Assembly (NCBI GenBank): GCA_002713215.1
Contig: PAVO01000014.1
Coordinates: forward strand, 1 to 64,000
Source: Crocinitomicaceae bacterium
GTDB taxonomy: Bacteria; Bacteroidota; Bacteroidia; Flavobacteriales_G; Salibacteraceae
DNA length: 64,000 nucleotides
Reading direction: 5' to 3'
Of this stretch, positions 1-64,000 are shown in pieces. The translations under genes were made by a program, and so were the position numbers. A model generated the notes under the pieces. It had not been told where the DNA came from and did not search any database. It saw only the letters and a program-made list of their open reading frames with translations. Position 1 is the first letter of the stretch, and every line of letters begins with the position of its first letter.

Positions 1-177
1 CGACTTGAGTTGTACTCTTACCAGATGTTAGGCTAACGCAGCATGGGGAGTTATTAGATTAATATTGAAAACTAAACTAACGGTATCAGATGTGTTGGTA
101 GCTCATTTTAGTATCTGTATTCCATTGATTACCTACTGGAATGAGTTTATAATCCGCGCCAGGATAATAAGTAACCC

Positions 178-1167
178 CTAATCCTGATACAAACTCGGGG
201 TCTTCTTCAAAATATCCAAAATCTGGTGAGCTACCTGCATGGCTTCGTAACCATCGTGAATGGTAACTGCCGGAGTGGTATCTTCATTGATCGAATTGGC
301 AAAACTTCGAAGTTCTTCTTGGATGGCATTGGTAGGTATTGCTTCGGGTTTGTCGAAATAGATTTCTTTTAACGGTTTTCCATTTCCAGGATCTACCGTT
401 ATTGAAAGCGGATCGGGATCACCGTCCACATTTTTGATACGGACTACTTCTACGGTTTTATCCAGGAAATCTACCGCCACATAAGCATCGCGCTGAGAAA
501 AGCGCGATTTACGCATATTTTTCAGGGAAATACGACTCGAGGTTAAGTTGGCTACACATCCGTTATCGAATTCAATTCTTGCATTGGCAATGTCCGGTGT
601 ATCCGAAATAACCGCTACACCAGAAGCACTTATATTTTTAATGTTCGATTTTACCAGGCTCAATACAATGTCAATATCATGGATCATCAAATCCAGGATT
701 ACAGGTACGTCGGTTCCTCGCGGATTGAACTGGGCCAGGCGGTGCGTTTCAATAAACATGGGGTGACTTATGTAGGGGCTGGCCGAAATAAAGGCAGGAT
801 TAAATCGCTCTACATGTCCCACCTGAACTTTTACATTGGCTTCCTCGCTCAGTTCAATGAGTTTTTTCGCTTCTTCAATCGTATTGGTAAGAGGTTTTTC
901 GATAAATACATGACGAGACATTTTAATGCACTTTTCAGCACAGTCAAAATGCGAAAGGGTAGGAGTTACAATATCTACCACATCTACCTCTTCAATCAAT
1001 GATTCGATAGACTCAAATCGTTTGATGTTAAACTCTTCCTCTGCGTGTAGCGCATGCTTCAATGAAGGGTCGAAGAAACCAACCAATTGATAGTCATTAA
1101 TTTCCTTCAACAAACGGATATGGATCTTACCTAAGTGTCCTGCTCCTAAAACTCCAATTTTCAACAT
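178..1167 (-). CDS. Gfo/Idh/MocA-family NAD(P)-dependent oxidoreductase
   Basis: A 329-residue cytoplasmic oxidoreductase. The N-terminus carries a Rossmann fingerprint (GVLGAGHLGKIH, residues 5-16), followed by the family motif EKPLT at 90-94 and GHVERFNPA at 117-125. The latter form of the motif is typical of the WlbA/GnnA branch, which oxidises the 3-position of UDP-GlcNAc-type sugars, so a nucleotide-sugar 3-dehydrogenase is a reasonable guess; the substrate cannot be read from sequence. It stands alone on its strand, with a long non-coding stretch upstream separating it from pcm. The ATG at 1165-1167 places the glycine motif at the expected distance from the N-terminus. Family certain, substrate inferred. 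Confidence 0.88.
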   Translation of the reverse strand: MLKIGVLGAGHLGKIHIRLLKEINDYQLVGFFDPSLKHALHAEEEFNIKRFESIESLIEEVDVVDIVTPTLSHFDCAEKCIKMSRHVFIEKPLTNTIEEAKKLIELSEEANVKVQVGHVERFNPAFISASPYISHPMFIETHRLAQFNPRGTDVPVILDLMIHDIDIVLSLVKSNIKNISASGVAVISDTPDIANARIEFDNGCVANLTSSRISLKNMRKSRFSQRDAYVAVDFLDKTVEVVRIKNVDGDPDPLSITVDPGNGKPLKEIYFDKPEAIPTNAIQEELRSFANSINEDTTPAVTIHDGYEAMQVAHQILDILKKTPSLYQD

Positions 1168-1192
1168 ATCCTATTGCCTTTTATTTAGTATC

Positions 1193-1200
1193 CAAAATTA
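1193..1200 (-). promoter_or_regulatory. Candidate Bacteroidota -7 box upstream of the oxidoreductase
   Basis: On the minus strand the sequence reads TAATTTTG, a full match to the Bacteroidota -7 consensus TAnnTTTG, 25 bp upstream of the ATG at 1167. No well-spaced TTG for the -33 box is evident, so the call is tentative. Confidence 0.35.
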
Positions 1201-1579
1201 CCCCCAACAGATCAGGTCTTTTCGATGGGGTGTTCTAATTGTCAATAGCTCTTGGTTAATAAAGGAAATGATTTTGACAATCAAATAATTAGTACAATGC
1301 ACTTGTTCTGCCGAAAAAATAAAATCGAAGAAACGTTTCTGTAAAACCGATCCGGTTTGTGAAAAGGGGGATTGGATATGCTTGTATTATACCGCTGTTT
1401 ATGCTGCATGCTTTATTTTTGATCGAAGCTTTGACCTTTAAGAAAATTATTTAGATATAGCAGTATGTGCCTGGTAAAACTGAGAAGCTGAGAGCTTGCT
1501 CGAAGATCACTCAGCTGCACTTGGTACATACAACAGAGGGGAATTATTTTCTTATAAGTCAGGAGTTTTTTCTTTACGA

Positions 1580-1608
1580 ACTTTCTTTTTTGCGGAAAAA
1601 AAGAAAGT
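1580..1608. repeat. Intergenic hairpin element, copy 1
   Basis: A perfect inverted repeat: ACTTTCTTTTTT (1580-1591), loop GCGGA, AAAAAAGAAAGT (1597-1608). Read on the minus strand, the stem is followed by an A-rich tail resembling the one after the hairpin at 4845-4871. Two such elements with the same pyrimidine/purine arms and 5-nt loops suggest a dispersed intergenic palindrome rather than a simple terminator. Confidence 0.6.
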
Positions 1609-1781
1609 GGGAACAGTATTGTTGAAGAATCAGATTCCCGTCTCGTAAGGCTCTGGGATGACATAGCAAAGAATTTCATTGACCATTTCACCAAATGTTT
1701 GGCGCTGATTTAAAATCAGTACCAGTGAAACGATTTCTGCAAAACCAATCACTTTTTATTCTACAACCGTACGTTAATAAA

Positions 1782-1816
1782 TTGACACTAAGAGGAAGGG
1801 ATATTCGCTAATTTTG
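1782..1816 (+). promoter_or_regulatory. Candidate pcm promoter (TTG / TAnnTTTG)
   Basis: TAATTTTG at 1809-1816 matches the Bacteroidota -7 consensus. A TTG at 1782-1784 lies 24 bp upstream, slightly farther than the usual 17-23 bp. The box ends 7 bp before the pcm ATG, so the transcript would have almost no 5' leader. Confidence 0.4.
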
Positions 1817-1823
1817 CTGGCCT

Positions 1824-2474
1824 ATGAGCATGAAGGGAGATACCTTTAAACACCGTGGAATGCGACGCAAACTGGTTGCGGCAATACGGGAAATGGAAGT
1901 GACCGATGAAGCAGTGCTATCAGCCATTGAAAAGGTACCACGTCATTTGTTTCTCGACCCGGCATTTGAAAAGCAAGCCTATGAAAACACGGCTTTTCAA
2001 ATCGGAGCTGGGCAAACGATTTCACAGCCCTATACCGTGGCTTTTCAAACGGCTTTGTTGGAGCTAAAAAAAGGTGAAAAGGTGCTGGAAATTGGAACGG
2101 GAAGTGGCTTTCAAACGGCTGTTCTTTTGGAGTTAGGAGTAAAGGTATTTAGCATTGAAAGGCAGCGGGAACTTTATAACAAAACCAAACCGCTTTTGAC
2201 AGAAATGGGTTACTCGGCGAAGTTGTTTTATGGAGACGGGTATAAGGGAAAAGAGATTTTTGCTCCCTATGATAAGATATTAATTACCTGTGGCGCGCCC
2301 TTTGTACCGGATGCTCTACTTGAACAGTTAAAACCAGGTGGAATTATGGTTATACCAGTAGGAGAGGGAAGACTGCAGGAAATGAAGCGAATTACCAAAA
2401 ACGGGGATGGTACGATTGAAGAGGTGAACTTTGGAACCTTTAGTTTTGTTCCTATGGTTGAAGAAAAACATTAA
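1824..2474 (+). CDS. pcm: Protein-L-isoaspartate O-methyltransferase
   Basis: A 216-residue cytosolic SAM-dependent methyltransferase that repairs age-damaged proteins by methylating L-isoaspartyl residues. The PCMT hallmark GAGQTISQPY sits at residues 61-70 and the SAM-binding motif LEIGTGSGFQTA at 88-99, both at the positions usual for this family; the length is also typical. Two in-frame ATGs (1824 and 1830) compete for the start. The first is used here because it is the earliest after the candidate promoter; the second would remove only two residues. The gene is followed after 67 bp by an outer-membrane protein gene with no obvious functional link. Confidence 0.95.
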   Translation: MSMKGDTFKHRGMRRKLVAAIREMEVTDEAVLSAIEKVPRHLFLDPAFEKQAYENTAFQIGAGQTISQPYTVAFQTALLELKKGEKVLEIGTGSGFQTAVLLELGVKVFSIERQRELYNKTKPLLTEMGYSAKLFYGDGYKGKEIFAPYDKILITCGAPFVPDALLEQLKPGGIMVIPVGEGRLQEMKRITKNGDGTIEEVNFGTFSFVPMVEEKH

Positions 2475-2541
2475 TTGAATATACTATGCTTAATTTTCCT
2501 TCGTTAAAGCAGCTAAAAAAATAACTTTAAAAGAAACACCC

Positions 2542-3318
2542 ATGAAAAAATTGCTTGCTGTATTGGTTATAATCTTAATGGTTTTTGCTTCCTATGCACA
2601 AAAGGAAGAAGAGAAAGAATACAAACCCAAACAAGGGCAAATGGGAGTTGTTTTTAATGTTGCCGGCCTCATTTCCAATATCAACGTAGCCCCAGTGAAA
2701 GACCCCATGGGAAACGATCTTATTTTAGGCAAATTCTATGTCCGTGACAACCATGTGATTCGGTTGGGTTTGGGCATTCAATCTTATAACTCCAAATACA
2801 ATTTAGTGGATAGTGCGGGGTCTGCCAAGGTAGCTTACGATTCTACTCATAAGAAATTTAACCTTTATCTTTCTCCCTCCTACGAGTATCACTTTCAGGG
2901 GCTTAAACGACTCGATCCTTATATTGGAGCAGGAGTTAACCTGGGGTTTTTAGGCAAAACCAAGCAGCAAATTGATATTGAATCGACGGACACTACGGGT
3001 ACCGATAAAAGGCAAACCACCTTTAACCGCGATGGTGGGTTTATGTTTGGAATCAACGGAATAATTGGGTTCAATTACTACATTGCTCCCAGGCTTGCCC
3101 TGGGTTTGGAATATAACATTGGTTACTACTGGTCTCGTGATGGAGGCGATTGGGAACGCGTTACCATTGATACCCCGGTAAGTGGCACAGCCAAATCGAA
3201 GCGTGAAATTGGATCGGAACGAAATGTAACCAGTGGTTTTGATCACAGCAATAATTTAAGTATAAACGTGTCTTATTACTTTGGAGGCAATAAGGTCAGT
3301 GAAGTTGCACGAGAATGA
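2542..3318 (+). CDS. Outer-membrane beta-barrel protein, porin-like
   Basis: A 258-residue exported protein with a clear Sec signal peptide (residues 1-19, cleavage near YA/Q). The rest shows alternating aromatic and small-residue strands and the pattern 'YEYHF...LDPYIGAGVNLGF' common in small Bacteroidota barrel proteins (outer membrane protein beta-barrel domain, 8-10 strands). It ends in a strand rich in aromatics (VSYYFGG) followed by a short charged tail rather than the classic terminal Phe. Its stop overlaps the start of the downstream lipoprotein gene by 4 bp (ATGA), so the two are probably translated together and may act together at the outer membrane. Function unknown. Confidence 0.75.
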   Translation: MKKLLAVLVIILMVFASYAQKEEEKEYKPKQGQMGVVFNVAGLISNINVAPVKDPMGNDLILGKFYVRDNHVIRLGLGIQSYNSKYNLVDSAGSAKVAYDSTHKKFNLYLSPSYEYHFQGLKRLDPYIGAGVNLGFLGKTKQQIDIESTDTTGTDKRQTTFNRDGGFMFGINGIIGFNYYIAPRLALGLEYNIGYYWSRDGGDWERVTIDTPVSGTAKSKREIGSERNVTSGFDHSNNLSINVSYYFGGNKVSEVARE

Positions 3319-3911
3319 AAAATCTACTCTTAATATTAGCGGTAGTTGCCGCGTTGTCGGCTTGTAAGAAGGGTGAAAATGATCCTTTTATAAGCTTAAA
3401 AACCAGAAAGGGAAGACTGTCCGGGGATTGGAAGGTTACTCATGCAGTCTATAGCATTAACGACACCGTTTGGACATACAATGGAACTACCCTTGTCAAA
3501 TCTATGGATGGAGTAGAATTATCCAGCTTTCCGGTCACTCATGAATTTAGTTTTACCAAATCGGGTGAATACACCATTAACAAAACCAATGAGTATCCGG
3601 CTAATCACTTTTCACCCAATACACCAGCTATTACTACTCGTTATCTGGAGACAGGGATTTGGAATTTTACCGGTGGAGCGGGAGATACGAAAACAAAATC
3701 GCAATTGCTTATGCAGGCCGAAAGAATTGAAAAGCGAGTTGATGGGCTTTCTGAGGTGGATGCAGAAGCATTTGTAAATCCACTCTACGGCAAAGTTATT
3801 AATCTGGATATGCTTAAGAACAAGGAAATGCGCTGGAAATACGATTATACCGAAAACAAACCCACTGGAAAAAGAACTGAAACCGGCCTTTGGGAATTTG
3901 AGAAAAAGTAA
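3315..3911 (+). CDS. Lipocalin-like lipoprotein of unknown function
   Basis: A 198-residue predicted lipoprotein: the signal sequence ends in a lipobox LSAC with Cys17 as the acylation site, followed by KKGEND. Lys residues at +2 and +3 do not resemble the acidic export signal of surface lipoproteins, so an inner-leaflet periplasmic location is more likely. The mature part starts with RLSGDWKVTHA, the kind of strand that opens Bacteroidota lipocalin-like domains. It overlaps the upstream barrel gene by 4 bp, indicating coupling. No known partner or substrate can be named. Confidence 0.7.
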   Translation: MKNLLLILAVVAALSACKKGENDPFISLKTRKGRLSGDWKVTHAVYSINDTVWTYNGTTLVKSMDGVELSSFPVTHEFSFTKSGEYTINKTNEYPANHFSPNTPAITTRYLETGIWNFTGGAGDTKTKSQLLMQAERIEKRVDGLSEVDAEAFVNPLYGKVINLDMLKNKEMRWKYDYTENKPTGKRTETGLWEFEKK

Positions 3912-3985
3912 AGTATTACAAGCAAAGCCTTCTTCTACCAGAATTCAGGTTGAGGGCTTTATTGACAATGTTTTAATTCACTGGA

Positions 3986-4729
3986 ATGCGCATATTATTG
4001 GCAATTGTTCTGCTGGTTTCGTCTCAAGCATACTCCCAAAGCCAATACACCGATTCCTTGTTTCAGGCTTACATCAAAAGCGATATGAAACAATGGAAAA
4101 GGGTGATCGACCAAATGCAGGCTCATTCTTTTAACCAAAACCAAGTTGAGTTTACGGCGGAATTGGTTAATTATCAATACGGATACGTTGCGTGGCACAT
4201 AGGCAACGACTTGGAAGATGAAGCGGAAAAATACCTGGATTTGGCAATCGAAAACCTGGAGTGGCTTGAAGAGAATAATTTCGATGAGGCAAGTACACTA
4301 GCTTATTGGGCTGCATTTTATGGCTTTAGAATAGGAATTAACACCTGGTATGTTACCTTGTACGGTTACAAGTGCAATTCCAGTGCAGAGAAGGCGGTTG
4401 AAATTGATTCAGCCAATCCGTTTTGCCACATTCAAATGGCTAACCTAAGATACTATCAGCCTCCTATTCTCGGAGGTTCTTTGCAGGAGGCCATTGATTA
4501 TTACTTAAAGGCAGAATCGATCTATTTAACACGGCCAATCAAAGATCGTAATCGGGATTGGATCTATTTGAATTTGCTTGCTACTATTGCTTCCTTCTAT
4601 ACCGAGTTTAAAGATTACCCCAAGGCCAAAGTTTACTATGAAAAACTGCTTAATATTCAGCCGAATTATGATTGGGTAAAGCTTAAAATGCTTCCTGATT
4701 TGATTGAGAAAATGAACGCGGTTGAGTAG
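3986..4729 (+). CDS. Exported TPR-like protein
   Basis: A 247-residue protein with a signal peptide (residues 1-18, ending YSQ). The mature part is helical, with repeat-like segments such as AEKAVEIDSANPFCHIQMANLRYY and a C-terminal helix pair DYPKAKVYYEKLLNIQPNY that fits a tetratricopeptide repeat. The segment PPILGGSLQEAIDYYLKAE resembles the TatT/TPR proteins that associate with TRAP transporters or outer-membrane lipoproteins, but no TRAP gene is nearby. It follows the lipoprotein gene by 74 bp in the same direction and is closed by a good hairpin terminator. Function unknown; a periplasmic scaffold is the best guess. Confidence 0.65.
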   Translation: MRILLAIVLLVSSQAYSQSQYTDSLFQAYIKSDMKQWKRVIDQMQAHSFNQNQVEFTAELVNYQYGYVAWHIGNDLEDEAEKYLDLAIENLEWLEENNFDEASTLAYWAAFYGFRIGINTWYVTLYGYKCNSSAEKAVEIDSANPFCHIQMANLRYYQPPILGGSLQEAIDYYLKAESIYLTRPIKDRNRDWIYLNLLATIASFYTEFKDYPKAKVYYEKLLNIQPNYDWVKLKMLPDLIEKMNAVE

Positions 4730-4758
4730 GCGAAAAGTACTTTCGACTCAGGTTTTTT
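4724..4758 (+). terminator. Rho-independent terminator after the TPR-like gene
   Basis: GAGT (4724-4727) plus CGAAA (4731-4735) pair with TTTCG (4741-4745) plus ACTC (4746-4749) around the loop AGTAC, and AGG plus six T residues follow (4753-4758). The stem begins inside the stop codon. The structure would end the barrel-lipoprotein-TPR transcript. Confidence 0.7.
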
Positions 4759-5221
4759 GCGTTGCATAGTAATCCCATTAAGAAGATTGAATTAAGAACT
4801 AATGTTTTAGCTGTTTTTTGGATCTAGCCCAATTTGAATCTTCATTTTCTTTTTGGGTAACAAAAAGAAAACCGAAGCAAAAGAAAAATTGCCCGGCTCA
4901 ACGTTTCTGGATTGAAATCTTCACGTTTAATCAAATTCGCAACCAAACTTGAATAGCCTTTTTAATAAAAGTCTATTCATCGAACAAGGTTGCTCGGTTC
5001 GATCTCAGGTTTGATTTCTAGCTCCATAAGCTTAAGGATGTAGACATTGCATAATTTAAAGAATGGTCAAAAGGAAAAGCCTAGCGGCATCGCCTTCGCG
5101 TAGCTTCAGCGGAGCACGGCTAGAGCGAAAAGAAGAAAATTCTTTTGTCACAATGTGCTTAACAAATGGCTTACGTATGTTACTGCTAAATTCTAGGGAA
5201 TTCCACAGTATTAAAATCTAA
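4730..5221. other. 492-bp intergenic region between convergent genes
   Basis: No gene is supported. Besides the terminator it contains a perfect 11-bp hairpin (4845-4871), and at 5080-5125 a GC-rich island, unlike its AT-rich surroundings, bounded by CTAGC (5081-5085) and GCTAG (5119-5123). The island looks like part of a dispersed repeat, but no second copy occurs in the window. Confidence 0.6.
4845..4871. repeat. Intergenic hairpin element, copy 2
   Basis: A perfect inverted repeat TTTTCTTTTTG (4845-4855), loop GGTAA, CAAAAAGAAAA (4861-4871), followed by an A-rich stretch with CGAAGCAAAAG. It matches the element at 1580-1608 read in the opposite orientation. Both copies lie in otherwise empty intergenic DNA. 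Confidence 0.6.
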
Positions 5222-6013
5222 TTAACCGAAGAACTTTCTGATGCTGTTCAGGTAATTATTGTGGAGAATGGAGTTATCGGCGAGTATGGTTTTGCCGAAA
5301 ATAAAGTCATCGCCACCTTTCCAATCGCAAACCGTTCCCCCGGCTTGCTTTACAATAAAAGCTCCTCCGGCAACATCCCAGGGGTTTAGTCCATATTCAT
5401 AAAATCCTTCGAAACGACCACAAGCAACATAAGCAAGGTCCACTGCCGCTGAACCTAGCCGCCGAATACCGCTGGTTGTTTTCATAAAGTGTTTGAGGAG
5501 TTCCAGGTAAGGATCTACCATATTGTAATCATGATAGGGAAACCCCGTAGCTAATAATGAAAGATCGGCATTAGACTCCTGTGAAACCTGTATTTCCTTT
5601 CCATTTAGGTAGGCAGGAGAATTCTTCCAGGCATAGAACATTTCGTCGGCATTAATTTCATAAACAACCCCCATAACCAATTGCTGATTTTCCAGTAAAG
5701 CAATGCTGATTGAAAAAGCAGGAATTCCATGAATAAAATTTGTAGTTCCGTCAATGGGATCAATAATCCAATTGTAGACCTTACCTTCTTTGGTAGAAGT
5801 ACCTTCTTCTGCAATAAACCCAGCTTCTGGAAGAATTTTGGTTAACCCTTCGACCAACAGTTTTTCAGCCAACCTATCTACATGGGTTACGAAATCGTGT
5901 GATCCCTTAATTTCTACCTGACTTCTTTTAAAAGATTTTCTTTCTTCGAGAACCGCGGAACCGGTTTTTCGTACCAGTTCACAAGTGTCTGAACATAGTT
6001 TTTTAAAATCCAT
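5222..6013 (-). CDS. suhB: Inositol monophosphatase family phosphatase
   Basis: A 263-residue Mg2+-dependent phosphatase of the SuhB/IMPase fold. The metal-binding motif AEEG (residues 68-71) is followed by the family signature WIIDPIDGTTNF (82-93, with D85 and D88), and the C-terminal signature WDVAGG lies at 212-217. All catalytic elements are present. It probably hydrolyses myo-inositol-1-phosphate or a related sugar phosphate; SuhB homologues also bind transcription complexes in other bacteria. Its ATG overlaps the stop codon of mtaB by one base (TAATG), so the two are co-transcribed. Confidence 0.9.
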   Translation of the reverse strand: MDFKKLCSDTCELVRKTGSAVLEERKSFKRSQVEIKGSHDFVTHVDRLAEKLLVEGLTKILPEAGFIAEEGTSTKEGKVYNWIIDPIDGTTNFIHGIPAFSISIALLENQQLVMGVVYEINADEMFYAWKNSPAYLNGKEIQVSQESNADLSLLATGFPYHDYNMVDPYLELLKHFMKTTSGIRRLGSAAVDLAYVACGRFEGFYEYGLNPWDVAGGAFIVKQAGGTVCDWKGGDDFIFGKTILADNSILHNNYLNSIRKFFG

Positions 6014-7326
6014 TAGGAGGGAATCGGTGTTAATATTTCAACCTCCACTTCACCCGATCGCGAGATTTCTTTCAACTCAACCAACTGTGTGGTATTTACT
6101 TTATTAGCATTGAACGAGCACTTTACCTTAACGTAGTTTTCTGTAAACCCATACATAAAACCCTCATCGTTTTCTGCCTCCCACAACACTTTTTGGGTCG
6201 ATCCCAAATTATCCTCGTAGAACTTTCTTTTTTTCTTTGCAGAAAGTATACGAAGCATTTTACTTCTTTTTTGCCTTTCGTCCTGTGGTACCACTTCGTC
6301 AATTCGAAGTGCAGTAGTATTTGCCCTTTCGGAATAGGTAAATACGTGTAAATAGGAAACATCAAGTTGGTTTAGAAAATCGTAGGTAGTTCTAAATTCT
6401 TCTTCCGTTTCACCTGGGAAGCCTACAATTACATCAACACCAATGCAGCAACATGGCATTAGGGATTTAATTTTATCCACACGGTCGCTATACAGTTCAG
6501 ACAAATACTTCCTACGCATGGCCTTCAATAGTTTGTCCGATCCGCTTTGTAGAGGAATATGAAAGTGGGGGACAAATTTCTCAGACTGAGAAACGTAGCT
6601 AATAATATCATTACTAAGTAAATTAGGTTCTATGCTCGAAATTCTAAACCGTTCTATGTCGTTTACCTGATCCAGTTCCTGAACCAGTTCGAAAAAGGTT
6701 TCTTTATTCTCTTTCCCAAAGTCACCAATATTTACACCGGTTAGAACTACCTCTTTTGCACCTTGTTGAGCCACCTCATTGGCCACCTGGATAGTCTCTT
6801 CAATTGATTTACTTCTACTTCTTCCTCGAGCAAGTGGAATGGTGCAAAAAGCACAGAAATAATCACATCCGTCTTGTATTTTTAGAAAGGTTCTGGTTCG
6901 ATCACCTTGAGAGTAGGAAGGAAAGAATTCCTTTACTTCTTTTATCTTGCCATAAATGGCTTCACCGTGTTCCTTTTTTTCTAAGGTACCCAGATGTTCA
7001 ACAATGTTGAATTTTTCGTTGGCCCCTAAGACCAAATCCACCCCCTCAATGTTGCTTATTTCTTCAGGTTTTAACTGAGCATAACAGCCTACCACAATCA
7101 CAAATGCATCTGGGTTTATCCGAAGGGCTTTTCGCACAATGCTCCTGCATTTTTTATCGGCATTATCGGTTACCGAACAGGTGTTAATTACATAACAATT
7201 AGCAACCTCTGTGAAATCTACCGTCGCAAACCCTTCTTCCTTAAAAGACCGGGCAATGGTCGAGGTTTCAGCAAAATTTAGTTTGCAACCCAGGGTATAA
7301 AAAGCAACTTTTCTGTTCGGATTCAT
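6013..7326 (-). CDS. mtaB: tRNA (t6A37) methylthiotransferase MtaB
   Basis: A 437-residue radical-SAM enzyme that converts t6A37 of tRNA to ms2t6A. The N-terminal UPF0004 domain supplies Cys14, Cys50 and Cys81 for one iron-sulfur cluster. The radical-SAM CxxxCxxC motif is Cys154, Cys158 and Cys161 (GCDYFCAFC). A TRAM-like domain occupies roughly the last 65 residues. The FYTLGCKLN start and the overall length fit MtaB better than MiaB or RimO. The ATG at 7324-7326 gives the correct N-terminus. It is the first gene of the mtaB-suhB pair. Confidence 0.94.
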   Translation of the reverse strand: MNPNRKVAFYTLGCKLNFAETSTIARSFKEEGFATVDFTEVANCYVINTCSVTDNADKKCRSIVRKALRINPDAFVIVVGCYAQLKPEEISNIEGVDLVLGANEKFNIVEHLGTLEKKEHGEAIYGKIKEVKEFFPSYSQGDRTRTFLKIQDGCDYFCAFCTIPLARGRSRSKSIEETIQVANEVAQQGAKEVVLTGVNIGDFGKENKETFFELVQELDQVNDIERFRISSIEPNLLSNDIISYVSQSEKFVPHFHIPLQSGSDKLLKAMRRKYLSELYSDRVDKIKSLMPCCCIGVDVIVGFPGETEEEFRTTYDFLNQLDVSYLHVFTYSERANTTALRIDEVVPQDERQKRSKMLRILSAKKKRKFYEDNLGSTQKVLWEAENDEGFMYGFTENYVKVKCSFNANKVNTTQLVELKEISRSGEVEVEILTPIPS

Positions 7327-7333
7327 GTGGCGG

Positions 7334-7341
7334 CAAAAATA
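7334..7341 (-). promoter_or_regulatory. Candidate -7 box for mtaB-suhB
   Basis: The minus strand reads TATTTTTG, a full TAnnTTTG match, ending 7 bp before the mtaB start. No clear -33 TTG is seen at the right distance. Confidence 0.35.
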
Positions 7342-7470
7342 GGGATACTTAGTTGTTTACATCGCAGGTATTTAATGACGAATAATGGGGTATCTGGTCT
7401 TATAAATTGAGGGGAAGGTCAATAACTAAAATTTGTTTTCTATTTTTAGGGAGTTAAATAATGTGCTATT

Positions 7471-7614
7471 AAAGAATAGTGTGGGTTAAAGAACTTACCT
7501 TATAAAAAGAAACGTCATTCCTGCGAAAGCAGGAATCTAGAAATAACACTAGATTCCTTGTCAAGCAAGGAATGACGACTATTCCCACATTGTCCTTAAA
7601 CTATGCGTTAAATA
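7471..7614 (+). repeat. Palindromic intergenic repeat, left copy of an inverted pair
   Basis: This ~140 bp element contains two hairpins: TTCCTGC/GCAGGAA (7518-7534) and ATTCCTTG/CAAGGAAT (7553-7573). Its 40-nt core (7516-7555) matches the reverse complement of 8470-8509 at 38 positions, and weaker similarity runs through both flanks. It fills nearly all of the 294-bp gap between mtaB and the zinc-ribbon gene. GTCATTCCTGCGAAAGCAGG-type palindromes are common dispersed repeats in many bacterial genomes; no transposase is present. Confidence 0.8.
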
Positions 7615-7620
7615 ACCAGA

Positions 7621-7992
7621 ATGAGACAAACCCTGGAAAAAGGTGAGTGTTTAGAGTGCGGAAAGCCCCTAATTGGACGATCCGATAAAAAGTTTTGCGA
7701 CGACAGTTGCAGAAATTCCCATTACAATCGAAATCACCGCGCAGCGAGTAATTACATGAGAAAGGTTAACCGAATATTGTCTAAAAACCGTTCAATTTTG
7801 GAAGAACTCAATGTAAATGAAACCTCAAAGGTGAGCCGAAAACGAATGACGAGTGAGGGTTTTAATTTCGATTATTATACCAATGTTTATAGAACCAAAA
7901 CAGGAAAAACGTATCATTTTTGTTACGATCAGGGCTACCTTGATTTGGGAAACGATTGGTATGCATTGGTAATTAAAAAGGAATACGTATGA
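7621..7992 (+). CDS. Small zinc-ribbon protein (DUF2116-like)
   Basis: A 123-residue basic protein. Cys10, Cys13, Cys26 and Cys30 (CLECGKPL...FCDDSC) form a four-cysteine zinc ribbon; the fingerprint GKPLxGRxDKKFC resembles the DUF2116/MYM-type ribbons widespread in Bacteroidota. A lysine/arginine-rich helix follows (about residues 31-65), then a C-terminal part with aromatic strands. Nucleic-acid binding is plausible but unproven. The stop overlaps the next gene's start by 4 bp (ATGA). The pair sits between inverted copies of a palindromic repeat. Confidence 0.75.
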   Translation: MRQTLEKGECLECGKPLIGRSDKKFCDDSCRNSHYNRNHRAASNYMRKVNRILSKNRSILEELNVNETSKVSRKRMTSEGFNFDYYTNVYRTKTGKTYHFCYDQGYLDLGNDWYALVIKKEYV

Positions 7993-8390
7993 AGACAAGA
8001 GACCTCATCCAGGAGCTTTATTTTAAAATAGACTCTGATAAAATGTACGAAACGCTGTTGTCGAGCGAAAAACATTCGGCTTTTACCAATGCCGAAGCGG
8101 TTATTGATCCCGGTTTGAACGGTGAATTCACGTGTTACGATGGCTACATTAAAGGCAAGAACATTTTTCTGGAGGAGGGAATTATGATCATTCAGGAATG
8201 GCAGGCAGCGGAAGAGGAATGGCCCGAGTACCATTATTCCACCGTACAGTTTAAACTAAAACCACTGGACGGTGGAACACATTTAACCTTTATCCACAAG
8301 GGAATACCGGAAGCCTATTACGAGTCCATTGCGAGCGGTTGGTACGAGCATTATTGGGAGCCGTTAAAAGATTATTTCGAGGGTAATTAA
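7989..8390 (+). CDS. SRPBCC/AHSA1-like START-domain protein
   Basis: A 133-residue cytosolic protein of the SRPBCC superfamily, AHSA1 (activator of Hsp90 ATPase-like) branch. Features are the N-terminal strand IQELYFKIDSDKMYETL, the central GEFTCYDGYIKGK and EGIMIIQEWQA strands, THLTFIHKGIP, and the C-terminal helix SGWYEHYWEPLKDYF, which closes the hydrophobic pocket in this family. Such proteins bind hydrophobic ligands or act as co-chaperones; the ligand here is unknown. It is translationally coupled to the zinc-ribbon gene and is followed at once by the second palindromic repeat. Confidence 0.82.
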   Translation: MKTRDLIQELYFKIDSDKMYETLLSSEKHSAFTNAEAVIDPGLNGEFTCYDGYIKGKNIFLEEGIMIIQEWQAAEEEWPEYHYSTVQFKLKPLDGGTHLTFIHKGIPEAYYESIASGWYEHYWEPLKDYFEGN

Positions 8391-8552
8391 TTGGCATATT
8401 GTATACTAATGTGGGAATAGCTGCCATTCTATGTTTGACAAGGAACCGACGAAGGAACTCAGTGAAACTAATCTAGTCTTATTTCTAGATTCCTGCTTTC
8501 GCAGGACTGACGTAACTTTTATATGGTAGTTTGGTTAACCCGCATTATCCTA
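8391..8552 (-). repeat. Palindromic intergenic repeat, right copy of an inverted pair
   Basis: Reverse-oriented relative of the element at 7471-7614. The core 8470-8509 differs from the left copy at only two of 40 positions and includes the perfect TCCTGC/GCAGGA hairpin. The second hairpin is degenerate and interrupted by extra sequence. Similarity continues into both flanks (GTGGGAATAG on one side, GGGTTAA on the other, read in matching orientation), so the unit is longer than the hairpin itself. Confidence 0.78.
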
Positions 8553-8565
8553 CAACACTCCGTAA

Positions 8566-10512
8566 TTAATTGCCCAACAGGCGAATGTTTTTTACAACAG
8601 TAAGCACATCATTCAAAAACTGATAATCCTTGGCATACATGATGTTTATTCTCGCAGCCTGAGGTTCACTTACATGGCCTATGGACTGAGAACAGGACAA
8701 TACTCCTGTTTTAATTACCGGTAAGTCGTGTAAATTGTTTCCGGAAACGCTATAACCAACCCAGCTTTTCTGGCCAATTAATACTTCCAGTAAGTTTCGA
8801 ACAAAACCAGACCTCTGTTTGACAAAAGCCAGTAGAATAGGCGAGAGTGCAATAAACAATAGCGTAAGCGACAAATCGAGTACCCGCTTAATCCGAAGGT
8901 TTTTTGCCTTGGTTATGGAATTAATATTCAGTACGGAATACAACTCACCGGATGTATTGATGGAATTACTACCAATAACAAAAAGACTTTCGGGTGGAGC
9001 TATTTTAAAATCGAGTGACTTATTATCCAATTGGCTCATTTGTTCAATAATGTTGGCGCTGCTTACGTTTTCGGCACAAAAAATTATTTCTTCAATTTTG
9101 AATATGCTCGAAATCTCCCTCAATTGCCTCATGTTACCAACGAAACCCTCTGGTAATTCCATCGAGGAACCGGGGAGTACCTTGGCAATAAACTCAGGTT
9201 GTATAATGGTCTGTTTTAGTAGGTTGATTACCCGTTTTATTTCATCCTGAGAACCAACAATAGCAAATCGTCTTTTGGTCGAAGTTCCTAACTTAAAGCC
9301 TCCTACTTTAAACCAGTGCAAAAGGTATCGGTCCATAATTCCCAGGCATAAGGTTGTTACGGCTCCAAGCAGTATAATTGCTCTTGAAAATCGATACGAT
9401 TCGGGCAAGAGACTGTATAGAATAAGCAGCAGGGCGGTACCGGCAGCGGTTCCCAAGAGGTAATTTTTTAGTAAGGTCGGTCGGTCATAACCACCACTAA
9501 AAAAGATGCTTAACACCCACACTAGGCTATAAATAGGTAGGAGCAGTTGGTACAATTCTGACGGAGTCTCAATACCTGTAATTGAATTATGAGCCCAAAC
9601 CAAACCAAAGAGACTGATGAGAATTAGTACAAAGTCCAGAATGGCCAGGTAGCCTTTTCTAAAGAAGTTGGTAAACAAGGTAATGGATGCCCTAAAGTAG
9701 ATGGCCAGATGTATGAGGAAATCAAGCAGTTTTGCATTTTTCGGGGAGAAATGTTTGTTGGCGAAAATGACCATGGCCCGGTAAAAAACGAAAACGTAGT
9801 TAACACTGGTTTTTTTGGTGCTTTCTCCCTTGTAGTGTATAATCTGGGTTTTAGGATAATAGTAATTCTTAAAGCCAGCCAGTTGAATTCGATAGGAAAG
9901 ATCTATGTCTTCTCCATACATAAAGAAGGTTTCGTCGAGTAGGCCAACTTTGTCGAGCGCTGTTTTTCTCAATAGCATAAATGCACCTGAGAGTACATCA
10001 ACTTCATGAATTTCCGAAGGATCCAAATAGGTGAGATGGTATTTTCCAAAGCGGCTGGAATGAGGAAAGAGCCTGGAGAAACCAAACATTTTATAAAAAG
10101 CAACTTCCGGGGTGGGCAATCCTCGTTTTGATTCGGGTAGAAAGTGCCCTTTTCCATCAATCATTTTAACACCAAGTCCACCGGCATCGGGGTGTTCTTC
10201 CATGAATGAAATTACCTTTTCAAAAGTATCTTCCTCTACCAGGGTATCTGGATTGAGAAGCAATACAAACTCTCCCTTTGCTTGATTAATGCCGAGGTTG
10301 TTTCCCTTGGAAAACCCTAAGTTTTTTGAAGAAGCGATTAATTGGAATTGGGGGAATTTTTGTTGAAGCATTTCCACCGAACCATCCATCGAATGGTTGT
10401 CGACAATGATAACCTCTCCTTCAATTTTGTCCAATGCCTTTTGCACCGAGATTAAGCACTGCTCAACGAAGTGCTTAACGTTATAATTGACAATAATTAC
10501 GGAGAGTTTCAA
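8566..10512 (-). CDS. GT2 glycosyltransferase fused to a degenerate phosphoglycosyltransferase
   Basis: A 648-residue fusion. Residues 1-250 are a complete family-2 glycosyltransferase: SVIIVNYN at 4-11, VIIVDNHSMDGS at 34-45, LGFSKGNNLGINQAKG at 65-80, NPDT at 87-90, and YGEDIDLSYR near 200. About five membrane segments follow (260-405), then a Rossmann-like cytosolic domain starting KRRFAIVGSQ, then a final membrane helix (about 542-562). This second half has the layout of WbaP/WcaJ-type polyprenyl-phosphate sugar transferases, but the terminal catalytic part is shrunken and lacks their recognisable DE-containing motif and FRSM block. It probably transfers a sugar at the membrane through the GT2 half only. 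Confidence 0.8.
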   Translation of the reverse strand: MKLSVIIVNYNVKHFVEQCLISVQKALDKIEGEVIIVDNHSMDGSVEMLQQKFPQFQLIASSKNLGFSKGNNLGINQAKGEFVLLLNPDTLVEEDTFEKVISFMEEHPDAGGLGVKMIDGKGHFLPESKRGLPTPEVAFYKMFGFSRLFPHSSRFGKYHLTYLDPSEIHEVDVLSGAFMLLRKTALDKVGLLDETFFMYGEDIDLSYRIQLAGFKNYYYPKTQIIHYKGESTKKTSVNYVFVFYRAMVIFANKHFSPKNAKLLDFLIHLAIYFRASITLFTNFFRKGYLAILDFVLILISLFGLVWAHNSITGIETPSELYQLLLPIYSLVWVLSIFFSGGYDRPTLLKNYLLGTAAGTALLLILYSLLPESYRFSRAIILLGAVTTLCLGIMDRYLLHWFKVGGFKLGTSTKRRFAIVGSQDEIKRVINLLKQTIIQPEFIAKVLPGSSMELPEGFVGNMRQLREISSIFKIEEIIFCAENVSSANIIEQMSQLDNKSLDFKIAPPESLFVIGSNSINTSGELYSVLNINSITKAKNLRIKRVLDLSLTLLFIALSPILLAFVKQRSGFVRNLLEVLIGQKSWVGYSVSGNNLHDLPVIKTGVLSCSQSIGHVSEPQAARINIMYAKDYQFLNDVLTVVKNIRLLGN

Positions 10513-10580
10513 CAGTGACTTTTGGGCGAAAATACGTTAACGAGTCAAAAATTGCGATATTGCCACAAGGATGAAATGTT

Positions 10581-11273
10581 TTAGATCATTCGGGAATTAA
10601 ACTTTTCAAACACCGAAATAGTTACGAACTGAAAAACAAACCAATACATAAGATCTTCAATTGGAAAGGACAGAATGTATGCCCCCTGGGTTTCTATGGA
10701 CTGGTAATTGAAAATTGTAATGCCCGAAAAATATCCGGTTAACGTTAGTTGAAGCACACAGTATGGAACGAGCAATGTCCAGCAGCAGACCAGGAAATTG
10801 GGAGTCCAATCAGGAGTAAACCACAAAAAGTAGAGCAGTGAAAAAAACAATAAAATTGCTGCAGACAATGTATGAAGGTCGTACCAATTAACATAGGTCA
10901 TGGGCAGCACGAGAAGGAATGGTATTAGCAGCAAAAGTCTAAGAAACCAACGGTTCCAGGAATATTGAAAACGGATTTTAATCCAGAGGTAGACCAGAAT
11001 AGTAATAGCAATTTCTGTGGCGATTAGGACGATTTTTTCTACGGGAACGCCTATTAGGTTTAACCCTAATGTATAGACTGAATTATATTCCCATAAACCT
11101 GCAAGAACGTAAATAATCTCCCAGAGAAGGGCAACTGCACCAACATACAATATGGTATTGAAAAAGGGTTTTTGTACTAGCCTGAATGGTTTTTTAAGAA
11201 GAAAGGTCAATAGCATCAAAAATGCTAATAGAATACAGTCTATAAATAGAAATTGTAGCAGGCCAATACTCAC
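10581..11273 (-). CDS. Lycopene cyclase-domain (CrtYcd-like) membrane protein
   Basis: A 230-residue, roughly seven-helix membrane protein. It has the two repeats of fused CrtYc/CrtYd lycopene cyclases: LWEIIYVLAGLWEYNS followed by GVPVEK (75-80), and LTGYFSGITIFNYQS followed by FPIEDLMYW (203-211). The family motif is PxE(E/D); the second copy is intact (PIED, 204-207) but the first reads PVEK, with Lys in place of the second acid. It could be a divergent or inactive cyclase. No phytoene synthase or desaturase lies nearby, although idi is 2.4 kb upstream on the same strand. It overlaps the preceding glycosyltransferase gene by 4 bp. Confidence 0.75.
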   Translation of the reverse strand: MSIGLLQFLFIDCILLAFLMLLTFLLKKPFRLVQKPFFNTILYVGAVALLWEIIYVLAGLWEYNSVYTLGLNLIGVPVEKIVLIATEIAITILVYLWIKIRFQYSWNRWFLRLLLLIPFLLVLPMTYVNWYDLHTLSAAILLFFSLLYFLWFTPDWTPNFLVCCWTLLVPYCVLQLTLTGYFSGITIFNYQSIETQGAYILSFPIEDLMYWFVFQFVTISVFEKFNSRMI

Positions 11274-12694
11274 AATTCGATGCTATTTTTCCTGTATAAT
11301 TGGTATTTAGGAAGCTGTTCAATGAGGGTATATCCATTAGGAACACTATCCTGAGTCAAGTGGTAATCCTGAAGTTTTCTGTAGTTGAGGCTATAGGTTC
11401 CATATCGTATCATATAACACTGAAACTCCCAATCTTCCCATAGGTTATGATAAATTCCAATGGTTGACCTTTCGGGTATGTGTTTTTTGATTTGTTCAAC
11501 CGTTTTAAGTCTGGTTTCGTGTCGGTTAAATTTACCATAAAGGCTATAGCTTATTCCAATGATGGTTACGAAAGTGACAACATTTATAATTGTAAATACG
11601 TTGGAAACCTTCTTTTCATTTTTGATGGTCTGGAGCCTGGACTGAAGTCCATAAGCAACTAATAAGGCAATGGAAATGGCATAGTAGGGGAAACTAGGTA
11701 AAATGTAAAACCCTTTTTGCACCATGGTAAGTGCCACCGGAGCAGAAGCAGAGATTCCAATAAGAAAAAAGAAAATGATAAACCTCTTTTGAGAACTAAC
11801 CCAGTTAAATTCCTTCAACCGTTTTCTCAACAAGAAAAGAATTAAGGCTGCTAAGGCGGCAACGTAAATCAATTCCCAAAAGATTCGTTCAAGAATAACA
11901 AATCGGGAATGTACGGTAGGGTATTCTGTAATCCTTCCCAGAAGCCTAAGATTTACGTAATTCAATAGATGTTCCCGGGCCGGTTCATAGGCAAATATGG
12001 CCAGGTAGCAAAGGGCCAAAGTACATGCGATTATTAGAAATGAGCTTAGGTATTTTTTTATTGAATGATTCCTAAAAACCAGGAAGTGAATTGGTATTAT
12101 TCCTAGTGTAAACAATCCTGGAACTCCCTTGCTGTAGGATGCAAGGAAAGTAAATATTCCGGCAAGTATGGGCCAATATAACTTAGGCTTTGATCGAAAA
12201 AGGTATTTAATGGTGAATAGTGCAGCGCACATGGTAAATATACCCATGGTATTTTCCTGTGCATTGTTTTGATACCCCCAATAGACCAATGGAATGGTGA
12301 GCCAAATAAAAATGGCCAGCCAATCCATTTTTTCTATGCCTTTAATATGGAATGAGACTTCTTTCCAAAGGGCTCTGAACAGCAGAATGGTTACCAGCAG
12401 GGTAGTAAAACTGTAGATTCTTTCAGATAAAAAGTGACTGTTAAAGAGCCTGAAGAATAGGGATTGGATACCAAAAACAAGGGGCGGGTGTTCATAAAAA
12501 ATAGGTGACTCGGCAATTCCTACTTCACTGAATCGCGGTTCGAAAAAGCTCCCGTACCCTTCTGCCATGTTTTTTGCCACAGACGCATATAACACGCCAT
12601 CCATAAACATTCCTTGTTGAACCAGAACGGGTATGGTAAGCGCACAGGCAAATGCAAAAACGAAAATATTTAACTGTAGATTAAGCTTATGCAT
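11270..12694 (-). CDS. GT39/ArnT-like integral membrane glycosyltransferase
   Basis: A 474-residue membrane protein with about ten helices and the PMT/ArnT (GT-C) layout: an N-terminal helix, a first periplasmic loop with the acidic/aromatic pair typical of lipid-phosphate sugar transferases (VLYASVAKNMAEGYGSFFEPRF, about 34-55), EHPPLVFGIQSLFFRL around 68-83, and a C-terminal soluble tail. Members use polyprenyl-phosphate sugars to modify lipid A, glycans or proteins outside the inner membrane. The acceptor is unknown. It lies directly upstream of the lycopene-cyclase-like gene (4-bp overlap) and 48 bp downstream of queD. Confidence 0.8.
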   Translation of the reverse strand: MHKLNLQLNIFVFAFACALTIPVLVQQGMFMDGVLYASVAKNMAEGYGSFFEPRFSEVGIAESPIFYEHPPLVFGIQSLFFRLFNSHFLSERIYSFTTLLVTILLFRALWKEVSFHIKGIEKMDWLAIFIWLTIPLVYWGYQNNAQENTMGIFTMCAALFTIKYLFRSKPKLYWPILAGIFTFLASYSKGVPGLFTLGIIPIHFLVFRNHSIKKYLSSFLIIACTLALCYLAIFAYEPAREHLLNYVNLRLLGRITEYPTVHSRFVILERIFWELIYVAALAALILFLLRKRLKEFNWVSSQKRFIIFFFLIGISASAPVALTMVQKGFYILPSFPYYAISIALLVAYGLQSRLQTIKNEKKVSNVFTIINVVTFVTIIGISYSLYGKFNRHETRLKTVEQIKKHIPERSTIGIYHNLWEDWEFQCYMIRYGTYSLNYRKLQDYHLTQDSVPNGYTLIEQLPKYQLYRKNSIEL

Positions 12695-12742
12695 GCAACA
12701 ATCAGATTTAACTAATTCGATGGGACATTTTGCTATGGGGTA

Positions 12743-13153
12743 TCAACTACCAGAATATTCAACACTATTGCGTTCGGTTTCGTAAAGCGTAATCTTCAAG
12801 GTTAGATGGTCTGCAACATGGGGCCTAAGTCGATTCCAGATAACCACGGCAATATGTTCAGCAGTAGGGTTTAGATTAGAAAACTCATCAATTTGCTCAT
12901 TCAGATTTTTGTGATCCAGGTAGGAAGTAACGTGTTCGTAAATAACTGTCTTTAGCAATTTCATGTCAATTACAAACCCTGTTTCGGGATCAATTTCGCC
13001 TTCAACTTCAGCCATTAATTTGTAGTTGTGACCATGGTAATGTGGGTTACTGCACTTACCAAAAACGGACTCATTTTTACTGTCGGTCCAATCGGGCCGA
13101 TACAATCGATGAGCTGCGTTAAAATGTGCTTTCCTTCTAACTTTTACTTTCAT
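12743..13153 (-). CDS. queD: 6-carboxytetrahydropterin synthase (QueD/PTPS family)
   Basis: A 136-residue enzyme that turns dihydroneopterin triphosphate into 6-carboxy-tetrahydropterin, the second step to queuosine. Counting from the chosen start, zinc ligands are His15 (AAHR) and His40/His42 (HGHNY); the catalytic Cys34 lies in GKCSNPH. The frame stays open upstream to 13177, but the start at 13153 is preferred because it forms a TAATG overlap with the idi stop codon and gives the usual MKVxVRRKAHFNAAH N-terminus. Pairing with idi is frequent in Flavobacteriia, without a clear metabolic reason. Confidence 0.92.
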   Translation of the reverse strand: MKVKVRRKAHFNAAHRLYRPDWTDSKNESVFGKCSNPHYHGHNYKLMAEVEGEIDPETGFVIDMKLLKTVIYEHVTSYLDHKNLNEQIDEFSNLNPTAEHIAVVIWNRLRPHVADHLTLKITLYETERNSVEYSGS

Positions 13154-13686
13154 TAGGCCGCCTTTTGCTTGTACCAATAAGCACGAAGTTTTGGAAATAC
13201 CAATTTAAACCATTCAGAGTATTTATTGGGAAAATGGTTGATATCATGTTCAATTACATCGAGAGGAACATAAACCCAGGCTTTTACTTCCCTTGGATTT
13301 GGATGGCAGTTTTCACTAAAATCACCAATAAATACATGGTCTAATTCATGTTCAATAAGTCCATTTTCCATCTTAGCCTCGTAAGTAAAATTAAATGTTT
13401 CTGAAAGCTTACATTCAATTCCCAACTCTTCCATTAGTCTGCGATTGGCAGCAATAGTTGTTGGTTCGTCTGGTCTGGGATGTCCACAACAGGTATTGCT
13501 CCACAGGTTAGCCGAGTGGTATTTACATTCGGCTCGTTGTTGAAGTAATAATTCTCCATTCTTATTGAATAGAAATATTGAAAACGCTCGGTGTAAAACA
13601 CCCTTGGAATGAGCTTCGTATTTTTCCATTCTACCTATTGCATTATCCTTATCATCAACCAGTATTACGTACTCCGATCCGTTCAT
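13153..13686 (-). CDS. idi: Isopentenyl-diphosphate delta-isomerase, type I
   Basis: A 177-residue Nudix-fold metalloenzyme that interconverts IPP and DMAPP for isoprenoid synthesis. The active-site Cys is Cys67 in NTCCGHP (64-70), and the Nudix-like helix contains RRLMEELGIE. Spacing and length agree with type I enzymes. It precedes queD with a 1-bp overlap. It could feed carotenoid, menaquinone and undecaprenyl pathways; the lycopene-cyclase-like gene further down the strand makes a carotenoid link tempting, but two unrelated genes intervene. Confidence 0.95.
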   Translation of the reverse strand: MNGSEYVILVDDKDNAIGRMEKYEAHSKGVLHRAFSIFLFNKNGELLLQQRAECKYHSANLWSNTCCGHPRPDEPTTIAANRRLMEELGIECKLSETFNFTYEAKMENGLIEHELDHVFIGDFSENCHPNPREVKAWVYVPLDVIEHDINHFPNKYSEWFKLVFPKLRAYWYKQKAA

Positions 13687-13756
13687 TTATTGTTTTTGAA
13701 TCTTGAATTAGTTTATCGTTAAACGTAGTATTATTACAATTTATACCTGAGGTGGT

Positions 13757-14422
13757 TCACATTTTAACACTAAATGTCCATCCTCGTTTTTGTTTTTTAT
13801 TGGAATTCTGAAATACACCTTTGCCTCCTTTAACCATGAGGTGAATCCCTACAAAAGAAACTCCGGAGCCTACTACTACGCCCAATGTACCCCATACTAC
13901 ATTTGAATTGTCAACGCTGTACTGATTTCCACCAAGCACAACGAGTAGTACACCTACTGTTGCAAGTCCTGTCCCGACAGCAAATTTGGCAAAACCGGCT
14001 GATCGCCAACCCATAGTTTTGCCAAATGATTTTCCCACCAGAATGAGGTCCTTAACCTTAACTTCTTTGCCATCAACAACAATTTTATCTTTTTTTATTT
14101 CTTCCAATGTGCCTTTAACCTTCTTCTTGCTGGTTTTGGTCTGGTACCGAATGGTTTCACCAACCTTGAAGTAACGTTGTATTTTGTCTTTTTTATGCGC
14201 GGCGATTAGTGCCGGACCGATATCCTTCTTTTTGGTCTTTTCCTTTTTGCCTTTTTTGCTCTTTTTTCTGTCTTTTTTCTCCTGTACAAGTTCTGAGCTT
14301 TTCCCTTGGCTCATTGTCTCAGGGTTTTCATCCGAAATGACATTTTGATCCTCCTGAGAAATCCCGACGATAGGTATTGCCAGACCAAATAGTAAAAGAG
14401 ATATTAGTGTTTTTAAGGTCAT
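13757..14422 (-). CDS. Exported Lys-rich hypothetical protein
   Basis: A 221-residue protein with a signal peptide (1-22), a very lysine-rich linker (about 40-75, runs of KKGKKEK), a small beta-rich segment with YFKVGETIRYQTKTSKKKVKGTLEEI that resembles the SH3-like 'uniform surface' strands of Bacteroidota exported proteins, and two C-terminal hydrophobic segments (about 145-168 and 175-195). I do not recognise a family. Its ATG overlaps the stop of the upstream ElyC-like gene by one base (TAATG), so the two are made together; an envelope role is likely. Confidence 0.6.
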   Translation of the reverse strand: MTLKTLISLLLFGLAIPIVGISQEDQNVISDENPETMSQGKSSELVQEKKDRKKSKKGKKEKTKKKDIGPALIAAHKKDKIQRYFKVGETIRYQTKTSKKKVKGTLEEIKKDKIVVDGKEVKVKDLILVGKSFGKTMGWRSAGFAKFAVGTGLATVGVLLVVLGGNQYSVDNSNVVWGTLGVVVGSGVSFVGIHLMVKGGKGVFQNSNKKQKRGWTFSVKM

Positions 14423-15186
14423 TAATTGTATCCCATTAGTTTATAGACAACAGTTCCTATCCATTCATGAATAACCCTATTCCAGCTCATTATTATGTAA
14501 GCATCCGGTAGGAAAAGGTAGTCAAATAACCATTTGTGTTTTCCGGAAATTCCATCGACACAAACAGGTACAGCTTCTATTCCAACTTTGTTAAAACAGG
14601 CCAATGACCTGGACATATGTGTACAGGAAGTAATTAGTAAAACAGGGCCTGTTATTTCCAGGCTATCAAGAACAACTTTACAGTTAACAGCATTTTGCCA
14701 GGTGTTTTTTGATGCGCTTTCTACCAATATATCCTTCTTTGGAATGTTGAGTCGCAAAGCAAGTTCAGCAATATATTGTCCCTCGGGAGGAGTATCATGG
14801 AAAATATTTCCGTGTCCTCCGCAAAATAAGATTTTCTTAATTTTCTTTTGCTGGTATAATTCCAAACCTGTAACAAGCCGATCCGCAGCTTCATTAAAAT
14901 TAACTTGATGAGCAGCGGGTGCCATAATGGAATACCCTCCAAGAACCACTCCAACAGGATACTTGCCCTGTATGCTCTCAAGGTTGGTCATTGGAGGTTC
15001 CCAGATTCCATTAACTTGGTTATGAATAAACTGGTTCGAAAAAATGTAGAGTAAAATGAGAGAAGTCCAAATAAGCTTTTTTCCTCTTGCCTTATTCTTT
15101 AGTATAAGCCCCAGCAACAAGGTGAAAAAAATCCAGGTTACCGGTGTCGACAGAAAATAGAGAAGCTTGGAAAATAAATGAAACAT
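14422..15186 (-). CDS. YdcF/ElyC/SanA-family envelope protein (DUF218)
   Basis: A 254-residue protein with two N-terminal membrane helices (about 5-27 and 37-55) and a DUF218 domain. Typical elements are VGVVLGGYSIMAP (80s), a segment ending CGGHGNIF (120s), PKKDILVESASKNTWQNA (about 148-165) and ITSCTHMSRSLACFNKVG. ElyC of E. coli, with the same architecture, affects peptidoglycan assembly and undecaprenyl-phosphate use. Fifteen bases separate it from the upstream T9SS-protein gene, and it is coupled to the downstream Lys-rich exported protein. Confidence 0.85.
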   Translation of the reverse strand: MFHLFSKLLYFLSTPVTWIFFTLLLGLILKNKARGKKLIWTSLILLYIFSNQFIHNQVNGIWEPPMTNLESIQGKYPVGVVLGGYSIMAPAAHQVNFNEAADRLVTGLELYQQKKIKKILFCGGHGNIFHDTPPEGQYIAELALRLNIPKKDILVESASKNTWQNAVNCKVVLDSLEITGPVLLITSCTHMSRSLACFNKVGIEAVPVCVDGISGKHKWLFDYLFLPDAYIIMSWNRVIHEWIGTVVYKLMGYN

Positions 15187-15201
15187 GCCAAGTTTTCTAA
15201 A

Positions 15202-18024
15202 CTAATGAACCATGAGTTTTATTGTGCGATCGAAGGAACTACTTTTTAAATTGACAAAATAAGTTCCGGGGTTTAAATCTTCCAGGGAAACAGGGATATT
15301 GTTTTCACCTATCGTCAATTCTCCAAGGTCAATGGATTTTACCACTTGAGCCATTTCATTATAGACACTAAGCACAAACGGTTCCTGTTTTTCAATTTTG
15401 GCCGATACAGATGTTTTCCCCCCTGCCGGGTTAGGATATGCCCGCATTACATTCTTAAACTTTAATAGATCATCATCAATGCTGTTTCCTGGGGTGGAAT
15501 TGGTAACGTAGGTAGAAAAAATCCCTCTTCCATGTGTGGCAATTGCCATATAATTATCGCTATCACGAATATCTAGTTTTTCTACTACCGTATTGCCAAT
15601 TTCCTTTTCTGCCTGCTCTACCCAAACCGTATTGTGACCATCCAGTTTATAGGTTGCATAAAGCCCCGTGCTGGTACCTGCAAAATAGGTAATTCCATCA
15701 TAAGTTTTAGCAATAGCAACAGTACGTACAGAAGGTCCGTTTCCTTGCCCGAGTGCAAGGTCAGGAATTCCTGGCGCCAAAGTATCTTCCAAATTCCCAG
15801 CTACTCCTTCCCAGGTATTGCCACCATTTTCGCTGTAGTAAATGCTGTATTTGTTGTAATTTGAAAAGCAAACCAGAATTTTCTCTCCATCATCCGGATG
15901 TACTGCGATATCACTAACATAAACTCCAGCCCGATATTGTGTAATTCGGGGCAATTCAACCCAATTGATTGTTCCATTTGCGTTATCTATTCTATACATG
16001 GTGGCATTATTACAACCCACATATAGCCTGTGGTTTGGATTGTTTCTGCTTGTCTTAAGGGTAGTAATTCTACCGCTTATTACTGCTGATAAATCAACCC
16101 AGCCGGAAGCAGAAGGACTTCTTCTGTTTGCTAAAGGTATACTGCCCAGGTTGTTGTGTCTTTTTACAACGTTTTGGCTCTTTAGTAGATCGTAATAGGC
16201 CATGTACATTACGTTGTTGTCGTTGTAGTCTAACGTATATGGATTAATGAACGAATAATTATCTTCAGTTCCGGGATACTCCATGCGCTGATACGAGTTT
16301 TTAGAACCATTATCGTTCATCTTTACCTTGTAAGTTGCGCCATTCTGAGAAGACATATAGTAAATTCCACCACCTTGTTGGCTGTTCCCTTTTTGCACAG
16401 CACAATACGAACCGTCGCTTTTCAACGGATCGCTCCAATCTTTTGTATTAACATCGCTATTGGTATACTGAGTTCCGTTGTCCTGGGTACCTCCTAATAC
16501 AACAGAATTCTTAGTCTCATGATCAATTGCTACCGTATAAAACTGGGAGGTAACATAGCCGTTGTTTTTCCATTCCCAAACCACTTTAGTTGCCGTGCAA
16601 TTTCGGGTAAAATGGATTCCACCATCGGTTGCGCTTATCATTTCATTGCCACTGTTTCCTCTAAAAACAATCGCATGATTGTCAGGATGATGGTTCGGGT
16701 ATCGGTATTCATCAGGATTGCTAAAAGGCTCGGGGTTGTAACCACCAATTTGGGTGGTTGTAGTTTTAGAACTAAATCCGTTGGTGGATCGGAAAAGGTT
16801 TGTGCTTCCAATAAAAACAATGTTGTAATTGTTGGGTTTAACCTTAACGACCAGGTTATAATTCCCTTGACTGTTGAACGAATAGTATAGGTTGGTGTGG
16901 CTTGGAATATTCGCTGAACGATTAGACCACCTTCCACCCGAACCATTACCGTCGCCCGAAAGGTATTCGTATTGATAAAGGCTTGAATATTCGGTTGAAG
17001 GTTGTCCCGGGTTTGCCGCAGAACCAGTTCCAGGTGTTCGCATCAACACGTAGAGGATATTGTTGTTACTTGGGGCAATATCAAAAACTACACGTTGCAT
17101 GTTACTTGGAACTTTTCCACTGCTGATATTGATCCAGTTTTTACCATCTACTGATCTCCAGATTCCCACATTTCCAGCAAATGTGCTGTTACCAATTGCG
17201 GCATATACAACTCCTGATGAAGTAACACCAACCCAGGCAAAACCTGCCGGCGAACTTCCTCCCAATTCCTTTTCCCAGGATTGGCCACCATCTTCACTTC
17301 TCATAATGGCTCCATTGGCCGCTACATATATCTCTTCTTTATTTAGGTTAGATGGGTCAATGGCCATGTTCCAGATATAACTCCAGTCCGACGGTATTTT
17401 TGGGTCATTTGTAGCTGTACTGGAAAGAAGTTTCCATGATTCACCATTGTCTGTTGATTTATAGACACCATTGCCTTGCAAATACGCTGATCCATGGTGA
17501 CCAGCGCTAGAATAATTACCCTCTCCCGTTGCATAGTACCAGGTTTTTTCATGACCGGTCCGGGTATCCTGAACAAGCGCTGTAACATTTTGCATGGCAT
17601 GTTTGTCGCTGGTCATTTTCCAAGTAGCGCCGTTATTTTCACTTTTCCATACTCCTCCGTTTACTCCACCTGCCAGCAGTACTTGTAGGTTGGTAACATC
17701 GTAACTAATTGCCCGAGTTCTTCCACCAGTGTTATGAGGACCTCTTAAACTATAGGTCAATTCTTCTCCCCGGGAACTTATATCCGCTTTTGGTAAAGTT
17801 TTAGCAAAAAGGAACTCTCTTTCTCTAATTCCTTGAGGAATTTCACCTGTTTCCGGATCCATTAATCGCTCATGCATCCATTTAGCAAGTTGTTCTTGTT
17901 TTTCATCAACTTGTTGTTCAACAATATTTTCAGGTGAATTCCCATTAAACTTGAATAAAAGAAAAGCGGAAATTATTACTAAAATGAAGAGGGCGAAAAC
18001 CCTTAATTTGCTTGATATATTCAT
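15202..18024 (-). CDS. Large secreted Asp-box (BNR/VPS10-like) protein with T9SS sorting domain, paralog A
   Basis: A 940-residue secreted protein. An N-terminal hydrophobic segment (about 9-25) acts as signal or anchor. After it comes a conserved stretch with DPETGEIP and REREFLFAK, also found in the neighbouring paralog. The body is a multi-bladed propeller built from Asp-box repeats such as SENNGATW, STDNGESW, SEDGGQSW and SENGGNTW. The last ~75 residues are a type A T9SS sorting domain (starts YPNPAGG, ends RTIKLMVH). It should be exported by T9SS, then cleaved or attached to the cell surface. Enzymatic activity cannot be claimed: sortilin-like propellers can be binding proteins. Confidence 0.85.
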   Translation of the reverse strand: MNISSKLRVFALFILVIISAFLLFKFNGNSPENIVEQQVDEKQEQLAKWMHERLMDPETGEIPQGIREREFLFAKTLPKADISSRGEELTYSLRGPHNTGGRTRAISYDVTNLQVLLAGGVNGGVWKSENNGATWKMTSDKHAMQNVTALVQDTRTGHEKTWYYATGEGNYSSAGHHGSAYLQGNGVYKSTDNGESWKLLSSTATNDPKIPSDWSYIWNMAIDPSNLNKEEIYVAANGAIMRSEDGGQSWEKELGGSSPAGFAWVGVTSSGVVYAAIGNSTFAGNVGIWRSVDGKNWINISSGKVPSNMQRVVFDIAPSNNNILYVLMRTPGTGSAANPGQPSTEYSSLYQYEYLSGDGNGSGGRWSNRSANIPSHTNLYYSFNSQGNYNLVVKVKPNNYNIVFIGSTNLFRSTNGFSSKTTTTQIGGYNPEPFSNPDEYRYPNHHPDNHAIVFRGNSGNEMISATDGGIHFTRNCTATKVVWEWKNNGYVTSQFYTVAIDHETKNSVVLGGTQDNGTQYTNSDVNTKDWSDPLKSDGSYCAVQKGNSQQGGGIYYMSSQNGATYKVKMNDNGSKNSYQRMEYPGTEDNYSFINPYTLDYNDNNVMYMAYYDLLKSQNVVKRHNNLGSIPLANRRSPSASGWVDLSAVISGRITTLKTSRNNPNHRLYVGCNNATMYRIDNANGTINWVELPRITQYRAGVYVSDIAVHPDDGEKILVCFSNYNKYSIYYSENGGNTWEGVAGNLEDTLAPGIPDLALGQGNGPSVRTVAIAKTYDGITYFAGTSTGLYATYKLDGHNTVWVEQAEKEIGNTVVEKLDIRDSDNYMAIATHGRGIFSTYVTNSTPGNSIDDDLLKFKNVMRAYPNPAGGKTSVSAKIEKQEPFVLSVYNEMAQVVKSIDLGELTIGENNIPVSLEDLNPGTYFVNLKSSSFDRTIKLMVH

Positions 18025-18142
18025 TTAATTCAATCTATTAGCTTTAATTGTCGAGAGGAGAATATAGAGCCTTTTTTATGCAGCACGAAACTAAGTCATC
18101 TCAGCGTAAGTACTAAGCGTTCCAAAGAACGTTTGGCTAAGA

Positions 18143-20857
18143 TTAATTCAATAAAACTTTTTGCCTGAAATAAACCTGGCCATTGCCCTCAATCTGAAGG
18201 ACGTAAATTCCTTTAGCGAGTTGGCTAATTGACAAGCTATTTGTTTTTGCATCGATTGAACCCGAAATAGTTACTTTACCTAAAGAATTGTAAAGTTTGT
18301 AATGCTGGTTATCAGATAGATTTTCTAATTCAATATTGAGAATATCGTTTGTCGGGTTGGGGAATACTTTTACGTTAATGGCAGCGACGGTATTTTTTAC
18401 ATAACTTGCATATCCGGATTTTGTTAAGTGCGTACGAAATACACCTGCGCCAAACGTTGAAACCCATAATGAACTGTCAAGCTCCCTGTATTTGATATCG
18501 GAAACCACATTGTTTTGAATGGAATGCTGGGCTACGTGCTCCCAATTGGTATTCATACTATCCAGGTTTTTGGTTTGAAAAAGACCAACGCTAGTTCCTA
18601 CAAAATAAATGGTAGAATCAATAGTGTGAACAATTTTACCTACCCGGCAAGATGGACCGTTATTCAGATATTCGAATCCTGATGGGAGTCCGGGTGTAGG
18701 TGTTCCTTCCAGGTTTCCAGAGATATTGGACCAGTTTGTACCACCATTGTTGCTATAAAAAATGCTGTAGGTATTGTAATTCGAGAAGACAACCATTAAA
18801 CGATTAGAATTATTAGGATCGACTGAAATACTATTGATGTACCCCCTACCATCAATTGAGTTGGTAATGTCGGTCGTAGTAGGATTCGATTTTATGTTTT
18901 CAATTTTTAGAATACTCCCACTGGTACTGCCTAAATAGATTATCCCTTTTTCGCTTTCAGCTACTACAATTGCGGAAGGTTGAAACCCTGAAGGAAGGCT
19001 GTATTTGTTCCAATTTTTTGTTTGTTTGTCAAAAGTGTCATCCACTACTATTTCATTTAATTTCTCGTTCCACCAAAGCTCTTCTCTAATAGGAAGGTAC
19101 ATGGTGTTGTTATCATGAGGATCAAGGATATAAGGATTTATAAACAGGTAGTTAGCAGAGGTCAGGGGATCAATTCTTTTCCAATTGGTTCGTTCCCCAT
19201 TTTTATCGATTACAATTTTTGCAATACCATCAAGTTGCTTGGAGGCATAAATTACTGAATCAACCGGGCTAAATGCGCAAAATGCACCATCGTAAGACAT
19301 GGGAAGGGTCCAGGGTGCAGTAGACTTTCCTGTAACCGAAAGCAATGTTCCATTGTCTTGCAAGCCACCCATTAACCGGTTCGATTTTTTTTGTTGATCG
19401 ATGGTTAGGGTATAAAACTGGGTAGAGGCATAGGATGTATTTAAAGATTCCCAGGTAACCGAAGTTGCATAAAGATTTTGAGTGCGGTGAATTCCGCCGT
19501 CACTGCCCGTTAAAAGGATTTTTGAATTTGCTGGGTGGAACACTATCGTTTGTAAATCGGGATGGTGGTTGGGGTACAATTGAAAGTCCGGGATTTTGGT
19601 TTTTTCTCCATAACCTCCGGCATACCTTGTATTGGTATCGGTTTTAAACCCGTCGTCAGATAAATACAAATTGGTTCCTCCAATAGCAACTAAATTTGAA
19701 TCATGGGGTGAGACAGCTATATCCATGCAATAAGCACTCTGGGAGATATAATCATCAAACTGTTCGGGACCGGTAGGAAGATTTGCCGATAGGTTTTCCC
19801 ACTTTCCATCGGAGCCGGTTCCATTTCCTTTCAAATAGGTGTATTTGTATAAACTGTGGTGTTCAACCGAACCTCTAAAGTCATACCCAGCTTTACCTTT
19901 ATTGGGGGTTACTGCAAGGACATAAATTCGCTCACCATTGAATTGGTCATCAGTTGCTAAAACAATTCGCCCTGTTTGTGCAGGTATGGTTCCTGAACTA
20001 ATGTTGATCCAGGTAGTTCCATTGGTACTTCTAAAGATCCCATAGTTGCTGAATGCATTGTTATCAAACGATGCATACCAGGTGCCGGATGTTGTTTGAG
20101 CCAGGTCAGTAAACCCGCCTGAGGTAGAGGTAGTACCTTGTACGAGCTTCCAGTTAATTCCTTTGTCCTTGCTTTGGTAGATTCCTGACGTGTTGGCAAG
20201 GTACACATCGGAGTTTTGGTTGGAAACTATAATTCTCCACCCTCTATCAGTGGAATCTTTGGTTTGTGGAGAAGGGTTTCGAAGTGAGTTTAAGGTGATC
20301 CAGGTTTTCCCTCCATCGGTAGATTTAAGAATTCCATCACCGGCATAGGCCGAGTTTCCGGAAATTTGATTTCCTCCGCGAAGTTCTCCGGTACAGGCAT
20401 ACCAGGTGTTTTCCGAACCCGTGTTTTTATCCTGTGCAATTGAAGTAATGGCCAGGTTTTGTTCCCTGGTACTCACTTTGTTCCAGGACTTGCCCCCATC
20501 TTCACTTCTGAATATTCCACCACTTGCTGAACCCGCCAGTAATACCATGTGGTTTGTAATATCATATTGCAAGGCTCTTGTTCGGCCACCTATATTGTTC
20601 GGGCCTAACCATTCCCACTTTAGATGTTGAGACCTACTTTCGCTGGCAACTGAATTAGCGAACTCCAATTCTCTGGAACGAACATTATTCGGGATTTTAC
20701 CGGTTTGCGGATCGGCAAGCATTTGATTTTCCCAAATAGCTCGTTGTTTACTATTGGTCATAGCTTCACCGGTAATGGAATTGTTTTTTCTTTGGAGTAA
20801 TAAAAATCCTAAACCGGCTAGAAATACAATTGCTACGGAAATAATTCCTTTTTTCAT
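18143..20857 (-). CDS. Large secreted Asp-box (BNR/VPS10-like) protein with T9SS sorting domain, paralog B
   Basis: A 904-residue paralog of the gene downstream. It has the same order: N-terminal hydrophobic helix (about 4-21), the shared motif DPQTGKIP plus RSRELEFAN, then Asp-box repeats (SEDGGKSW, STDGGKTW, SKDKGINW, SNNGGTNW), then a T9SS type A sorting domain opening FPNPTNDIL and ending in KVLLN. Shared signature stretches such as PNHHPD and LDPHDNN/LDYNDNN show that the two arose by tandem duplication. They are 118 bp apart on the same strand. Cargo role on the cell surface or outside the cell; substrate unknown. Confidence 0.85.
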   Translation of the reverse strand: MKKGIISVAIVFLAGLGFLLLQRKNNSITGEAMTNSKQRAIWENQMLADPQTGKIPNNVRSRELEFANSVASESRSQHLKWEWLGPNNIGGRTRALQYDITNHMVLLAGSASGGIFRSEDGGKSWNKVSTREQNLAITSIAQDKNTGSENTWYACTGELRGGNQISGNSAYAGDGILKSTDGGKTWITLNSLRNPSPQTKDSTDRGWRIIVSNQNSDVYLANTSGIYQSKDKGINWKLVQGTTSTSGGFTDLAQTTSGTWYASFDNNAFSNYGIFRSTNGTTWINISSGTIPAQTGRIVLATDDQFNGERIYVLAVTPNKGKAGYDFRGSVEHHSLYKYTYLKGNGTGSDGKWENLSANLPTGPEQFDDYISQSAYCMDIAVSPHDSNLVAIGGTNLYLSDDGFKTDTNTRYAGGYGEKTKIPDFQLYPNHHPDLQTIVFHPANSKILLTGSDGGIHRTQNLYATSVTWESLNTSYASTQFYTLTIDQQKKSNRLMGGLQDNGTLLSVTGKSTAPWTLPMSYDGAFCAFSPVDSVIYASKQLDGIAKIVIDKNGERTNWKRIDPLTSANYLFINPYILDPHDNNTMYLPIREELWWNEKLNEIVVDDTFDKQTKNWNKYSLPSGFQPSAIVVAESEKGIIYLGSTSGSILKIENIKSNPTTTDITNSIDGRGYINSISVDPNNSNRLMVVFSNYNTYSIFYSNNGGTNWSNISGNLEGTPTPGLPSGFEYLNNGPSCRVGKIVHTIDSTIYFVGTSVGLFQTKNLDSMNTNWEHVAQHSIQNNVVSDIKYRELDSSLWVSTFGAGVFRTHLTKSGYASYVKNTVAAINVKVFPNPTNDILNIELENLSDNQHYKLYNSLGKVTISGSIDAKTNSLSISQLAKGIYVLQIEGNGQVYFRQKVLLN

Positions 20858-20894
20858 AAATAAATGTTACTGGAAATAAACCAGGTTTACTGCA

Positions 20895-21860
20895 CTAGAC
20901 TTTTTGACTTTCTTTCTTAAGAATATCTCCCACCTTACCTTCAAGTTTTGTATAGGCATCAATATCGTTAATGTTTATGTGGGTACTTCCATCTTCAAAT
21001 ACCTTATACGCAGGTTTAAATTTAGCGTTAAAAATAATTTCCTTAAGTGTATAAGAATATCGGCTATGAACCTCCTGACTGAAAGAATCATCAAAGCCTT
21101 TGATGAGTACAACCACCTGTGGGTTCAACTTTATCACCTCCGAAGCAGATTTCCCATATAGTGGACTGCCTTCATCAATAGGATGAACAATAGTCCAGTT
21201 TAGGGGGAAGAAATCAATTTTGTTGATGGCTAAATTCAATTGATCGTATGATCGAATATACATACCATTTACCTTCCTTGAGGTGGCTAAGAGCACCTTG
21301 GCACTCATGTCCATCAAAAGATTGTCCCTCCGGTTGACTATTCTAAACATGAGGGCAAATCCGTTTTCATAGGGTGCTAATAGAATGTTTTTGCTGTATT
21401 TAATGCGAGCGGATGGCTTACTAAACCGACCGTAGAGAAGTCCAGTAGCAATAGAAAAACTCATAAATCCAAACATGGCCTGAAACCCGGCAATTATATT
21501 GATGTCCGTAGCAATTGGAGATAATCCTCCGTAGCCAAGGGTTGTAAATGTCTGAAAGGAAAAGAAAATGGCTATCAAAAAGTCGTTGGTGGTATCCAGG
21601 TCATTAACTCCGGCTAGGCCATCTATTCCGGCAATCAGATAAAGAACGGCAAACAGTCCATTAGCAACGATATACCCTCCTATAAGAACCAACACAAATT
21701 GAGTCCAGGAAACATTTAAAAGAAAGTGATAGAGGTTGTTAATTTTGCTTCCAACACCTTCGCGCACCACATTAAAGGTGCCATCAGGATTAATTATCCT
21801 GGTGGTTTTTCCATCATATTTTTCACCTAACCCCGGATCTTGTAAATGCGTATCCGCCAT
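20895..21860 (-). CDS. Inward-rectifier (KirBac-type) potassium channel
   Basis: A 321-residue channel subunit. TM1 spans about 53-77, the pore helix leads to the selectivity filter TLGYG at 107-111, TM2 spans about 121-145, and residues 146-310 form the cytoplasmic immunoglobulin-like domain characteristic of Kir channels (for example FALMFRIVNRRDNLL and WTIVHPIDEGSPLYG). A tetramer would conduct K+ across the inner membrane. The filter has Leu where TIGYG is usual, a conservative change. It lies 93 bp downstream of the response-regulator gene on the same strand and might belong to its transcript. Confidence 0.93.
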   Translation of the reverse strand: MADTHLQDPGLGEKYDGKTTRIINPDGTFNVVREGVGSKINNLYHFLLNVSWTQFVLVLIGGYIVANGLFAVLYLIAGIDGLAGVNDLDTTNDFLIAIFFSFQTFTTLGYGGLSPIATDINIIAGFQAMFGFMSFSIATGLLYGRFSKPSARIKYSKNILLAPYENGFALMFRIVNRRDNLLMDMSAKVLLATSRKVNGMYIRSYDQLNLAINKIDFFPLNWTIVHPIDEGSPLYGKSASEVIKLNPQVVVLIKGFDDSFSQEVHSRYSYTLKEIIFNAKFKPAYKVFEDGSTHININDIDAYTKLEGKVGDILKKESQKV

Positions 21861-21953
21861 TATTCAAATATATGCTTCTGAATGAATTTATAAAATAGGG
21901 TAGAGTGGTAGTCAGATTACTTTTCTATCAATAAGTTTGAGTTCGCTGATTTT

Positions 21954-22658
21954 CTAGTCGTTACGCAGTGAAAATCCAATTTTTGGAATAGTATCAATAC
22001 GCAGGCTTTTATCCGCTTGTAAATACTTTCTAAGGCGCGAAACAAAAACATCCATGCTTCTACCCAGGAAGTAGTCATTTTCCCCCCAAATTAGCTTTAA
22101 TGCAATTTCCCGTTCCAGCGTCTGATTAAGGTTTAAGCATAGCAAACGCAATAAATCGGCTTCCTTTGAGGTTAAGGTTTTAGTTACATTCCCAATGGTT
22201 AGTTCCAGATTGTTATAATCGAATGTTATACTGCCCGGAGTATAAACCTCTTTTACTACGTCGGTTCTCTTTTTCTGAAATCGGGTGGCCCTCTTTATAA
22301 CCGCATCAATACGAGCAACCAGCTCTGCCATCACAAACGGTTTGGATAGGTAGTCGTCTCCTCCAGCCTTGTAACCCTCTGCCTTGTCATCAATAGAACC
22401 TTTGGCAGTTAGAAAAATGATCGGAATGTCCGGGTTAATCACCCTGATTTCTTTTGCCAGTGAATAGCCATCCTTTTTGGGAAGCATTACATCCAGAATA
22501 CACAAGTCAAAATAGTTGGAATAGAATTGTTCAAACCCGGCGACACCATCTTTTGCCCACGTTATTTCAAATCCGCTTTCTTTAAGGTTATCTTTTATCA
22601 CAAAGCCTAGGCTTGGGTCATCTTCTACCAGAAGTATTGATTTTTTTTCAGTTTGCAT
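21954..22658 (-). CDS. OmpR-family response regulator (RprY-like)
   Basis: A 234-residue regulator: receiver domain (1-120) with the phospho-acceptor Asp56 (ILDVMLP, 54-60), the acidic pair VEDD at 11-14 and Lys in LSKPF; then a winged-helix DNA-binding domain (about 138-232) containing LTSKEADLLRLLCLN. It is 4 bp downstream of the kinase gene and surely its partner. The pair resembles RprX/RprY of Bacteroides in kinase layout. Since the kinase gene is transcribed divergently from the copper-uptake genes, that operon is a plausible target. Confidence 0.93.
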   Translation of the reverse strand: MQTEKKSILLVEDDPSLGFVIKDNLKESGFEITWAKDGVAGFEQFYSNYFDLCILDVMLPKKDGYSLAKEIRVINPDIPIIFLTAKGSIDDKAEGYKAGGDDYLSKPFVMAELVARIDAVIKRATRFQKKRTDVVKEVYTPGSITFDYNNLELTIGNVTKTLTSKEADLLRLLCLNLNQTLEREIALKLIWGENDYFLGRSMDVFVSRLRKYLQADKSLRIDTIPKIGFSLRND

Positions 22659-22662
22659 ATTG

Positions 22663-23937
22663 CTACTTATTGGGGAGTTTTAAGCAAAATGTACTTCCCT
22701 CTTTTAATTTACTTTTTACGCTTATTTCACCACCATGCTCTTCAACCATTATTTTAACGTAATGGAGTCCAAGACCAAATCCTTTCACATTGTGTACATT
22801 GCCTGTTGGAACCCTATAAAAGCGATCAAAGATTAGTTTGCTCACTTCCGGTGAGAGTCCGATACCGTTATCCTGAATTTCCACAATTATATTCCCGTTT
22901 TTATTTTTCGTGCTGATCATAATATGAGGCAGGTGTTCGCAATACTTAATGGCATTGTCTATTAAGTTGGTAATGATATTGCTAAAATGGGTTTCATCTC
23001 CATTAATGGTGCAATTGGTTGCCATGAGTTTTGTGTTGATGTGCCCATTCTTTTCATCGAGCAGGGGTGTAAAATTGCTAATGACCTCCTGTATCATTTT
23101 ATGGACATCCAGTTCAATCAACTTCAGGTCGACCTTATCCTTTTCCAGGGAGGCTATTTGCAGCACCTTTTCAACCTGTCGTTGCATTCTCAGGTTTTCA
23201 CGTTGGATGATGGCTGCGTAGTTCTTAAGTCGGTCCGGTTGCCCGGTAATTTGAGTGTCCATAAGTACCTCTGATGAAAGTGCAATGGTAGAAATTGGGG
23301 TTTTTAATTCGTGGGTCATGTTATTGATAAAATCCGTTTTTATTTCGCTCAGCCTTTTCTGCCTTAAGATTACACTTATGGTATAGGCGAAAAAAAGGAC
23401 TATGATGAGTAATAAGAGCGAAGAATAGAACCAAAATTTCAATCGGCCCAAAACAATTTCGGATTTATTGGGAAAATACACCGAGAAATAATGCCCATCC
23501 TCACTTTTCCAGTTCACCTTTATACTTGGATCCTCTTTTTCCTGGGCTTTTCCCTGATTGATGTATACAGCCTTGGTATAAATCACAGAGTCATTGAAAC
23601 AGTCGTATAAGTTGTACTCAAAGTCGAGATTGATTTCCTGATTCTTAAACTCCCGTGTCAAAACCTGCTCTGCATAATATGGGTCCAACGGTTCAAGAAT
23701 TTTAACTACAAAAGTGCTTTTGTCTATTTGCTTTACGGGGTCCACCATATAGGTTGAATCTCCCAAATGGTACTGGATTTCTTTGGAAACAAGCTTCAAG
23801 GACTTTGTTATGTCATAGTTTACCTGAGTTTCCTGAAGGCGATAAGCACGCATTACCCAAATGGTTTGAACCACCAGCAAGGCACTTAATAATAGTGCCG
23901 CGAGAACAATAATGGAACGAATGGTACTTCTCTTCAC
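22663..23937 (-). CDS. Membrane sensor histidine kinase (RprX-like)
   Basis: A 424-residue kinase. TM1 is at about 8-28, a periplasmic sensor of about 138 residues follows, and TM2 is at 168-191. The HisKA motif MTHELKTP holds the phospho-acceptor His209. The HATPase has an N-box (NLIDNAIKY), G1 (DNGIGL) and G2 (GFGLGLHYVK). The periplasmic part is not rich in Met, His or Cys, so direct metal sensing is not evident. It forms an operon with the response regulator and shares a 107-bp divergent intergenic region with the copper-uptake genes. Confidence 0.93.
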   Translation of the reverse strand: MKRSTIRSIIVLAALLLSALLVVQTIWVMRAYRLQETQVNYDITKSLKLVSKEIQYHLGDSTYMVDPVKQIDKSTFVVKILEPLDPYYAEQVLTREFKNQEINLDFEYNLYDCFNDSVIYTKAVYINQGKAQEKEDPSIKVNWKSEDGHYFSVYFPNKSEIVLGRLKFWFYSSLLLLIIVLFFAYTISVILRQKRLSEIKTDFINNMTHELKTPISTIALSSEVLMDTQITGQPDRLKNYAAIIQRENLRMQRQVEKVLQIASLEKDKVDLKLIELDVHKMIQEVISNFTPLLDEKNGHINTKLMATNCTINGDETHFSNIITNLIDNAIKYCEHLPHIMISTKNKNGNIIVEIQDNGIGLSPEVSKLIFDRFYRVPTGNVHNVKGFGLGLHYVKIMVEEHGGEISVKSKLKEGSTFCLKLPNK

Positions 23938-23996
23938 AGCTTCAAATTAATTGAATAAAAAAGGATTTGGTTGTTTATTTAACATATCATTTAAAG

Positions 23997-24010
23997 GTGA
24001 TAAAAATCAC
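23997..24010. promoter_or_regulatory. GTGA-N6-TCAC palindrome in the divergent kinase/copper promoter region
   Basis: GTGAT (23997-24001), AAAA, ATCAC (24006-24010) is a perfect 5-4-5 inverted repeat. It equals the core of the CRP-type consensus TGTGA-N6-TCACA and resembles FNR sites (TTGAT-N4-ATCAA). It lies 34 bp before the small Cys-protein start and 59 bp before the kinase start. A Crp/Fnr-family regulator is a reasonable candidate; none is encoded in the window. Confidence 0.45.
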
Positions 24011-24044
24011 AAATTAAATCCTGATTATTGGTGAAATTTGTTTC

Positions 24045-24419
24045 GTGAAGTTAATCAGAATCATAGCAATTTCGTTTCTCAGCCTCATGGTTGGGTTTTC
24101 GGGATACAACCTGAATAAGCTGGTAGATTACCTGATTAACTTCGAAGAAATTAGTAATGAGTTGTGTGAAAACCAGGATACCGATATAACCCAGTGTAAT
24201 GGTATCTGCTATTTGGTCGATCAAATCATCGAAGTGCAAAAGCCAGATGAGGGTATTACTATGGAATACGTTCAGCTGAATTTAGACTTTCATTTTTACT
24301 TTTTTCAAGGTGCAGAAGAGCTCGCAAGTGTTAGATCAGTGGTTCTTCATTCATTTGACTTTCTGGCTCGCGAAACCTGCAGTGGTTACTTTGAGCAAGC
24401 TGTTCCCCCTCCTTGTTAG
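24045..24419 (+). CDS. Small membrane-anchored Cys protein of the copper locus
   Basis: A 124-residue protein starting at a GTG. An N-terminal hydrophobic segment (3-20) acts as signal or anchor. Cys51 and Cys55 lie in QCNGICYL, a variant of the CNGKCYL motif seen in small Bacteroidota proteins encoded next to metal-related TonB receptors; Cys41 is nearby and the C-terminus ends in VPPPC. The CxxxC spacing suits Cu(I) binding. No better start exists, because the hydrophobic segment begins immediately. It is the first gene of a three-gene plus-strand set with a lipoprotein and a receptor. Copper handling is inferred from context. Confidence 0.6.
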   Translation: MKLIRIIAISFLSLMVGFSGYNLNKLVDYLINFEEISNELCENQDTDITQCNGICYLVDQIIEVQKPDEGITMEYVQLNLDFHFYFFQGAEELASVRSVVLHSFDFLARETCSGYFEQAVPPPC

Positions 24420-24550
24420 TTATTATATAGTCCACCATAATTCCAACAACGTGAGTGTATTTATGCGCTCAAGTCAAATTAAAATGGTTTATACCCGCAT
24501 GTTTAATTCCGGGATAATAAATCGATTAAGTAACTATATAATAAACTACA

Positions 24551-25468
24551 ATGATTAAGAATAAATTAATAAACACGATGTTCATTTTTAGCATCGTATT
24601 AGGACTGGGAACAACTACTACATCTTGCAAGAAAGAAGGATGTACAGATGAGAATGCTACCAATTATGATAAAGATGCTAAAAAGAATGACAACTCTTGC
24701 GTATACGCAAGTAATGAACCCGACAAGGGATACAATACTACTGGGTTAACTGAGATTGCTAAAGGTTATGCCGTTGGTGCTGCTGCCGAAGTTGTTATCT
24801 ATGCTAAGGAAGATTTGTTTACGGGATACAATTTTCTTTATGTATTAACCCTGGATTCTGCTACAAGGGGGCTGTTAAGTGCGGGACATCTTTCTATAAA
24901 CCCAATGATGGACATGGGAATGCATAAGCATTCATCTCCGGTTGAGAATCCAATAGGCGAAAAACCCAATGCAAATGGGTTATATGAAGCTCAGACTTTC
25001 TTTGTAATGCCTAGTGGTAATGGAACATGGGAATTAACGGTTAATTATCGCAATCATTCAATTCACAAGGATGGAGTCGCTAAAATTCCAGTTACAGTTA
25101 AACAACCTACGAATAGGGTTATGGATTCCTTTATTGATAGTACGTCAACCAACTTTGATAAGGTGTTCATTTCCTATGTACTTCCGGAAAAACCAATGGT
25201 AGGGTTAAACGATATGGAAATTGCCATTTTCTATAAAAAGAGTATGATGGAATGGCCTGCCAGAAGCGATTTTACCGTTGAAATTGAACCTACTATGCCA
25301 AGTATGGGACATGGTTCCCCTAACAACGTACATCCAACTCATATTTCTAACGGTCACTATAAGGGCAAAATAAACTACTCCATGACCGGTATGTGGAAAA
25401 TTGATGTCAAAATCATGAGGAATGGAAAAATTGTAAATCGAAACAACTACTTCGAATACACTTTGTAA
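24551..25468 (+). CDS. Met/His-rich lipoprotein with two YtkA/FixH-like domains
   Basis: A 305-residue lipoprotein with lipobox TTSC (Cys26). After it comes the short Bacteroidota motif C-TDENATNYD...SC-Y (31-51). Two immunoglobulin-like units follow. Each has a Met/His cluster: PMMDMGMHKH in the first and PTMPSMGHGS in the second, in the same place within the fold, just before or within 'LYEAQTFFVMPSGNGTWELTV' and 'HYKGKINYSMTGMWKIDV'. This matches YtkA/FixH-like periplasmic domains. Clusters of Met and His strongly suggest Cu(I) binding. It stops 11 bp before the receptor gene and probably hands copper to, or receives it from, that receptor. Confidence 0.75.
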   Translation: MIKNKLINTMFIFSIVLGLGTTTTSCKKEGCTDENATNYDKDAKKNDNSCVYASNEPDKGYNTTGLTEIAKGYAVGAAAEVVIYAKEDLFTGYNFLYVLTLDSATRGLLSAGHLSINPMMDMGMHKHSSPVENPIGEKPNANGLYEAQTFFVMPSGNGTWELTVNYRNHSIHKDGVAKIPVTVKQPTNRVMDSFIDSTSTNFDKVFISYVLPEKPMVGLNDMEIAIFYKKSMMEWPARSDFTVEIEPTMPSMGHGSPNNVHPTHISNGHYKGKINYSMTGMWKIDVKIMRNGKIVNRNNYFEYTL

Positions 25469-25479
25469 CTTCTACTGAA

Positions 25480-27528
25480 ATGAATATGAAACAAATAGGA
25501 GGGATAGGCACAATGCTTATCTTCTCCTTTTTTTCTCTTTTTGGGCAGGTTACAGATTCAGCTGCAAGTGAGGAGGTTTTGTTCTTCCAATTAAAAGCTT
25601 ATGAGTTAGAGGTCGTTAGTGTCTTATCTGATTCTCAGCAAGTAAATAACTTAACCTTAAATCCAATCGCCAGTAATACGACCTCGACCATGGATGAGGT
25701 ATTGGAGAAAACACCCCAGGTTCAATTGATAAAGAGAGGTTCTTTTGCCTATGACCCTCAAATTAATGCCTTAGGCGGAGGACAGATAACCGTTAGCATT
25801 GATGGAATGAGAATATTCGGTGCCTGCACCGACAAAATGGATCCATCCAGTTCGTACATAGAACCTATAAACTTAAAAAAAGCTGAAGTTTCCTGCCATT
25901 CCAATGCTTCAATGCAGGGCAGCAATGTTGGAGGGAGCCTAAACCTGAGAACACGAAAAGCTAAATTTTCAACCATCGCAGGCGAACTTAATGGTTCACT
26001 CAATTCGGTTTCCATGGGGCAGGATTTTAGTGGAGGAGTAAATCTGGGTGGTAAGAAGTTGGCAATTAGAATGAATGGTGCAATTAGAAACCATGATAAT
26101 TACAAAGCGGGTGGAGGAGAGATCATTAAATATACCCAATACCAAAAACAAAACCTTTCTATAAACCTTCGTAACAGGCTTGGGGAAAAATGGATACTGG
26201 AAGGAGATTATTTATACGACGAAGCAAATGACGTAGGTTTTGCCGCCTTACCGATGGACGTAGCTATTGCACGAACACACCTTGCATCGGTTACGGCAAC
26301 TGGTTATAGCGCAATTTCGGGCATAGACAAAATCCAGATTAAGGTTTATGGAAATCAGGTTTACCACTTGATGGATGATTCAAAAAGACCTGATGAGGAG
26401 GTAGCCATGCGCATGGATATGCCTGGTTGGAGCGACACCTATGGGGCTTTTGCAAAGCTTAATCTCGGTCGAATTGGAAAACACAAAATTCAATTAAAGA
26501 CTGACTATTACTACAATTTTAGGCGAGCAGAAATGACTATGTTTGATCCAAATGGTGGAGCCGATATGTTTATGCTTACCTGGCCTGATGTACAACGAAA
26601 TGTTTTGGGAGTAGCGGGTGTAGATAATATAGAATTGAACGATAAGAATTCATTGGCTTTTTCCGGTAGAGTTGATTGGGCCACTACTGGTATTGAAGAT
26701 GGTTTTGGAAAGAGACAGCTAACCGGTTTAGGTTATTCGGGAGATGAAGTTTATGTTCATTTTCCCTATTCAATATCAGTATTATGGAATAGGAGAATTG
26801 GAAGTAATTACCAGGTGTCATGGTCCACTAGTTCTTCCAGCAGACTGCCGACAACAAGTGAAATGTATGGCTACTATTTGTTCAATAAGGAAGACGGTTA
26901 CGACTATATAGGAAGACCAGATATTAAAACTGAAAAATCACTAAGGACTAACCTGGAACTAAAAAGAAAGAACAGGAAGGTAGATTGGACCGTTACAGCA
27001 GGCTATAATCGACTCTTTGATTTTATCTACGGTGTTTTAGATTCAAATTCATCAGCCATGACTATTGGAGGTAACGGTGTGAAATATTTTCAGAACTTAT
27101 CGTGGGCTCAAATTATTAACTCATCTTTTCAATTGGATTATCTCCCATTTAAAAATTGGTCCATTAGTACTCGCTTCAACTACAATTGGGGGGAGAAATA
27201 CGACAAAAGTTCTTTGCCCCAAATTCAGCCCTTAACCAATGTTTCGGCCGTAAAATTCAAACGAAATAAATTCTTCTTACTACTTGAAAGCGAAGCAGGA
27301 TCTTCTCAACTACTTATTGACCCTGAGTTTGGAGAGGATAAAACCCCTTCATGGGCGGTACTGAATGTACGTGCTGGCTACCAGATTAAAGTTACCAAGA
27401 AAAGTACCTTGGATATTAAAACAGGTATTTTGAACCTGTTTGATCATTATTATTACCGGCATCTGGATTGGGGAAATGTTCCCAGGGCTGGAAGAAACTT
27501 TTATTTAAATGTTGGTTGGAAGTTCTAG
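25480..27528 (+). CDS. TonB-dependent outer-membrane copper receptor (OprC/NosA-like)
   Basis: A 682-residue TonB-dependent receptor: signal peptide (1-22), plug domain (about 55-170) and 22-strand barrel. The plug has SIDGMRIFGACTDKMDP (106-122), nearly the OprC/NosA signature. It supplies Cys116 and Met120 (CxxxM), and the barrel supplies His296 and Met298 in YHLMDD (HxM). In Pseudomonas OprC a CxxxM-HxM set binds copper. The last residues (YLNVGWKF) form a proper terminal strand with C-terminal Phe. With the Met/His lipoprotein and small Cys protein upstream, import of copper is the likely role. Confidence 0.88.
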   Translation: MNMKQIGGIGTMLIFSFFSLFGQVTDSAASEEVLFFQLKAYELEVVSVLSDSQQVNNLTLNPIASNTTSTMDEVLEKTPQVQLIKRGSFAYDPQINALGGGQITVSIDGMRIFGACTDKMDPSSSYIEPINLKKAEVSCHSNASMQGSNVGGSLNLRTRKAKFSTIAGELNGSLNSVSMGQDFSGGVNLGGKKLAIRMNGAIRNHDNYKAGGGEIIKYTQYQKQNLSINLRNRLGEKWILEGDYLYDEANDVGFAALPMDVAIARTHLASVTATGYSAISGIDKIQIKVYGNQVYHLMDDSKRPDEEVAMRMDMPGWSDTYGAFAKLNLGRIGKHKIQLKTDYYYNFRRAEMTMFDPNGGADMFMLTWPDVQRNVLGVAGVDNIELNDKNSLAFSGRVDWATTGIEDGFGKRQLTGLGYSGDEVYVHFPYSISVLWNRRIGSNYQVSWSTSSSSRLPTTSEMYGYYLFNKEDGYDYIGRPDIKTEKSLRTNLELKRKNRKVDWTVTAGYNRLFDFIYGVLDSNSSAMTIGGNGVKYFQNLSWAQIINSSFQLDYLPFKNWSISTRFNYNWGEKYDKSSLPQIQPLTNVSAVKFKRNKFFLLLESEAGSSQLLIDPEFGEDKTPSWAVLNVRAGYQIKVTKKSTLDIKTGILNLFDHYYYRHLDWGNVPRAGRNFYLNVGWKF

Positions 27529-27529
27529 T

Positions 27530-27549
27530 TTCGGATTATAATTTCCGAA
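27530..27549. terminator. Small hairpin between convergent receptor and methyltransferase genes
   Basis: TTCGGA (27530-27535) pairs with TCCGAA (27544-27549) around an 8-nt AT-rich loop. The two genes converge with only 7 bp between them, and the right arm lies inside the methyltransferase 3' end. No long T-tract follows, so termination is only possible. Confidence 0.3.
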
Positions 27550-28273
27550 TAACATGGGTGAAACCATTTGACTGGCGCAGGCACTCAACTTTATAGTATA
27601 AACTGGATGCCGCTTTGGCTTCTGGAGCACTCTTTTTTCGTTTATACCTTAAGCTCAGGTATACGATTTTTGATTTTAGTAAAAAAAGCAGCCTTATAAG
27701 TGACGCAATTATTTTTCTAAAAGGCTTAAACGGTAAGGGATAAAGTAATACCTGCAGATGATAATCTATTCCAAATGCACTACCGCCAGAAATTTTTTCA
27801 AGTTTCATACCATTTATATTGGAATAATGTTCCAGGGCCTTAAAGGATAAGTGTGAATAGGATATTTCGTGAAAACACTCCATAAAAGCTACGTATCCAA
27901 CAAACAACCCATTAGGCTTAAGCACCCTGGAAACCTCTGATATTGCTTTTCCAACATCCGGGATGTGTTCTAAAACCGCATCCATAATGGCAACATCGAA
28001 AGAGTTGTCTTCAAAAGGTAGGTTTTCTGCATCGCCAACCACGGTATGAGCTCCACCTTCAAAGGGTTCAACGCCAATCCATTCACCACCTACAGATTCT
28101 ACAATCGCCCGGTTCCATCCATAACCACAGCCAATGTCAACAACCTTTTTGTTTTTTGCAATTGTTTTTAAATCGTAAATGGATTGGTTAATATAGATCT
28201 CACAGTTCGGAGCTTGATCGCTAAGCTTGAGTTGTCTAACTCCTTCACTTTTAACGCTATTCTTCTTTGTCAT
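27536..28273 (-). CDS. Class I SAM-dependent methyltransferase
   Basis: A 245-residue methyltransferase of the type-11 group. Motif I is VVDIGCGYGWNRAIVE (about 40-55). It is followed by GVEPFEGG, by VVGDAENLPFEDNSFDVAIMDA with EHIP, and by VLKPNGLFVGY. The C-terminal ~80 residues are basic and partly hydrophobic. The substrate is not evident; the UbiE-like core fits small molecules or lipid-linked sugars. It is 92 bp from recR on the same strand and converges on the copper receptor. Confidence 0.83.
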   Translation of the reverse strand: MTKKNSVKSEGVRQLKLSDQAPNCEIYINQSIYDLKTIAKNKKVVDIGCGYGWNRAIVESVGGEWIGVEPFEGGAHTVVGDAENLPFEDNSFDVAIMDAVLEHIPDVGKAISEVSRVLKPNGLFVGYVAFMECFHEISYSHLSFKALEHYSNINGMKLEKISGGSAFGIDYHLQVLLYPLPFKPFRKIIASLIRLLFLLKSKIVYLSLRYKRKKSAPEAKAASSLYYKVECLRQSNGFTHVIRKL

Positions 28274-28365
28274 TGCTCCTATTAAACTAAGCTAGTTATT
28301 TTCATTGCGAATCTAATACATGATTGCCACAATTGTTTGGGGTATCAGGAATGTATTTCATCAAT

Positions 28366-28974
28366 TCAAACCTGCTCGTAGGGACGTCTTTGTATTATAC
28401 TCCTCCCAAGAGTAAGCTCATCAGTATATTGTAGCTCGTCGCCAATGCTAACACCTCTGGCAATGGAAGAAACTTCAATTCCTAATTGATGAATTTTCTT
28501 GTATAAGTAAAATCCGGTTGTATCGCCTTCCATGGTGACGCTAAGAGCAAGAATGACTTCATTAACCTTATCATCTTCGATTCTTGAAAGTAGTGAAGCT
28601 ATGTTTAGGTCACCTGGGCCTATACCATCCATAGGAGAGATAACACCACCCAATACATGATACAGTCCATTAAACTGTTGGGTTGCTTCTATGGCCATTA
28701 CATCCCTTAAATCTTCGACCACACAAACAACCTGAGGATCTCTTCTTGGATTTGAACAAATTCCGCATTTTTCTTCGTCGCTTATGTTTCCGCATTTTTG
28801 GCAAAACTGAATATGCTCCTTCATTTGAGCAATGGAACCCGAAAAGTGTTCCACTTCACTTTTAGTCCTTTTTAGTAAGTGTAAAGCCAGTCGGAGTGCG
28901 GTTTTTTTTCCAATTCCTGGTAATGAAGCTATTTCTTCAACAGCATGCTGCAGGTATTTACTGGAAACATCCAT
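28366..28974 (-). CDS. recR: Recombination mediator RecR
   Basis: A 202-residue RecR, the usual length. The N-terminal helix-hairpin-helix is [18 protein letters not shown] (about 17-34), a C4 zinc finger follows (CQKCG...CGIC, about 57-72), then a Toprim domain with [14 protein letters not shown] (about 80-93), and the C-terminal [21 protein letters not shown] block. With RecF and RecO it loads RecA onto SSB-coated gaps. It is a single gene here; its usual partner dnaX-yaaK is absent. Confidence 0.96.
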
Positions 28975-29069
28975 ATAAACAAAAGTAAGGATTGAACATA
29001 CTCCAACAACTAAAGACTTTTGAGCCTTTGGAATAAAGGTATCAGCCCTCTCCTTATAGAAGAATCAAA

Positions 29070-32000
29070 TTACTTATGGTAGAATTTAAGAGTATGCAGC
29101 TCAGTATTACTATTCAAACGGAGGAGGTAAATACCAGATTCCAAAATATTAATGTCAATTTCAAAACCTCTCGTATTCTCAATATTTCCCTGCAAAATAG
29201 CTTTTCCGGAAAGATCAATAATTTGAAAACTTTCAAACGATAAATCAGAACTTATTTTTAAGTTGTTATCGTGCTGAATAATTTTAATGTCATCATTGTT
29301 TAAATCCTCAATGCTTAAATAACTATTAATTACATTAATGGTTTTTTCCGCAGAAACATCGCAATCAGAATTTCCATTCTGAGCCGTAAGTTTAATGGTA
29401 TATATTCCAGGTTCAGCATATACATGTGTAGGGTCTTTTCTTGTATCAAATTCCTTATCTCCAAAATCCCAGGCATAAGAAGCAATACCTCCGGTCGATT
29501 TGTTTTCAATCTTAATTTCCTTATCTGAATAGAATACAAGGGAATTTCCAGCAAAATCGAACGAGGGAATCATTTCAGAAGGTTCTAAAATGGTAAAATA
29601 CTCAGTCACCTGAGGACAGTTAAGTTTGTTTGCTTCAACTGAAATACTATAATTTCCATGAACTAAATTTTCAAAGGACTGTTTCCCTTTTGCGCTGAAA
29701 TCAAGGGCCAAACCGTTTCCTTTTTCATCTTTTAATTCATATCGAAAATCAGTTCCAATATCACTCAACTCTAATTCAGCTTCACCGTCATTCTTGCCAA
29801 AACAAGAAATATGGCTAGCAGTTACATTTTTCGCGAAATTATAAATGTGAAGTTTAAAACGATTAGCCACTGAGGCACTGTCTGTTAAGAAGAAGGTGTA
29901 AGTACCTGTTTTCGGGTCAATGGTAACCGTTTTCTTTTCAACTAAATCTTCAAGAATAAAACATCCTTCTAGGTCATCGTTGCTTTCAAATCTTAAGGTA
30001 TGATTACCTGCTTGATAGGTTTCAACATTAATTTTAATTATTTCATGCCCATCGTCAAGGTTTTGAGAGTGTACCTGCTGAAGTACATCGTCACTGCTTA
30101 CTACCGCAATATTCGGCCATGGCCATGGGTTTTTAATCCTGTAGGCATCTTCCCCGTTAATATAGGTATCAGAAGCTTTTGAATTAAACTTTAAATAAGA
30201 GAAACTATATTTAGTGGTTTGATCCGAGCTTATATAGATTCTAAATCCTTCATCGTCTTGTATTGATTTTACATAGGATTTTTGCGTTGTAGACTTATCA
30301 TTTTCGTTAAACTCTACAGTACTTGAAGCACCGGAAGTTCTAACATAGAAACCTTGAAAAGGTGGAATCAAATCGGTATTGCCTCCACTATTGGTAGCAA
30401 CATATCCCCCACCATTCGAACTGTATATGTAGGCCACCGATTCAATATCAACCGTGTTAGTATTAGCATGTACTAAATCCCAATCAACAGTAGAAGGGTA
30501 TGGATTTCCGATTAATGCCCAGTTGTAGTTGTTGTCACCAGCATTTCCAGCATCATAACTGAAATTGGCACCGTTAGCGGAATTAACTTTTATGGCTCCA
30601 GTATTAACAGAACCAGATACGTCAAAAGAATATGAGGATGCTCCTTGCCCACTTCCCGGGCCAACATACCAGGCTGTTGCCGTTTGATGTCCTAAGGAAT
30701 TAGATGAATTTGTTGCACCTACCCAGCCATCATCAAAATCACCAGTAACACTACTATTATTATAGGTATAAGTGGAGAAGAACCCTCCCGCACTTGGAGT
30801 GTTCGATCCGGTGAATCCATAAGTTCTAAATCCACCAGTTTGAGTTGATGCATCATACTGAATATCCGATATGGCAACTCCCGAAACTGGCATAGAAAGG
30901 TGCCTGTAGTTAATGGCATTCATAGTACCGCTTCTAAACTGGCAAGTTATATTGCCAGATACCGTGTGGTTATTAATGTCTCCGAAGTTAGCCATTCCTG
31001 AACCTCCGTCTACAAGGGTTAGCAGACCGCCGGTATTGAAGGCAGTAGTTCCTGTTGCGTCAAAGCTAATCTGATCAGTGATGCTTAGCATACTTCCTGA
31101 AATAGTTACTCCGCCACCTGTATTTTCAATATTCAGGTTAGGGATCGATGTAGCTGAAGCAAAATCCATAGTTTGTGCAGAACTCCCGTTCATTACAATT
31201 GCCCCGGTAGTTCCGGTTAACGTACCATCAACATCAAGATTCCCTGTAATCTCAATATTTCTAATAGAATGGTTTATGCTGGTGCCCGACATTACTTTGA
31301 AGTTCTCACCATTAACCAGTTCAATTGCACCGTTCAGAGTAGTAGTAGCATCAAGTGCTAATGTTCCAAATTGAAGCCTGCTATCGTTATTATAATTTTG
31401 GCGTCGGCTCATAAGAACCAAGCCTCCGGATGAGCTATTTCTTAATTCTCCTCCAAAATTCAGGAAACTCCACGTAACCGTTCCATTTAGGTAAAGTACC
31501 GCACTTGAATTGTCAATGTTAAGTTGAATCTTATCTGAGGTACTTGAACCATAGGCAGACTGTAATTTAATGGTAGTAGCAGCCTCTAGGGTATCCGTAA
31601 CATTAACTGCCAAATCACCAGAAAATCCGCTAAACAGATACAATACACCCGAGGATAAAAAATAATGACCAATATTGATGGTATTCCCTTTATTAGCATT
31701 TAATTCGGAGACTCCGGTAACAGATGTTTTTCCCGATCCGGTTAAATTTATTGTATGACTGGCAAACTGCTTGTCCCAAAAATACAGCTTACCACTAACA
31801 TTAATATTACCGTTGTTGTTAATAGTAATGGTTTGACTTGCACCTGAACCTCTAGTATCAAACGATCCCAAAGTAAGCGTTACTGAAGAGTTTACAGTGA
31901 AAGTAGTTAAATTAGAGTTGCTATTGATCAACAAGTTGTCGCAACTAGCATTTGCCGTCACCGTAATGTCATGTCCGTTTTGAATTATTACATCATCAGA

Positions 32001-32126
32001 AGCTCCGGGAGCAACTCCCCCAACCCAGGTAGAGCCTGAACTCCAATTACCACTTTGATTTGATGTTATTTGAGCGAAGGATGAACACGCAGTGAAGGCC
32101 ATTAATAAAATGCCTAATAGTTTCAT
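29070..32126 (-). CDS. Large secreted PKD-domain protein with T9SS sorting domain
   Basis: A 1018-residue exported protein. The signal peptide ends near SSFA (18). The N-terminus (NWSSGSTWVGGVAP, DDVIIQNGHDITV) begins a repetitive beta-solenoid, rich in Thr, Ser and Asn, running to about residue 360. A middle part contains TYTYNNS and GNPYPSTVDWD, common to T9SS cargo. A PKD domain (about 860-935) holds SYAWDFGD and HVYAEPG. A T9SS type A sorting domain fills the last ~70 residues, ending LKFYHK. It is probably a surface adhesin or structural protein. The gene is divergent from the capsule operon. Confidence 0.82.
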   Translation of the reverse strand: MKLLGILLMAFTACSSFAQITSNQSGNWSSGSTWVGGVAPGASDDVIIQNGHDITVTANASCDNLLINSNSNLTTFTVNSSVTLTLGSFDTRGSGASQTITINNNGNINVSGKLYFWDKQFASHTINLTGSGKTSVTGVSELNANKGNTINIGHYFLSSGVLYLFSGFSGDLAVNVTDTLEAATTIKLQSAYGSSTSDKIQLNIDNSSAVLYLNGTVTWSFLNFGGELRNSSSGGLVLMSRRQNYNNDSRLQFGTLALDATTTLNGAIELVNGENFKVMSGTSINHSIRNIEITGNLDVDGTLTGTTGAIVMNGSSAQTMDFASATSIPNLNIENTGGGVTISGSMLSITDQISFDATGTTAFNTGGLLTLVDGGSGMANFGDINNHTVSGNITCQFRSGTMNAINYRHLSMPVSGVAISDIQYDASTQTGGFRTYGFTGSNTPSAGGFFSTYTYNNSSVTGDFDDGWVGATNSSNSLGHQTATAWYVGPGSGQGASSYSFDVSGSVNTGAIKVNSANGANFSYDAGNAGDNNYNWALIGNPYPSTVDWDLVHANTNTVDIESVAYIYSSNGGGYVATNSGGNTDLIPPFQGFYVRTSGASSTVEFNENDKSTTQKSYVKSIQDDEGFRIYISSDQTTKYSFSYLKFNSKASDTYINGEDAYRIKNPWPWPNIAVVSSDDVLQQVHSQNLDDGHEIIKINVETYQAGNHTLRFESNDDLEGCFILEDLVEKKTVTIDPKTGTYTFFLTDSASVANRFKLHIYNFAKNVTASHISCFGKNDGEAELELSDIGTDFRYELKDEKGNGLALDFSAKGKQSFENLVHGNYSISVEANKLNCPQVTEYFTILEPSEMIPSFDFAGNSLVFYSDKEIKIENKSTGGIASYAWDFGDKEFDTRKDPTHVYAEPGIYTIKLTAQNGNSDCDVSAEKTINVINSYLSIEDLNNDDIKIIQHDNNLKISSDLSFESFQIIDLSGKAILQGNIENTRGFEIDINILESGIYLLRLNSNTELHTLKFYHK

Positions 32127-32221
32127 TTCTGTTTGTTTTAAGTTAAATTAAGGAAGAATATAAGTTCCAAAAATAATAAAAAATAACCCAATAATTTTCT
32201 AACTATCTTATCCAGTGAATC

Positions 32222-32229
32222 TATATTTG
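32222..32229 (+). promoter_or_regulatory. Candidate -7 box for the capsule operon
   Basis: TATATTTG matches TAnnTTTG exactly and ends 10 bp before the start of the Wzc-like gene. A convincing -33 TTG is missing. It would drive the first gene of the polysaccharide locus with a near-leaderless transcript. Confidence 0.4.
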
Positions 32230-32239
32230 TCGATTCCGT

Positions 32240-34669
32240 ATGAAAAAGATAGGTGCTAAAGATAATGTGTTTAGTCTGGATGACTTGACGAAATTGTTTC
32301 GAGTTGTCGCAAGGAACTTGTTAATTATAGTTTTATTTCCTGTTCTTGGATTTGCAATAGCTCTTTTTTATTCTCATCGTTTGGAGGAAGTTTATGCAGC
32401 CAAATCACAAATATTGCTGAATTCCGGCGATATTTATGATTATCAGCAAAGCATATTGCAAGGCCTGGGGGTAGACAATTCTTACCGGTCTTATGATAAA
32501 ACGGAATCACAGAAAAGAGTTTTACTTTCTTCTAATCTTATTCGAGAAACACTCGAGAGGTTAAATTTTCAAGTTTCTTATTTTATTGATGGTAGAATAA
32601 AAACAACAGAAGTTTTCGAAAATATTCCTATCCGGGTTTCTTCCGATGATTTTGGACCAGCTTCTTTTTACAGAAGTTTCGATTTTCAGTTTGTAGACAC
32701 GGTGTACTACAATTTGTCTTATGAGTCTGAGGAGCAGGAGGTTGTTGAACGGTTTCGGTTTGGGGAACTGGTTTTAAAGGATGGCTTCAATTTTAGAATT
32801 GAGCCTATGGTTTCCTTGAATATGTCAAATATAGCAGCATTTTCTGAGGTAAATTATCGATTCCAGATCAATCCAATTGAACAGTTGGTCTCCAAGTATA
32901 AAAAGAATATGACTATTGAGAGCCTGGATTGGACCAGTATTCTTGAATTGCAAGTTTCCGATGTAATTCCAAACCGGGCGGTTATGTTTTTAGATTCGCT
33001 TGCCGGAACCTACATCGATTATACACTTGAGAATAAGAAAGAGGTAAATAAAAATACTCAGGAGTTTATTGACGTACAAATTAAAGATGTAAACGAAATC
33101 TTAAATGACATTGAATTAGAACTCGAGGAGTTTAAGGCCCGAAAAGCGATATTGGATTTATCTAAGGAGGAGTCTGAATACTTCAGCCGATTAATGGAAT
33201 ATGAGTCATTAATGACACAATTGGAGTTGAATTTAAATTCGATTTCAGAACTCGAAAAGTACATTTTAAGCAATAAGGATGAGGCCCTGTTGCCGCCCAG
33301 TTTATATGTTCTTGAAGGAGATTTGTATCTGAAAGAATCAATAAATAAATTTTATGCTTTACAGATTGAAAGAAACAATAAGCTATTTAATTCAACAGAG
33401 AATAATCAGTCGATAAAAGAAATTGATAAACAGATTATCCGTGAACGGAAAAACCTCCTGGTTTACCTGGAAAATAGTAAAAATGCTTTTGAACTGAAAA
33501 AATCAGATATTGAGGAAACTATTGCTCAATATGAGGAAAAGGTAAAAGGTGTTCCTAAAAACCAAAGGGAAGTCCTTAACATTCAGCGTAAACTTCAGGT
33601 TCATCAAAACCTATATACTTTTTTGTTAGAGAAAAAGGCGGAAACGGTAATTGCAGAAGCATCAATTCTCCCGGATACTAAGGTGATAGAAAGGGCTCAA
33701 TCCATTGGTGTTATTGCTCCTAATAAAAAACGAATACAGTTGTTTTTTGGAGTTGGAGGGTTGCTTTTTGCATTGGTTATAAGTGCGATAAGATGGATGT
33801 TCTTTGATACCGTTGATAGTATTAACGAACTTAAAGAATTAACCGATGTAAGTATTATTGGAGGAGTTATTCAGGAAAAAAAGGAATCGGACCAACAATA
33901 TATGCTATCCGTTTTTGAGCCAAAGAGCGTTTTGGCGGAAACATTTAGATCTATTCGGGTAAACCTGGACTACCTATTCTCGGATATTTCAGGTGATTCG
34001 GATAAGGGTCGTGTGATTTTGGTAACCTCGATTCTTCCGGGTGAAGGGAAAACCTTTACGTCTTCCAACCTGAGTTCAATTTTAAGTATCGCCGATAAGA
34101 AGAGTGTTCTAATTGACTTCGATTTGCACAAACCAAAAGTGCATAAGGCATTGAATATTAAAAACAACAAAGGGGTAAGTCATTATCTGATAGGCAGGGC
34201 AGATTCTCAGGAAATAATTCAGGAAACCCCTGTTTCCAATCTTTTTGCTGTTACCGCTGGTGAAATCCCCCCCAATGCTTCCGAATTGGTTTTAAGCAAA
34301 GGGACTGAAGCTCTTATTGAAGAGTATAGAAAGCAATTTGATTATATATTCTTAGACACACCTCCAATGTCTTTAATATCAGATGCAATGGCATTGTCTA
34401 AGATTTCAGATCTATCCATTTTTGTAATTAATGCAAAAAATGCGAGTAGAGGAAATGTAAATATGTTAAACCAGTTTATTGAAAATGGTAAGATCGAAAA
34501 CAGAGCCATTATTTTCAATGGTTTAAGAAAGAAAAAGAAAATCTATTACTACGCCAGGAAGTTAGGCTATGGTTATGGCTACGGTTATGGTTACGGTTAT
34601 GGTTATGGTTATGGCTATGGCTATGGTTATGGACAGGAGTTAGACGAATCAAAACCGAATAAGGACTGA
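32240..34669 (+). CDS. Wzc-like polysaccharide co-polymerase / tyrosine autokinase
   Basis: An 809-residue BY-kinase that controls capsule chain length and export. TM1 lies at about 27-47; a long periplasmic Wzz domain with coiled-coil (about 250-460) includes the GxxP-like turn before TM2 (about 500-520). The cytosolic ATPase has Walker A LPGEGKT near 598-606, the Walker A' LIDFDLHKP, and Walker B YIFLDTPP. The C-terminal tyrosine cluster is exceptional: YYY followed by eleven Gly-Tyr dipeptides (residues 776-797). It starts the polysaccharide locus; the usual outer-membrane partner Wza is not in the window. Confidence 0.92.
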   Translation: MKKIGAKDNVFSLDDLTKLFRVVARNLLIIVLFPVLGFAIALFYSHRLEEVYAAKSQILLNSGDIYDYQQSILQGLGVDNSYRSYDKTESQKRVLLSSNLIRETLERLNFQVSYFIDGRIKTTEVFENIPIRVSSDDFGPASFYRSFDFQFVDTVYYNLSYESEEQEVVERFRFGELVLKDGFNFRIEPMVSLNMSNIAAFSEVNYRFQINPIEQLVSKYKKNMTIESLDWTSILELQVSDVIPNRAVMFLDSLAGTYIDYTLENKKEVNKNTQEFIDVQIKDVNEILNDIELELEEFKARKAILDLSKEESEYFSRLMEYESLMTQLELNLNSISELEKYILSNKDEALLPPSLYVLEGDLYLKESINKFYALQIERNNKLFNSTENNQSIKEIDKQIIRERKNLLVYLENSKNAFELKKSDIEETIAQYEEKVKGVPKNQREVLNIQRKLQVHQNLYTFLLEKKAETVIAEASILPDTKVIERAQSIGVIAPNKKRIQLFFGVGGLLFALVISAIRWMFFDTVDSINELKELTDVSIIGGVIQEKKESDQQYMLSVFEPKSVLAETFRSIRVNLDYLFSDISGDSDKGRVILVTSILPGEGKTFTSSNLSSILSIADKKSVLIDFDLHKPKVHKALNIKNNKGVSHYLIGRADSQEIIQETPVSNLFAVTAGEIPPNASELVLSKGTEALIEEYRKQFDYIFLDTPPMSLISDAMALSKISDLSIFVINAKNASRGNVNMLNQFIENGKIENRAIIFNGLRKKKKIYYYARKLGYGYGYGYGYGYGYGYGYGYGYGQELDESKPNKD
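34565..34630 (+). repeat. Hexanucleotide tandem repeat (GGYTAY x 11) in the kinase gene
   Basis: Eleven in-frame units of GG(C/T)TA(C/T), each coding Gly-Tyr, lie near the 3' end of the kinase gene. Third positions vary, so the tract is not perfectly homogeneous. Loss or gain of units would change the number of phosphorylatable tyrosines without shifting the frame. Confidence 0.9.
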
Positions 34670-34694
34670 CCTCCTACTCTTAACTGTCGCCGAT

Positions 34695-36434
34695 GTGAGA
34701 AAGTTCTATTCCCAGTTATTCCAAATTCTTGATTCGAAGCAAAAGAGGCAGGCCAGATTCTCGGTGTTTCTTATCCTAATTGGAGGGATTATAGATGTTA
34801 TTGGTTTATCAATTGTTCTTCCTGTTCTTGCGGTAGCCAATGACCCTGATTTGATCAATAGTAACTCGTTTATTTTTGGTGTTAAAACCGCGCTTGGTTT
34901 ATCTGATTCCGGTTTTTTGCAATTATTCTTTTTGTCGCTTGTACTGGTTTTTGTTGTACGGGCATGGGTTTATGTTGCTATTAAGGTAAGCCTTTCCCGG
35001 TTTTCTTATGGGATATCGGCAAACAAGTCTGTAGAGTTGCTTGTCAATTTTTTTAATTCTGAATTACTGGAAAATAAGGGAAAACAAACGTCTGATATAG
35101 TTCGGGACATTGTAATAAATACGCAGCATTTTTCATCGTTTGTGATCATGCCTTTTTTACTGGTGGTTTCTGAATTTGTAATAATTACGATTCTCTTAAC
35201 CGCGCTATTATTTTATGATCCTCTGCTTGTTGGGCTTGTGTTTTTAGTAGTCTTTCCTACCGCATCGGTTTTCTATTTTCTCTCTAAACGAAAAGTGACC
35301 AATATTGGGAATAGCAGAAATATTGTCCATTCTAAAGTTACAGATATAGTTTTAAGAGGGGTAGCCGGATTGGTCGAAATGAAACTGTTCCGGGAAGAAA
35401 ATTCTTTATTGAGTTATCTGGAAAAGGAACAGCGTAAACTGGTAGACTTAAACGTCAAGAAAGCCGTTCTGGTTGATCTTTTTCCAAAATTAATGGAGGT
35501 TACAGCCGTGTTAGGAATTGTGGCAGTCTTTTTTTATGCCACGTTTATAGACACTTCCAATAACCTTCTTATTCTCTTAGGAGTGTTTGGAGCTGCAAGT
35601 TATCGTATCATTCCCTCCATTAATAAAATTGTTGCAAATCTGCTTTTTCTTAGAGAGTATTCATTTCTGTTCGACATAATTTCAAAGGCGGATGGACAAA
35701 AACGCGTAAATCATTCCGTAGCTGCCAAAGACACGATTTCATTTAATAAAGCAATTCAGTTTCATGAGGTGGAATTTTATTTTGATAAAAGTTCTGATTT
35801 TAAGACCGTTCTCCCGGAATTGGAAATAAAGAAAGGTTCTGTTTTCGGGGTAGTTGGGGAAAGTGGTTCAGGAAAGACCACTTTAATAAATTTACTTTTG
35901 GGTTTCTATTACCCTAAATCCGGAAAAGTTGCAATTGATGGTAAAGAACTTAGCATAGATAACCGACGGAGTTGGTGGGACCAAATCGGTTTTGTTCGTC
36001 AAGATGTTTTTATAATTAATGAGTCGTTGAAGAAGAATGTTTGCTTTGGCATAAAAGATTCTGATATTGATATGGAGAAGCTGCGTTCGAGCTGTGAGCA
36101 GGCTCAGTTGAATTCTCTAATTGAGAGGTTTCCAAATGGGCTGGATGAAAGTTTGGGAGAAAATGGAAATAAACTTTCCGGAGGACAGAAGCAAAGGGTA
36201 GCTATTGCCAGATCGCTCTACAAAAATTCGGAAATTTTGGTTTTTGATGAAGCTACTTCCGGTTTGGATTCCAAGACCGAGGCTGAAATTTTTGCAACTT
36301 TGATGCAATTGAATGATCAGGGATTAACAATTGTTCTTATTACGCACAATCCAGCTAATATTAAATATTGCGATCATGTATTGGAACTGGCAGATGGAAA
36401 GATCAAAGTGATTGATACGAAAGAAAATGGATAA
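34695..36434 (+). CDS. ABC transporter, fused permease-ATPase (PglK-like flippase)
   Basis: A 579-residue half transporter of the MsbA/PglK type. Six membrane helices (about 20-320) precede an ATPase domain with Walker A GESGSGKTT (about 390-398), signature LSGGQKQRVAIARSL and Walker B EILVFDEATSGLD. The gene starts at GTG 34695; the ATG two bases earlier is out of frame. It follows the kinase gene by 25 bp. In a locus without a visible Wzx it may flip the lipid-linked glycan; export of another substrate cannot be excluded. Confidence 0.85.
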   Translation: MRKFYSQLFQILDSKQKRQARFSVFLILIGGIIDVIGLSIVLPVLAVANDPDLINSNSFIFGVKTALGLSDSGFLQLFFLSLVLVFVVRAWVYVAIKVSLSRFSYGISANKSVELLVNFFNSELLENKGKQTSDIVRDIVINTQHFSSFVIMPFLLVVSEFVIITILLTALLFYDPLLVGLVFLVVFPTASVFYFLSKRKVTNIGNSRNIVHSKVTDIVLRGVAGLVEMKLFREENSLLSYLEKEQRKLVDLNVKKAVLVDLFPKLMEVTAVLGIVAVFFYATFIDTSNNLLILLGVFGAASYRIIPSINKIVANLLFLREYSFLFDIISKADGQKRVNHSVAAKDTISFNKAIQFHEVEFYFDKSSDFKTVLPELEIKKGSVFGVVGESGSGKTTLINLLLGFYYPKSGKVAIDGKELSIDNRRSWWDQIGFVRQDVFIINESLKKNVCFGIKDSDIDMEKLRSSCEQAQLNSLIERFPNGLDESLGENGNKLSGGQKQRVAIARSLYKNSEILVFDEATSGLDSKTEAEIFATLMQLNDQGLTIVLITHNPANIKYCDHVLELADGKIKVIDTKENG

Positions 36435-37488
36435 TCAAAAACGCATAATTAGAGATCATACCATTAATAGCGAAGATTCTTTGGCGCAAATTCTTCAGAA
36501 ACTTGAAGCCATAGAGGGAGCTGCCTATAAAAAGATTGTTTTTGTTGTTGATGAGGAGAATAACTGTATGGGGTCCATCACCGATGGTGATGTTCGTCGT
36601 GCATTAATGCAGAATAAGTCGGGTAGTGCAGGAGATATTATGAACAAGAGCTTCATCTTTTTGAAGGATGTTCATATTGGAAATGATGAGTTTAACGAGT
36701 ACATAGAAGAGGGTATATACATTATCCCTTTAATTTCAGAAGATGGAAAAATCGCTGACATCATTGATCTTAAAGTTACCCGATCCAACCTTAAAATCGA
36801 TGCTTTTATTTTGGCGGGAGGAAAAGGAATAAGGCTTCGCCCTTTAACCGAAAATTTGCCAAAGCCAATGCTAAAGGTTGGAGACAAACCTATTTTGGAA
36901 CACAACATTGATCGCCTAAAAAAATACGGAGTTAAGAATGTTCACATTTCACTAAACTACCTGGGAGATAGGATAACCGAGTTTTTTGGAAACGGTGAAA
37001 GTAAATCCTTACAAATCAATTATGTCAATGAGGACAAACCGTTGGGTACCATTGGCTCAATGAGCCTGGTTGATAGTTTTGAAAATGATTATGTATTGGT
37101 CATGAATTCTGATTTGTTGACCGATTTGGATTTGGAAGATTTTGTAAACGATGCCATTAAGAAAGGAAGTGATATGCAGATGGCAACCATACCCTATAGT
37201 TATAGTGTTCCTTACGCAATAGTGGAAGGTGAGAATGGAATCATTTCAGGATTGAGTGAAAAGCCAACCTATACCTATTTTGCCAATGCAGGAATTTATT
37301 TGGTTAAAACAAGTCTGATCGAACTTATAGCTAAAAATGAAAAGTTTGATGCTACTGATCTGGTTGAATTGCTGATTTCACAAGAGCGAAAAGTGACGTC
37401 TTATCCCATTCGTTCCTATTGGTTGGATATTGGTAGAATGGAAGATTTTAAAAAAGCTCAAGAGGATATTAATCATATACACTTGTGA
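36427..37488 (+). CDS. CBS-domain sugar-1-phosphate nucleotidyltransferase (PtmE-like)
   Basis: A 353-residue protein from the chosen start: two CBS domains (about 8-115, with GSITDGDVRRAL) followed by a nucleotidyltransferase with the signature AGGKGIRLRPLT and PKPML (about 129-147). The same architecture occurs in PtmE of Campylobacter, which makes GDP-glucosamine for legionaminic acid. The ATG at 36427 is preferred over an in-frame GTG at 36412: it overlaps the ABC gene by only 8 bp and begins with the domain. Substrate (GlcN-1-P or GlcNAc-1-P) and nucleotide are inferred from the neighbours. Confidence 0.82.
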   Translation: MDNQKRIIRDHTINSEDSLAQILQKLEAIEGAAYKKIVFVVDEENNCMGSITDGDVRRALMQNKSGSAGDIMNKSFIFLKDVHIGNDEFNEYIEEGIYIIPLISEDGKIADIIDLKVTRSNLKIDAFILAGGKGIRLRPLTENLPKPMLKVGDKPILEHNIDRLKKYGVKNVHISLNYLGDRITEFFGNGESKSLQINYVNEDKPLGTIGSMSLVDSFENDYVLVMNSDLLTDLDLEDFVNDAIKKGSDMQMATIPYSYSVPYAIVEGENGIISGLSEKPTYTYFANAGIYLVKTSLIELIAKNEKFDATDLVELLISQERKVTSYPIRSYWLDIGRMEDFKKAQEDINHIHL

Positions 37489-37489
37489 A

Positions 37490-38194
37490 ATGGATAAGTT
37501 ACTCTTTCTTATAACTGCTAGAGGAGGGTCTAAGGGTATCCCGGGTAAAAATATTAAGCAACTGGGGGGAAAACCTCTTATTCAATATAGTATTGAGTTA
37601 GCTAGAAAGTTTGTTCCTGATAGTCAAATTTGTGTATCCACTGATTCAGATTCCATAATTGAAGTCGTTCAGAGTTTAGGATTGCAAGTTCCTTTTAAGC
37701 GCCCCGACGATTTGGCCTCAGATGAAGCAGGAAGTTTTGGGGTAATTAAACACGCACTTAGCCATTACCTGGATTTAGGTAAAAAGGTTAACAAGGTCAT
37801 TTTGCTTCAACCCACCTCCCCGTTTAGAATTGCCGAAGACATAAAAAATTCAATTCGGGCCTGTAAAGCCGATACCGACATGTCCATGACTGTTAAAGAA
37901 ACTTCATCAAACCCGTATTACATTCTTTATGAAGAAGATAAAAACGGTTGGTTGCAAAAGTCCAAGACGCACGACGCGGTTCGTAGACAAGACGCCCCGG
38001 TGGTTTATGAAGTAAACGGGGCTGTGTATGCAATGCAAAGCGAAAGTATTCTTAAAGCGAATAGTTTTGCAGACTTTAAAAACTTGAAGAAGGTATTAAT
38101 GCCAGAAGAACGATCTTTCGACCTGGACAATATGCTGGATTGGGAGTTTGCCGAGTTCCTTATTGAAAAAGGATACGTAGAAATTAACTTGTAG
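37490..38194 (+). CDS. neuA: CMP-nonulosonate cytidylyltransferase (NeuA/LegF-like)
   Basis: A 234-residue CMP-sialate synthetase family enzyme that activates a nonulosonic acid with CTP. The P-loop-like motif ARGGSKGIPGKN is near the N-terminus, with LGGKPLIQYSI after it, followed by STDSDSI, KRPDDLASDEAG, LLQPTSPFR and RRQDAPVVYEVNGAVY. The frame stays open 60 bp upstream, but the ATG at 37490, just after the preceding stop, puts the motif at the correct distance. The product fits activation of a legionaminic- or pseudaminic-like acid made by the genes downstream. Confidence 0.9.
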   Translation: MDKLLFLITARGGSKGIPGKNIKQLGGKPLIQYSIELARKFVPDSQICVSTDSDSIIEVVQSLGLQVPFKRPDDLASDEAGSFGVIKHALSHYLDLGKKVNKVILLQPTSPFRIAEDIKNSIRACKADTDMSMTVKETSSNPYYILYEEDKNGWLQKSKTHDAVRRQDAPVVYEVNGAVYAMQSESILKANSFADFKNLKKVLMPEERSFDLDNMLDWEFAEFLIEKGYVEINL

Positions 38195-38201
38195 TGGTGG
38201 A

Positions 38202-39650
38202 ATGATAGAAGCAATTGACTCGCAGCAAATCGATGATTTTTTATCGAAGAATGCCGGTAAAAAGGTGGTGGCCGTTCAGGGTCTGGGTTTTGTTGGCGCG
38301 GTAATGAGTTTGGTTTGCGCAAATGGAATATCCGAAGAATATGCAGTTATTGGAGTAGATTTACCTACAGAAGAAGCAATAACAAAAATAAATGCACTCA
38401 ATAATGGTGAGTTCCCTATTGCCTCGTCAGATCCCAAGGTGCAGGAGTATTTTGAAAAGTCAAGGCAGAAATCCAATTTTTTAGCAACGCATAATACCTA
38501 TGCATACAAAAAAGCTGATGTTATAATTATCGATATCAATTTAGATGTTGCCAAAGTATCCGATGAGGAAAAGGAACTCCAATCTTATGATGTAAGTCTT
38601 AGTGGATTTAAAAAGGCCATTCAGTCCATTGGTGAAGTTTGCAAACTCAATGTTTTAATCTTAGTTGAAACAACAGTACCTCCGGGAACCTGTCAGTTTG
38701 TAGTAAAACCAATTATTGAGGAAGAATTTGAAAAAAGAGGACTTTCGTTTGATGGGTTCATAGGGCACAGTTATGAGCGTGTGATGCCGGGCCCCAAATA
38801 CATAGATTCCATTCAAAATTTTTATCGCGTCTATTCGGGCGTTGATGAAAGAAGTGCCGATCGGGTTGAATCTTTTTTAAAGACGATAATTAGAACCGAT
38901 GAGTATCCGCTTACGCGCCTTTCAAATACACATGCAACCGAAATGGCTAAAGTGTTGGAAAACTCATTCCGGGCCATGAATATTTCATTCATTCAGGAAT
39001 GGAGTAATTACGCGGAGGAGGCAGGAGTGAATCTGTATGAGGTAATTCAGGCCATAAGAATGCGTCCAACCCATAAAAACATCATGATGCCCGGGTTAGG
39101 CGTAGGAGGATATTGTTTAACCAAAGATCCCTTATTGGCAAGTTGGTCAAAGCAAACGCTGTTCAAGAGTAATGATCCCCTAACCAATTCAGAAAAGGCT
39201 GTTCAGGTAAACGACCAAATGCCGTTGAGAGCGTTTGAAATTATTGAAGAGAACACGCCAGAAGGTTTGGCTGGTAAGGATATATTGGTTCTTGGAGTAA
39301 GTTATTTGAATGATGTTGGTGATACCCGTTATACGCCAGTAGAACTCCTGAGTCGAAAATTACTGCGATCTAAAGCTAACTTAAGCTTACATGATCCATT
39401 TTTAGGTTACTGGGAGGAACTGGAACGAGCAGTGGAAACCAATTTTGGTAAAATGTTGGAAAGGGACTATGATTTGATTGTTGTTTCAACCGCACATTCA
39501 GCATATAGAAATAATGCCCAATTGGTGGATTATATAAGATCAAAAAAGAACTTATTTGTGTTGGATTGTTGGGGAGTATTTTCTCTGGACGAGCTGATAT
39601 TGATAAAAGAAAATAATAGAGTTAAAGTAATTGGGCGAGGAGATATTTAA
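38202..39650 (+). CDS. Nucleotide-sugar 6-dehydrogenase (WecC/TviB-like, divergent)
   Basis: A 482-residue UDP-/GDP-sugar dehydrogenase. NAD-binding GLGFVGA is at 27-33; LVETTVPPGT, ERVMPGP and a helix ATEMAKVLENSFRA form the core; the catalytic nucleophile is Cys305 in GVGGYCLTKDP. It carries about 20 extra N-terminal residues compared with usual members. It would oxidise the sugar C6 to a uronate, which is not a step of the canonical legionaminic pathway. It lies 7 bp after the cytidylyltransferase and just before an SDR that could act on a uronate. Confidence 0.85.
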   Translation: MIEAIDSQQIDDFLSKNAGKKVVAVQGLGFVGAVMSLVCANGISEEYAVIGVDLPTEEAITKINALNNGEFPIASSDPKVQEYFEKSRQKSNFLATHNTYAYKKADVIIIDINLDVAKVSDEEKELQSYDVSLSGFKKAIQSIGEVCKLNVLILVETTVPPGTCQFVVKPIIEEEFEKRGLSFDGFIGHSYERVMPGPKYIDSIQNFYRVYSGVDERSADRVESFLKTIIRTDEYPLTRLSNTHATEMAKVLENSFRAMNISFIQEWSNYAEEAGVNLYEVIQAIRMRPTHKNIMMPGLGVGGYCLTKDPLLASWSKQTLFKSNDPLTNSEKAVQVNDQMPLRAFEIIEENTPEGLAGKDILVLGVSYLNDVGDTRYTPVELLSRKLLRSKANLSLHDPFLGYWEELERAVETNFGKMLERDYDLIVVSTAHSAYRNNAQLVDYIRSKKNLFVLDCWGVFSLDELILIKENNRVKVIGRGDI

Positions 39651-39684
39651 GCCGGGGTTGAGTGAATCAAGAAGATTGAATAAA

Positions 39685-40680
39685 ATGAAGAAAGTATTAT
39701 TGATAGGTGGAGCAGGATTTATTGGATTAAATATTTGTAAGCACCTGGGAGAAAAAGGAGGATACAAGATCACCATTTTGGATAATTTTTTTCGAGGAAA
39801 AAAAGATGAAGTTTTAACCGGTCTCGTAGATAAATATGACATTGAGGTTTTAACCGGGGATTGTACTACGCCTCAGGCCTTTGATCAATTGGCAAAAGAC
39901 TACGACAACGTTTACATGTTGGCTTCGGTAGTAGGGGTAGAGTATACCCAAAAAATACCCGAGGAATTGATTCGAATAAATACGGCTCTTATATTTAACA
40001 CCCTTGAATGGTTAAAAACAGCAAGCGTTGGGAAGGTGGTCTTTACTTCAACCAGTGAATGTTATGCCGGAACCATTGAGCAGTTTGGATATACTGTTCC
40101 TACACCTGAAGAGGTACCTCTTTGCATAGATGACATTAAGCACCCAAGGTTTACTTATGCAGTTACCAAAATGTTAGGTGAATCAGGGTTTATACAATAT
40201 TCAAAAGCATATAATTTCGAATGTACAATCGTTCGGTATCACAACGTATATGGGCCAAGAATGGGATTCAAACATGTTATTCCACAGGTTGTCCAGCGCT
40301 ATTTAGCCAATGAGAATCCGTTCAAACTGTATGGACATGACCAAACAAGATCGTTCAATTACATCGATGATGCTGTAAGTGGAACCGTATTAGCCATGGA
40401 AACTGAAAATACAAACGGTGAAATTTTTCACATAGGTGATGATGTGGCGGAAATTACCATTGGAGAATTGGTGAGGTATATGGGAGAACTTATGGACTTT
40501 AAAGGTGAGTATGAACCTGTAGAAGCTCATTCAGGTTCTGTTTCCAGAAGGTGTCCGGATGTTTCTAAGGCAAGAAGAGTGTTGTCTTATAGCCCTAAAA
40601 CAGATTGGAAAGAAGGAGTAAAGACTACCTTGGAGTGGTATATTGATTATTTAAAATCAGGAAAAGATGTCTTCGAATAG
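39685..40680 (+). CDS. Extended SDR: UXS/ArnA-like decarboxylase or epimerase
   Basis: A 331-residue nucleotide-sugar SDR from the chosen ATG. The NAD motif GGAGFIG is at 8-14; the catalytic Tyr158 and Lys162 are in YAVTK; Ser124-Glu125 (TSTSECY) match the Ser-Glu pair of UXS and ArnA decarboxylases. The C-terminal RRCPDVSKA also looks UXS-like and unlike the C-terminus of LegB. Decarboxylation of the uronate made by the preceding dehydrogenase is plausible; epimerisation is the alternative. A TTG at 39631 would add 18 residues with no conserved content. Its end overlaps the aminotransferase gene by 14 bp. Confidence 0.75.
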   Translation: MKKVLLIGGAGFIGLNICKHLGEKGGYKITILDNFFRGKKDEVLTGLVDKYDIEVLTGDCTTPQAFDQLAKDYDNVYMLASVVGVEYTQKIPEELIRINTALIFNTLEWLKTASVGKVVFTSTSECYAGTIEQFGYTVPTPEEVPLCIDDIKHPRFTYAVTKMLGESGFIQYSKAYNFECTIVRYHNVYGPRMGFKHVIPQVVQRYLANENPFKLYGHDQTRSFNYIDDAVSGTVLAMETENTNGEIFHIGDDVAEITIGELVRYMGELMDFKGEYEPVEAHSGSVSRRCPDVSKARRVLSYSPKTDWKEGVKTTLEWYIDYLKSGKDVFE

Positions 40681-41824
40681 TTTTATTCCTTTAAGCGTAC
40701 CAAATCTTTCGGGTAACGAATGGAAGTATGCCGAAGATGCTATTAAGACTGGGTGGGTTTCTTCTGTTGGAAGTTATGTAGACGAATTTGAGCAAAAATT
40801 TGCCGAATATGTTGGAGTAAAAAGAGCTGTTGCCGTTGTAAATGGAACAGCTGCACTTCACATATCGTTAATGCTTGCCGGAGTTGAAGCAGGTGATGAA
40901 GTTATTGTACCTGATCTCACTTTTGTGGCCCCTGCAAATGCAATTACTTATTGCAATGCAAACCCGGTTTTCCTGGGTTCGGATTGGGAAACTCTGGGTC
41001 TCAACCCCGCCATTTTAAAAAGTTTCCTGGAAGAGAGATGTGAGCTTAAGGACGGATATACCTATAACAAGACTACCGGAAAACGAATTTCAGCCATTAT
41101 TCCTATGCACACCTTTGGGAATCCGGTTGACATGGATCCGCTAATAGAGTTGTGTAAGGCCGCCAATATTGCAGTTGTAGAAGATGCTACCGAGAGCCTT
41201 GGAAGTTCATACAAGGGATCTAAAACAGGAACTTTTGGAATGTTGGGTTGTTTCAGTTTCAATGGAAATAAAATTATGACCACCGGAGGTGGAGGAATGA
41301 TTGTTACCAACGATGAGGATTTAGCCAATAAAGCCAAACACTTGAGTACCACAGCAAAATCCGACCCCATTGAATATGACCATGATGCAATTGGTTATAA
41401 CTATCGATTGGTAAACGTTTTGGCGGCAATTGGTGTAGGGCAATTGGAGCAAATGGATGAGTTTGTTGCAACCAAAAGAAGAAACTACAACCATTACATT
41501 CAAAGCTTGAGTAGTGTAGAAGGGATGAATATGTTTGAAAAACAAGACCATAGCGAATCTAACTATTGGATGTACCCCCTAATTTTGGATCGTATAACTC
41601 CAATGGATTTAACCAAGGCGCTCGGCGAAAAGAGGATTCAGGCTCGACCGGTTTGGAAATTGATGCACACACTGCCCATGTTTAAGGATTGCGAAACATT
41701 TGGGATTGAAACTTCCGAAGAGATTTACAATAAAGTTTTATGCATTCCATGCAGCACTGATTTGTCTGAAGAAGATGTAAATCGAGTTTGCGAAAGTTTA
41801 AAAGAAATAGCGAATAATGAGTAG
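40667..41824 (+). CDS. legC: LegC-family sugar aminotransferase (DegT/DnrJ/EryC1)
   Basis: A 385-residue PLP aminotransferase. Its opening, PLSVPNLSGNEWKYAED and TGWVSSVGSYV, matches the LegC group closely. Asp and the PLP lysine are present: VVEDATESLG and FNGNKIMTTGGGG with Lys202. In the legionaminic pathway LegC aminates the 4-keto group of a 6-deoxy sugar; here the keto donor could instead come from the SDR. The gene overlaps both neighbours, by 14 bp and 8 bp, consistent with tight co-translation. Confidence 0.88.
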   Translation: MSSNSFIPLSVPNLSGNEWKYAEDAIKTGWVSSVGSYVDEFEQKFAEYVGVKRAVAVVNGTAALHISLMLAGVEAGDEVIVPDLTFVAPANAITYCNANPVFLGSDWETLGLNPAILKSFLEERCELKDGYTYNKTTGKRISAIIPMHTFGNPVDMDPLIELCKAANIAVVEDATESLGSSYKGSKTGTFGMLGCFSFNGNKIMTTGGGGMIVTNDEDLANKAKHLSTTAKSDPIEYDHDAIGYNYRLVNVLAAIGVGQLEQMDEFVATKRRNYNHYIQSLSSVEGMNMFEKQDHSESNYWMYPLILDRITPMDLTKALGEKRIQARPVWKLMHTLPMFKDCETFGIETSEEIYNKVLCIPCSTDLSEEDVNRVCESLKEIANNE

Positions 41825-42836
41825 TAAAACATTGATAATTGCGGAAGCCGGTGTAAACTTCAATGGAGACCTTGAAATTGCAAAACAACTTATTGATGTG
41901 GCAGCCGATGCAGGGGCCGATATAGTTAAGTTCCAGACCTTCAAAGCAAAAAACCTGGTTTCGAAAACCGCTAAAAAAGCAGACTATCAAATTACCAACA
42001 CCAAGAACGATGACTCGCAGTTCAGCATGCTTAAAAAGCTGGAATTGCCTCATGACGCTCATTCAATTCTTCGAGATTATTGTTCTCAAAAAGGAATTCA
42101 ATTTTTATCAACTCCCTTTGATGCCGAAAGCCTGAATTTCTTGATGGAATTTGGAATGGACACCATAAAAGTTCCTTCCGGAGAAATTACCAATTTACCA
42201 TTATTGAAATTAGTTGCTTCTTACAACAAGAATGTAATCATGTCGAGTGGAATGGCCAATCTACAGGAGATTAAAGATGCTGTTAAAGTGCTGGTCGAAA
42301 ATGGAACCCAAAAAGAAAATATCACGCTGTTGCATTGCAACACCGAATACCCAACACCATACGAAGATGTTAACCTAAGGGCAATGCAGACCATTGCGAA
42401 TGAAACCGGATTAAAGGTGGGTTATTCGGATCATACGTTGGGAATTGAAATTCCTATTGCAGCAGTGGCCATGGGAGCTCAGGTTATTGAGAAACACTTT
42501 ACTCTAAGTAGAGAAATGGATGGCCCGGATCATTTGGCTTCTTTGGAACCAGAGGAGCTAAAGGCAATGGTGCGATCGATTCGTAACATAGAAAGTGGGT
42601 TTGGAAGCACCGAGAAGGTCGCTTCGGCTTCTGAACAAAAAAACATAGCAATTGCGCGCAAAAGCATTCATTATCGGGCTGATATGCAAAAAGGTCACAT
42701 TCTTCGTGAAGGGGACCTGGTTATGAAACGGCCCGGTGATGGAATCTCTCCCATGTTGTACGAAAATTACATTGGGAAAGAGTTACTTAGAGATGTTCAG
42801 GAAGATGAGCAACTTACAAATATGGATTTCAAATGA
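41817..42836 (+). CDS. neuB: Nonulosonic acid synthase (NeuB/LegI family)
   Basis: A 339-residue PEP-condensing synthase. The N-terminal TIM barrel has IIAEAGVNFNGD, DIVKFQTF, FLSTPFD, KVPSGE and LLHCNTEYPTP; GYSDHTLG and EKHFTLSREMDGPDH carry the metal and PEP ligands. The C-terminal SAF domain begins near 280 (ARKSIHYRADMQKG). It joins PEP to a 2-acetamido-mannose-type sugar. With a CMP transferase and a NeuC homologue alongside, formation of a nonulosonic acid (or a shorter analogue) is assured in outline; the exact sugar is not. It overlaps legC by 8 bp and neuC by 4 bp. Confidence 0.93.
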   Translation: MSSKTLIIAEAGVNFNGDLEIAKQLIDVAADAGADIVKFQTFKAKNLVSKTAKKADYQITNTKNDDSQFSMLKKLELPHDAHSILRDYCSQKGIQFLSTPFDAESLNFLMEFGMDTIKVPSGEITNLPLLKLVASYNKNVIMSSGMANLQEIKDAVKVLVENGTQKENITLLHCNTEYPTPYEDVNLRAMQTIANETGLKVGYSDHTLGIEIPIAAVAMGAQVIEKHFTLSREMDGPDHLASLEPEELKAMVRSIRNIESGFGSTEKVASASEQKNIAIARKSIHYRADMQKGHILREGDLVMKRPGDGISPMLYENYIGKELLRDVQEDEQLTNMDFK

Positions 42837-43933
42837 AAATAGCTTTAATCAGTTGCGGAAGGTCTGATTACAGTATCTACCTTCCTTTAATTAAGAAGTT
42901 AGATGCAGATTCGGAAATTGATCTTGAAATTATTGCATTCGGAACACACGTTTCTAACTTTTATGGCCATACCGTCGATCTTTTTAGAAACGACGGGTTT
43001 GAAGTAAGTGAAGAAATTGAATCATTGGTTCTTGGAGATTCTCCGGATTCCATTGCCACTTCAATGGGTCTGACTATGATTAAATTTTCCAATTTGTGGC
43101 AAAGCAAAAACTACGATTGTATCATAGTATTGGGCGATCGTTTTGAAATGTTTTCGGCCATTGCCGCTTCCGTTCCTTTTAATATTCCAGTTGCGCACCT
43201 TCACGGGGGAGAAACTACACTTGGCGCTATTGATGATAAATTCAGGCATTGCATTACCACAATGTCCACCCTTCATTTTGTAACTACCGAAGACCACGCT
43301 GATCGGGTTGTTCAGTTGATCAACAGCGATTCCAATATCTTCAATGTTGGGGCACCTGCATTGGATAACCTGAAAGATTTGGATTTAATGTCCATTGAGG
43401 AATTCAATTCCGTTTTTGGCATTGATTTAAATAATCCCACGATTCTAATTACGTTTCACCCGGAAACCGTTAACCTGGAAAAAAACATTGAATATACCGA
43501 CGAGTTAATTAAAACCATGGAAAGCATATCCGGGTATCAGCTTTTGATTACCATGCCCAATGCAGACACCATGGGGACGATTATTCGGGAAAAATTAAAT
43601 GCCTTTATCGATAAGACCGAATACGCTTTTGGAGTGGAAATATTAGGTGCCAGGGGGTATTATTCCTGTATGGAATTTTGTTCCATGCTTATTGGAAACA
43701 CTTCAAGTGGAATTATCGAAGCAGCATCTTTTGCCAAGTATGTTATAAACGTGGGTGACCGTCAGAAAGGAAGGTCTCATGGACCGAACGTCATTCATTC
43801 CGGAATAAGCCAGGAAGAGATTTTAGGTAACATTTCAAAAATCGAGTCCTTGCCTAAACTGGATAGAAATAACATTTATGGTGATGGGAATGCGACTCAA
43901 AAGATTGTGCAATTGCTAAAAGAGAAATTGTGA
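42833..43933 (+). CDS. neuC: Hydrolysing UDP/GDP-sugar 2-epimerase (NeuC/LegG family)
   Basis: A 366-residue epimerase that inverts C2 of a nucleotide-linked 2-acetamido sugar and releases it, giving the substrate of NeuB. Its markers are SCGRSDYSIYLPL at the N-terminus, GDRFEMFSA, HLHGGETTLGAIDD (with His and Glu of the active site), TFHPET, and GNTSSGIIEAASF. Length fits the family. It joins its neighbours by 4-bp overlaps (ATGA at the start, GTGA at the end). The nucleotide may be GDP, as in Campylobacter LegG, given the guanylyltransferase-like gene at the operon head. Confidence 0.92.
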   Translation: MKIALISCGRSDYSIYLPLIKKLDADSEIDLEIIAFGTHVSNFYGHTVDLFRNDGFEVSEEIESLVLGDSPDSIATSMGLTMIKFSNLWQSKNYDCIIVLGDRFEMFSAIAASVPFNIPVAHLHGGETTLGAIDDKFRHCITTMSTLHFVTTEDHADRVVQLINSDSNIFNVGAPALDNLKDLDLMSIEEFNSVFGIDLNNPTILITFHPETVNLEKNIEYTDELIKTMESISGYQLLITMPNADTMGTIIREKLNAFIDKTEYAFGVEILGARGYYSCMEFCSMLIGNTSSGIIEAASFAKYVINVGDRQKGRSHGPNVIHSGISQEEILGNISKIESLPKLDRNNIYGDGNATQKIVQLLKEKL

Positions 43934-44826
43934 GAATAGCTTACTATGGAGACGGACCATGGGCTCATAAGGCGTTGGTTCAATTGCTGGAGCTAAATTA
44001 CGATGTAAGAATCGTGGTTGTGAGGTTCGATAAAAAGGATGAGCGCCTTATTGAAATTGCAGAAGCCAATGGAATTGAAGTTTCCTGGACGAAAAACGTA
44101 AACCATTCGGATTGGATTGAGAAAATGAAAGCTATCTCTGCAGACTTAGCCATTTCCATGTCCTTCAACCAGATTGTCCGATCAGAATTAAGATCATTAT
44201 TTCCCTTAGGTTTTATCAATTGCCATGCAGGTAAATTGCCCAATTACAGAGGAAGAAATATCTTAAACTGGGCGCTAATCAATGACGAAAGGGAAATAGG
44301 AGTTACCTGCCATTACATTGATGATGGAATTGATACAGGAGACATAATCAGACAGGAAGTATTTCCAATTGACGATACCGATGACTATGCAACGTTGCTC
44401 AAAAAAGCAATTGACCTGTGCCCAGATGTACTGTTAAAGGCAGTAGAAGACATTAAAAAAGACACCGTGGTTCGAACCCCGCAACCAAAACTAGGGTCTT
44501 ACTTTATCGCTCGGAAGGAGGGAGATGAGTTTGTAAACTGGAATAGTAGCAGCAAGGATGTTTTTAACTTTGTTCGTGCGATTACGACTCCCGGTCCCTG
44601 GGCGAGATCGCGTGTTCAACGAGCAAAATTTGAAGCATTGGTTAAGATAAAGAAGGTTGAAATTATTACTGATTTCCCAAACTACAAATGCATTAATGGC
44701 GCCGTGGTTGGGCTAAATGCAGATAACAAACCGATGGTGAAAACAGATTCCGGTGCAGTAGTATTGTCGGAATATGGTTCAGACCGTGAAGGTTTTTCAT
44801 TAAGAGTAGGAGATCGATTGATATAA
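43930..44826 (+). CDS. Sugar N-formyltransferase (methionyl-tRNA formyltransferase-like)
   Basis: A 298-residue formyltransferase starting at GTG. The conserved N-terminal domain contains SMSFNQIV, the catalytic Asn-His-Asp set in INCHAGKLPNYRGRN (Asn, His) and DDGIDTGDI (Asp), as in ArnA and VioF. A C-terminal OB-fold-like part follows (about 205-298). It likely moves a formyl group from N10-formyl-THF to a sugar amine. No acetyltransferase is in the operon, so this enzyme may act on the amine made by LegC. Overlaps are 4 bp upstream and 1 bp downstream. Confidence 0.85.
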   Translation: MRIAYYGDGPWAHKALVQLLELNYDVRIVVVRFDKKDERLIEIAEANGIEVSWTKNVNHSDWIEKMKAISADLAISMSFNQIVRSELRSLFPLGFINCHAGKLPNYRGRNILNWALINDEREIGVTCHYIDDGIDTGDIIRQEVFPIDDTDDYATLLKKAIDLCPDVLLKAVEDIKKDTVVRTPQPKLGSYFIARKEGDEFVNWNSSSKDVFNFVRAITTPGPWARSRVQRAKFEALVKIKKVEIITDFPNYKCINGAVVGLNADNKPMVKTDSGAVVLSEYGSDREGFSLRVGDRLI

Positions 44827-45677
44827 TGAGTTGTGTTAGAATAATCCCTCGATTGGACATAAAGGGTCCTAATTTGGTAAAGGGAATCCATATGGAAGGA
44901 TTAAGGGTGTTGGGACTTCCGGAGCAGTTTGCAGAGTATTATTATGCTTCAGGAGCAGACGAATTAATTTTTATGGATGTTGTAGCCAGCCTCTATGAAA
45001 GAAATAGCCTTAGCGACATTATTTCCAAGACGGCTAAAAAGATCTTCATTCCGCTTACGGTCGGTGGTGGCTTAAGAACCATTGAAGATATTAATCACGT
45101 TCTCAGAGCGGGTGCCGATAAGGTATGTTTAAATACTGCAGCCATCAATAATCCTGAAATTATTAGAAAAGCCTCAAAGAAATTTGGATCTTCAACCATC
45201 GTTATTGCCATAGAGGCCATTAAGGAAAGTAACGGCGAGTATCTGGCCTATACCGATAATGCTCGGGAATATACCGGAGTTGATGTTTTTGAATGGGCAG
45301 AAAAAGTACAGGATTTAGGAGCAGGTGAACTGTATATAACCTCTGTAGATCGTGAAGGAACCGGTGAAGGGTTTGATGTTGAATTAATCAATAAAATTTC
45401 GAGTAAAGCCAGTATTCCGGTAATTGCTCACGGAGGTGCTGGTAAGATTGGTCATGTTATTGAGAGCGTTAAGGCCGGAAGTGCTGATGCGGTATCCATA
45501 GCATCTATTCTGCATTACGAAACCATTAATCAATTAAAGAATGCAGCCGGTTCTGATAAAAAAGAAGGCAACACAGAGTTTCTTAAGAACGCCAGAAGCT
45601 TTAACAATATTGAATCAACAGGCATTGAAAAAGTAAAAGCGCAAATGATTAAAGCAGGTATTTCTTGCCGTCAATAA
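44826..45677 (+). CDS. hisF: HisF-like subunit, altered catalytic residue
   Basis: A 283-residue HisF-type (beta/alpha)8 barrel. Asp11 is kept (RLDIKG), as are VGGGLRT and AHGGAGKIGH, but position 130, normally the catalytic Asp in AIDAK, is Glu (AIEAI). No other histidine genes are present. Next to a HisH glutaminase and a PP-loop amidotransferase, it probably channels ammonia for sugar amidation rather than making imidazole glycerol phosphate, as with the HisF2/HisH2/WbpG set in Pseudomonas O-antigen synthesis. It is linked to the formyltransferase by a TAATG overlap and to hisH by 7 bp. Confidence 0.85.
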   Translation: MSCVRIIPRLDIKGPNLVKGIHMEGLRVLGLPEQFAEYYYASGADELIFMDVVASLYERNSLSDIISKTAKKIFIPLTVGGGLRTIEDINHVLRAGADKVCLNTAAINNPEIIRKASKKFGSSTIVIAIEAIKESNGEYLAYTDNAREYTGVDVFEWAEKVQDLGAGELYITSVDREGTGEGFDVELINKISSKASIPVIAHGGAGKIGHVIESVKAGSADAVSIASILHYETINQLKNAAGSDKKEGNTEFLKNARSFNNIESTGIEKVKAQMIKAGISCRQ

Positions 45678-45684
45678 GGATAAA

Positions 45685-46338
45685 ATGAAAGAAAAACTTA
45701 CTGTAATTATTGATTATAACCTGGGCAATCTATTTAGCGTTAAGCATGCCTGTGACCATGTAGGGCTAAACACTGTAACCTCCAACGATATTGATCTTAT
45801 AAAAAAAGCCGATGCGCTTATTCTGCCAGGTGTTGGTGCCTTTGGGGAGGCAATGAATAATATTGATCAATTGAATATCCGAGATGCCATCATTGAGAGA
45901 ACTCAAGCAGGTATTCCCTTGCTTGGAGTTTGTCTAGGGTTGCAATTGCTTTTTGACGAGAGTGAGGAGTTTGGACACCAGAAAGGGTTGGGCCTACTGG
46001 CTGGAAAGGTTAAGAAATTGCCCGGTAGATCTTCCGATGGAAAAAAATTCAAAGTACCTCAGATAGCATGGAACTCAATACATGCCACTGAAAATTTGTG
46101 GGAAAAGTCGGCGCTCAATTCGGTAAAGGATGGCGAGTACTTTTATTTTGTTCATTCTTACTATGTGGCTCCGGAAAATGATTCCGAAATTCTTTGTACG
46201 ACACAATATGCTGGCATGAAATATTGTTCGGGTGTGATGAAAAATAATATTATTGCTTTTCAATTCCACCCTGAGAAAAGTGGCGAAAAAGGGATTTCCA
46301 TTTATCGCAACTGGGCAGAGCAAAACGATCTATTATAA
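45685..46338 (+). CDS. hisH: HisH-like glutaminase subunit
   Basis: A 217-residue class I glutamine amidotransferase. Nucleophile Cys83 lies in GVCLGLQ, and the triad is completed by His195 and Glu197 in FHPEKSGE. YNLGNLFSV opens the protein as in HisH. With the HisF-like partner it would release ammonia from glutamine for the PP-loop amidotransferase that follows. It has a 1-bp overlap (TAATG) with that gene, supporting a three-part complex. Confidence 0.9.
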   Translation: MKEKLTVIIDYNLGNLFSVKHACDHVGLNTVTSNDIDLIKKADALILPGVGAFGEAMNNIDQLNIRDAIIERTQAGIPLLGVCLGLQLLFDESEEFGHQKGLGLLAGKVKKLPGRSSDGKKFKVPQIAWNSIHATENLWEKSALNSVKDGEYFYFVHSYYVAPENDSEILCTTQYAGMKYCSGVMKNNIIAFQFHPEKSGEKGISIYRNWAEQNDLL

Positions 46339-47564
46339 TGTCAGAGAATTTAGAAGCATATTACGGTTTACCACAGGAGGTTCAATTCTGCAAGCGATGT
46401 GTAATCAGCAATCAGCGACCGGCTTCCGCGGTTGAACTAAAGCATAAAAAAGACAGTAAAAAAACCACTATGAACCTCGATGAAGAGGGAGTATGTGACG
46501 CATGTCGAGTTGCTGAAAACAAGGAGCAAATAGATTGGAAAGACAGAGAAGAAAAGTTGTTGCAATTATTGGATAAATACCGTTCCAACGATGGTAGTTA
46601 TGATTGTCTTGTTCCAGGAAGTGGTGGTAAGGATAGCGCATATCAAGCACATGTGCTTAAGTATAAGTATGGGATGAACCCATTGACTATAACCTGGCCT
46701 CCGATTTTATATACCGATTATGGATATAAGAATTGGAAAAACTGGATTGATAGTGGTTTTGATAATATATCGTTCAACCGGAATGGTAAGGTTATGAAGT
46801 TGTTAACTCGACTTTCTATTGAAAATCTTTTCCACCCGTTTCAAACTTTCATGTTGGGTCAAAAGAATTTAGCCCCAAAATTGGCTGCTAAATATGGCAT
46901 TTCGTTAATCTTTTACGGTGAAAATGAAGCCGAATACGGTAACCCAATAGCTGATACGAGTACCTCACTTCGGGATAAATCTTTTTATAGCTACAAACAC
47001 CTAGACGATGTTTTCTTGGCAGGCTTGTCCTTAAGAGAATTAAGAGAAAAATATAACATTGATTATAAGGATGTAACTTCTTTTCTACCTCCTACTGAAC
47101 AGGAGCTAGCTGGAAGCGACATTCAGGTTCATTACCTGGGGTATTACTTGAAATGGACACCACAAGAAGTTTATTATTACGCGGTAGAGAATACAGGTTT
47201 TAAGGCCAGACCTTTCCGAACACAAGGTACGTACAGTAAGTATAACAGCATTGATGATAAAATTGATGATTTACATTACTATACCACATTTATAAAATTT
47301 GGATTGGGTAGAGCTACCTATGATGCATCGCAAGAAATTCGCAATAATCACATTACAAGGGAAGAAGGTGTTGCTCTGGTAAATCGATTTGATGGAGAAT
47401 TTCCCGATCGTTATTTTGAGGAAATCATGGATTATATTGAACTAGATTCTGAAAAATTTCACCAATTAGCAGATGAATTTCGGTCACCACATCTATGGGC
47501 TAAAAATGCCTCAGGAGAATGGAAACTTCGACATAATGTTGCTGGTAGTGGACTAGAAGACTAA
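46338..47564 (+). CDS. N-acetyl sugar amidotransferase (WbpG/PseA family)
   Basis: A 408-residue PP-loop ATPase. A C4 zinc site is formed by Cys18, Cys21, Cys53 and Cys56 (CKRC, CDAC). The PP-loop PGSGGKDS occupies 93-100. These are the hallmarks of WbpG/PseA enzymes, which adenylate an amide and exchange oxygen for nitrogen, giving acetamidino groups. It is coupled to HisH and HisF, which should supply ammonia. The target may be the acetamido or the formamido group of the sugar made upstream. Confidence 0.9.
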   Translation: MSENLEAYYGLPQEVQFCKRCVISNQRPASAVELKHKKDSKKTTMNLDEEGVCDACRVAENKEQIDWKDREEKLLQLLDKYRSNDGSYDCLVPGSGGKDSAYQAHVLKYKYGMNPLTITWPPILYTDYGYKNWKNWIDSGFDNISFNRNGKVMKLLTRLSIENLFHPFQTFMLGQKNLAPKLAAKYGISLIFYGENEAEYGNPIADTSTSLRDKSFYSYKHLDDVFLAGLSLRELREKYNIDYKDVTSFLPPTEQELAGSDIQVHYLGYYLKWTPQEVYYYAVENTGFKARPFRTQGTYSKYNSIDDKIDDLHYYTTFIKFGLGRATYDASQEIRNNHITREEGVALVNRFDGEFPDRYFEEIMDYIELDSEKFHQLADEFRSPHLWAKNASGEWKLRHNVAGSGLED

Positions 47565-47573
47565 TATCCCTCC

Positions 47574-48893
47574 ATGGTCGATATTCTAAACGTAGAGCAT
47601 CCTAATTACGATAGAGATAGGCACATAATTACTCCGGTTTATCTCTATTTGAGAAAACACTATAAATTCAATGTAAAGACTTGCTATCACGAGCAGGCTT
47701 TGTGGAACTTGTTGATTTATAAGCCAAAGCTCCTTTTAATGTCCTATTTTCATGGGGCTCCTCAAAATGTTGCGCTGGTTGAATTATGTCACAAACTTGG
47801 AGTTAAAATAGTTACGCTTACAACAGAAGGTAATTATCAAAGAGAAAACCTGGATGGTTATCTCTGGGGTTGGAAACAAGACAAGATACTTTTGAACGAT
47901 GTTTTAGTTCTCTGGAATGAAAGGAGCAAAGGGTTAGTCTTGGAAAAATATCCCGAGCTTGAGGATAAAATAAAGGTTTCCGGCGGAACGGGGTTTGATC
48001 GATATAAGCTCCTAAAGTACAAATCAAAAGAAGAGTTTCTTCAGGAGAACGGTTTATCTCAATATAAAAAAGTAATAGGTATAGCTTCCTGGGGTATTTT
48101 TTACCACATTGAAGATGAAGAATATTTTAAGTCTTTTCGAGATCGATATCTAGGCCATTATACAGACGAGCAGATAGAAATGCATCGTAAGGACTTAAAT
48201 CTTATGAGAAAGATTTACCATGACCTAATAGCTGATAACCCAGATACACTATTTATTCTTCGGTTCCATCCTTTAGTTAGAAATATTGATCAATCCGAGT
48301 TTAAGGGGTGCACCGAGTTGCCTAACGTTTTTGTATCGAACCACGAAATAAACATTAACTATAAAATTGATGATTTAATCGCATTATCAGATTTATGGTT
48401 AGCCTATGATAGCGGCACGGCAATAGAGGCATGGTTGCTGGATAAGCCCACGGTTTTGCTTAATCCTTCAGGAATTGACTTTATCAGGGAATCTGCTTAT
48501 GTTGGTTCTACTATTGTGGATTCAAAGGAAGAGCTTGAGCGTAGTATCAATGAGTTTTATGAATCCGGAAAGATATCGGACTTCGAGAATAAAATCGAAG
48601 AGAGGGAGAGGGTAATTGAAGAGGTAATACAATATTCCGATGGGAAAAACCACCAAAGGGCGGCAAAAATCACATCGGAATACCTTCCTGAATCGCGACC
48701 GAATTTTTGGGCATACTACAGGCTATTTCCTTATAAAAGGTTATTGTCTCAAAGAATTCGGTATTTTCTGTACCAAAGTTGGATATACAATCAATTTAGA
48801 AGGTCCACCGCTTTAGATTACTGGTATCCCAAGGATAAAATGGAGATAAAGAACTATGAAAAATTGTACGATAAATATATTTCCGAATCTTGA
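47574..48893 (+). CDS. Putative GT-B glycosyltransferase of the nonulosonate cluster
   Basis: A 439-residue cytosolic protein. The N-terminus lacks strong motifs; a Rossmann half with VIGIASWGIFYHI and later FILRFHPLV, LIALSDLWLAYDSGTAIEAWLLDKPTVLLNPSG resembles CDP-glycerol/poly-glycerol-phosphate-type transferases and surface-carbohydrate proteins. The motif RFHP plus the D-SG-T-E segment fit donor binding in GT-B folds. It follows the amidotransferase by 9 bp, so transfer of the finished CMP-sugar is a natural guess, but the family does not prove donor specificity. Confidence 0.6.
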   Translation: MVDILNVEHPNYDRDRHIITPVYLYLRKHYKFNVKTCYHEQALWNLLIYKPKLLLMSYFHGAPQNVALVELCHKLGVKIVTLTTEGNYQRENLDGYLWGWKQDKILLNDVLVLWNERSKGLVLEKYPELEDKIKVSGGTGFDRYKLLKYKSKEEFLQENGLSQYKKVIGIASWGIFYHIEDEEYFKSFRDRYLGHYTDEQIEMHRKDLNLMRKIYHDLIADNPDTLFILRFHPLVRNIDQSEFKGCTELPNVFVSNHEININYKIDDLIALSDLWLAYDSGTAIEAWLLDKPTVLLNPSGIDFIRESAYVGSTIVDSKEELERSINEFYESGKISDFENKIEERERVIEEVIQYSDGKNHQRAAKITSEYLPESRPNFWAYYRLFPYKRLLSQRIRYFLYQSWIYNQFRRSTALDYWYPKDKMEIKNYEKLYDKYISES

Positions 48894-49009
48894 TAAAGGG
48901 TGATATTTGTCGTTTCTTTGATGCTTATGTGTGATTGCCTAGAAAGCATTTTAGATTGTTGGATTCGAGGTAGGTCAAACTGTAAATTACTTATAAATGG
49001 TGCTAAAAC

Positions 49010-49768
49010 ATGGTGTATAAACTGAGTCAATATAGTAAGTATTTGGGCAGTAGGCTTTTGGCGAGGTATTACAAAAACAAGTTTAACGTTGAGGTTCCTA
49101 ATCTGTTTTTAGGTGAGGCCGCAGAAGAAATTCTATCCATCGGAAATCACATTAAAAAAACACCGATATTATTGGATGTAGGGGCCAATGTTGGTGAGTA
49201 CTCTTACCTTTTCCATAAAGTATTGGGATGCAAAAAAGTAATTTGTGTTGAGCCTAACGATAGCCTGAACGATGATATCCATAAGAACTTAAAAGATGTA
49301 GAGCACACCATACTCAATAAGGTAGTAACCGATAAAATTGGGGAGGTTAGTTTCTTTATTCATACAGACTCGCAAATGAGTTCTATGGTAGATATTGATG
49401 AAAGCAAATATCAGGAGCTAATTACATGGGATGATACCGATACCATTAAAGAGGTAAAGTTACAGAGCACTACGTTGAAAGAAATTGTAGATTCTGTAGA
49501 GGATAAGGAAGATGATATTTTTCTTAAAATTGATACCCAGGGAAACGAGCTGGATGTACTAAAATCGGGTGCAGGGTCTTTAAATCAGGTCAAGTATATC
49601 TTGGTAGAATACATGTTTAACTCAGTGTACAAGCAGAAAAACAGTTTCAACGAATTATTCCAGTTTTTTGTTGATGAAGGCTATGAATCACTCGGACCGA
49701 CTAATTTCAATCGAAGAGGAGACCTGAGTGTTGGAGCCGTAAATTTTCTATTTGAGCGTAAAAATTGA
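49010..49768 (+). CDS. FkbM-family methyltransferase
   Basis: A 252-residue SAM-dependent methyltransferase. Motif LLDVGANVGEYSYLF (about 54-68) and CVEPND follow the FkbM pattern; LKIDTQGNELDVLKSG (about 173-188) is the family's C-terminal signature. Such enzymes O-methylate sugars of surface polysaccharides. It starts after a 116-bp gap without obvious terminator, and its TGA overlaps the next start by one base (TGATG). Confidence 0.88.
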   Translation: MVYKLSQYSKYLGSRLLARYYKNKFNVEVPNLFLGEAAEEILSIGNHIKKTPILLDVGANVGEYSYLFHKVLGCKKVICVEPNDSLNDDIHKNLKDVEHTILNKVVTDKIGEVSFFIHTDSQMSSMVDIDESKYQELITWDDTDTIKEVKLQSTTLKEIVDSVEDKEDDIFLKIDTQGNELDVLKSGAGSLNQVKYILVEYMFNSVYKQKNSFNELFQFFVDEGYESLGPTNFNRRGDLSVGAVNFLFERKN

Positions 49769-50805
49769 TGAGAGTTTTAGCCATCTCAACTTCTTTTTCT
49801 CATCACGGTACTGAATCTGGATACAAGCAAATTCTGAAGTACATAAAACCCGTGTTAACTGTTGGTCTTGATGAATTGTTAACCAGTAAACCTCGCAGGC
49901 TACTTGGTACATACCAGTTTCTTTATGAGTTTGTAGCGTATTTTAAAAACCCCAAAGCCGATATTTTGCATATCCTTTATGGCGAAAACTACTTTCGATT
50001 TAGCACTTGGCTTTTTAAAATTCCGATTGTGGTTACTTTTCATCAACCGGCTGAAACACTAAGGTTTGAATTGGAAAAGGGAGCTTTTGCAGGTAGGATT
50101 GCAGGCTACGCACACCGACTAAATCGAGGCAGATTTCGCAAGGTGTCTGCGGCAATAGTTACTAATTCTGACCAAAAAAAAGTGCTTAGAGATTTCATTG
50201 ATGAAAAGAAAATTTTTGTAATTCCTTTAGGTATTCATTTAGCCGAATCCAACCGGCTCTTTAAAGAACTTCGTCAAAGCACTGACCCGACACCTGAGTC
50301 ATACGTAATTGTACTTGGGAATTGGTTGAGAAATTGGACATTATTGTCTGACGTACTGGAGATAATGGGTACGGAGAAACCGGATTTGAACTTTATTTTG
50401 GTGAACAAAAAGTTAGACGAAACCCATCGAGAAAAGCTTTCGAAGTACTCAAATCTGGAGATTAAAAAGGAAGTTGACCGGGAAGGGCTTTTAAAACTGC
50501 TTTATTTTGCAAAACTTCATTTTATGCCTCTTGAATCGGCCGCAGGAAATAATGCTTTAATTGAAGGATTGTCCATGGGATGTCCCGCAATAATTTCCTT
50601 GCAGGGAGAAGATGTTGTTCATATTAATGAAGCCGTAGTAAAGTATAGAAAAGCAGATGCTAGATTGCTGGTGCGGGAAATGCTTTCGGATTTGGTATAT
50701 CAGAGTGAAGATAAAAAACGGCTGGCGTGTAACAATTACGCTCAGCAGTTTGATTGGAAAGAAATTGCAAATCAAACAGAATCAGTATATAATTTAGTAG
50801 TATGA
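49768..50805 (+). CDS. GT4-like glycosyltransferase
   Basis: A 345-residue glycosyltransferase of GT-B fold. N-terminal Rossmann part: ADILHILYGEN and IPIVVTFHQPAETL. C-terminal donor part: YVIVLGNWLRNW and FMPLESAAGNNALIEGLSMGCPAIIS, the E-N-(A/x)-IE loop of GT4. An in-frame TTG precedes the ATG at 49768; the ATG is preferred since it overlaps the fkbM stop by one base. It overlaps the next gene by 4 bp. Donor and acceptor unknown. Confidence 0.82.
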   Translation: MRVLAISTSFSHHGTESGYKQILKYIKPVLTVGLDELLTSKPRRLLGTYQFLYEFVAYFKNPKADILHILYGENYFRFSTWLFKIPIVVTFHQPAETLRFELEKGAFAGRIAGYAHRLNRGRFRKVSAAIVTNSDQKKVLRDFIDEKKIFVIPLGIHLAESNRLFKELRQSTDPTPESYVIVLGNWLRNWTLLSDVLEIMGTEKPDLNFILVNKKLDETHREKLSKYSNLEIKKEVDREGLLKLLYFAKLHFMPLESAAGNNALIEGLSMGCPAIISLQGEDVVHINEAVVKYRKADARLLVREMLSDLVYQSEDKKRLACNNYAQQFDWKEIANQTESVYNLVV

Positions 50806-52043
50806 AAATAGCCGTATTTGGACTAGGGTATGTAGGAGTGGTTAATATCGCTTGTTTAAGTGAATTGGGGCATGAGCTGACCGGTGTTGATATTAAATCA
50901 TCAAAGGTGGAAACTGTAAATGCGGGAAATTCTCCGGTTTTTGAGCCAAGGGTTGACGAAATGATAAAGAATGGTGTCGATACGGGTAAAGTTAATGCTA
51001 CCAGTGATGCCGGGGTTGCAATTGCCAATTCGGAAATGGCCATTGTATGTGTAGGAACTCCAAGCGACAAGGATGGAAAGGTAAATTTAAACTTTACAAG
51101 AAACACAATTCGGGAAATTGCTAACGAATTGGTGACCAAATCCAAGAAGGGGTATTGCATTGTACTGAGAAGTACTATTCCTCCATCAACCATACGAAAA
51201 TTGGTCATCCCAATATTGAAAGAACAACTGGGAAATGAGTATGACTCATATGGAGTTAGGGTTGCATTTATTCCGGAGTTTTTAAGAGAGGGTAGTGCCG
51301 TTAAAGATTTCTTTGAAGGCAAGCGTATTGTCGTTGGTTCAGCTGATAAAGCCAGAGTCTCTCAAATTGATGAGGTATTTGGGTTTAGTGAAAAAACGCC
51401 ACTGGTTTATGTGGATTTTGATACAGCTGAGTTTGTTAAGTACGTCGATAACACATTTCATGCGTTAAAGGTGGCTTTCGCTAACGAGGTATATAGCATT
51501 GGCGATGCTTATGGTGTTGATATTAAAGCAGCTAACGACATCTTTTTGATGGATGATTCATTGAATATTTCCAAACGTTATTTGCGACCAGGTGCACCAT
51601 TTGGCGGATCGTGCTTGCCGAAAGACCTTCGTGCTGTACAGGCCATGGCCAATGATGCAAATGAGGAAATCCCTTTGTTAAATGGAGTCGTTGAATCAAA
51701 CCGGGTTCATAAAGATCGATTTATGAATCGAATTCTGGAATTCGTAAGTAAAGAAGATAAGGTTCTTATTTATGGGATGACTTTTAAGTCAAATACCGAT
51801 GATACAAGAGAAAGTCCTTTCATAGAAATAGCCGAAAGGTTACTTGATAAGGGCTATAATATTTCCATTGTAGATCCGAGCATTAAGGAAGTTGATTTTA
51901 GAATAAACCATTCCGGGCTTTATAATTGCTGGTTAGGAAACTCGGTTGATAATTGGGCCAATTTCGACAAATATGTAATGTTCAAATCCATCCAATTGGA
52001 TGAAGTAGATGCGTCTATCGATAGGATACTAAATTTTAGTTAG
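50802..52043 (+). CDS. Nucleotide-sugar dehydrogenase (Ugd/AlgD-like)
   Basis: A 413-residue UDP-glucose/GDP-mannose 6-dehydrogenase family enzyme. GLGYVGVVN binds NAD near the N-terminus, and RSTIPPST, PEFLREGSAVKDF, FVKYVDNTFHALKVAFANE and GAPFGGSCLPKDLRA carry substrate contacts and the nucleophile Cys. The last motif resembles AlgD more than Ugd. It would supply a uronic acid to the polysaccharide. It overlaps the upstream glycosyltransferase gene by 4 bp. It is distinct from the dehydrogenase at 38.2 kb. Confidence 0.92.
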   Translation: MKIAVFGLGYVGVVNIACLSELGHELTGVDIKSSKVETVNAGNSPVFEPRVDEMIKNGVDTGKVNATSDAGVAIANSEMAIVCVGTPSDKDGKVNLNFTRNTIREIANELVTKSKKGYCIVLRSTIPPSTIRKLVIPILKEQLGNEYDSYGVRVAFIPEFLREGSAVKDFFEGKRIVVGSADKARVSQIDEVFGFSEKTPLVYVDFDTAEFVKYVDNTFHALKVAFANEVYSIGDAYGVDIKAANDIFLMDDSLNISKRYLRPGAPFGGSCLPKDLRAVQAMANDANEEIPLLNGVVESNRVHKDRFMNRILEFVSKEDKVLIYGMTFKSNTDDTRESPFIEIAERLLDKGYNISIVDPSIKEVDFRINHSGLYNCWLGNSVDNWANFDKYVMFKSIQLDEVDASIDRILNFS

Positions 52044-52129
52044 TAGATTTTGCACCGGACACCTGGAATCATACGAAACGTACTTCTGCTGAGTGAAGGA
52101 AACCAGGAAAGGATATTTCTAAGCCAGGT

Positions 52130-53263
52130 ATGAATTTGTTATTTGTAACGGATGGAATTGCGCCCTTTGTTACGGGTGGCATGCAAAGCCACTCTACCAA
52201 TATGGTTAGAAGTTTAATTAAGCATGTTACTCAACTAACTTTAATTCATTGTGTTCCGGATAACGTAGAAATTCCAACTGCTAGCGAGGTTTGCAAAAAG
52301 ATTGGTATCGAAGAAGAGAAAATCAACATTTATGGTTTTAACTTCCCGGAAAAGGGTTTCTTACCAGGCCATTACGTTAGAAACTCCAAAGACTATAGTA
52401 AAACCTGTTTTCAAGCCGTAAAAGACAGTTTGGATGAATTTGATTTGATTTATTGTCAGGGGCTTACAGGTTCTTGTTTCGTGAAAAAACACACTAAATC
52501 GTTGGTTATTACGAATTTGCATGGTTTGGAAATGTTTCAGAAAAACGCTGGATTAAGTTCGGTGTTGCGTAGCTTAATATTGAGACCAATATCAAGAATA
52601 ATAATAAAGCATAGTCCCTTGACGGTGTCGCTTGGTGGAAAGTTAACCGATATATTAGCTAAAATTCGTGGAACCAATGAAGGAATAGTTGTTTCGTACA
52701 ATGGTTTAAACTCCGATTGGGTTGGGCATAAAAGAAAAAATGAAGATAATGAGGTAACTCGATTTCTTTTTGTAGGAAGAAATGAAAGACGAAAAGGGTT
52801 GTATGAAATAATGCAGGTAATCTCAGAATTAGATAGCATCAATGCCAGATTTACCTTTGTGGGACCAATTCCTGAAACGAAGGGGTTACCTAACGTACAG
52901 TTTTTAGGAGAAATAAAGGATGTTGAAAGGTTACGAGAAATTTATTCGGAACACGATGTTCTTCTTTGCCCGAGCTGGAGCGAAGGAATGCCAACAGTTA
53001 TTATTGAGGCTATGTCAATGGGATTAGCCATAATATCAACCCGGGTAGGGGCTGTAGAAGAATTGGTTTCCGGTTCTAATGGCTGGCTTATGGAACCAGG
53101 TGCGAAGGATGAACTAAAGCAGGCGATATTGGACGCGCTAGAAACAAATCTGGATGCCAAAAAGGACTTTTCTCTTGAACATTCAAAGAAATTCCAGTTT
53201 GATGAGATTGTCAAAAACTTATTGGCTCAGGTTAGTGGGCTTCGGCATAAAAATCGAGTATAA
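52130..53263 (+). CDS. GT4 glycosyltransferase
   Basis: A 377-residue GT-B enzyme. N-terminal acceptor half: LFVTDGIAPFVTGGMQSH and LIYCQGLTG. C-terminal donor half: FLFVGRNERRKGLYEIM, LGEIKDVERLREIY, and the EX7E loop SEGMPTVIIEAMSMG. This is a typical GT4 retaining transferase. An 86-bp gap separates it from the upstream dehydrogenase and a 159-bp gap follows. Sugar specificity cannot be read. Confidence 0.9.
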   Translation: MNLLFVTDGIAPFVTGGMQSHSTNMVRSLIKHVTQLTLIHCVPDNVEIPTASEVCKKIGIEEEKINIYGFNFPEKGFLPGHYVRNSKDYSKTCFQAVKDSLDEFDLIYCQGLTGSCFVKKHTKSLVITNLHGLEMFQKNAGLSSVLRSLILRPISRIIIKHSPLTVSLGGKLTDILAKIRGTNEGIVVSYNGLNSDWVGHKRKNEDNEVTRFLFVGRNERRKGLYEIMQVISELDSINARFTFVGPIPETKGLPNVQFLGEIKDVERLREIYSEHDVLLCPSWSEGMPTVIIEAMSMGLAIISTRVGAVEELVSGSNGWLMEPGAKDELKQAILDALETNLDAKKDFSLEHSKKFQFDEIVKNLLAQVSGLRHKNRV

Positions 53264-53351
53264 GTGTTAAATACTGTATGTTGCCTGAAAAACAAGTTTA
53301 TTCAGTTATTTATCTGACCTTTGGAACCACTTTATTTTTTTAATTAAAGTA

Positions 53352-53381
53352 TTGGCTTTTTCTACAATGAATCGATATTTG
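53352..53381 (+). promoter_or_regulatory. Candidate internal promoter before the Wzy-like gene
   Basis: TTG at 53352-53354 and GATATTTG at 53374-53381 are spaced by 19 bp, the Bacteroidota optimum. The -7 box misses the first T of TAnnTTTG. It lies 41 bp upstream of the start at 53423 in the largest gap of this part of the locus. Confidence 0.4.
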
Positions 53382-53422
53382 AAACGGTCTAACAATAGAA
53401 AAAGAAAATTTAGTTTAGAGGT

Positions 53423-54745
53423 ATGAATTCGCTGGAAATAGATAACGCGCCAACATCTGCTGTTCCCAAGTGGATTGATTATGCTTTATTACTTACACTA
53501 TTTATCAATGGTATAACGCTGTTTACCACTCCTTTTGAATTCTACATTGGCTATTTTGTAATTATAGTATTAATTCAGAAATACCTCAGGGTTTATAGCT
53601 TTCCCAATACGTTGTTTTGGGCATACCTGGTGTTACTTATTGCCGGAGTTTTGAGTTTGTTTACAGGGCAAAATCAAATTTCTCAGTTCTTAAAAATTTA
53701 CCTGGGCACATTCATGGCATACTTATTTTACTACTATATCCTGGAAAGGTATGAGTGGAATGTTAAGTACTTGTTTCAACTTTATTTAAAAGGAGTTTGG
53801 TGGGCAACAATTATTGGATTGTTACAGTTTGTAAGCTATTTGATAGACTTTAAGTACGGTTATGATTTTAAGTACATTTTTAATAAGTGGGGGATAGTTC
53901 CCGGAGGATTCTTTGGTTTGCGAATAAACTCCATTTTTGGTGAACCTACTTACTATGCCACCTTTATGGCAGGAGGAGCCTTTGTTGCATTACACAACCT
54001 GATTGGAGGTGAGTATTATTACAGTAAATTCAAGTCTGCGGTGATTCTAGTAGTGTATTTTTTAACCTTTAGTGGAAATGCAACTACCGGGTTATTCATT
54101 TCCCTGGCCCTACTTATTTTTAACAGAGGGTTTCTTAAGTATAGTTTTGTTCTTATACCACTTGGCTTTCTAGCCTTTAATTATAATTATGAAACCAATT
54201 TTGAATTTCGGGATCGATTCGATAGTTCATTGGAAGTTTTTCAAACCGAGAATTTTGAAATTGGCTCTACTCATGGTAGCAGTATAATTCTCTTTAATAA
54301 CTACCATGTAGCAATGAAGAGCTTTCAGGAAAATCCTTTATTTGGTGGTGGCTTGGGGTCACACCCTATTTCTTTTGAAAAGTATTCATTAACAAAAAAT
54401 GTTGGTGTCTCTGGTTTTGATTGGAATTCCCAGGATGCAAATTCCATGTTTTTACGATTGGTTTCTGAGACCGGTTTATTTGGAGTAGTTCTTTTCTTAT
54501 GGATTTTGATAAAGTTTTATGTTTTTAGAAAAGATAGTAAGGACGACTATTGGTTGATAAGTAATGCCATTTTGGTAATAATACTTTTAAATTTCATAAG
54601 GCAAGGGCATTACTTTCTTCATGGATTCCCATTCTACGTTTGGATGTACTATTATAATTATCGGCAAAAAAGAAATTCAATTGAAACACAGGTTGATGAA
54701 ATAGATACTGAACTGAATCACGATATCCAATTAAATGTTAGATAA
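53423..54745 (+). CDS. O-antigen ligase/polymerase-like membrane protein (Wzy)
   Basis: A 440-residue protein with about ten hydrophobic helices and a larger periplasmic loop (about 255-340) that contains NNYHVAMKSFQENPLFGGGLGSHP, the motif in which Wzy and WaaL proteins have their working residues. It should polymerise or ligate the lipid-linked repeat units outside the inner membrane. A locus with Wzc but no obvious ligase acceptor favours Wzy. It is preceded by a candidate promoter and followed after 23 bp by a methyltransferase gene. Confidence 0.82.
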   Translation: MNSLEIDNAPTSAVPKWIDYALLLTLFINGITLFTTPFEFYIGYFVIIVLIQKYLRVYSFPNTLFWAYLVLLIAGVLSLFTGQNQISQFLKIYLGTFMAYLFYYYILERYEWNVKYLFQLYLKGVWWATIIGLLQFVSYLIDFKYGYDFKYIFNKWGIVPGGFFGLRINSIFGEPTYYATFMAGGAFVALHNLIGGEYYYSKFKSAVILVVYFLTFSGNATTGLFISLALLIFNRGFLKYSFVLIPLGFLAFNYNYETNFEFRDRFDSSLEVFQTENFEIGSTHGSSIILFNNYHVAMKSFQENPLFGGGLGSHPISFEKYSLTKNVGVSGFDWNSQDANSMFLRLVSETGLFGVVLFLWILIKFYVFRKDSKDDYWLISNAILVIILLNFIRQGHYFLHGFPFYVWMYYYNYRQKRNSIETQVDEIDTELNHDIQLNVR

Positions 54746-54768
54746 TTGCAAATTAAAAGATTTAGACA

Positions 54769-55404
54769 ATGGAAAAAGTATACGCGCAGTATGGTTGTGG
54801 TTTGTCAGCGCCAGATAAGTGGTTGAATTTCGATACTTCCCCAACACTGAGGATACAAAAAAGCTTTGTTCTAAATCTATTTTTAGGGCCGTTTCTCAAA
54901 GTAAAGTTTCCAAAGAACATAATTGTTGGGGATATCATAAAAGGTCTTCCCCTGGAGGAAAACAGTGTTGATGGACTGTTTTGTTCGCATGTATTGGAAC
55001 ATTTAAGCTTCGATGATTACCATACGGCTTTAGAAAACAGTTACAAAGTGTTGAAACCAGGCGGAACTTTTCGGCTAATAATGCCTGATCTTGAGTTTAT
55101 GGTTCAAAGCTACATGGAGAAGAAGAAGCTAGGAAACGATGAAGCTTCGACTGAGTTTATCCGTGATACCTATATGGTGGAAGAGTCTAGAAAAAGAGGG
55201 CTTAGGGCAATTGCTGAACAGGTGTTAGGAAATTCCAGGCATTTGTGGTTATGGGATAATTCTTCAACCATTGCATCATTAGAAAAGGTTGGGTTTAAGG
55301 ATATTAGAAAATGTAAGTTTAATGATTCCGCAGATGAAATGTTTAAATTGGTTGAAGAGGAAGATAGATTTATTGGCTGTGTTTCATTAGAGATGAGCAA
55401 GTAG
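54769..55404 (+). CDS. SAM-dependent methyltransferase of the polysaccharide locus
   Basis: A 211-residue methyltransferase. The opening YGCGLSAPDKWLNFDTSPTL is a motif-I variant seen in many EPS-locus type-11 enzymes; then GLPLEENSVDGLFCSHVLEHL (DxVDxxxxxHVLEHL) and LKPGGTFRLIMPDLE. Motif I is short and lacks a strict GxGxG, yet the other parts are intact. It may methylate a sugar or chain end. The genes after it run on the minus strand. Confidence 0.8.
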   Translation: MEKVYAQYGCGLSAPDKWLNFDTSPTLRIQKSFVLNLFLGPFLKVKFPKNIIVGDIIKGLPLEENSVDGLFCSHVLEHLSFDDYHTALENSYKVLKPGGTFRLIMPDLEFMVQSYMEKKKLGNDEASTEFIRDTYMVEESRKRGLRAIAEQVLGNSRHLWLWDNSSTIASLEKVGFKDIRKCKFNDSADEMFKLVEEEDRFIGCVSLEMSK

Positions 55405-55456
55405 TTTTTTAAATGGTATTTCTGGTGCAACCCTGATTGGCCTGTAATGGGCTTGA

Positions 55457-56299
55457 TTATACTCCAATTCTTCTGTTCTGAATTCTTCCCAAGGCAAACT
55501 TCACAACTCCTAAGTCCCAAAAAGACTCAATATTAATTCGCTTGATCTTCCGGGGTATTTTTTTTGTCGAATTACTTCCGTGATAAGTGGTGAAATGGAA
55601 TTTGTAATTGGTATCTATTATTTTTTCCGCTTCACTGGAAACACTTAAAACAGTGTTATTTGGGCTGCAAAAACTAACTGCCTTGAATCCAGTTTTTTCT
55701 TCGATATGTTTTTTTGATTCAACAATTTCGTATTGCAACTCTGCTTCTAGCATATCAGCACTAAGTAGATGAGACATGGTGTGAGAGCCTATAGAATTTC
55801 CCGCGTCGACCAATTCTTTTATTTCATCCCAGCTTACGGATTCAAAATCTTCAGATTCATGATCGAATTTAGGGTTAACGACTGGCCTGATATTGTCCAA
55901 ATAATACTGCCTTCCATCCTTTTTTAAGCTACTCTCAACGAATTTGGGAACGATGAAAAATAAAGCCTGAAGGTTATACTTTTTTAGAGTTTCAACCGCG
56001 TACAGGTTGTTCTTCAGACCATCGTCAAAAGTTAGCAATAGACTTGGCTTCTTACTGTTGTTGACAATAGGCTTATGATCCAACAAAACCGAAGGGTTTA
56101 TTATGTTGAAGTTCTTCTGAAGAAACCTCAAATGAATATCGAAGTTATCCTGAAGTTTTTTTGGAGTACTATGAAGGTTGAGGACAATGAGTTCGTCTTT
56201 TTTCCAGTGAAAGCCATTAAGAAGAATAAACTCCACTAAACCGAGAATCAGTTTAATGTAATAGGCTAGGTTTTTATTTTGATAGGTTTCAATTACCAT
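55457..56299 (-). CDS. Polysaccharide deacetylase (NodB homology), 1
   Basis: A 280-residue CE4-type protein. The metal-binding motif 1 LLTFDDGLKNN (about 105-115 in the longer frame) has the Asp pair, motif 2 is SIGSHTMSHLLSA (H-x3-H), and SFCSPNNTVL stands near motif 3. It would remove an N- or O-acetyl group from a glycan. The frame extends to 56329, but the ATG at 56299 is preferred because it overlaps the upstream GNAT gene by 7 bp rather than 37. A hydrophobic stretch near the N-terminus suggests membrane association. Confidence 0.83.
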   Translation of the reverse strand: MVIETYQNKNLAYYIKLILGLVEFILLNGFHWKKDELIVLNLHSTPKKLQDNFDIHLRFLQKNFNIINPSVLLDHKPIVNNSKKPSLLLTFDDGLKNNLYAVETLKKYNLQALFFIVPKFVESSLKKDGRQYYLDNIRPVVNPKFDHESEDFESVSWDEIKELVDAGNSIGSHTMSHLLSADMLEAELQYEIVESKKHIEEKTGFKAVSFCSPNNTVLSVSSEAEKIIDTNYKFHFTTYHGSNSTKKIPRKIKRINIESFWDLGVVKFALGRIQNRRIGV

Positions 56300-57213
56300 G
56301 TGTCGATATCTCCACGTGTAAGCATCCAATTGCCGTATTGCTCCTGTGGATTTATTTTCATGGGCTTGTAAATGAAATGTATAGCCTTGTTTATTTTTTT
56401 AAACCCACTGGATTTTAAACATTCAATGATTTCATAGTTGTTCGCAGAAATGGCCATGGAAACGATAGTTACATTAAACTTCCTAAATGCATATCCAGTT
56501 AATTCATTTAGGGCACCTTTCAATTGCATAGGATCACCATAGAAGTTACCAATGGTTAGTTCATTGATAAACCGTTTTCTTTTTGTTACCTTAAATTCCA
56601 GGAGAATATTCTCAAATTGCTTTGGTCGGAAATAGTGTTTAGGATCAGAAAAGTTTGCTCTCCAAGCATTGAACTCAGAATTATAGTTCGTTTTCAAGAA
56701 CTTCCCGTTCTGTACATAATTGGTCAACTCCGGTGGATCGGCAAAGTCCGAATTCGCAGAAAAAACTCCCGCGACGGGGTTAATTATTTTTACATACCAC
56801 TCAAGGTCAAATGGGTTCAACCATTCATCCCGTATAAAACTTTTATAGGAAGCAACCACAGGAAAACCCATCAAAAAATCTATGGAGTCATATTGTTCTC
56901 CCAGGTGAATTTGCTGCAATAGCTTGTTGAATAAACGTTGACCTCTAAAATCAGGATTAATTATGGAGTTTCCACTTTGATAAACGTTTAACCGTTTCTT
57001 TTCAAACTCCATTGGCCAATGAAAAAAACTTTGAAACCCAGCGACTGTTTCTCCTTCCAAAGCCACTAACATTATGGCCTTATTTTGTTGATATGGGTGG
57101 AAGTAGAATTCTTTGAATTTTGTTGCAAATTCATCAAAACCTACGTTATATTGCGCAACAAATAGGTTGATGATTTGGTCATGCATCCAGGGTTTATAAA
57201 GACTGTAATTCAC
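56293..57213 (-). CDS. GNAT-family acyltransferase-like protein
   Basis: A 306-residue protein with an N-terminal GNAT domain: LVALEGETVAGFQSFFHWP, then SGNSIINPDFRGQRLFNKLLQQIH, in which PDFRGQRL is the acetyl-CoA loop (Q/R-x-x-G-x-G/A). A second half (about 150-300) has no clear hallmark but resembles the paired domains of EPS-locus GNATs. It begins at GTG, only 14 bp from the divergent glycosyltransferase ATG. Paired with a deacetylase it may set the acylation of the polysaccharide. Confidence 0.7.
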   Translation of the reverse strand: MNYSLYKPWMHDQIINLFVAQYNVGFDEFATKFKEFYFHPYQQNKAIMLVALEGETVAGFQSFFHWPMEFEKKRLNVYQSGNSIINPDFRGQRLFNKLLQQIHLGEQYDSIDFLMGFPVVASYKSFIRDEWLNPFDLEWYVKIINPVAGVFSANSDFADPPELTNYVQNGKFLKTNYNSEFNAWRANFSDPKHYFRPKQFENILLEFKVTKRKRFINELTIGNFYGDPMQLKGALNELTGYAFRKFNVTIVSMAISANNYEIIECLKSSGFKKINKAIHFIYKPMKINPQEQYGNWMLTRGDIDTW

Positions 57214-57227
57214 GTAATTTGCAATTT

Positions 57228-58280
57228 ATGAGTAAGAACAAATGTATCTTAATTTGTTATTATGAGTTAGCCGAGTATTTTACCACGGTGATCAACTTGC
57301 TCTCAAATAGGGCCAACGTACATCTGATTCATTATCCGCTAAATGTGGAAGCTCCCTTTGATTTCAAGTTTTCCCCTAATGTTACTACGTATAATAGGAA
57401 AGACCTTGGTGCTGAAGATATTCAAGGGATTTTTAAGAAAACCGATCCTGATCTGGTTTTTTTTGCCGGTTGGGGAGACGAAGGATACAATAGTCTGTTT
57501 TCAATCTTGAAACCTGATCAAATCTCCCTCTTAGGGTTTGACAATTCTTACGATCAATCAATTAAGCAAGAACTAAAGGCGCTATATTTTAAGTTGTTCA
57601 AGAGGAAGAATTTTGATTATTGTTTTGTACCAGGGATTCCGCAAAAAAGTTTAGCCCTGAAGATGGGATTTACAGATAAGCAAATTCTTACAGGTGCATA
57701 TACCGCTGATGTTGACAAGTTCAATACGTATTTTGAGTTGCGGAAGAATTCTAATACCGGGTCAGGAAAGTTTCTTTATCTGGGAAGGTACATTAAGCGA
57801 AAGGGAATATTCGATTTGTGGAAGGCCTATCAAAAGTACCGCGAAAAAGGTGGTTTATGGGAATTGTATTGCATAGGTACCGGAAGTGAGTGGGATAATA
57901 GGTATGAAGGGGAAGGAGTTACCCATTTTGGGTTTAAACAACCACATGAGATATTTGAGGTAATAAAGGATTGTACGGCTTATATATTGCCCAGCCACTT
58001 TGAACCCTGGGGAGTTAGCGTACATGAGATGGCTGCGGTTGGAATGCCAATGATTCTTAGCAATCAAATTATTTCGGGAACACAATTTTTGGTGTCCAAT
58101 GAAAATGGCTTTAGTTTTCAATCGGGTAATGTGGATGACTTGTGCGAAAAAATGATTACTATTTCAGGTTTAAGTGAACAGAGGCTTATAGAATTTGGAA
58201 AAAAAAGTCATGAAAAAGCACAGGAAAATACACCTCAAATTTGGGTGAATAATGTACTTAGTCTCCTAACTAAAAAGTAA
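57228..58280 (+). CDS. GT4 glycosyltransferase
   Basis: A 350-residue GT-B enzyme. The C-terminal half shows FLYLGRYIKRKGIFDLW, VTHFGFKQPHEIFEVI and the loop PSHFEPWGVSVHEMAAVGMPMI, the GT4 EX7E pattern. The ATG at 57228 is used; a TTG three codons earlier is less likely. Its start is only 14 bp from the divergent GNAT gene, so its promoter must lie within that gene. It is 28 bp upstream of asnB. Confidence 0.87.
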   Translation: MSKNKCILICYYELAEYFTTVINLLSNRANVHLIHYPLNVEAPFDFKFSPNVTTYNRKDLGAEDIQGIFKKTDPDLVFFAGWGDEGYNSLFSILKPDQISLLGFDNSYDQSIKQELKALYFKLFKRKNFDYCFVPGIPQKSLALKMGFTDKQILTGAYTADVDKFNTYFELRKNSNTGSGKFLYLGRYIKRKGIFDLWKAYQKYREKGGLWELYCIGTGSEWDNRYEGEGVTHFGFKQPHEIFEVIKDCTAYILPSHFEPWGVSVHEMAAVGMPMILSNQIISGTQFLVSNENGFSFQSGNVDDLCEKMITISGLSEQRLIEFGKKSHEKAQENTPQIWVNNVLSLLTKK

Positions 58281-58308
58281 ATTGGTCTAAGTAAAAACTA
58301 TTGATTCT

Positions 58309-60177
58309 ATGTGCGGTATTGCTGGTGTTTATGGTTTAGAAGGAATAGAAAATCCTAAGCAGACTTCTGATTTGTTAATAGAAGCCATTGGACATCGTGG
58401 ACCTGATGCCCATGGGGCCTACCTGGATTCAGAGGTTATTCTAACCCACACTCGACTTTCTATAATCGATCTGGATGCTCGCTCACACCAACCATTTATT
58501 GATCCGGAAGGACGATACGTATTGGTTTTTAATGGTGAGATATACAATTATTTAGAAATTCGAAAAGAACTGCCCGATTATCAGTTTAAGACCAATTCCG
58601 ATACAGAAGTTCTATTGGTCGCGTGGAAAAAATGGGGGAGCGAATGCCTTAAAAAGCTGAATGGGATGTTTGCTTTTTCCGTTTGGGATAAACAAAACGC
58701 TGAGCTCTTTTTATGCCGTGATCGTCTGGGTATAAAACCATTGTACTTGTATCAAGACGATAAACGAATCCTATTTTCTTCAGAGATTAGATCACTTCTG
58801 AATACAGGTTTGGTTCCAAGAAAGTTGAATGGTTCTAACCTGGAGGAATATTTGAAATACCAAACCGTACACGCTCCTCGTACCATGATTCAGGGAGTAG
58901 AATTAATTTCACCCGGTTCATTCTTAAGAATTTCGGATAACGAAATTGAAAGAAAGCAATTTTGGAATTTAACGAAAGTACCATTAGCTGCTGGTTCCAA
59001 TAAAGATCAGGTTCATAAGAGCATCGCTTCATTGCTGAATACATCAGTTGAAATGAGGTTGCTTAGTGATGTACCACTAGGCGCATTTCTTTCTGGTGGG
59101 ATAGACTCATCATTAATTGTTGGAATTGTGTCTGAGAGGTTGAATAAGAAAATAGACACCTTTTCGGTTACCTTCGACGAACAGGAATTTTCTGAGGCTA
59201 AATACAGTAATCTAATAGCTAAAAAATTTGGCACAAATCATCACGAAATAGCATTAAGCCAGGATGATTTTAAAGAGGCAGTTCCAAAGGCCCTGTTGGC
59301 AATGGATCATCCCAGCGGCGATGGTCCAAACAGTTATGTTGTGTCGGAGGCCGTAAAAAAGTCGGGCCTTACAGTTGCATTGTCGGGTTTGGGAGGGGAC
59401 GAGTTGTTTGCAGGTTATCCTTTTTTTAAGCAATACATGGAATTGAACCAAAAAAGGTACCTGTTGAGTTTTCCAAAATATGCACGGAACCTGGTTACCC
59501 AAATCATAAAACTGAAATATCCGGGAATAAAAGGTCAAAAAATAGCGGAAACATTCACACTTCCATATTTCGATGTTCCACATACCTATCCAATTAACCG
59601 AAGGGCACTTAGTGATAAGGACATTAAAGACGTTTTATCCAATTATGGAGGGGCGGACTCCCTTTTTCAAGATTTGAAGTCAATACTCAACTGGCAAGCT
59701 ACCGGCAATCTACCCGAATTAAGTAAAGTATCCATTGCAGAAATTTCGACCTATATGCAAAATGTGTTGCTAAGGGATACCGATCAAATGAGTATGGCAC
59801 ATGCATTAGAAGTACGTGTGCCTTTTTTGGATCACCGATTAGTTGATTATGTTATGGGGATTGGTGATAATATAAAGTATCCCAGATTTGCTAAGTCTCT
59901 TTTGATTGACGCTTACAAAGGACTTTTACCTGACGAGATTATTCACCGACCTAAAATGGGGTTTGTATTCCCTTGGGAGCATTGGATGAAAAACGAATTG
60001 AAGGATTTGTGTATTTCATCCTTGGATTATCTGGAGAATGAAACGGGCTATTTCAATCAAGGATCATTGTATAACTTATTCAACCGTTTTCTGGCAGGAG
60101 ATAAAACTGTATCTTGGAGCAGAATTTGGCCCATTGTTGCCTTAGGAACCTGGATGAAAAATAATAAAGTTGAATAG
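58309..60177 (+). CDS. asnB: Glutamine-hydrolysing asparagine synthase-like amidotransferase
   Basis: A 622-residue enzyme. Cys2 is the glutaminase nucleophile after Met removal (MCGIAGVYG); the Ntn domain contains HRGPD and HTRLSIIDL; the C-terminal PP-loop is LSGGIDSS near 261-268. All motifs of AsnB are present. Inside a polysaccharide locus this family often amidates uronic acids rather than making asparagine, and the nucleotide-sugar dehydrogenase supplies a suitable acid. Its end overlaps the next gene by 8 bp. Both roles remain open. Confidence 0.9.
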   Translation: MCGIAGVYGLEGIENPKQTSDLLIEAIGHRGPDAHGAYLDSEVILTHTRLSIIDLDARSHQPFIDPEGRYVLVFNGEIYNYLEIRKELPDYQFKTNSDTEVLLVAWKKWGSECLKKLNGMFAFSVWDKQNAELFLCRDRLGIKPLYLYQDDKRILFSSEIRSLLNTGLVPRKLNGSNLEEYLKYQTVHAPRTMIQGVELISPGSFLRISDNEIERKQFWNLTKVPLAAGSNKDQVHKSIASLLNTSVEMRLLSDVPLGAFLSGGIDSSLIVGIVSERLNKKIDTFSVTFDEQEFSEAKYSNLIAKKFGTNHHEIALSQDDFKEAVPKALLAMDHPSGDGPNSYVVSEAVKKSGLTVALSGLGGDELFAGYPFFKQYMELNQKRYLLSFPKYARNLVTQIIKLKYPGIKGQKIAETFTLPYFDVPHTYPINRRALSDKDIKDVLSNYGGADSLFQDLKSILNWQATGNLPELSKVSIAEISTYMQNVLLRDTDQMSMAHALEVRVPFLDHRLVDYVMGIGDNIKYPRFAKSLLIDAYKGLLPDEIIHRPKMGFVFPWEHWMKNELKDLCISSLDYLENETGYFNQGSLYNLFNRFLAGDKTVSWSRIWPIVALGTWMKNNKVE

Positions 60178-61300
60178 TTCGAATAGTTCGCGAGTTCTAA
60201 TATTATCCGATTGGTATTTGCCTGGAATTAAAGCAGGAGGCCCTATTCGAAGTGTAGATGGAATAATTCAGGCCTTAAAAGGCGAGTTGGACATATGGTT
60301 AATTACCTCTGACCGCGATTTAAACGACACAAATCCGTATGCTGATATTGAGACTGATAAATGGCTTGAGCAGAATGGAATTCATATTTACTATGCAGGT
60401 CCCGATAATATAGGGCCTATTATTGAAGCTGAACTGCACAAAACCTGGAGTGCAGTGTACATGAATAGCTTGTTTTCTTTTCGTTTCACCTTGCGCCCTC
60501 TGATGATTTGCAACCGTCTAAAGATCAATAAAGTCGTTTTGGCACCCAGGGGAATGTTGGGTAGTGGAGCCTTACAAATAAAGAAGAATAAGAAGCAGCT
60601 ATTTCTAAGTGTTGCAAGGTGGTTTGGATTTTATAAGCGAGTAACATGGCACGTTTCTTCAAAGTTCGAAAAACAACAAGTTAGTGCTTATTTTAAGGAG
60701 GCCAACATAGAGATTTTGCCAAGCCTTTCCAAAATGAAATCCAGTAAAGCGTATTATGAAAATGTTACGAACGACTGTTTGCAAATGGTATTAGTTGCCA
60801 GGATGGCTAAGGTGAAAAACGTTGATTTTTTACTTTCTGTTTTAAATTCGGTGTCAACTAGTTATCAATTGGATTTATATGGTCCCATTGAAGACAAAGA
60901 TTACTGGCGGCAATGCCAGGAAAAGATTCAGTTGAATAAGCTCAATGTAAATTACAAAGGAGAGTTACCGAATGAGACTGTGTTGGATACCATTAAAAAT
61001 TATGACCTTTTTGTATTGCCCACCACTGGTGAGAATTTTGGGCATTCCATATTGGAAAGCTTAACAGCTTCAGTTCCAGTATTAATTTCAAATAGAACAC
61101 CCTGGGTTGAGCTGGAAGACCGGCAAGCCGGTTTTGATTTGGAACTGAACGAACCCCAATCATGGGTAAATAAAATAGAATACTTCTCCAATTTGACTCA
61201 TTCAGAAAGACAGCAATGGAGGCAAGGGGCATGGAAATTGTCAGTAGAAAAGCTGGATCAGTCAAAATTGGTTAAGAAATACGTTAAACTTTTTAGCTAG
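60170..61300 (+). CDS. GT4 glycosyltransferase
   Basis: A 376-residue GT-B enzyme. The N-terminus has LILSDWYLPGIKAGGPIRSV, common to WcaI/WbpY-like GT4 members; KVVLAPRGMLGSGAL follows, and the C-terminal MVLVARMAKVKNVDFLL, YKGELPNETVL and PTTGENFGHSILESLTAS (EX7E loop) complete the domain. The start is a TTG at 60170, overlapping asnB by 8 bp; no ATG is near and the motif begins soon after. Confidence 0.87.
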   Translation: MNSSNSSRVLILSDWYLPGIKAGGPIRSVDGIIQALKGELDIWLITSDRDLNDTNPYADIETDKWLEQNGIHIYYAGPDNIGPIIEAELHKTWSAVYMNSLFSFRFTLRPLMICNRLKINKVVLAPRGMLGSGALQIKKNKKQLFLSVARWFGFYKRVTWHVSSKFEKQQVSAYFKEANIEILPSLSKMKSSKAYYENVTNDCLQMVLVARMAKVKNVDFLLSVLNSVSTSYQLDLYGPIEDKDYWRQCQEKIQLNKLNVNYKGELPNETVLDTIKNYDLFVLPTTGENFGHSILESLTASVPVLISNRTPWVELEDRQAGFDLELNEPQSWVNKIEYFSNLTHSERQQWRQGAWKLSVEKLDQSKLVKKYVKLFS

Positions 61301-61316
61301 CCTTATATTTGAGCAA

Positions 61317-61868
61317 ATGGAAAAAACGGATTTAAGTGCTTTTGACAATTCTTGGTATTATCCAGGAAGCCCGTTGCTTCGCCTATTTTGGTATTTTGTG
61401 AACATTATTTTTTTTCAAAACCCCTTTTTCCCATTTATTAAGCCCAAGGTTTTATTGTTAAAAATGTTTGGTGCTAAGCTTGGGAAAGGAGTTGTCATTA
61501 AGCCTGCAGTAAATATCAAATATCCCTGGAAACTAATTGTGGGTAATCATGTATGGATTGGAGAAGGTGTATGGATTGATAATTTAGATCGTGTCATTAT
61601 AGGAGATAATTGCTGTATAAGCCAGGGGGCGTTAATTCTAAGTGGAAACCATCATTACAAAAAGAAAACATTTGACTTAATTATTAAACCAATTGTATTG
61701 GAAGATGGGGTTTGGATTGGCGCAAAATCAATTGTAACGCAAGGTGTAAAGTGTGGTTCGCACTCATTGTTGGTTGTCGGTTCAGTAGCTTCTTCCAACA
61801 TGGACCCCTATACTATATACAGAGGAAACCCAGCTGAAGCAGTAAAGGAAAGAGTTATTAGGGATTAA
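61317..61868 (+). CDS. wcaF: WcaF-type acetyltransferase (left-handed beta helix)
   Basis: A 183-residue hexapeptide-repeat acyltransferase like WcaF of colanic acid synthesis. Typical parts are [42 protein letters not shown] and [14 protein letters not shown], the repeats of a trimeric left-handed helix. It puts acetyl groups on sugars of the exopolysaccharide. Its end overlaps, tail to tail, the polysaccharide deacetylase gene by 11 bp. Confidence 0.92.
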
Positions 61869-62712
61869 TTTTTATGACCCTTGCATTGGACCAGTCCACA
61901 TTTGCGTTGGCCTCATTAAGGTCTACAAAGGAAAAATCTTTTATTAGGGATTCCAGTTTATTGAAAGCTCCACTTAAACCGTAGTATGATTTAAATTTTC
62001 TGGTTAAGGGAAGGTCTTTAATCATGGGCTGATTTGGATCGAAATCCCTGGGGTGAAAATAGGTCATAACATACTTCGATTGCTTCATCATTTTTTTGAT
62101 GGCCCAGTAGGGGAAGAGCCTAAAATATCCTCCACCTGAAAATATGATTTTGTTGCCAAGTACCTGAACCAGGTTAATTGGGAATTCTTTAATCTGCAGT
62201 CCATTAAAATTGATCAACCCCGGTTCTGCTAATCCATATTGTTCAAATCCTCCATGGGCTCGTTTAGCAGGAAAAACACTGCAGTCAATTTCAATTCCTT
62301 GATTAATGAGCTCCTCAAAAACCCATGTATTGTTGTTTGTCAATGAAAAACCAGGAGCTCGGTAAGTTTTAATTTTCTTTCCAATTATATCTTCCAAACT
62401 CTTTATAGAGATTTCCAGATCGTTTCTAAATTCCTCTTTAGATTGGTTGTAAGCTAATTGATGCAGATCGGAGTGAGTGGCAATTTCATAGCCTTCAGAG
62501 TCGATTTGTTTTAAGATATCTGGAAATTTTCGGGCAACCCAACCAAGGACAAAAAAAGTGGCCTTTTGATTTTCACGACTAAGAAGTCCCAGGATTCTAT
62601 CCATATTGGACTCTATCCGATATTCATAAGTAGCCCATTCAGATTCCGTCTTGGTTGAATCATTATCAAGAATATGAAACCACTCTTCTATATCAAAGGT
62701 CAGAATATTCAT
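61858..62712 (-). CDS. Polysaccharide deacetylase (DUF3473-like), 2
   Basis: A 284-residue NodB-type deacetylase. FDIEEWFHI (5-13) carries the Asp-Glu motif of the XrtA/PEP-CTERM-associated and Bacteroidota deacetylases; [21 protein letters not shown] (H-x3-H) and YRAPGFSLT (motif 3) follow; [10 protein letters not shown] is the C-terminal signature. Unlike the first deacetylase it lacks a membrane helix. It is just 3 bp downstream of a formyltransferase gene, suggesting deacetylation then formylation of one sugar. Confidence 0.88.
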
Positions 62713-62715
62713 TAA

Positions 62716-63480
62716 TTAATAGAATCGTTTTCCCCCCTTTCTAAATTCAATAACATCAGCTCGGGTTGGAAAGCTATAATATGTTTTTAGTTCATTATTA
62801 TTTTCAATGAGCTCAACATTATCGTTTTCAATTAAATCCACCGCCTTTGCTATAGATTCCATGCCAATTTTCTTTGTATGTACAATTAGCTGTTCCTGGG
62901 TCATGTTTCCTATTTCTACTCTTTCCTGAACTACAATGGGCCCCGAATCAATTCCCTTATCAACGAAGAAGACTGAAACACCAGTTTCCTTTTCCCGGTG
63001 TTTTAGAACCCAAAACGTTGGCATCAAGCCTCTGTATTTCGGAAGTAGTGCAGTGTGTAAATTTAGGCATCCCTTTGGAGCCAGGTTAATTATGGGTTCC
63101 TTAAATATTTGATTTCCTAGTATGGAGATTAGAAGTTCAGGTTGATGGGCCTTTATTTTTTCGACTGATTCAGGAGAATTAATTGGTTGATCTAAGAGAA
63201 TGGCTGGAATTTGATGTTCTTTAAGTACACGGTGAACCTTTTTTTTCGGGTTTAACTTGCTGAGTACATATTTAATAGAGTAGTGTACAAAGAACCCAAT
63301 TCCAAAAACAAGGAGGGTTTGCTTGGCTTTATCTATAAAAGAGCTCTTTTTTCCAAACGGCGAAGCATCGGCAACCACACAACCAACAATTTTAGAATGC
63401 GCTGGGAGTGTTTTTATAAGGTATCTTAGGTTATTCGCAAGGTAGAAAGGCTCATCTTGTGTAATGATAACGATCTTCAT
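62716..63480 (-). CDS. Formyltransferase-domain protein
   Basis: A 254-residue protein with the formyl-THF-dependent transferase core: the catalytic set LNLHTALLPKYRGLMPTFW (Asn, His) and DKGIDSGPI (Asp), at about 138-182. It lacks the C-terminal OB domain of the other formyltransferase in the window. The opening IVIITQDEPFYLANNL resembles sugar formyltransferases of EPS loci. It stands between a glycosyltransferase and the deacetylase gene (gaps of 2-3 bp). Confidence 0.8.
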   Translation of the reverse strand: MKIVIITQDEPFYLANNLRYLIKTLPAHSKIVGCVVADASPFGKKSSFIDKAKQTLLVFGIGFFVHYSIKYVLSKLNPKKKVHRVLKEHQIPAILLDQPINSPESVEKIKAHQPELLISILGNQIFKEPIINLAPKGCLNLHTALLPKYRGLMPTFWVLKHREKETGVSVFFVDKGIDSGPIVVQERVEIGNMTQEQLIVHTKKIGMESIAKAVDLIENDNVELIENNNELKTYYSFPTRADVIEFRKGGKRFY

Positions 63481-63482
63481 TT

Positions 63483-64000
63483 CTAATTTCTTTTGAAAAG
63501 TTGAGCAAGCTTGCGCATGGGCTTTTGAATTGCAATCAAAGGAGAAATACTTAGGCCGTTAACCTTCCAACTCTTATAGACTTCATAGTTCGAAATGGCC
63601 ACATTTTTAAGTGATCCATTACTCAAACCGCCGGCCCTCATTTTGGCAATTACCATAGGCAGATAATGCGTTTTAGCTTCCTGCTTATATATAAATCGAA
63701 GCATTAACTCATAATCCGCAGCAATTTTAAAGTCACCTCTAAAGCCACCAAATTTGTTATATAAATCCTTTTTGATATAAGTTGAAAGATGGGGAGTCAT
63801 CCAGCCTTTTTTATAGCTGTTCCGGTTAAATTCACCTGATTTCCAGTATCTCACTACTTTAGAAGGGTTCTGTGGGTCCACATAAATTTTATCACCGTAT
63901 ACAACATCGGCATTTGTTGATTCGAATTTCTTTACTATTTCTTCAACGCAGTTATTGCTATTGATAACGTCGTCTGCATTAATAAAACCAATGATGTCTC
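63483..64000 (-). CDS. GT2 glycosyltransferase, 5' end cut by the window
   Basis: The frame is open to the window edge (at least 172 residues). It reads IIGFINADDVINS, then ADVVYGDKIYVDP, FGGFRGDFKIAADYELMLRFI, the ADD and AADYELM motifs of a GT2 transferase of the EpsE/WaaE-like kind. The GTG at 63881 could serve as a start, but it would split the domain; the true start lies outside. The gene ends 2 bp before the formyltransferase gene. Confidence 0.88.
   Translation of the reverse strand, partial: DIIGFINADDVINSNNCVEEIVKKFESTNADVVYGDKIYVDPQNPSKVVRYWKSGEFNRNSYKKGWMTPHLSTYIKKDLYNKFGGFRGDFKIAADYELMLRFIYKQEAKTHYLPMVIAKMRAGGLSNGSLKNVAISNYEVYKSWKVNGLSISPLIAIQKPMRKLAQLFKRN

Follow-up and report, generated by a model that had tools for sequence, protein, structure and literature searches.

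The window, a stretch of 64,000 nucleotides from a Crocinitomicaceae bacterium, carries three genes that follow one another on the forward strand, as the original prediction had it when it read them as a compact copper-uptake locus. The first (24045-24419, with a GTG start) encodes a small exported CxxxC protein of 124 aa, the second (24551-25468) a lipoprotein of 305 aa with two CrdA/YtkA-type beta-sandwich domains, and the third (25480-27528) an OprC-like TonB-dependent receptor of 682 aa. A divergent two-component system occupies the reverse strand at 21954-23937 (sensor kinase at 22663-23937, OmpR-type regulator at 21954-22658) and could possibly regulate the trio; as a family-wide regulator it was rejected, since just one relative, the nearest (locus L080), has this block next to the trio.

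In an unselected draw of 247 Bacteroidota genomes, the receptor occurs in 31, and the lipoprotein is present in all 31 of these (4.1 expected, p 2e-37): the pairing of receptor and lipoprotein is near obligate. In 80/80 loci the three genes stay side by side on a single strand and begin with the small gene, in one of two gene orders (57 and 23 loci). At locus L055, the receptor has no such neighbours and the lipoprotein and small genes are on another contig; this case was left out as a counterexample to adjacency because the receptor lies close to a contig end. No receptor relative was found in plasmid records.

The receptor consists of a plug (PF07715) and a barrel (PF00593), and its best solved relative by sequence is OprC (6fok; E 6.9e-15 in a pairwise HMM alignment), while the best 27 Foldseek matches of its structure model (pLDDT 84.8) are all OprC. 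Because it reaches 118 bits against TIGR01778 (TonB-copper), far under the cut-off of 472, it is termed here OprC-like and not a TIGR01778 equivalog. Both halves of the OprC copper site had been predicted in this protein, and both align as expected (OprC numbering from PMC8610252): the plug half, C116-T-D-K-M120 (25825-25839, forward strand), falls on C143/M147, and the barrel half, H296-L-M298 (26365-26373, forward strand), on H323/M325. These are the single CxxxM and the single HxM match in the sequence, and each of the four residues is conserved in 41/41 receptor relatives of the phylum draw. The methionine track of OprC is likewise recognizable, with M259 (26254-26256, forward strand; 41/41) in the place of the Ag-site residue M286 and M310-R-M312-D-M314 (26407-26421, forward strand) in that of M339/M341/M343, M312 and M314 being found in 41/41 relatives and M310 in 26/41; OprC M348 has no counterpart in the alignment. 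Fold, CxxxM-HxM site and methionine track are thus shared with OprC/NosA of Pseudomonas aeruginosa and P. stutzeri (PMC8610252), and NosA shares in addition the link to N2O reductase, while P. aeruginosa oprC also has a leader in front, in the form of an upstream cruR homologue (PMC9426467). However, the window receptor is only about 19% identical to these proteins, and receptors of its type always come with a dedicated lipoprotein, whereas none is described for OprC in the OprC literature cited here. A Bacteroidota receptor of the CxxxM-HxM kind, OprC-like as well, has already been reported from Bizionia argentinensis (G2EC70), with NosL listed a few transcription units off, and in the available part of that source (PMC11213822) its description includes no lipoprotein or leader gene. 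For the receptor itself, 'new' therefore says too much, and what holds is the pairing of an OprC-type copper receptor with a Met/His lipoprotein. The parts of the trio are of known kinds; what is new is that a receptor of the OprC type has a lipoprotein to itself, of which no description was found in the open-access literature searched.

The CxxxC pair noted earlier in the small protein is C51-N-G-I-C55 (CxGxC; 24195-24209, forward strand), a putative copper site. Two features had gone unmentioned: a further invariant cysteine, C41 (24165-24167, forward strand), and a C-terminal Pro-Pro-Pro, one residue ahead of the stop codon (24405-24413, forward strand), which is a putative ribosome-arrest motif. 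In the phylum draw, C41, C51, G53, C55 and two C-terminal prolines are invariant (21/21), and the CxGxC motif is present in 108/108 collected family members. Two adjacent prolines fall within the final 8 residues in 99% of family members; among other genes of comparable length, the figure is 1.1%. The distance between the Cys motif and Pro-Pro is nearly fixed, at 64-71 and typically about 68 residues. Since a Cys motif, a near-random spacer of this length and a Pro-Pro at the stop codon is the pattern of a copper-responsive leader peptide, the small protein is probably a leader of the CruR/CutF type, by analogy with those systems, and not a step in the predicted copper relay.

The family occurs in 102/247 genomes, and 25 of 30 small-gene loci adjoin lipoprotein/receptor or MbnP/MbnH genes, the latter lying downstream of many copies, while the remaining five have genes for other receptors or for Met-rich outer-membrane proteins next to them. 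Profile searches gave no Pfam or NCBIfam match for the protein, the DUF2946 profile (PF11162) included, and no kinship between the family and DUF2946 was detectable with hhalign (probability 0.3%). CruR of Bordetella pertussis and CutF of Rhodobacter capsulatus, both copper-responsive uORFs of the DUF2946 kind (PMC9426467, PMC9973294), are alike in being short exported proteins with CxxC/CxxxC and a C-terminal Pro-Pro at conserved spacing, encoded first, ahead of copper genes (a copper receptor in the case of CruR). They differ in that the small family has no detectable sequence kinship with them and has one extra invariant Cys, and in that its spacing is about 68 residues with (H/R/P)PP, as compared with 45 and RAPP. 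Members of the family may already be among the Bacteroidota CutF-like proteins of PMC9973294.

The competing view, nearer to the original prediction, is of a working membrane-anchored protein, such as a copper chaperone or a thiol or copper reductase; it is hardly the favoured one, but keeps an appreciable share of the probability. An N-terminal signal or anchor, three invariant cysteines, and the two or three copies of the gene present in some genomes would all suit such a protein. Yet identity in the family, which is 52% in the Cys region and 50% around Pro-Pro, falls to only 12% in a spacer whose length hardly varies, and the near-invariant Pro-Pro stands 1-5 residues ahead of the stop codon in most members, both of which argue for the leader. 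The gap behind the small gene points the same way, being longer and tight (median 99 vs 52 nt, p 4e-10), as does an operon of the order DUF2946-MbnP-MbnH-lipoprotein-receptor (locus L060), where a true DUF2946 gene takes the small gene's place.

In the window, a 22-nt inverted repeat has its 5' arm over the leader stop codon (24410-24431, forward strand) and its 3' arm over the lipoprotein start codon (24533-24554, forward strand), the arms being 82% complementary with a 12-bp core (shuffle p 0.0035); relatives show no enrichment of such pairing between leader stop and lipoprotein start (13% at p 0.05). RNA structure in the leader gap lies below shuffled energy (mean z -2.05), and was rejected as a specific feature of this gap since the second gap is structured to at least the same degree (-2.22). 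Intrinsic terminators occur in 5/79 leader gaps and are commoner in the second gap, so that attenuation of this kind is not supported. An Rfam search gave no match over threshold, and a promoter scan no more matches than in shuffles.

The lipoprotein has its lipidated Cys26 (24626-24628, forward strand; 40/40) in a lipobox followed by KKEGCTDE. The original prediction of two matching Met/His clusters in tandem domains stands as regards the presence of both: the first, PMMDMGMHKHSSP, covers residues 118-130 (24902-24940, forward strand), the second, PTMPSMGHGSPNN, residues 247-259 (25289-25327, forward strand), and a G-x-W segment with a Met comes after each, M278 (25382-25384, forward strand) being the one that goes with the second cluster. 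M249, M252 and M278 are invariant in the phylum draw (40/40), whereas the first cluster is weaker, with M120, M122 and H127 conserved in 28/28 nearer relatives and in 22-23/40 across the phylum, and BLASTP detected no likeness between the two domains. Their kinship is nevertheless suggested by a shared fold and by CrdA matching each of them. PF13115 is found in the lipoprotein (E 2.6e-12; 47.6 bits, cut-off 25.9) and in 27/28 relatives, and the best solved fold match of its structure model (pLDDT 89) is silver-bound Helicobacter pylori CrdA (9ll4; Z 13.4, rmsd 2.2 over 104 residues), other matches having Z 9.2 and below. The second cluster aligns with the Met-rich segment of CrdA (profile match E 2.6e-6), through which CrdA probably binds copper (PMC9182242). 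Both CrdA (9ll2, 9ll4; PMC9182242) and the YtkA/CtaK proteins (PMC13344008) share with the lipoprotein the fold and a Met-rich loop followed by an M-x-G-x-W strand, but CrdA, which is periplasmic and lacks His, has one such domain, as against the tandem domains of this receptor-paired and probably surface-exposed protein.

In Bacteroidota, the surface-export signal of lipoproteins consists of a polar residue or Lys and then two acids, at +2 to +6 (PMC5080379). An acidic pair at these positions is present in 47/75 family members (63%) as compared with 22/178 other nearby lipoproteins of the same loci (12%; p 2e-15), and since its relatives bear such signals after the lipobox, the lipoprotein probably acts outside the cell, ahead of the receptor. 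A periplasm-facing lipoprotein placed after the receptor, passing copper to NosZ, to oxidases or to an inner-membrane importer, as is thought for CtaK/YtkA- and CrdA-type proteins, is rather unlikely. It would agree with the periplasmic location of CrdA (PMC9182242), with the support given to cytochrome oxidase copper assembly by Bacillus subtilis CtaK and the YtkA domain of YcnJ (PMC13344008), and with the weak export-like signal of the window copy itself (CKKEGCTDE, with a single acid at +2 to +6), many members outside Bacteroidia having no acidic pair. Against it stand the enrichment of acidic signals among the nearer members, and the fact that each lipoprotein goes strictly with one TonB-dependent receptor, as is typical of the surface partners of such receptors in this phylum. 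That the lipoprotein hands copper to the receptor is plausible, a direction favoured by these family-wide export signals. In the SusD-SusC, HmuY-HmuR and BtuG-BtuB systems of Bacteroidota, a cargo-capturing surface lipoprotein is encoded beside its TonB-dependent receptor; the trio departs from them in its presumed cargo, a metal ion, and in a lipoprotein that folds as a CrdA/YtkA sandwich. Azurin of P. aeruginosa has also been proposed, as an extracellular copper protein, to load an OprC-type receptor (PMC6907878), but it is secreted and its gene is unlinked, and others failed to reproduce its interaction with OprC (PMC8610252).

Proximity to Nos genes, suggested earlier as a check on the trio, is frequent: among the 68 loci with enough flanking sequence, 34 have nosZ together with nosL/D/F/Y no more than about 10 kb away, and of the 19 genomes in the unselected draw that carry both nosZ and the receptor, 9 have the two within 13 kb of each other. 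N2O reductase is not the sole client, because 12 of the 31 receptor genomes are without a full nosZ and because, in the genome of the window, which has a clade II NosZ, the nos genes are on another contig. Protection against copper by surface sequestration, instead of acquisition, is improbable: the nearest solved structure to the lipoprotein, CrdA, is indeed a copper resistance determinant, but OprC-type TonB-dependent receptors import (PMC8610252), the trio is linked to nos, a copper consumer, and both oprC and the crtA (bfrG) operon are under repression by copper (PMC8610252, PMC9426467). That the receptor carries heme, zinc or a metal chelate, the copper motif being a relic, is more improbable still in spite of lower-scoring hits to models of heme and ZnuD receptors, as four copper ligands and three track methionines are invariant among relatives 24-34% identical to the window copy, and OprC outranks every other fold match.

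Taken together, motifs, folds, linkage and conservation make an outer-membrane copper-acquisition operon the reading that we favour with moderate confidence. The nascent chain of the small protein would be exported, its CxGxC feeling copper outside the ribosome, and pausing at Pro-Pro would set the expression of the downstream genes, which by analogy with CruR/CutF would most likely be switched off by ample copper. From its anchor in the outer membrane, probably on the outer face, the lipoprotein would bind copper, mainly Cu(I), at the Met/His sites of its two CrdA-like domains and transfer it to the receptor, where the methionine track would lead to the CxxxM-HxM site and TonB would drive import into the periplasm. 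There, copper would serve periplasmic cuproenzymes, N2O reductase above all where the trio adjoins nos genes. More tentatively, a leader family that is Bacteroidota's own, with no Pfam or NCBIfam model and no detectable sequence kinship to DUF2946, might be a nascent-chain copper sensor controlling an importer in which a surface CrdA-type lipoprotein is the dedicated loader of an OprC-type receptor.

Copper uptake through the outer membrane of Gram-negative bacteria is, to our knowledge, poorly known, OprC, MbnT and CrtA being nearly all that has been recognized. Across an entire phylum, an OprC-type receptor and a copper lipoprotein of the cell surface appear to go together, and such a pairing, if true, would explain how scarce ionic copper gets to the receptor. 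The wide, unnamed small-protein family becomes a candidate family of copper-sensing leaders, and the frequent proximity of the trio to nos connects copper supply in Bacteroidota with N2O reduction, a removal of greenhouse gas for which copper is limiting there.

The three genes predicted to run in line at 24045-27528 (+ strand) are all present as described, with the small CxxxC protein (24045-24419) followed by the lipoprotein (24551-25468) and by a receptor (25480-27528) that Pfam assigns to the TonB-dependent receptors. The best curated relative of the latter is the TonB-copper model (118 bits, far under the cut-off of 472), and OprC fills the best 27 Foldseek rows for its AlphaFold2 model (pLDDT 84.8), PhuR and ZnuD ranking lower. 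The two halves of the copper site that had been read in the receptor, CxxxM and HxM, each occur once in its 682 residues, and C116, M120, H296 and M298 fall on the copper ligands of OprC in a pairwise alignment. These four residues, together with M259, M312 and M314, are constant across 41 receptor sequences from the draw of Bacteroidota genomes (25-35% identical to the window copy). OprC holds silver on Met286/339/343 and Met341/343/348 (PMC8610252), and as the same alignment makes M259, M310, M312 and M314 the counterparts of Met286, 339, 341 and 343, the receptor retains both the principal site and the low-affinity methionine track. A receptor resembling OprC and bearing a CxxxM-HxM motif was noted previously in one flavobacterium (PMC11213822).

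The Met/His lipoprotein of the original prediction is likewise borne out, with a lipobox and two Met/His clusters in the window copy. Pfam calls one YtkA domain (also in 27/28 relatives), and the structural model (pLDDT 89.3) contains two beta-strand domains, for which Helicobacter pylori CrdA, both apo and silver-bound, is the standout match among solved structures (first domain: Z 13.4, rmsd 2.2 A over 104 residues; next other protein, 9.2). The family profile also matches CrdA by sequence (E 2.6e-6) across the second domain, with their Met-rich segments and M-x-G-x-W strands in register. CrdA binds copper, the Met-rich motif being its likely site (PMC9182242). M249, M252 and M278 of the second domain are unchanged in 40 sequences of the phylum draw, while the first-domain cluster is kept in about 23/40 of these and in 28/28 nearer relatives. 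Behind the lipobox lies a GCTDENATNYDKDAKKNDNSC segment (residues 30-51, window 24638-24703). Segments of this kind are found in seven further open reading frames of the window genome and in the nearest relative's locus (L080); it is therefore a shared module, outside the putative copper site.

Surface lipoproteins of Bacteroidota carry a polar or Lys residue followed by acids at +2 to +6 (PMC5080379). Such an acidic pair (CSNDDE, CSSDDD or CKKDD, for example) was found in 47/75 members of the lipoprotein family versus 22/178 other lipoproteins of the same loci (Fisher p 2e-15), from which we infer that the family is surface-located and works ahead of the receptor. The window copy reads CKKEGCTDE, a weak export-like signal, so for this genome a surface location is a possibility only.

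Receptor and lipoprotein are nearly inseparable: in the 247-genome draw, the lipoprotein is present in 31/31 receptor genomes, and the receptor in 31/33 lipoprotein genomes (4.1 co-occurrences expected, p 2e-37). All 80 loci of the receptor's relatives have the trio together on one strand, ordered small-lipoprotein-receptor in 57 and small-receptor-lipoprotein in 23, and this company retained despite a changing order speaks for a joint function. Beside the window trio lie, on the - strand, a divergent two-component system (21954-23937), an inward-rectifier potassium channel homologue (IRK_C + Ion_trans_2, 20895-21860) and a sortilin/Vps10-like protein of 904 aa that carries a Por_Secre_tail domain for type IX secretion sorting (18143-20857); channel, kinase and regulator form a block kept beside the trio in L080 at 57-59% identity.

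The small protein had been proposed as a step in a copper relay. Its CxxxC pair is there (C51-x3-C55), along with C41 and a C-terminal PPPC, but its conservation pattern is that of the CruR/CutF design, and the relay role is now somewhat the less likely one. In a set of 47 members that share less than 60% identity, identity is 52% in the Cys region and 50% in the final residues up to Pro-Pro, whereas it drops to a near-random 12% over the 64-71 residues between them, whose number is almost fixed. Of the family, 99% have Pro-Pro among their final 8 residues, versus 1.1% of other short genes. CruR and CutF control downstream copper genes by a CxxC/CxxxC motif and a C-terminal RAPP or Pro-rich end (PMC9426467, PMC9973294), and a cruR homologue precedes oprC in Pseudomonas aeruginosa (PMC9426467). 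The small protein shares this Cys motif and Pro-rich end; it matches no Pfam or NCBIfam family, and profile comparison detected no kinship with DUF2946. At locus L060, a genuine DUF2946 gene heads the order DUF2946-MbnP-MbnH-lipoprotein-receptor, as if one leader type had been substituted for the other. The gap 3' of the small gene is also longer and tighter than the following one (quartiles 84-116 versus 20-68 nt). On these grounds, the small protein is on balance probably a copper-responsive leader, hence a regulator. With the ribosome at Pro-Pro, the Cys motif, about 68 residues before it, would already have cleared the Sec channel, so that the leader would sense periplasmic copper. A 22-nt inverted repeat (arms 24410-24431 and 24533-24554) covers the leader stop codon and the lipoprotein start codon, and would be held open by a ribosome stalled at the leader end. 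Among relatives, pairing of these stop and start regions is not enriched, and comparisons of terminators, structures and stop-to-start pairing found no family-wide RNA element 3' of the leader.

The small-protein family (102/247 genomes) is much wider than the receptor, and elsewhere its gene precedes MbnP/MbnH genes or other receptors. In Flavobacterium-type loci (L047-L050, L053, L054, L196), a second small gene follows the receptor and heads MbnP/MbnH (L174), and L196 has two tandem small genes ahead of a receptor. DUF2946 genes of other Bacteroidota-phylum loci (L162-L164, L166-L169) end in RAPP or RGPP and precede TonB-dependent receptor, CobW-type or secreted-protein genes. Since many CutF-like proteins of Bacteroidota are reported in PMC9973294 and may include members of the small family, we make no claim to its first sighting. 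Every part of the trio belongs to a known kind; the open-licence papers searched yielded no description of an OprC-type receptor combined with a leader and a surface CrdA-type lipoprotein of its own.

It had been suggested that the same trio be sought near Nos genes in other genomes, and a nosZ + nosL/D/F/Y group indeed lies within about 10 kb in 34/68 loci having enough flank, a fraction that is not free of kinship, as the 80 loci come from the closest relatives, mostly Flavobacteriaceae. At least three arrangements occur (upstream on the same strand, downstream, divergent). In the unselected draw, nosZ is present in 19/31 receptor genomes versus 10.8 expected (p 0.001), within 13 kb of the receptor in 9 of those 19. 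The window genome itself encodes a clade II NosZ on contig C36, another than that of the trio, in a complete nos cluster (L161, 7026-14549) that includes fasciclin and cytochrome c genes, with an Rrf2-type regulator at its end. As a full nosZ is absent from 12/31 receptor genomes, the clients of this putative copper system must extend to cuproenzymes beyond N2O reductase.
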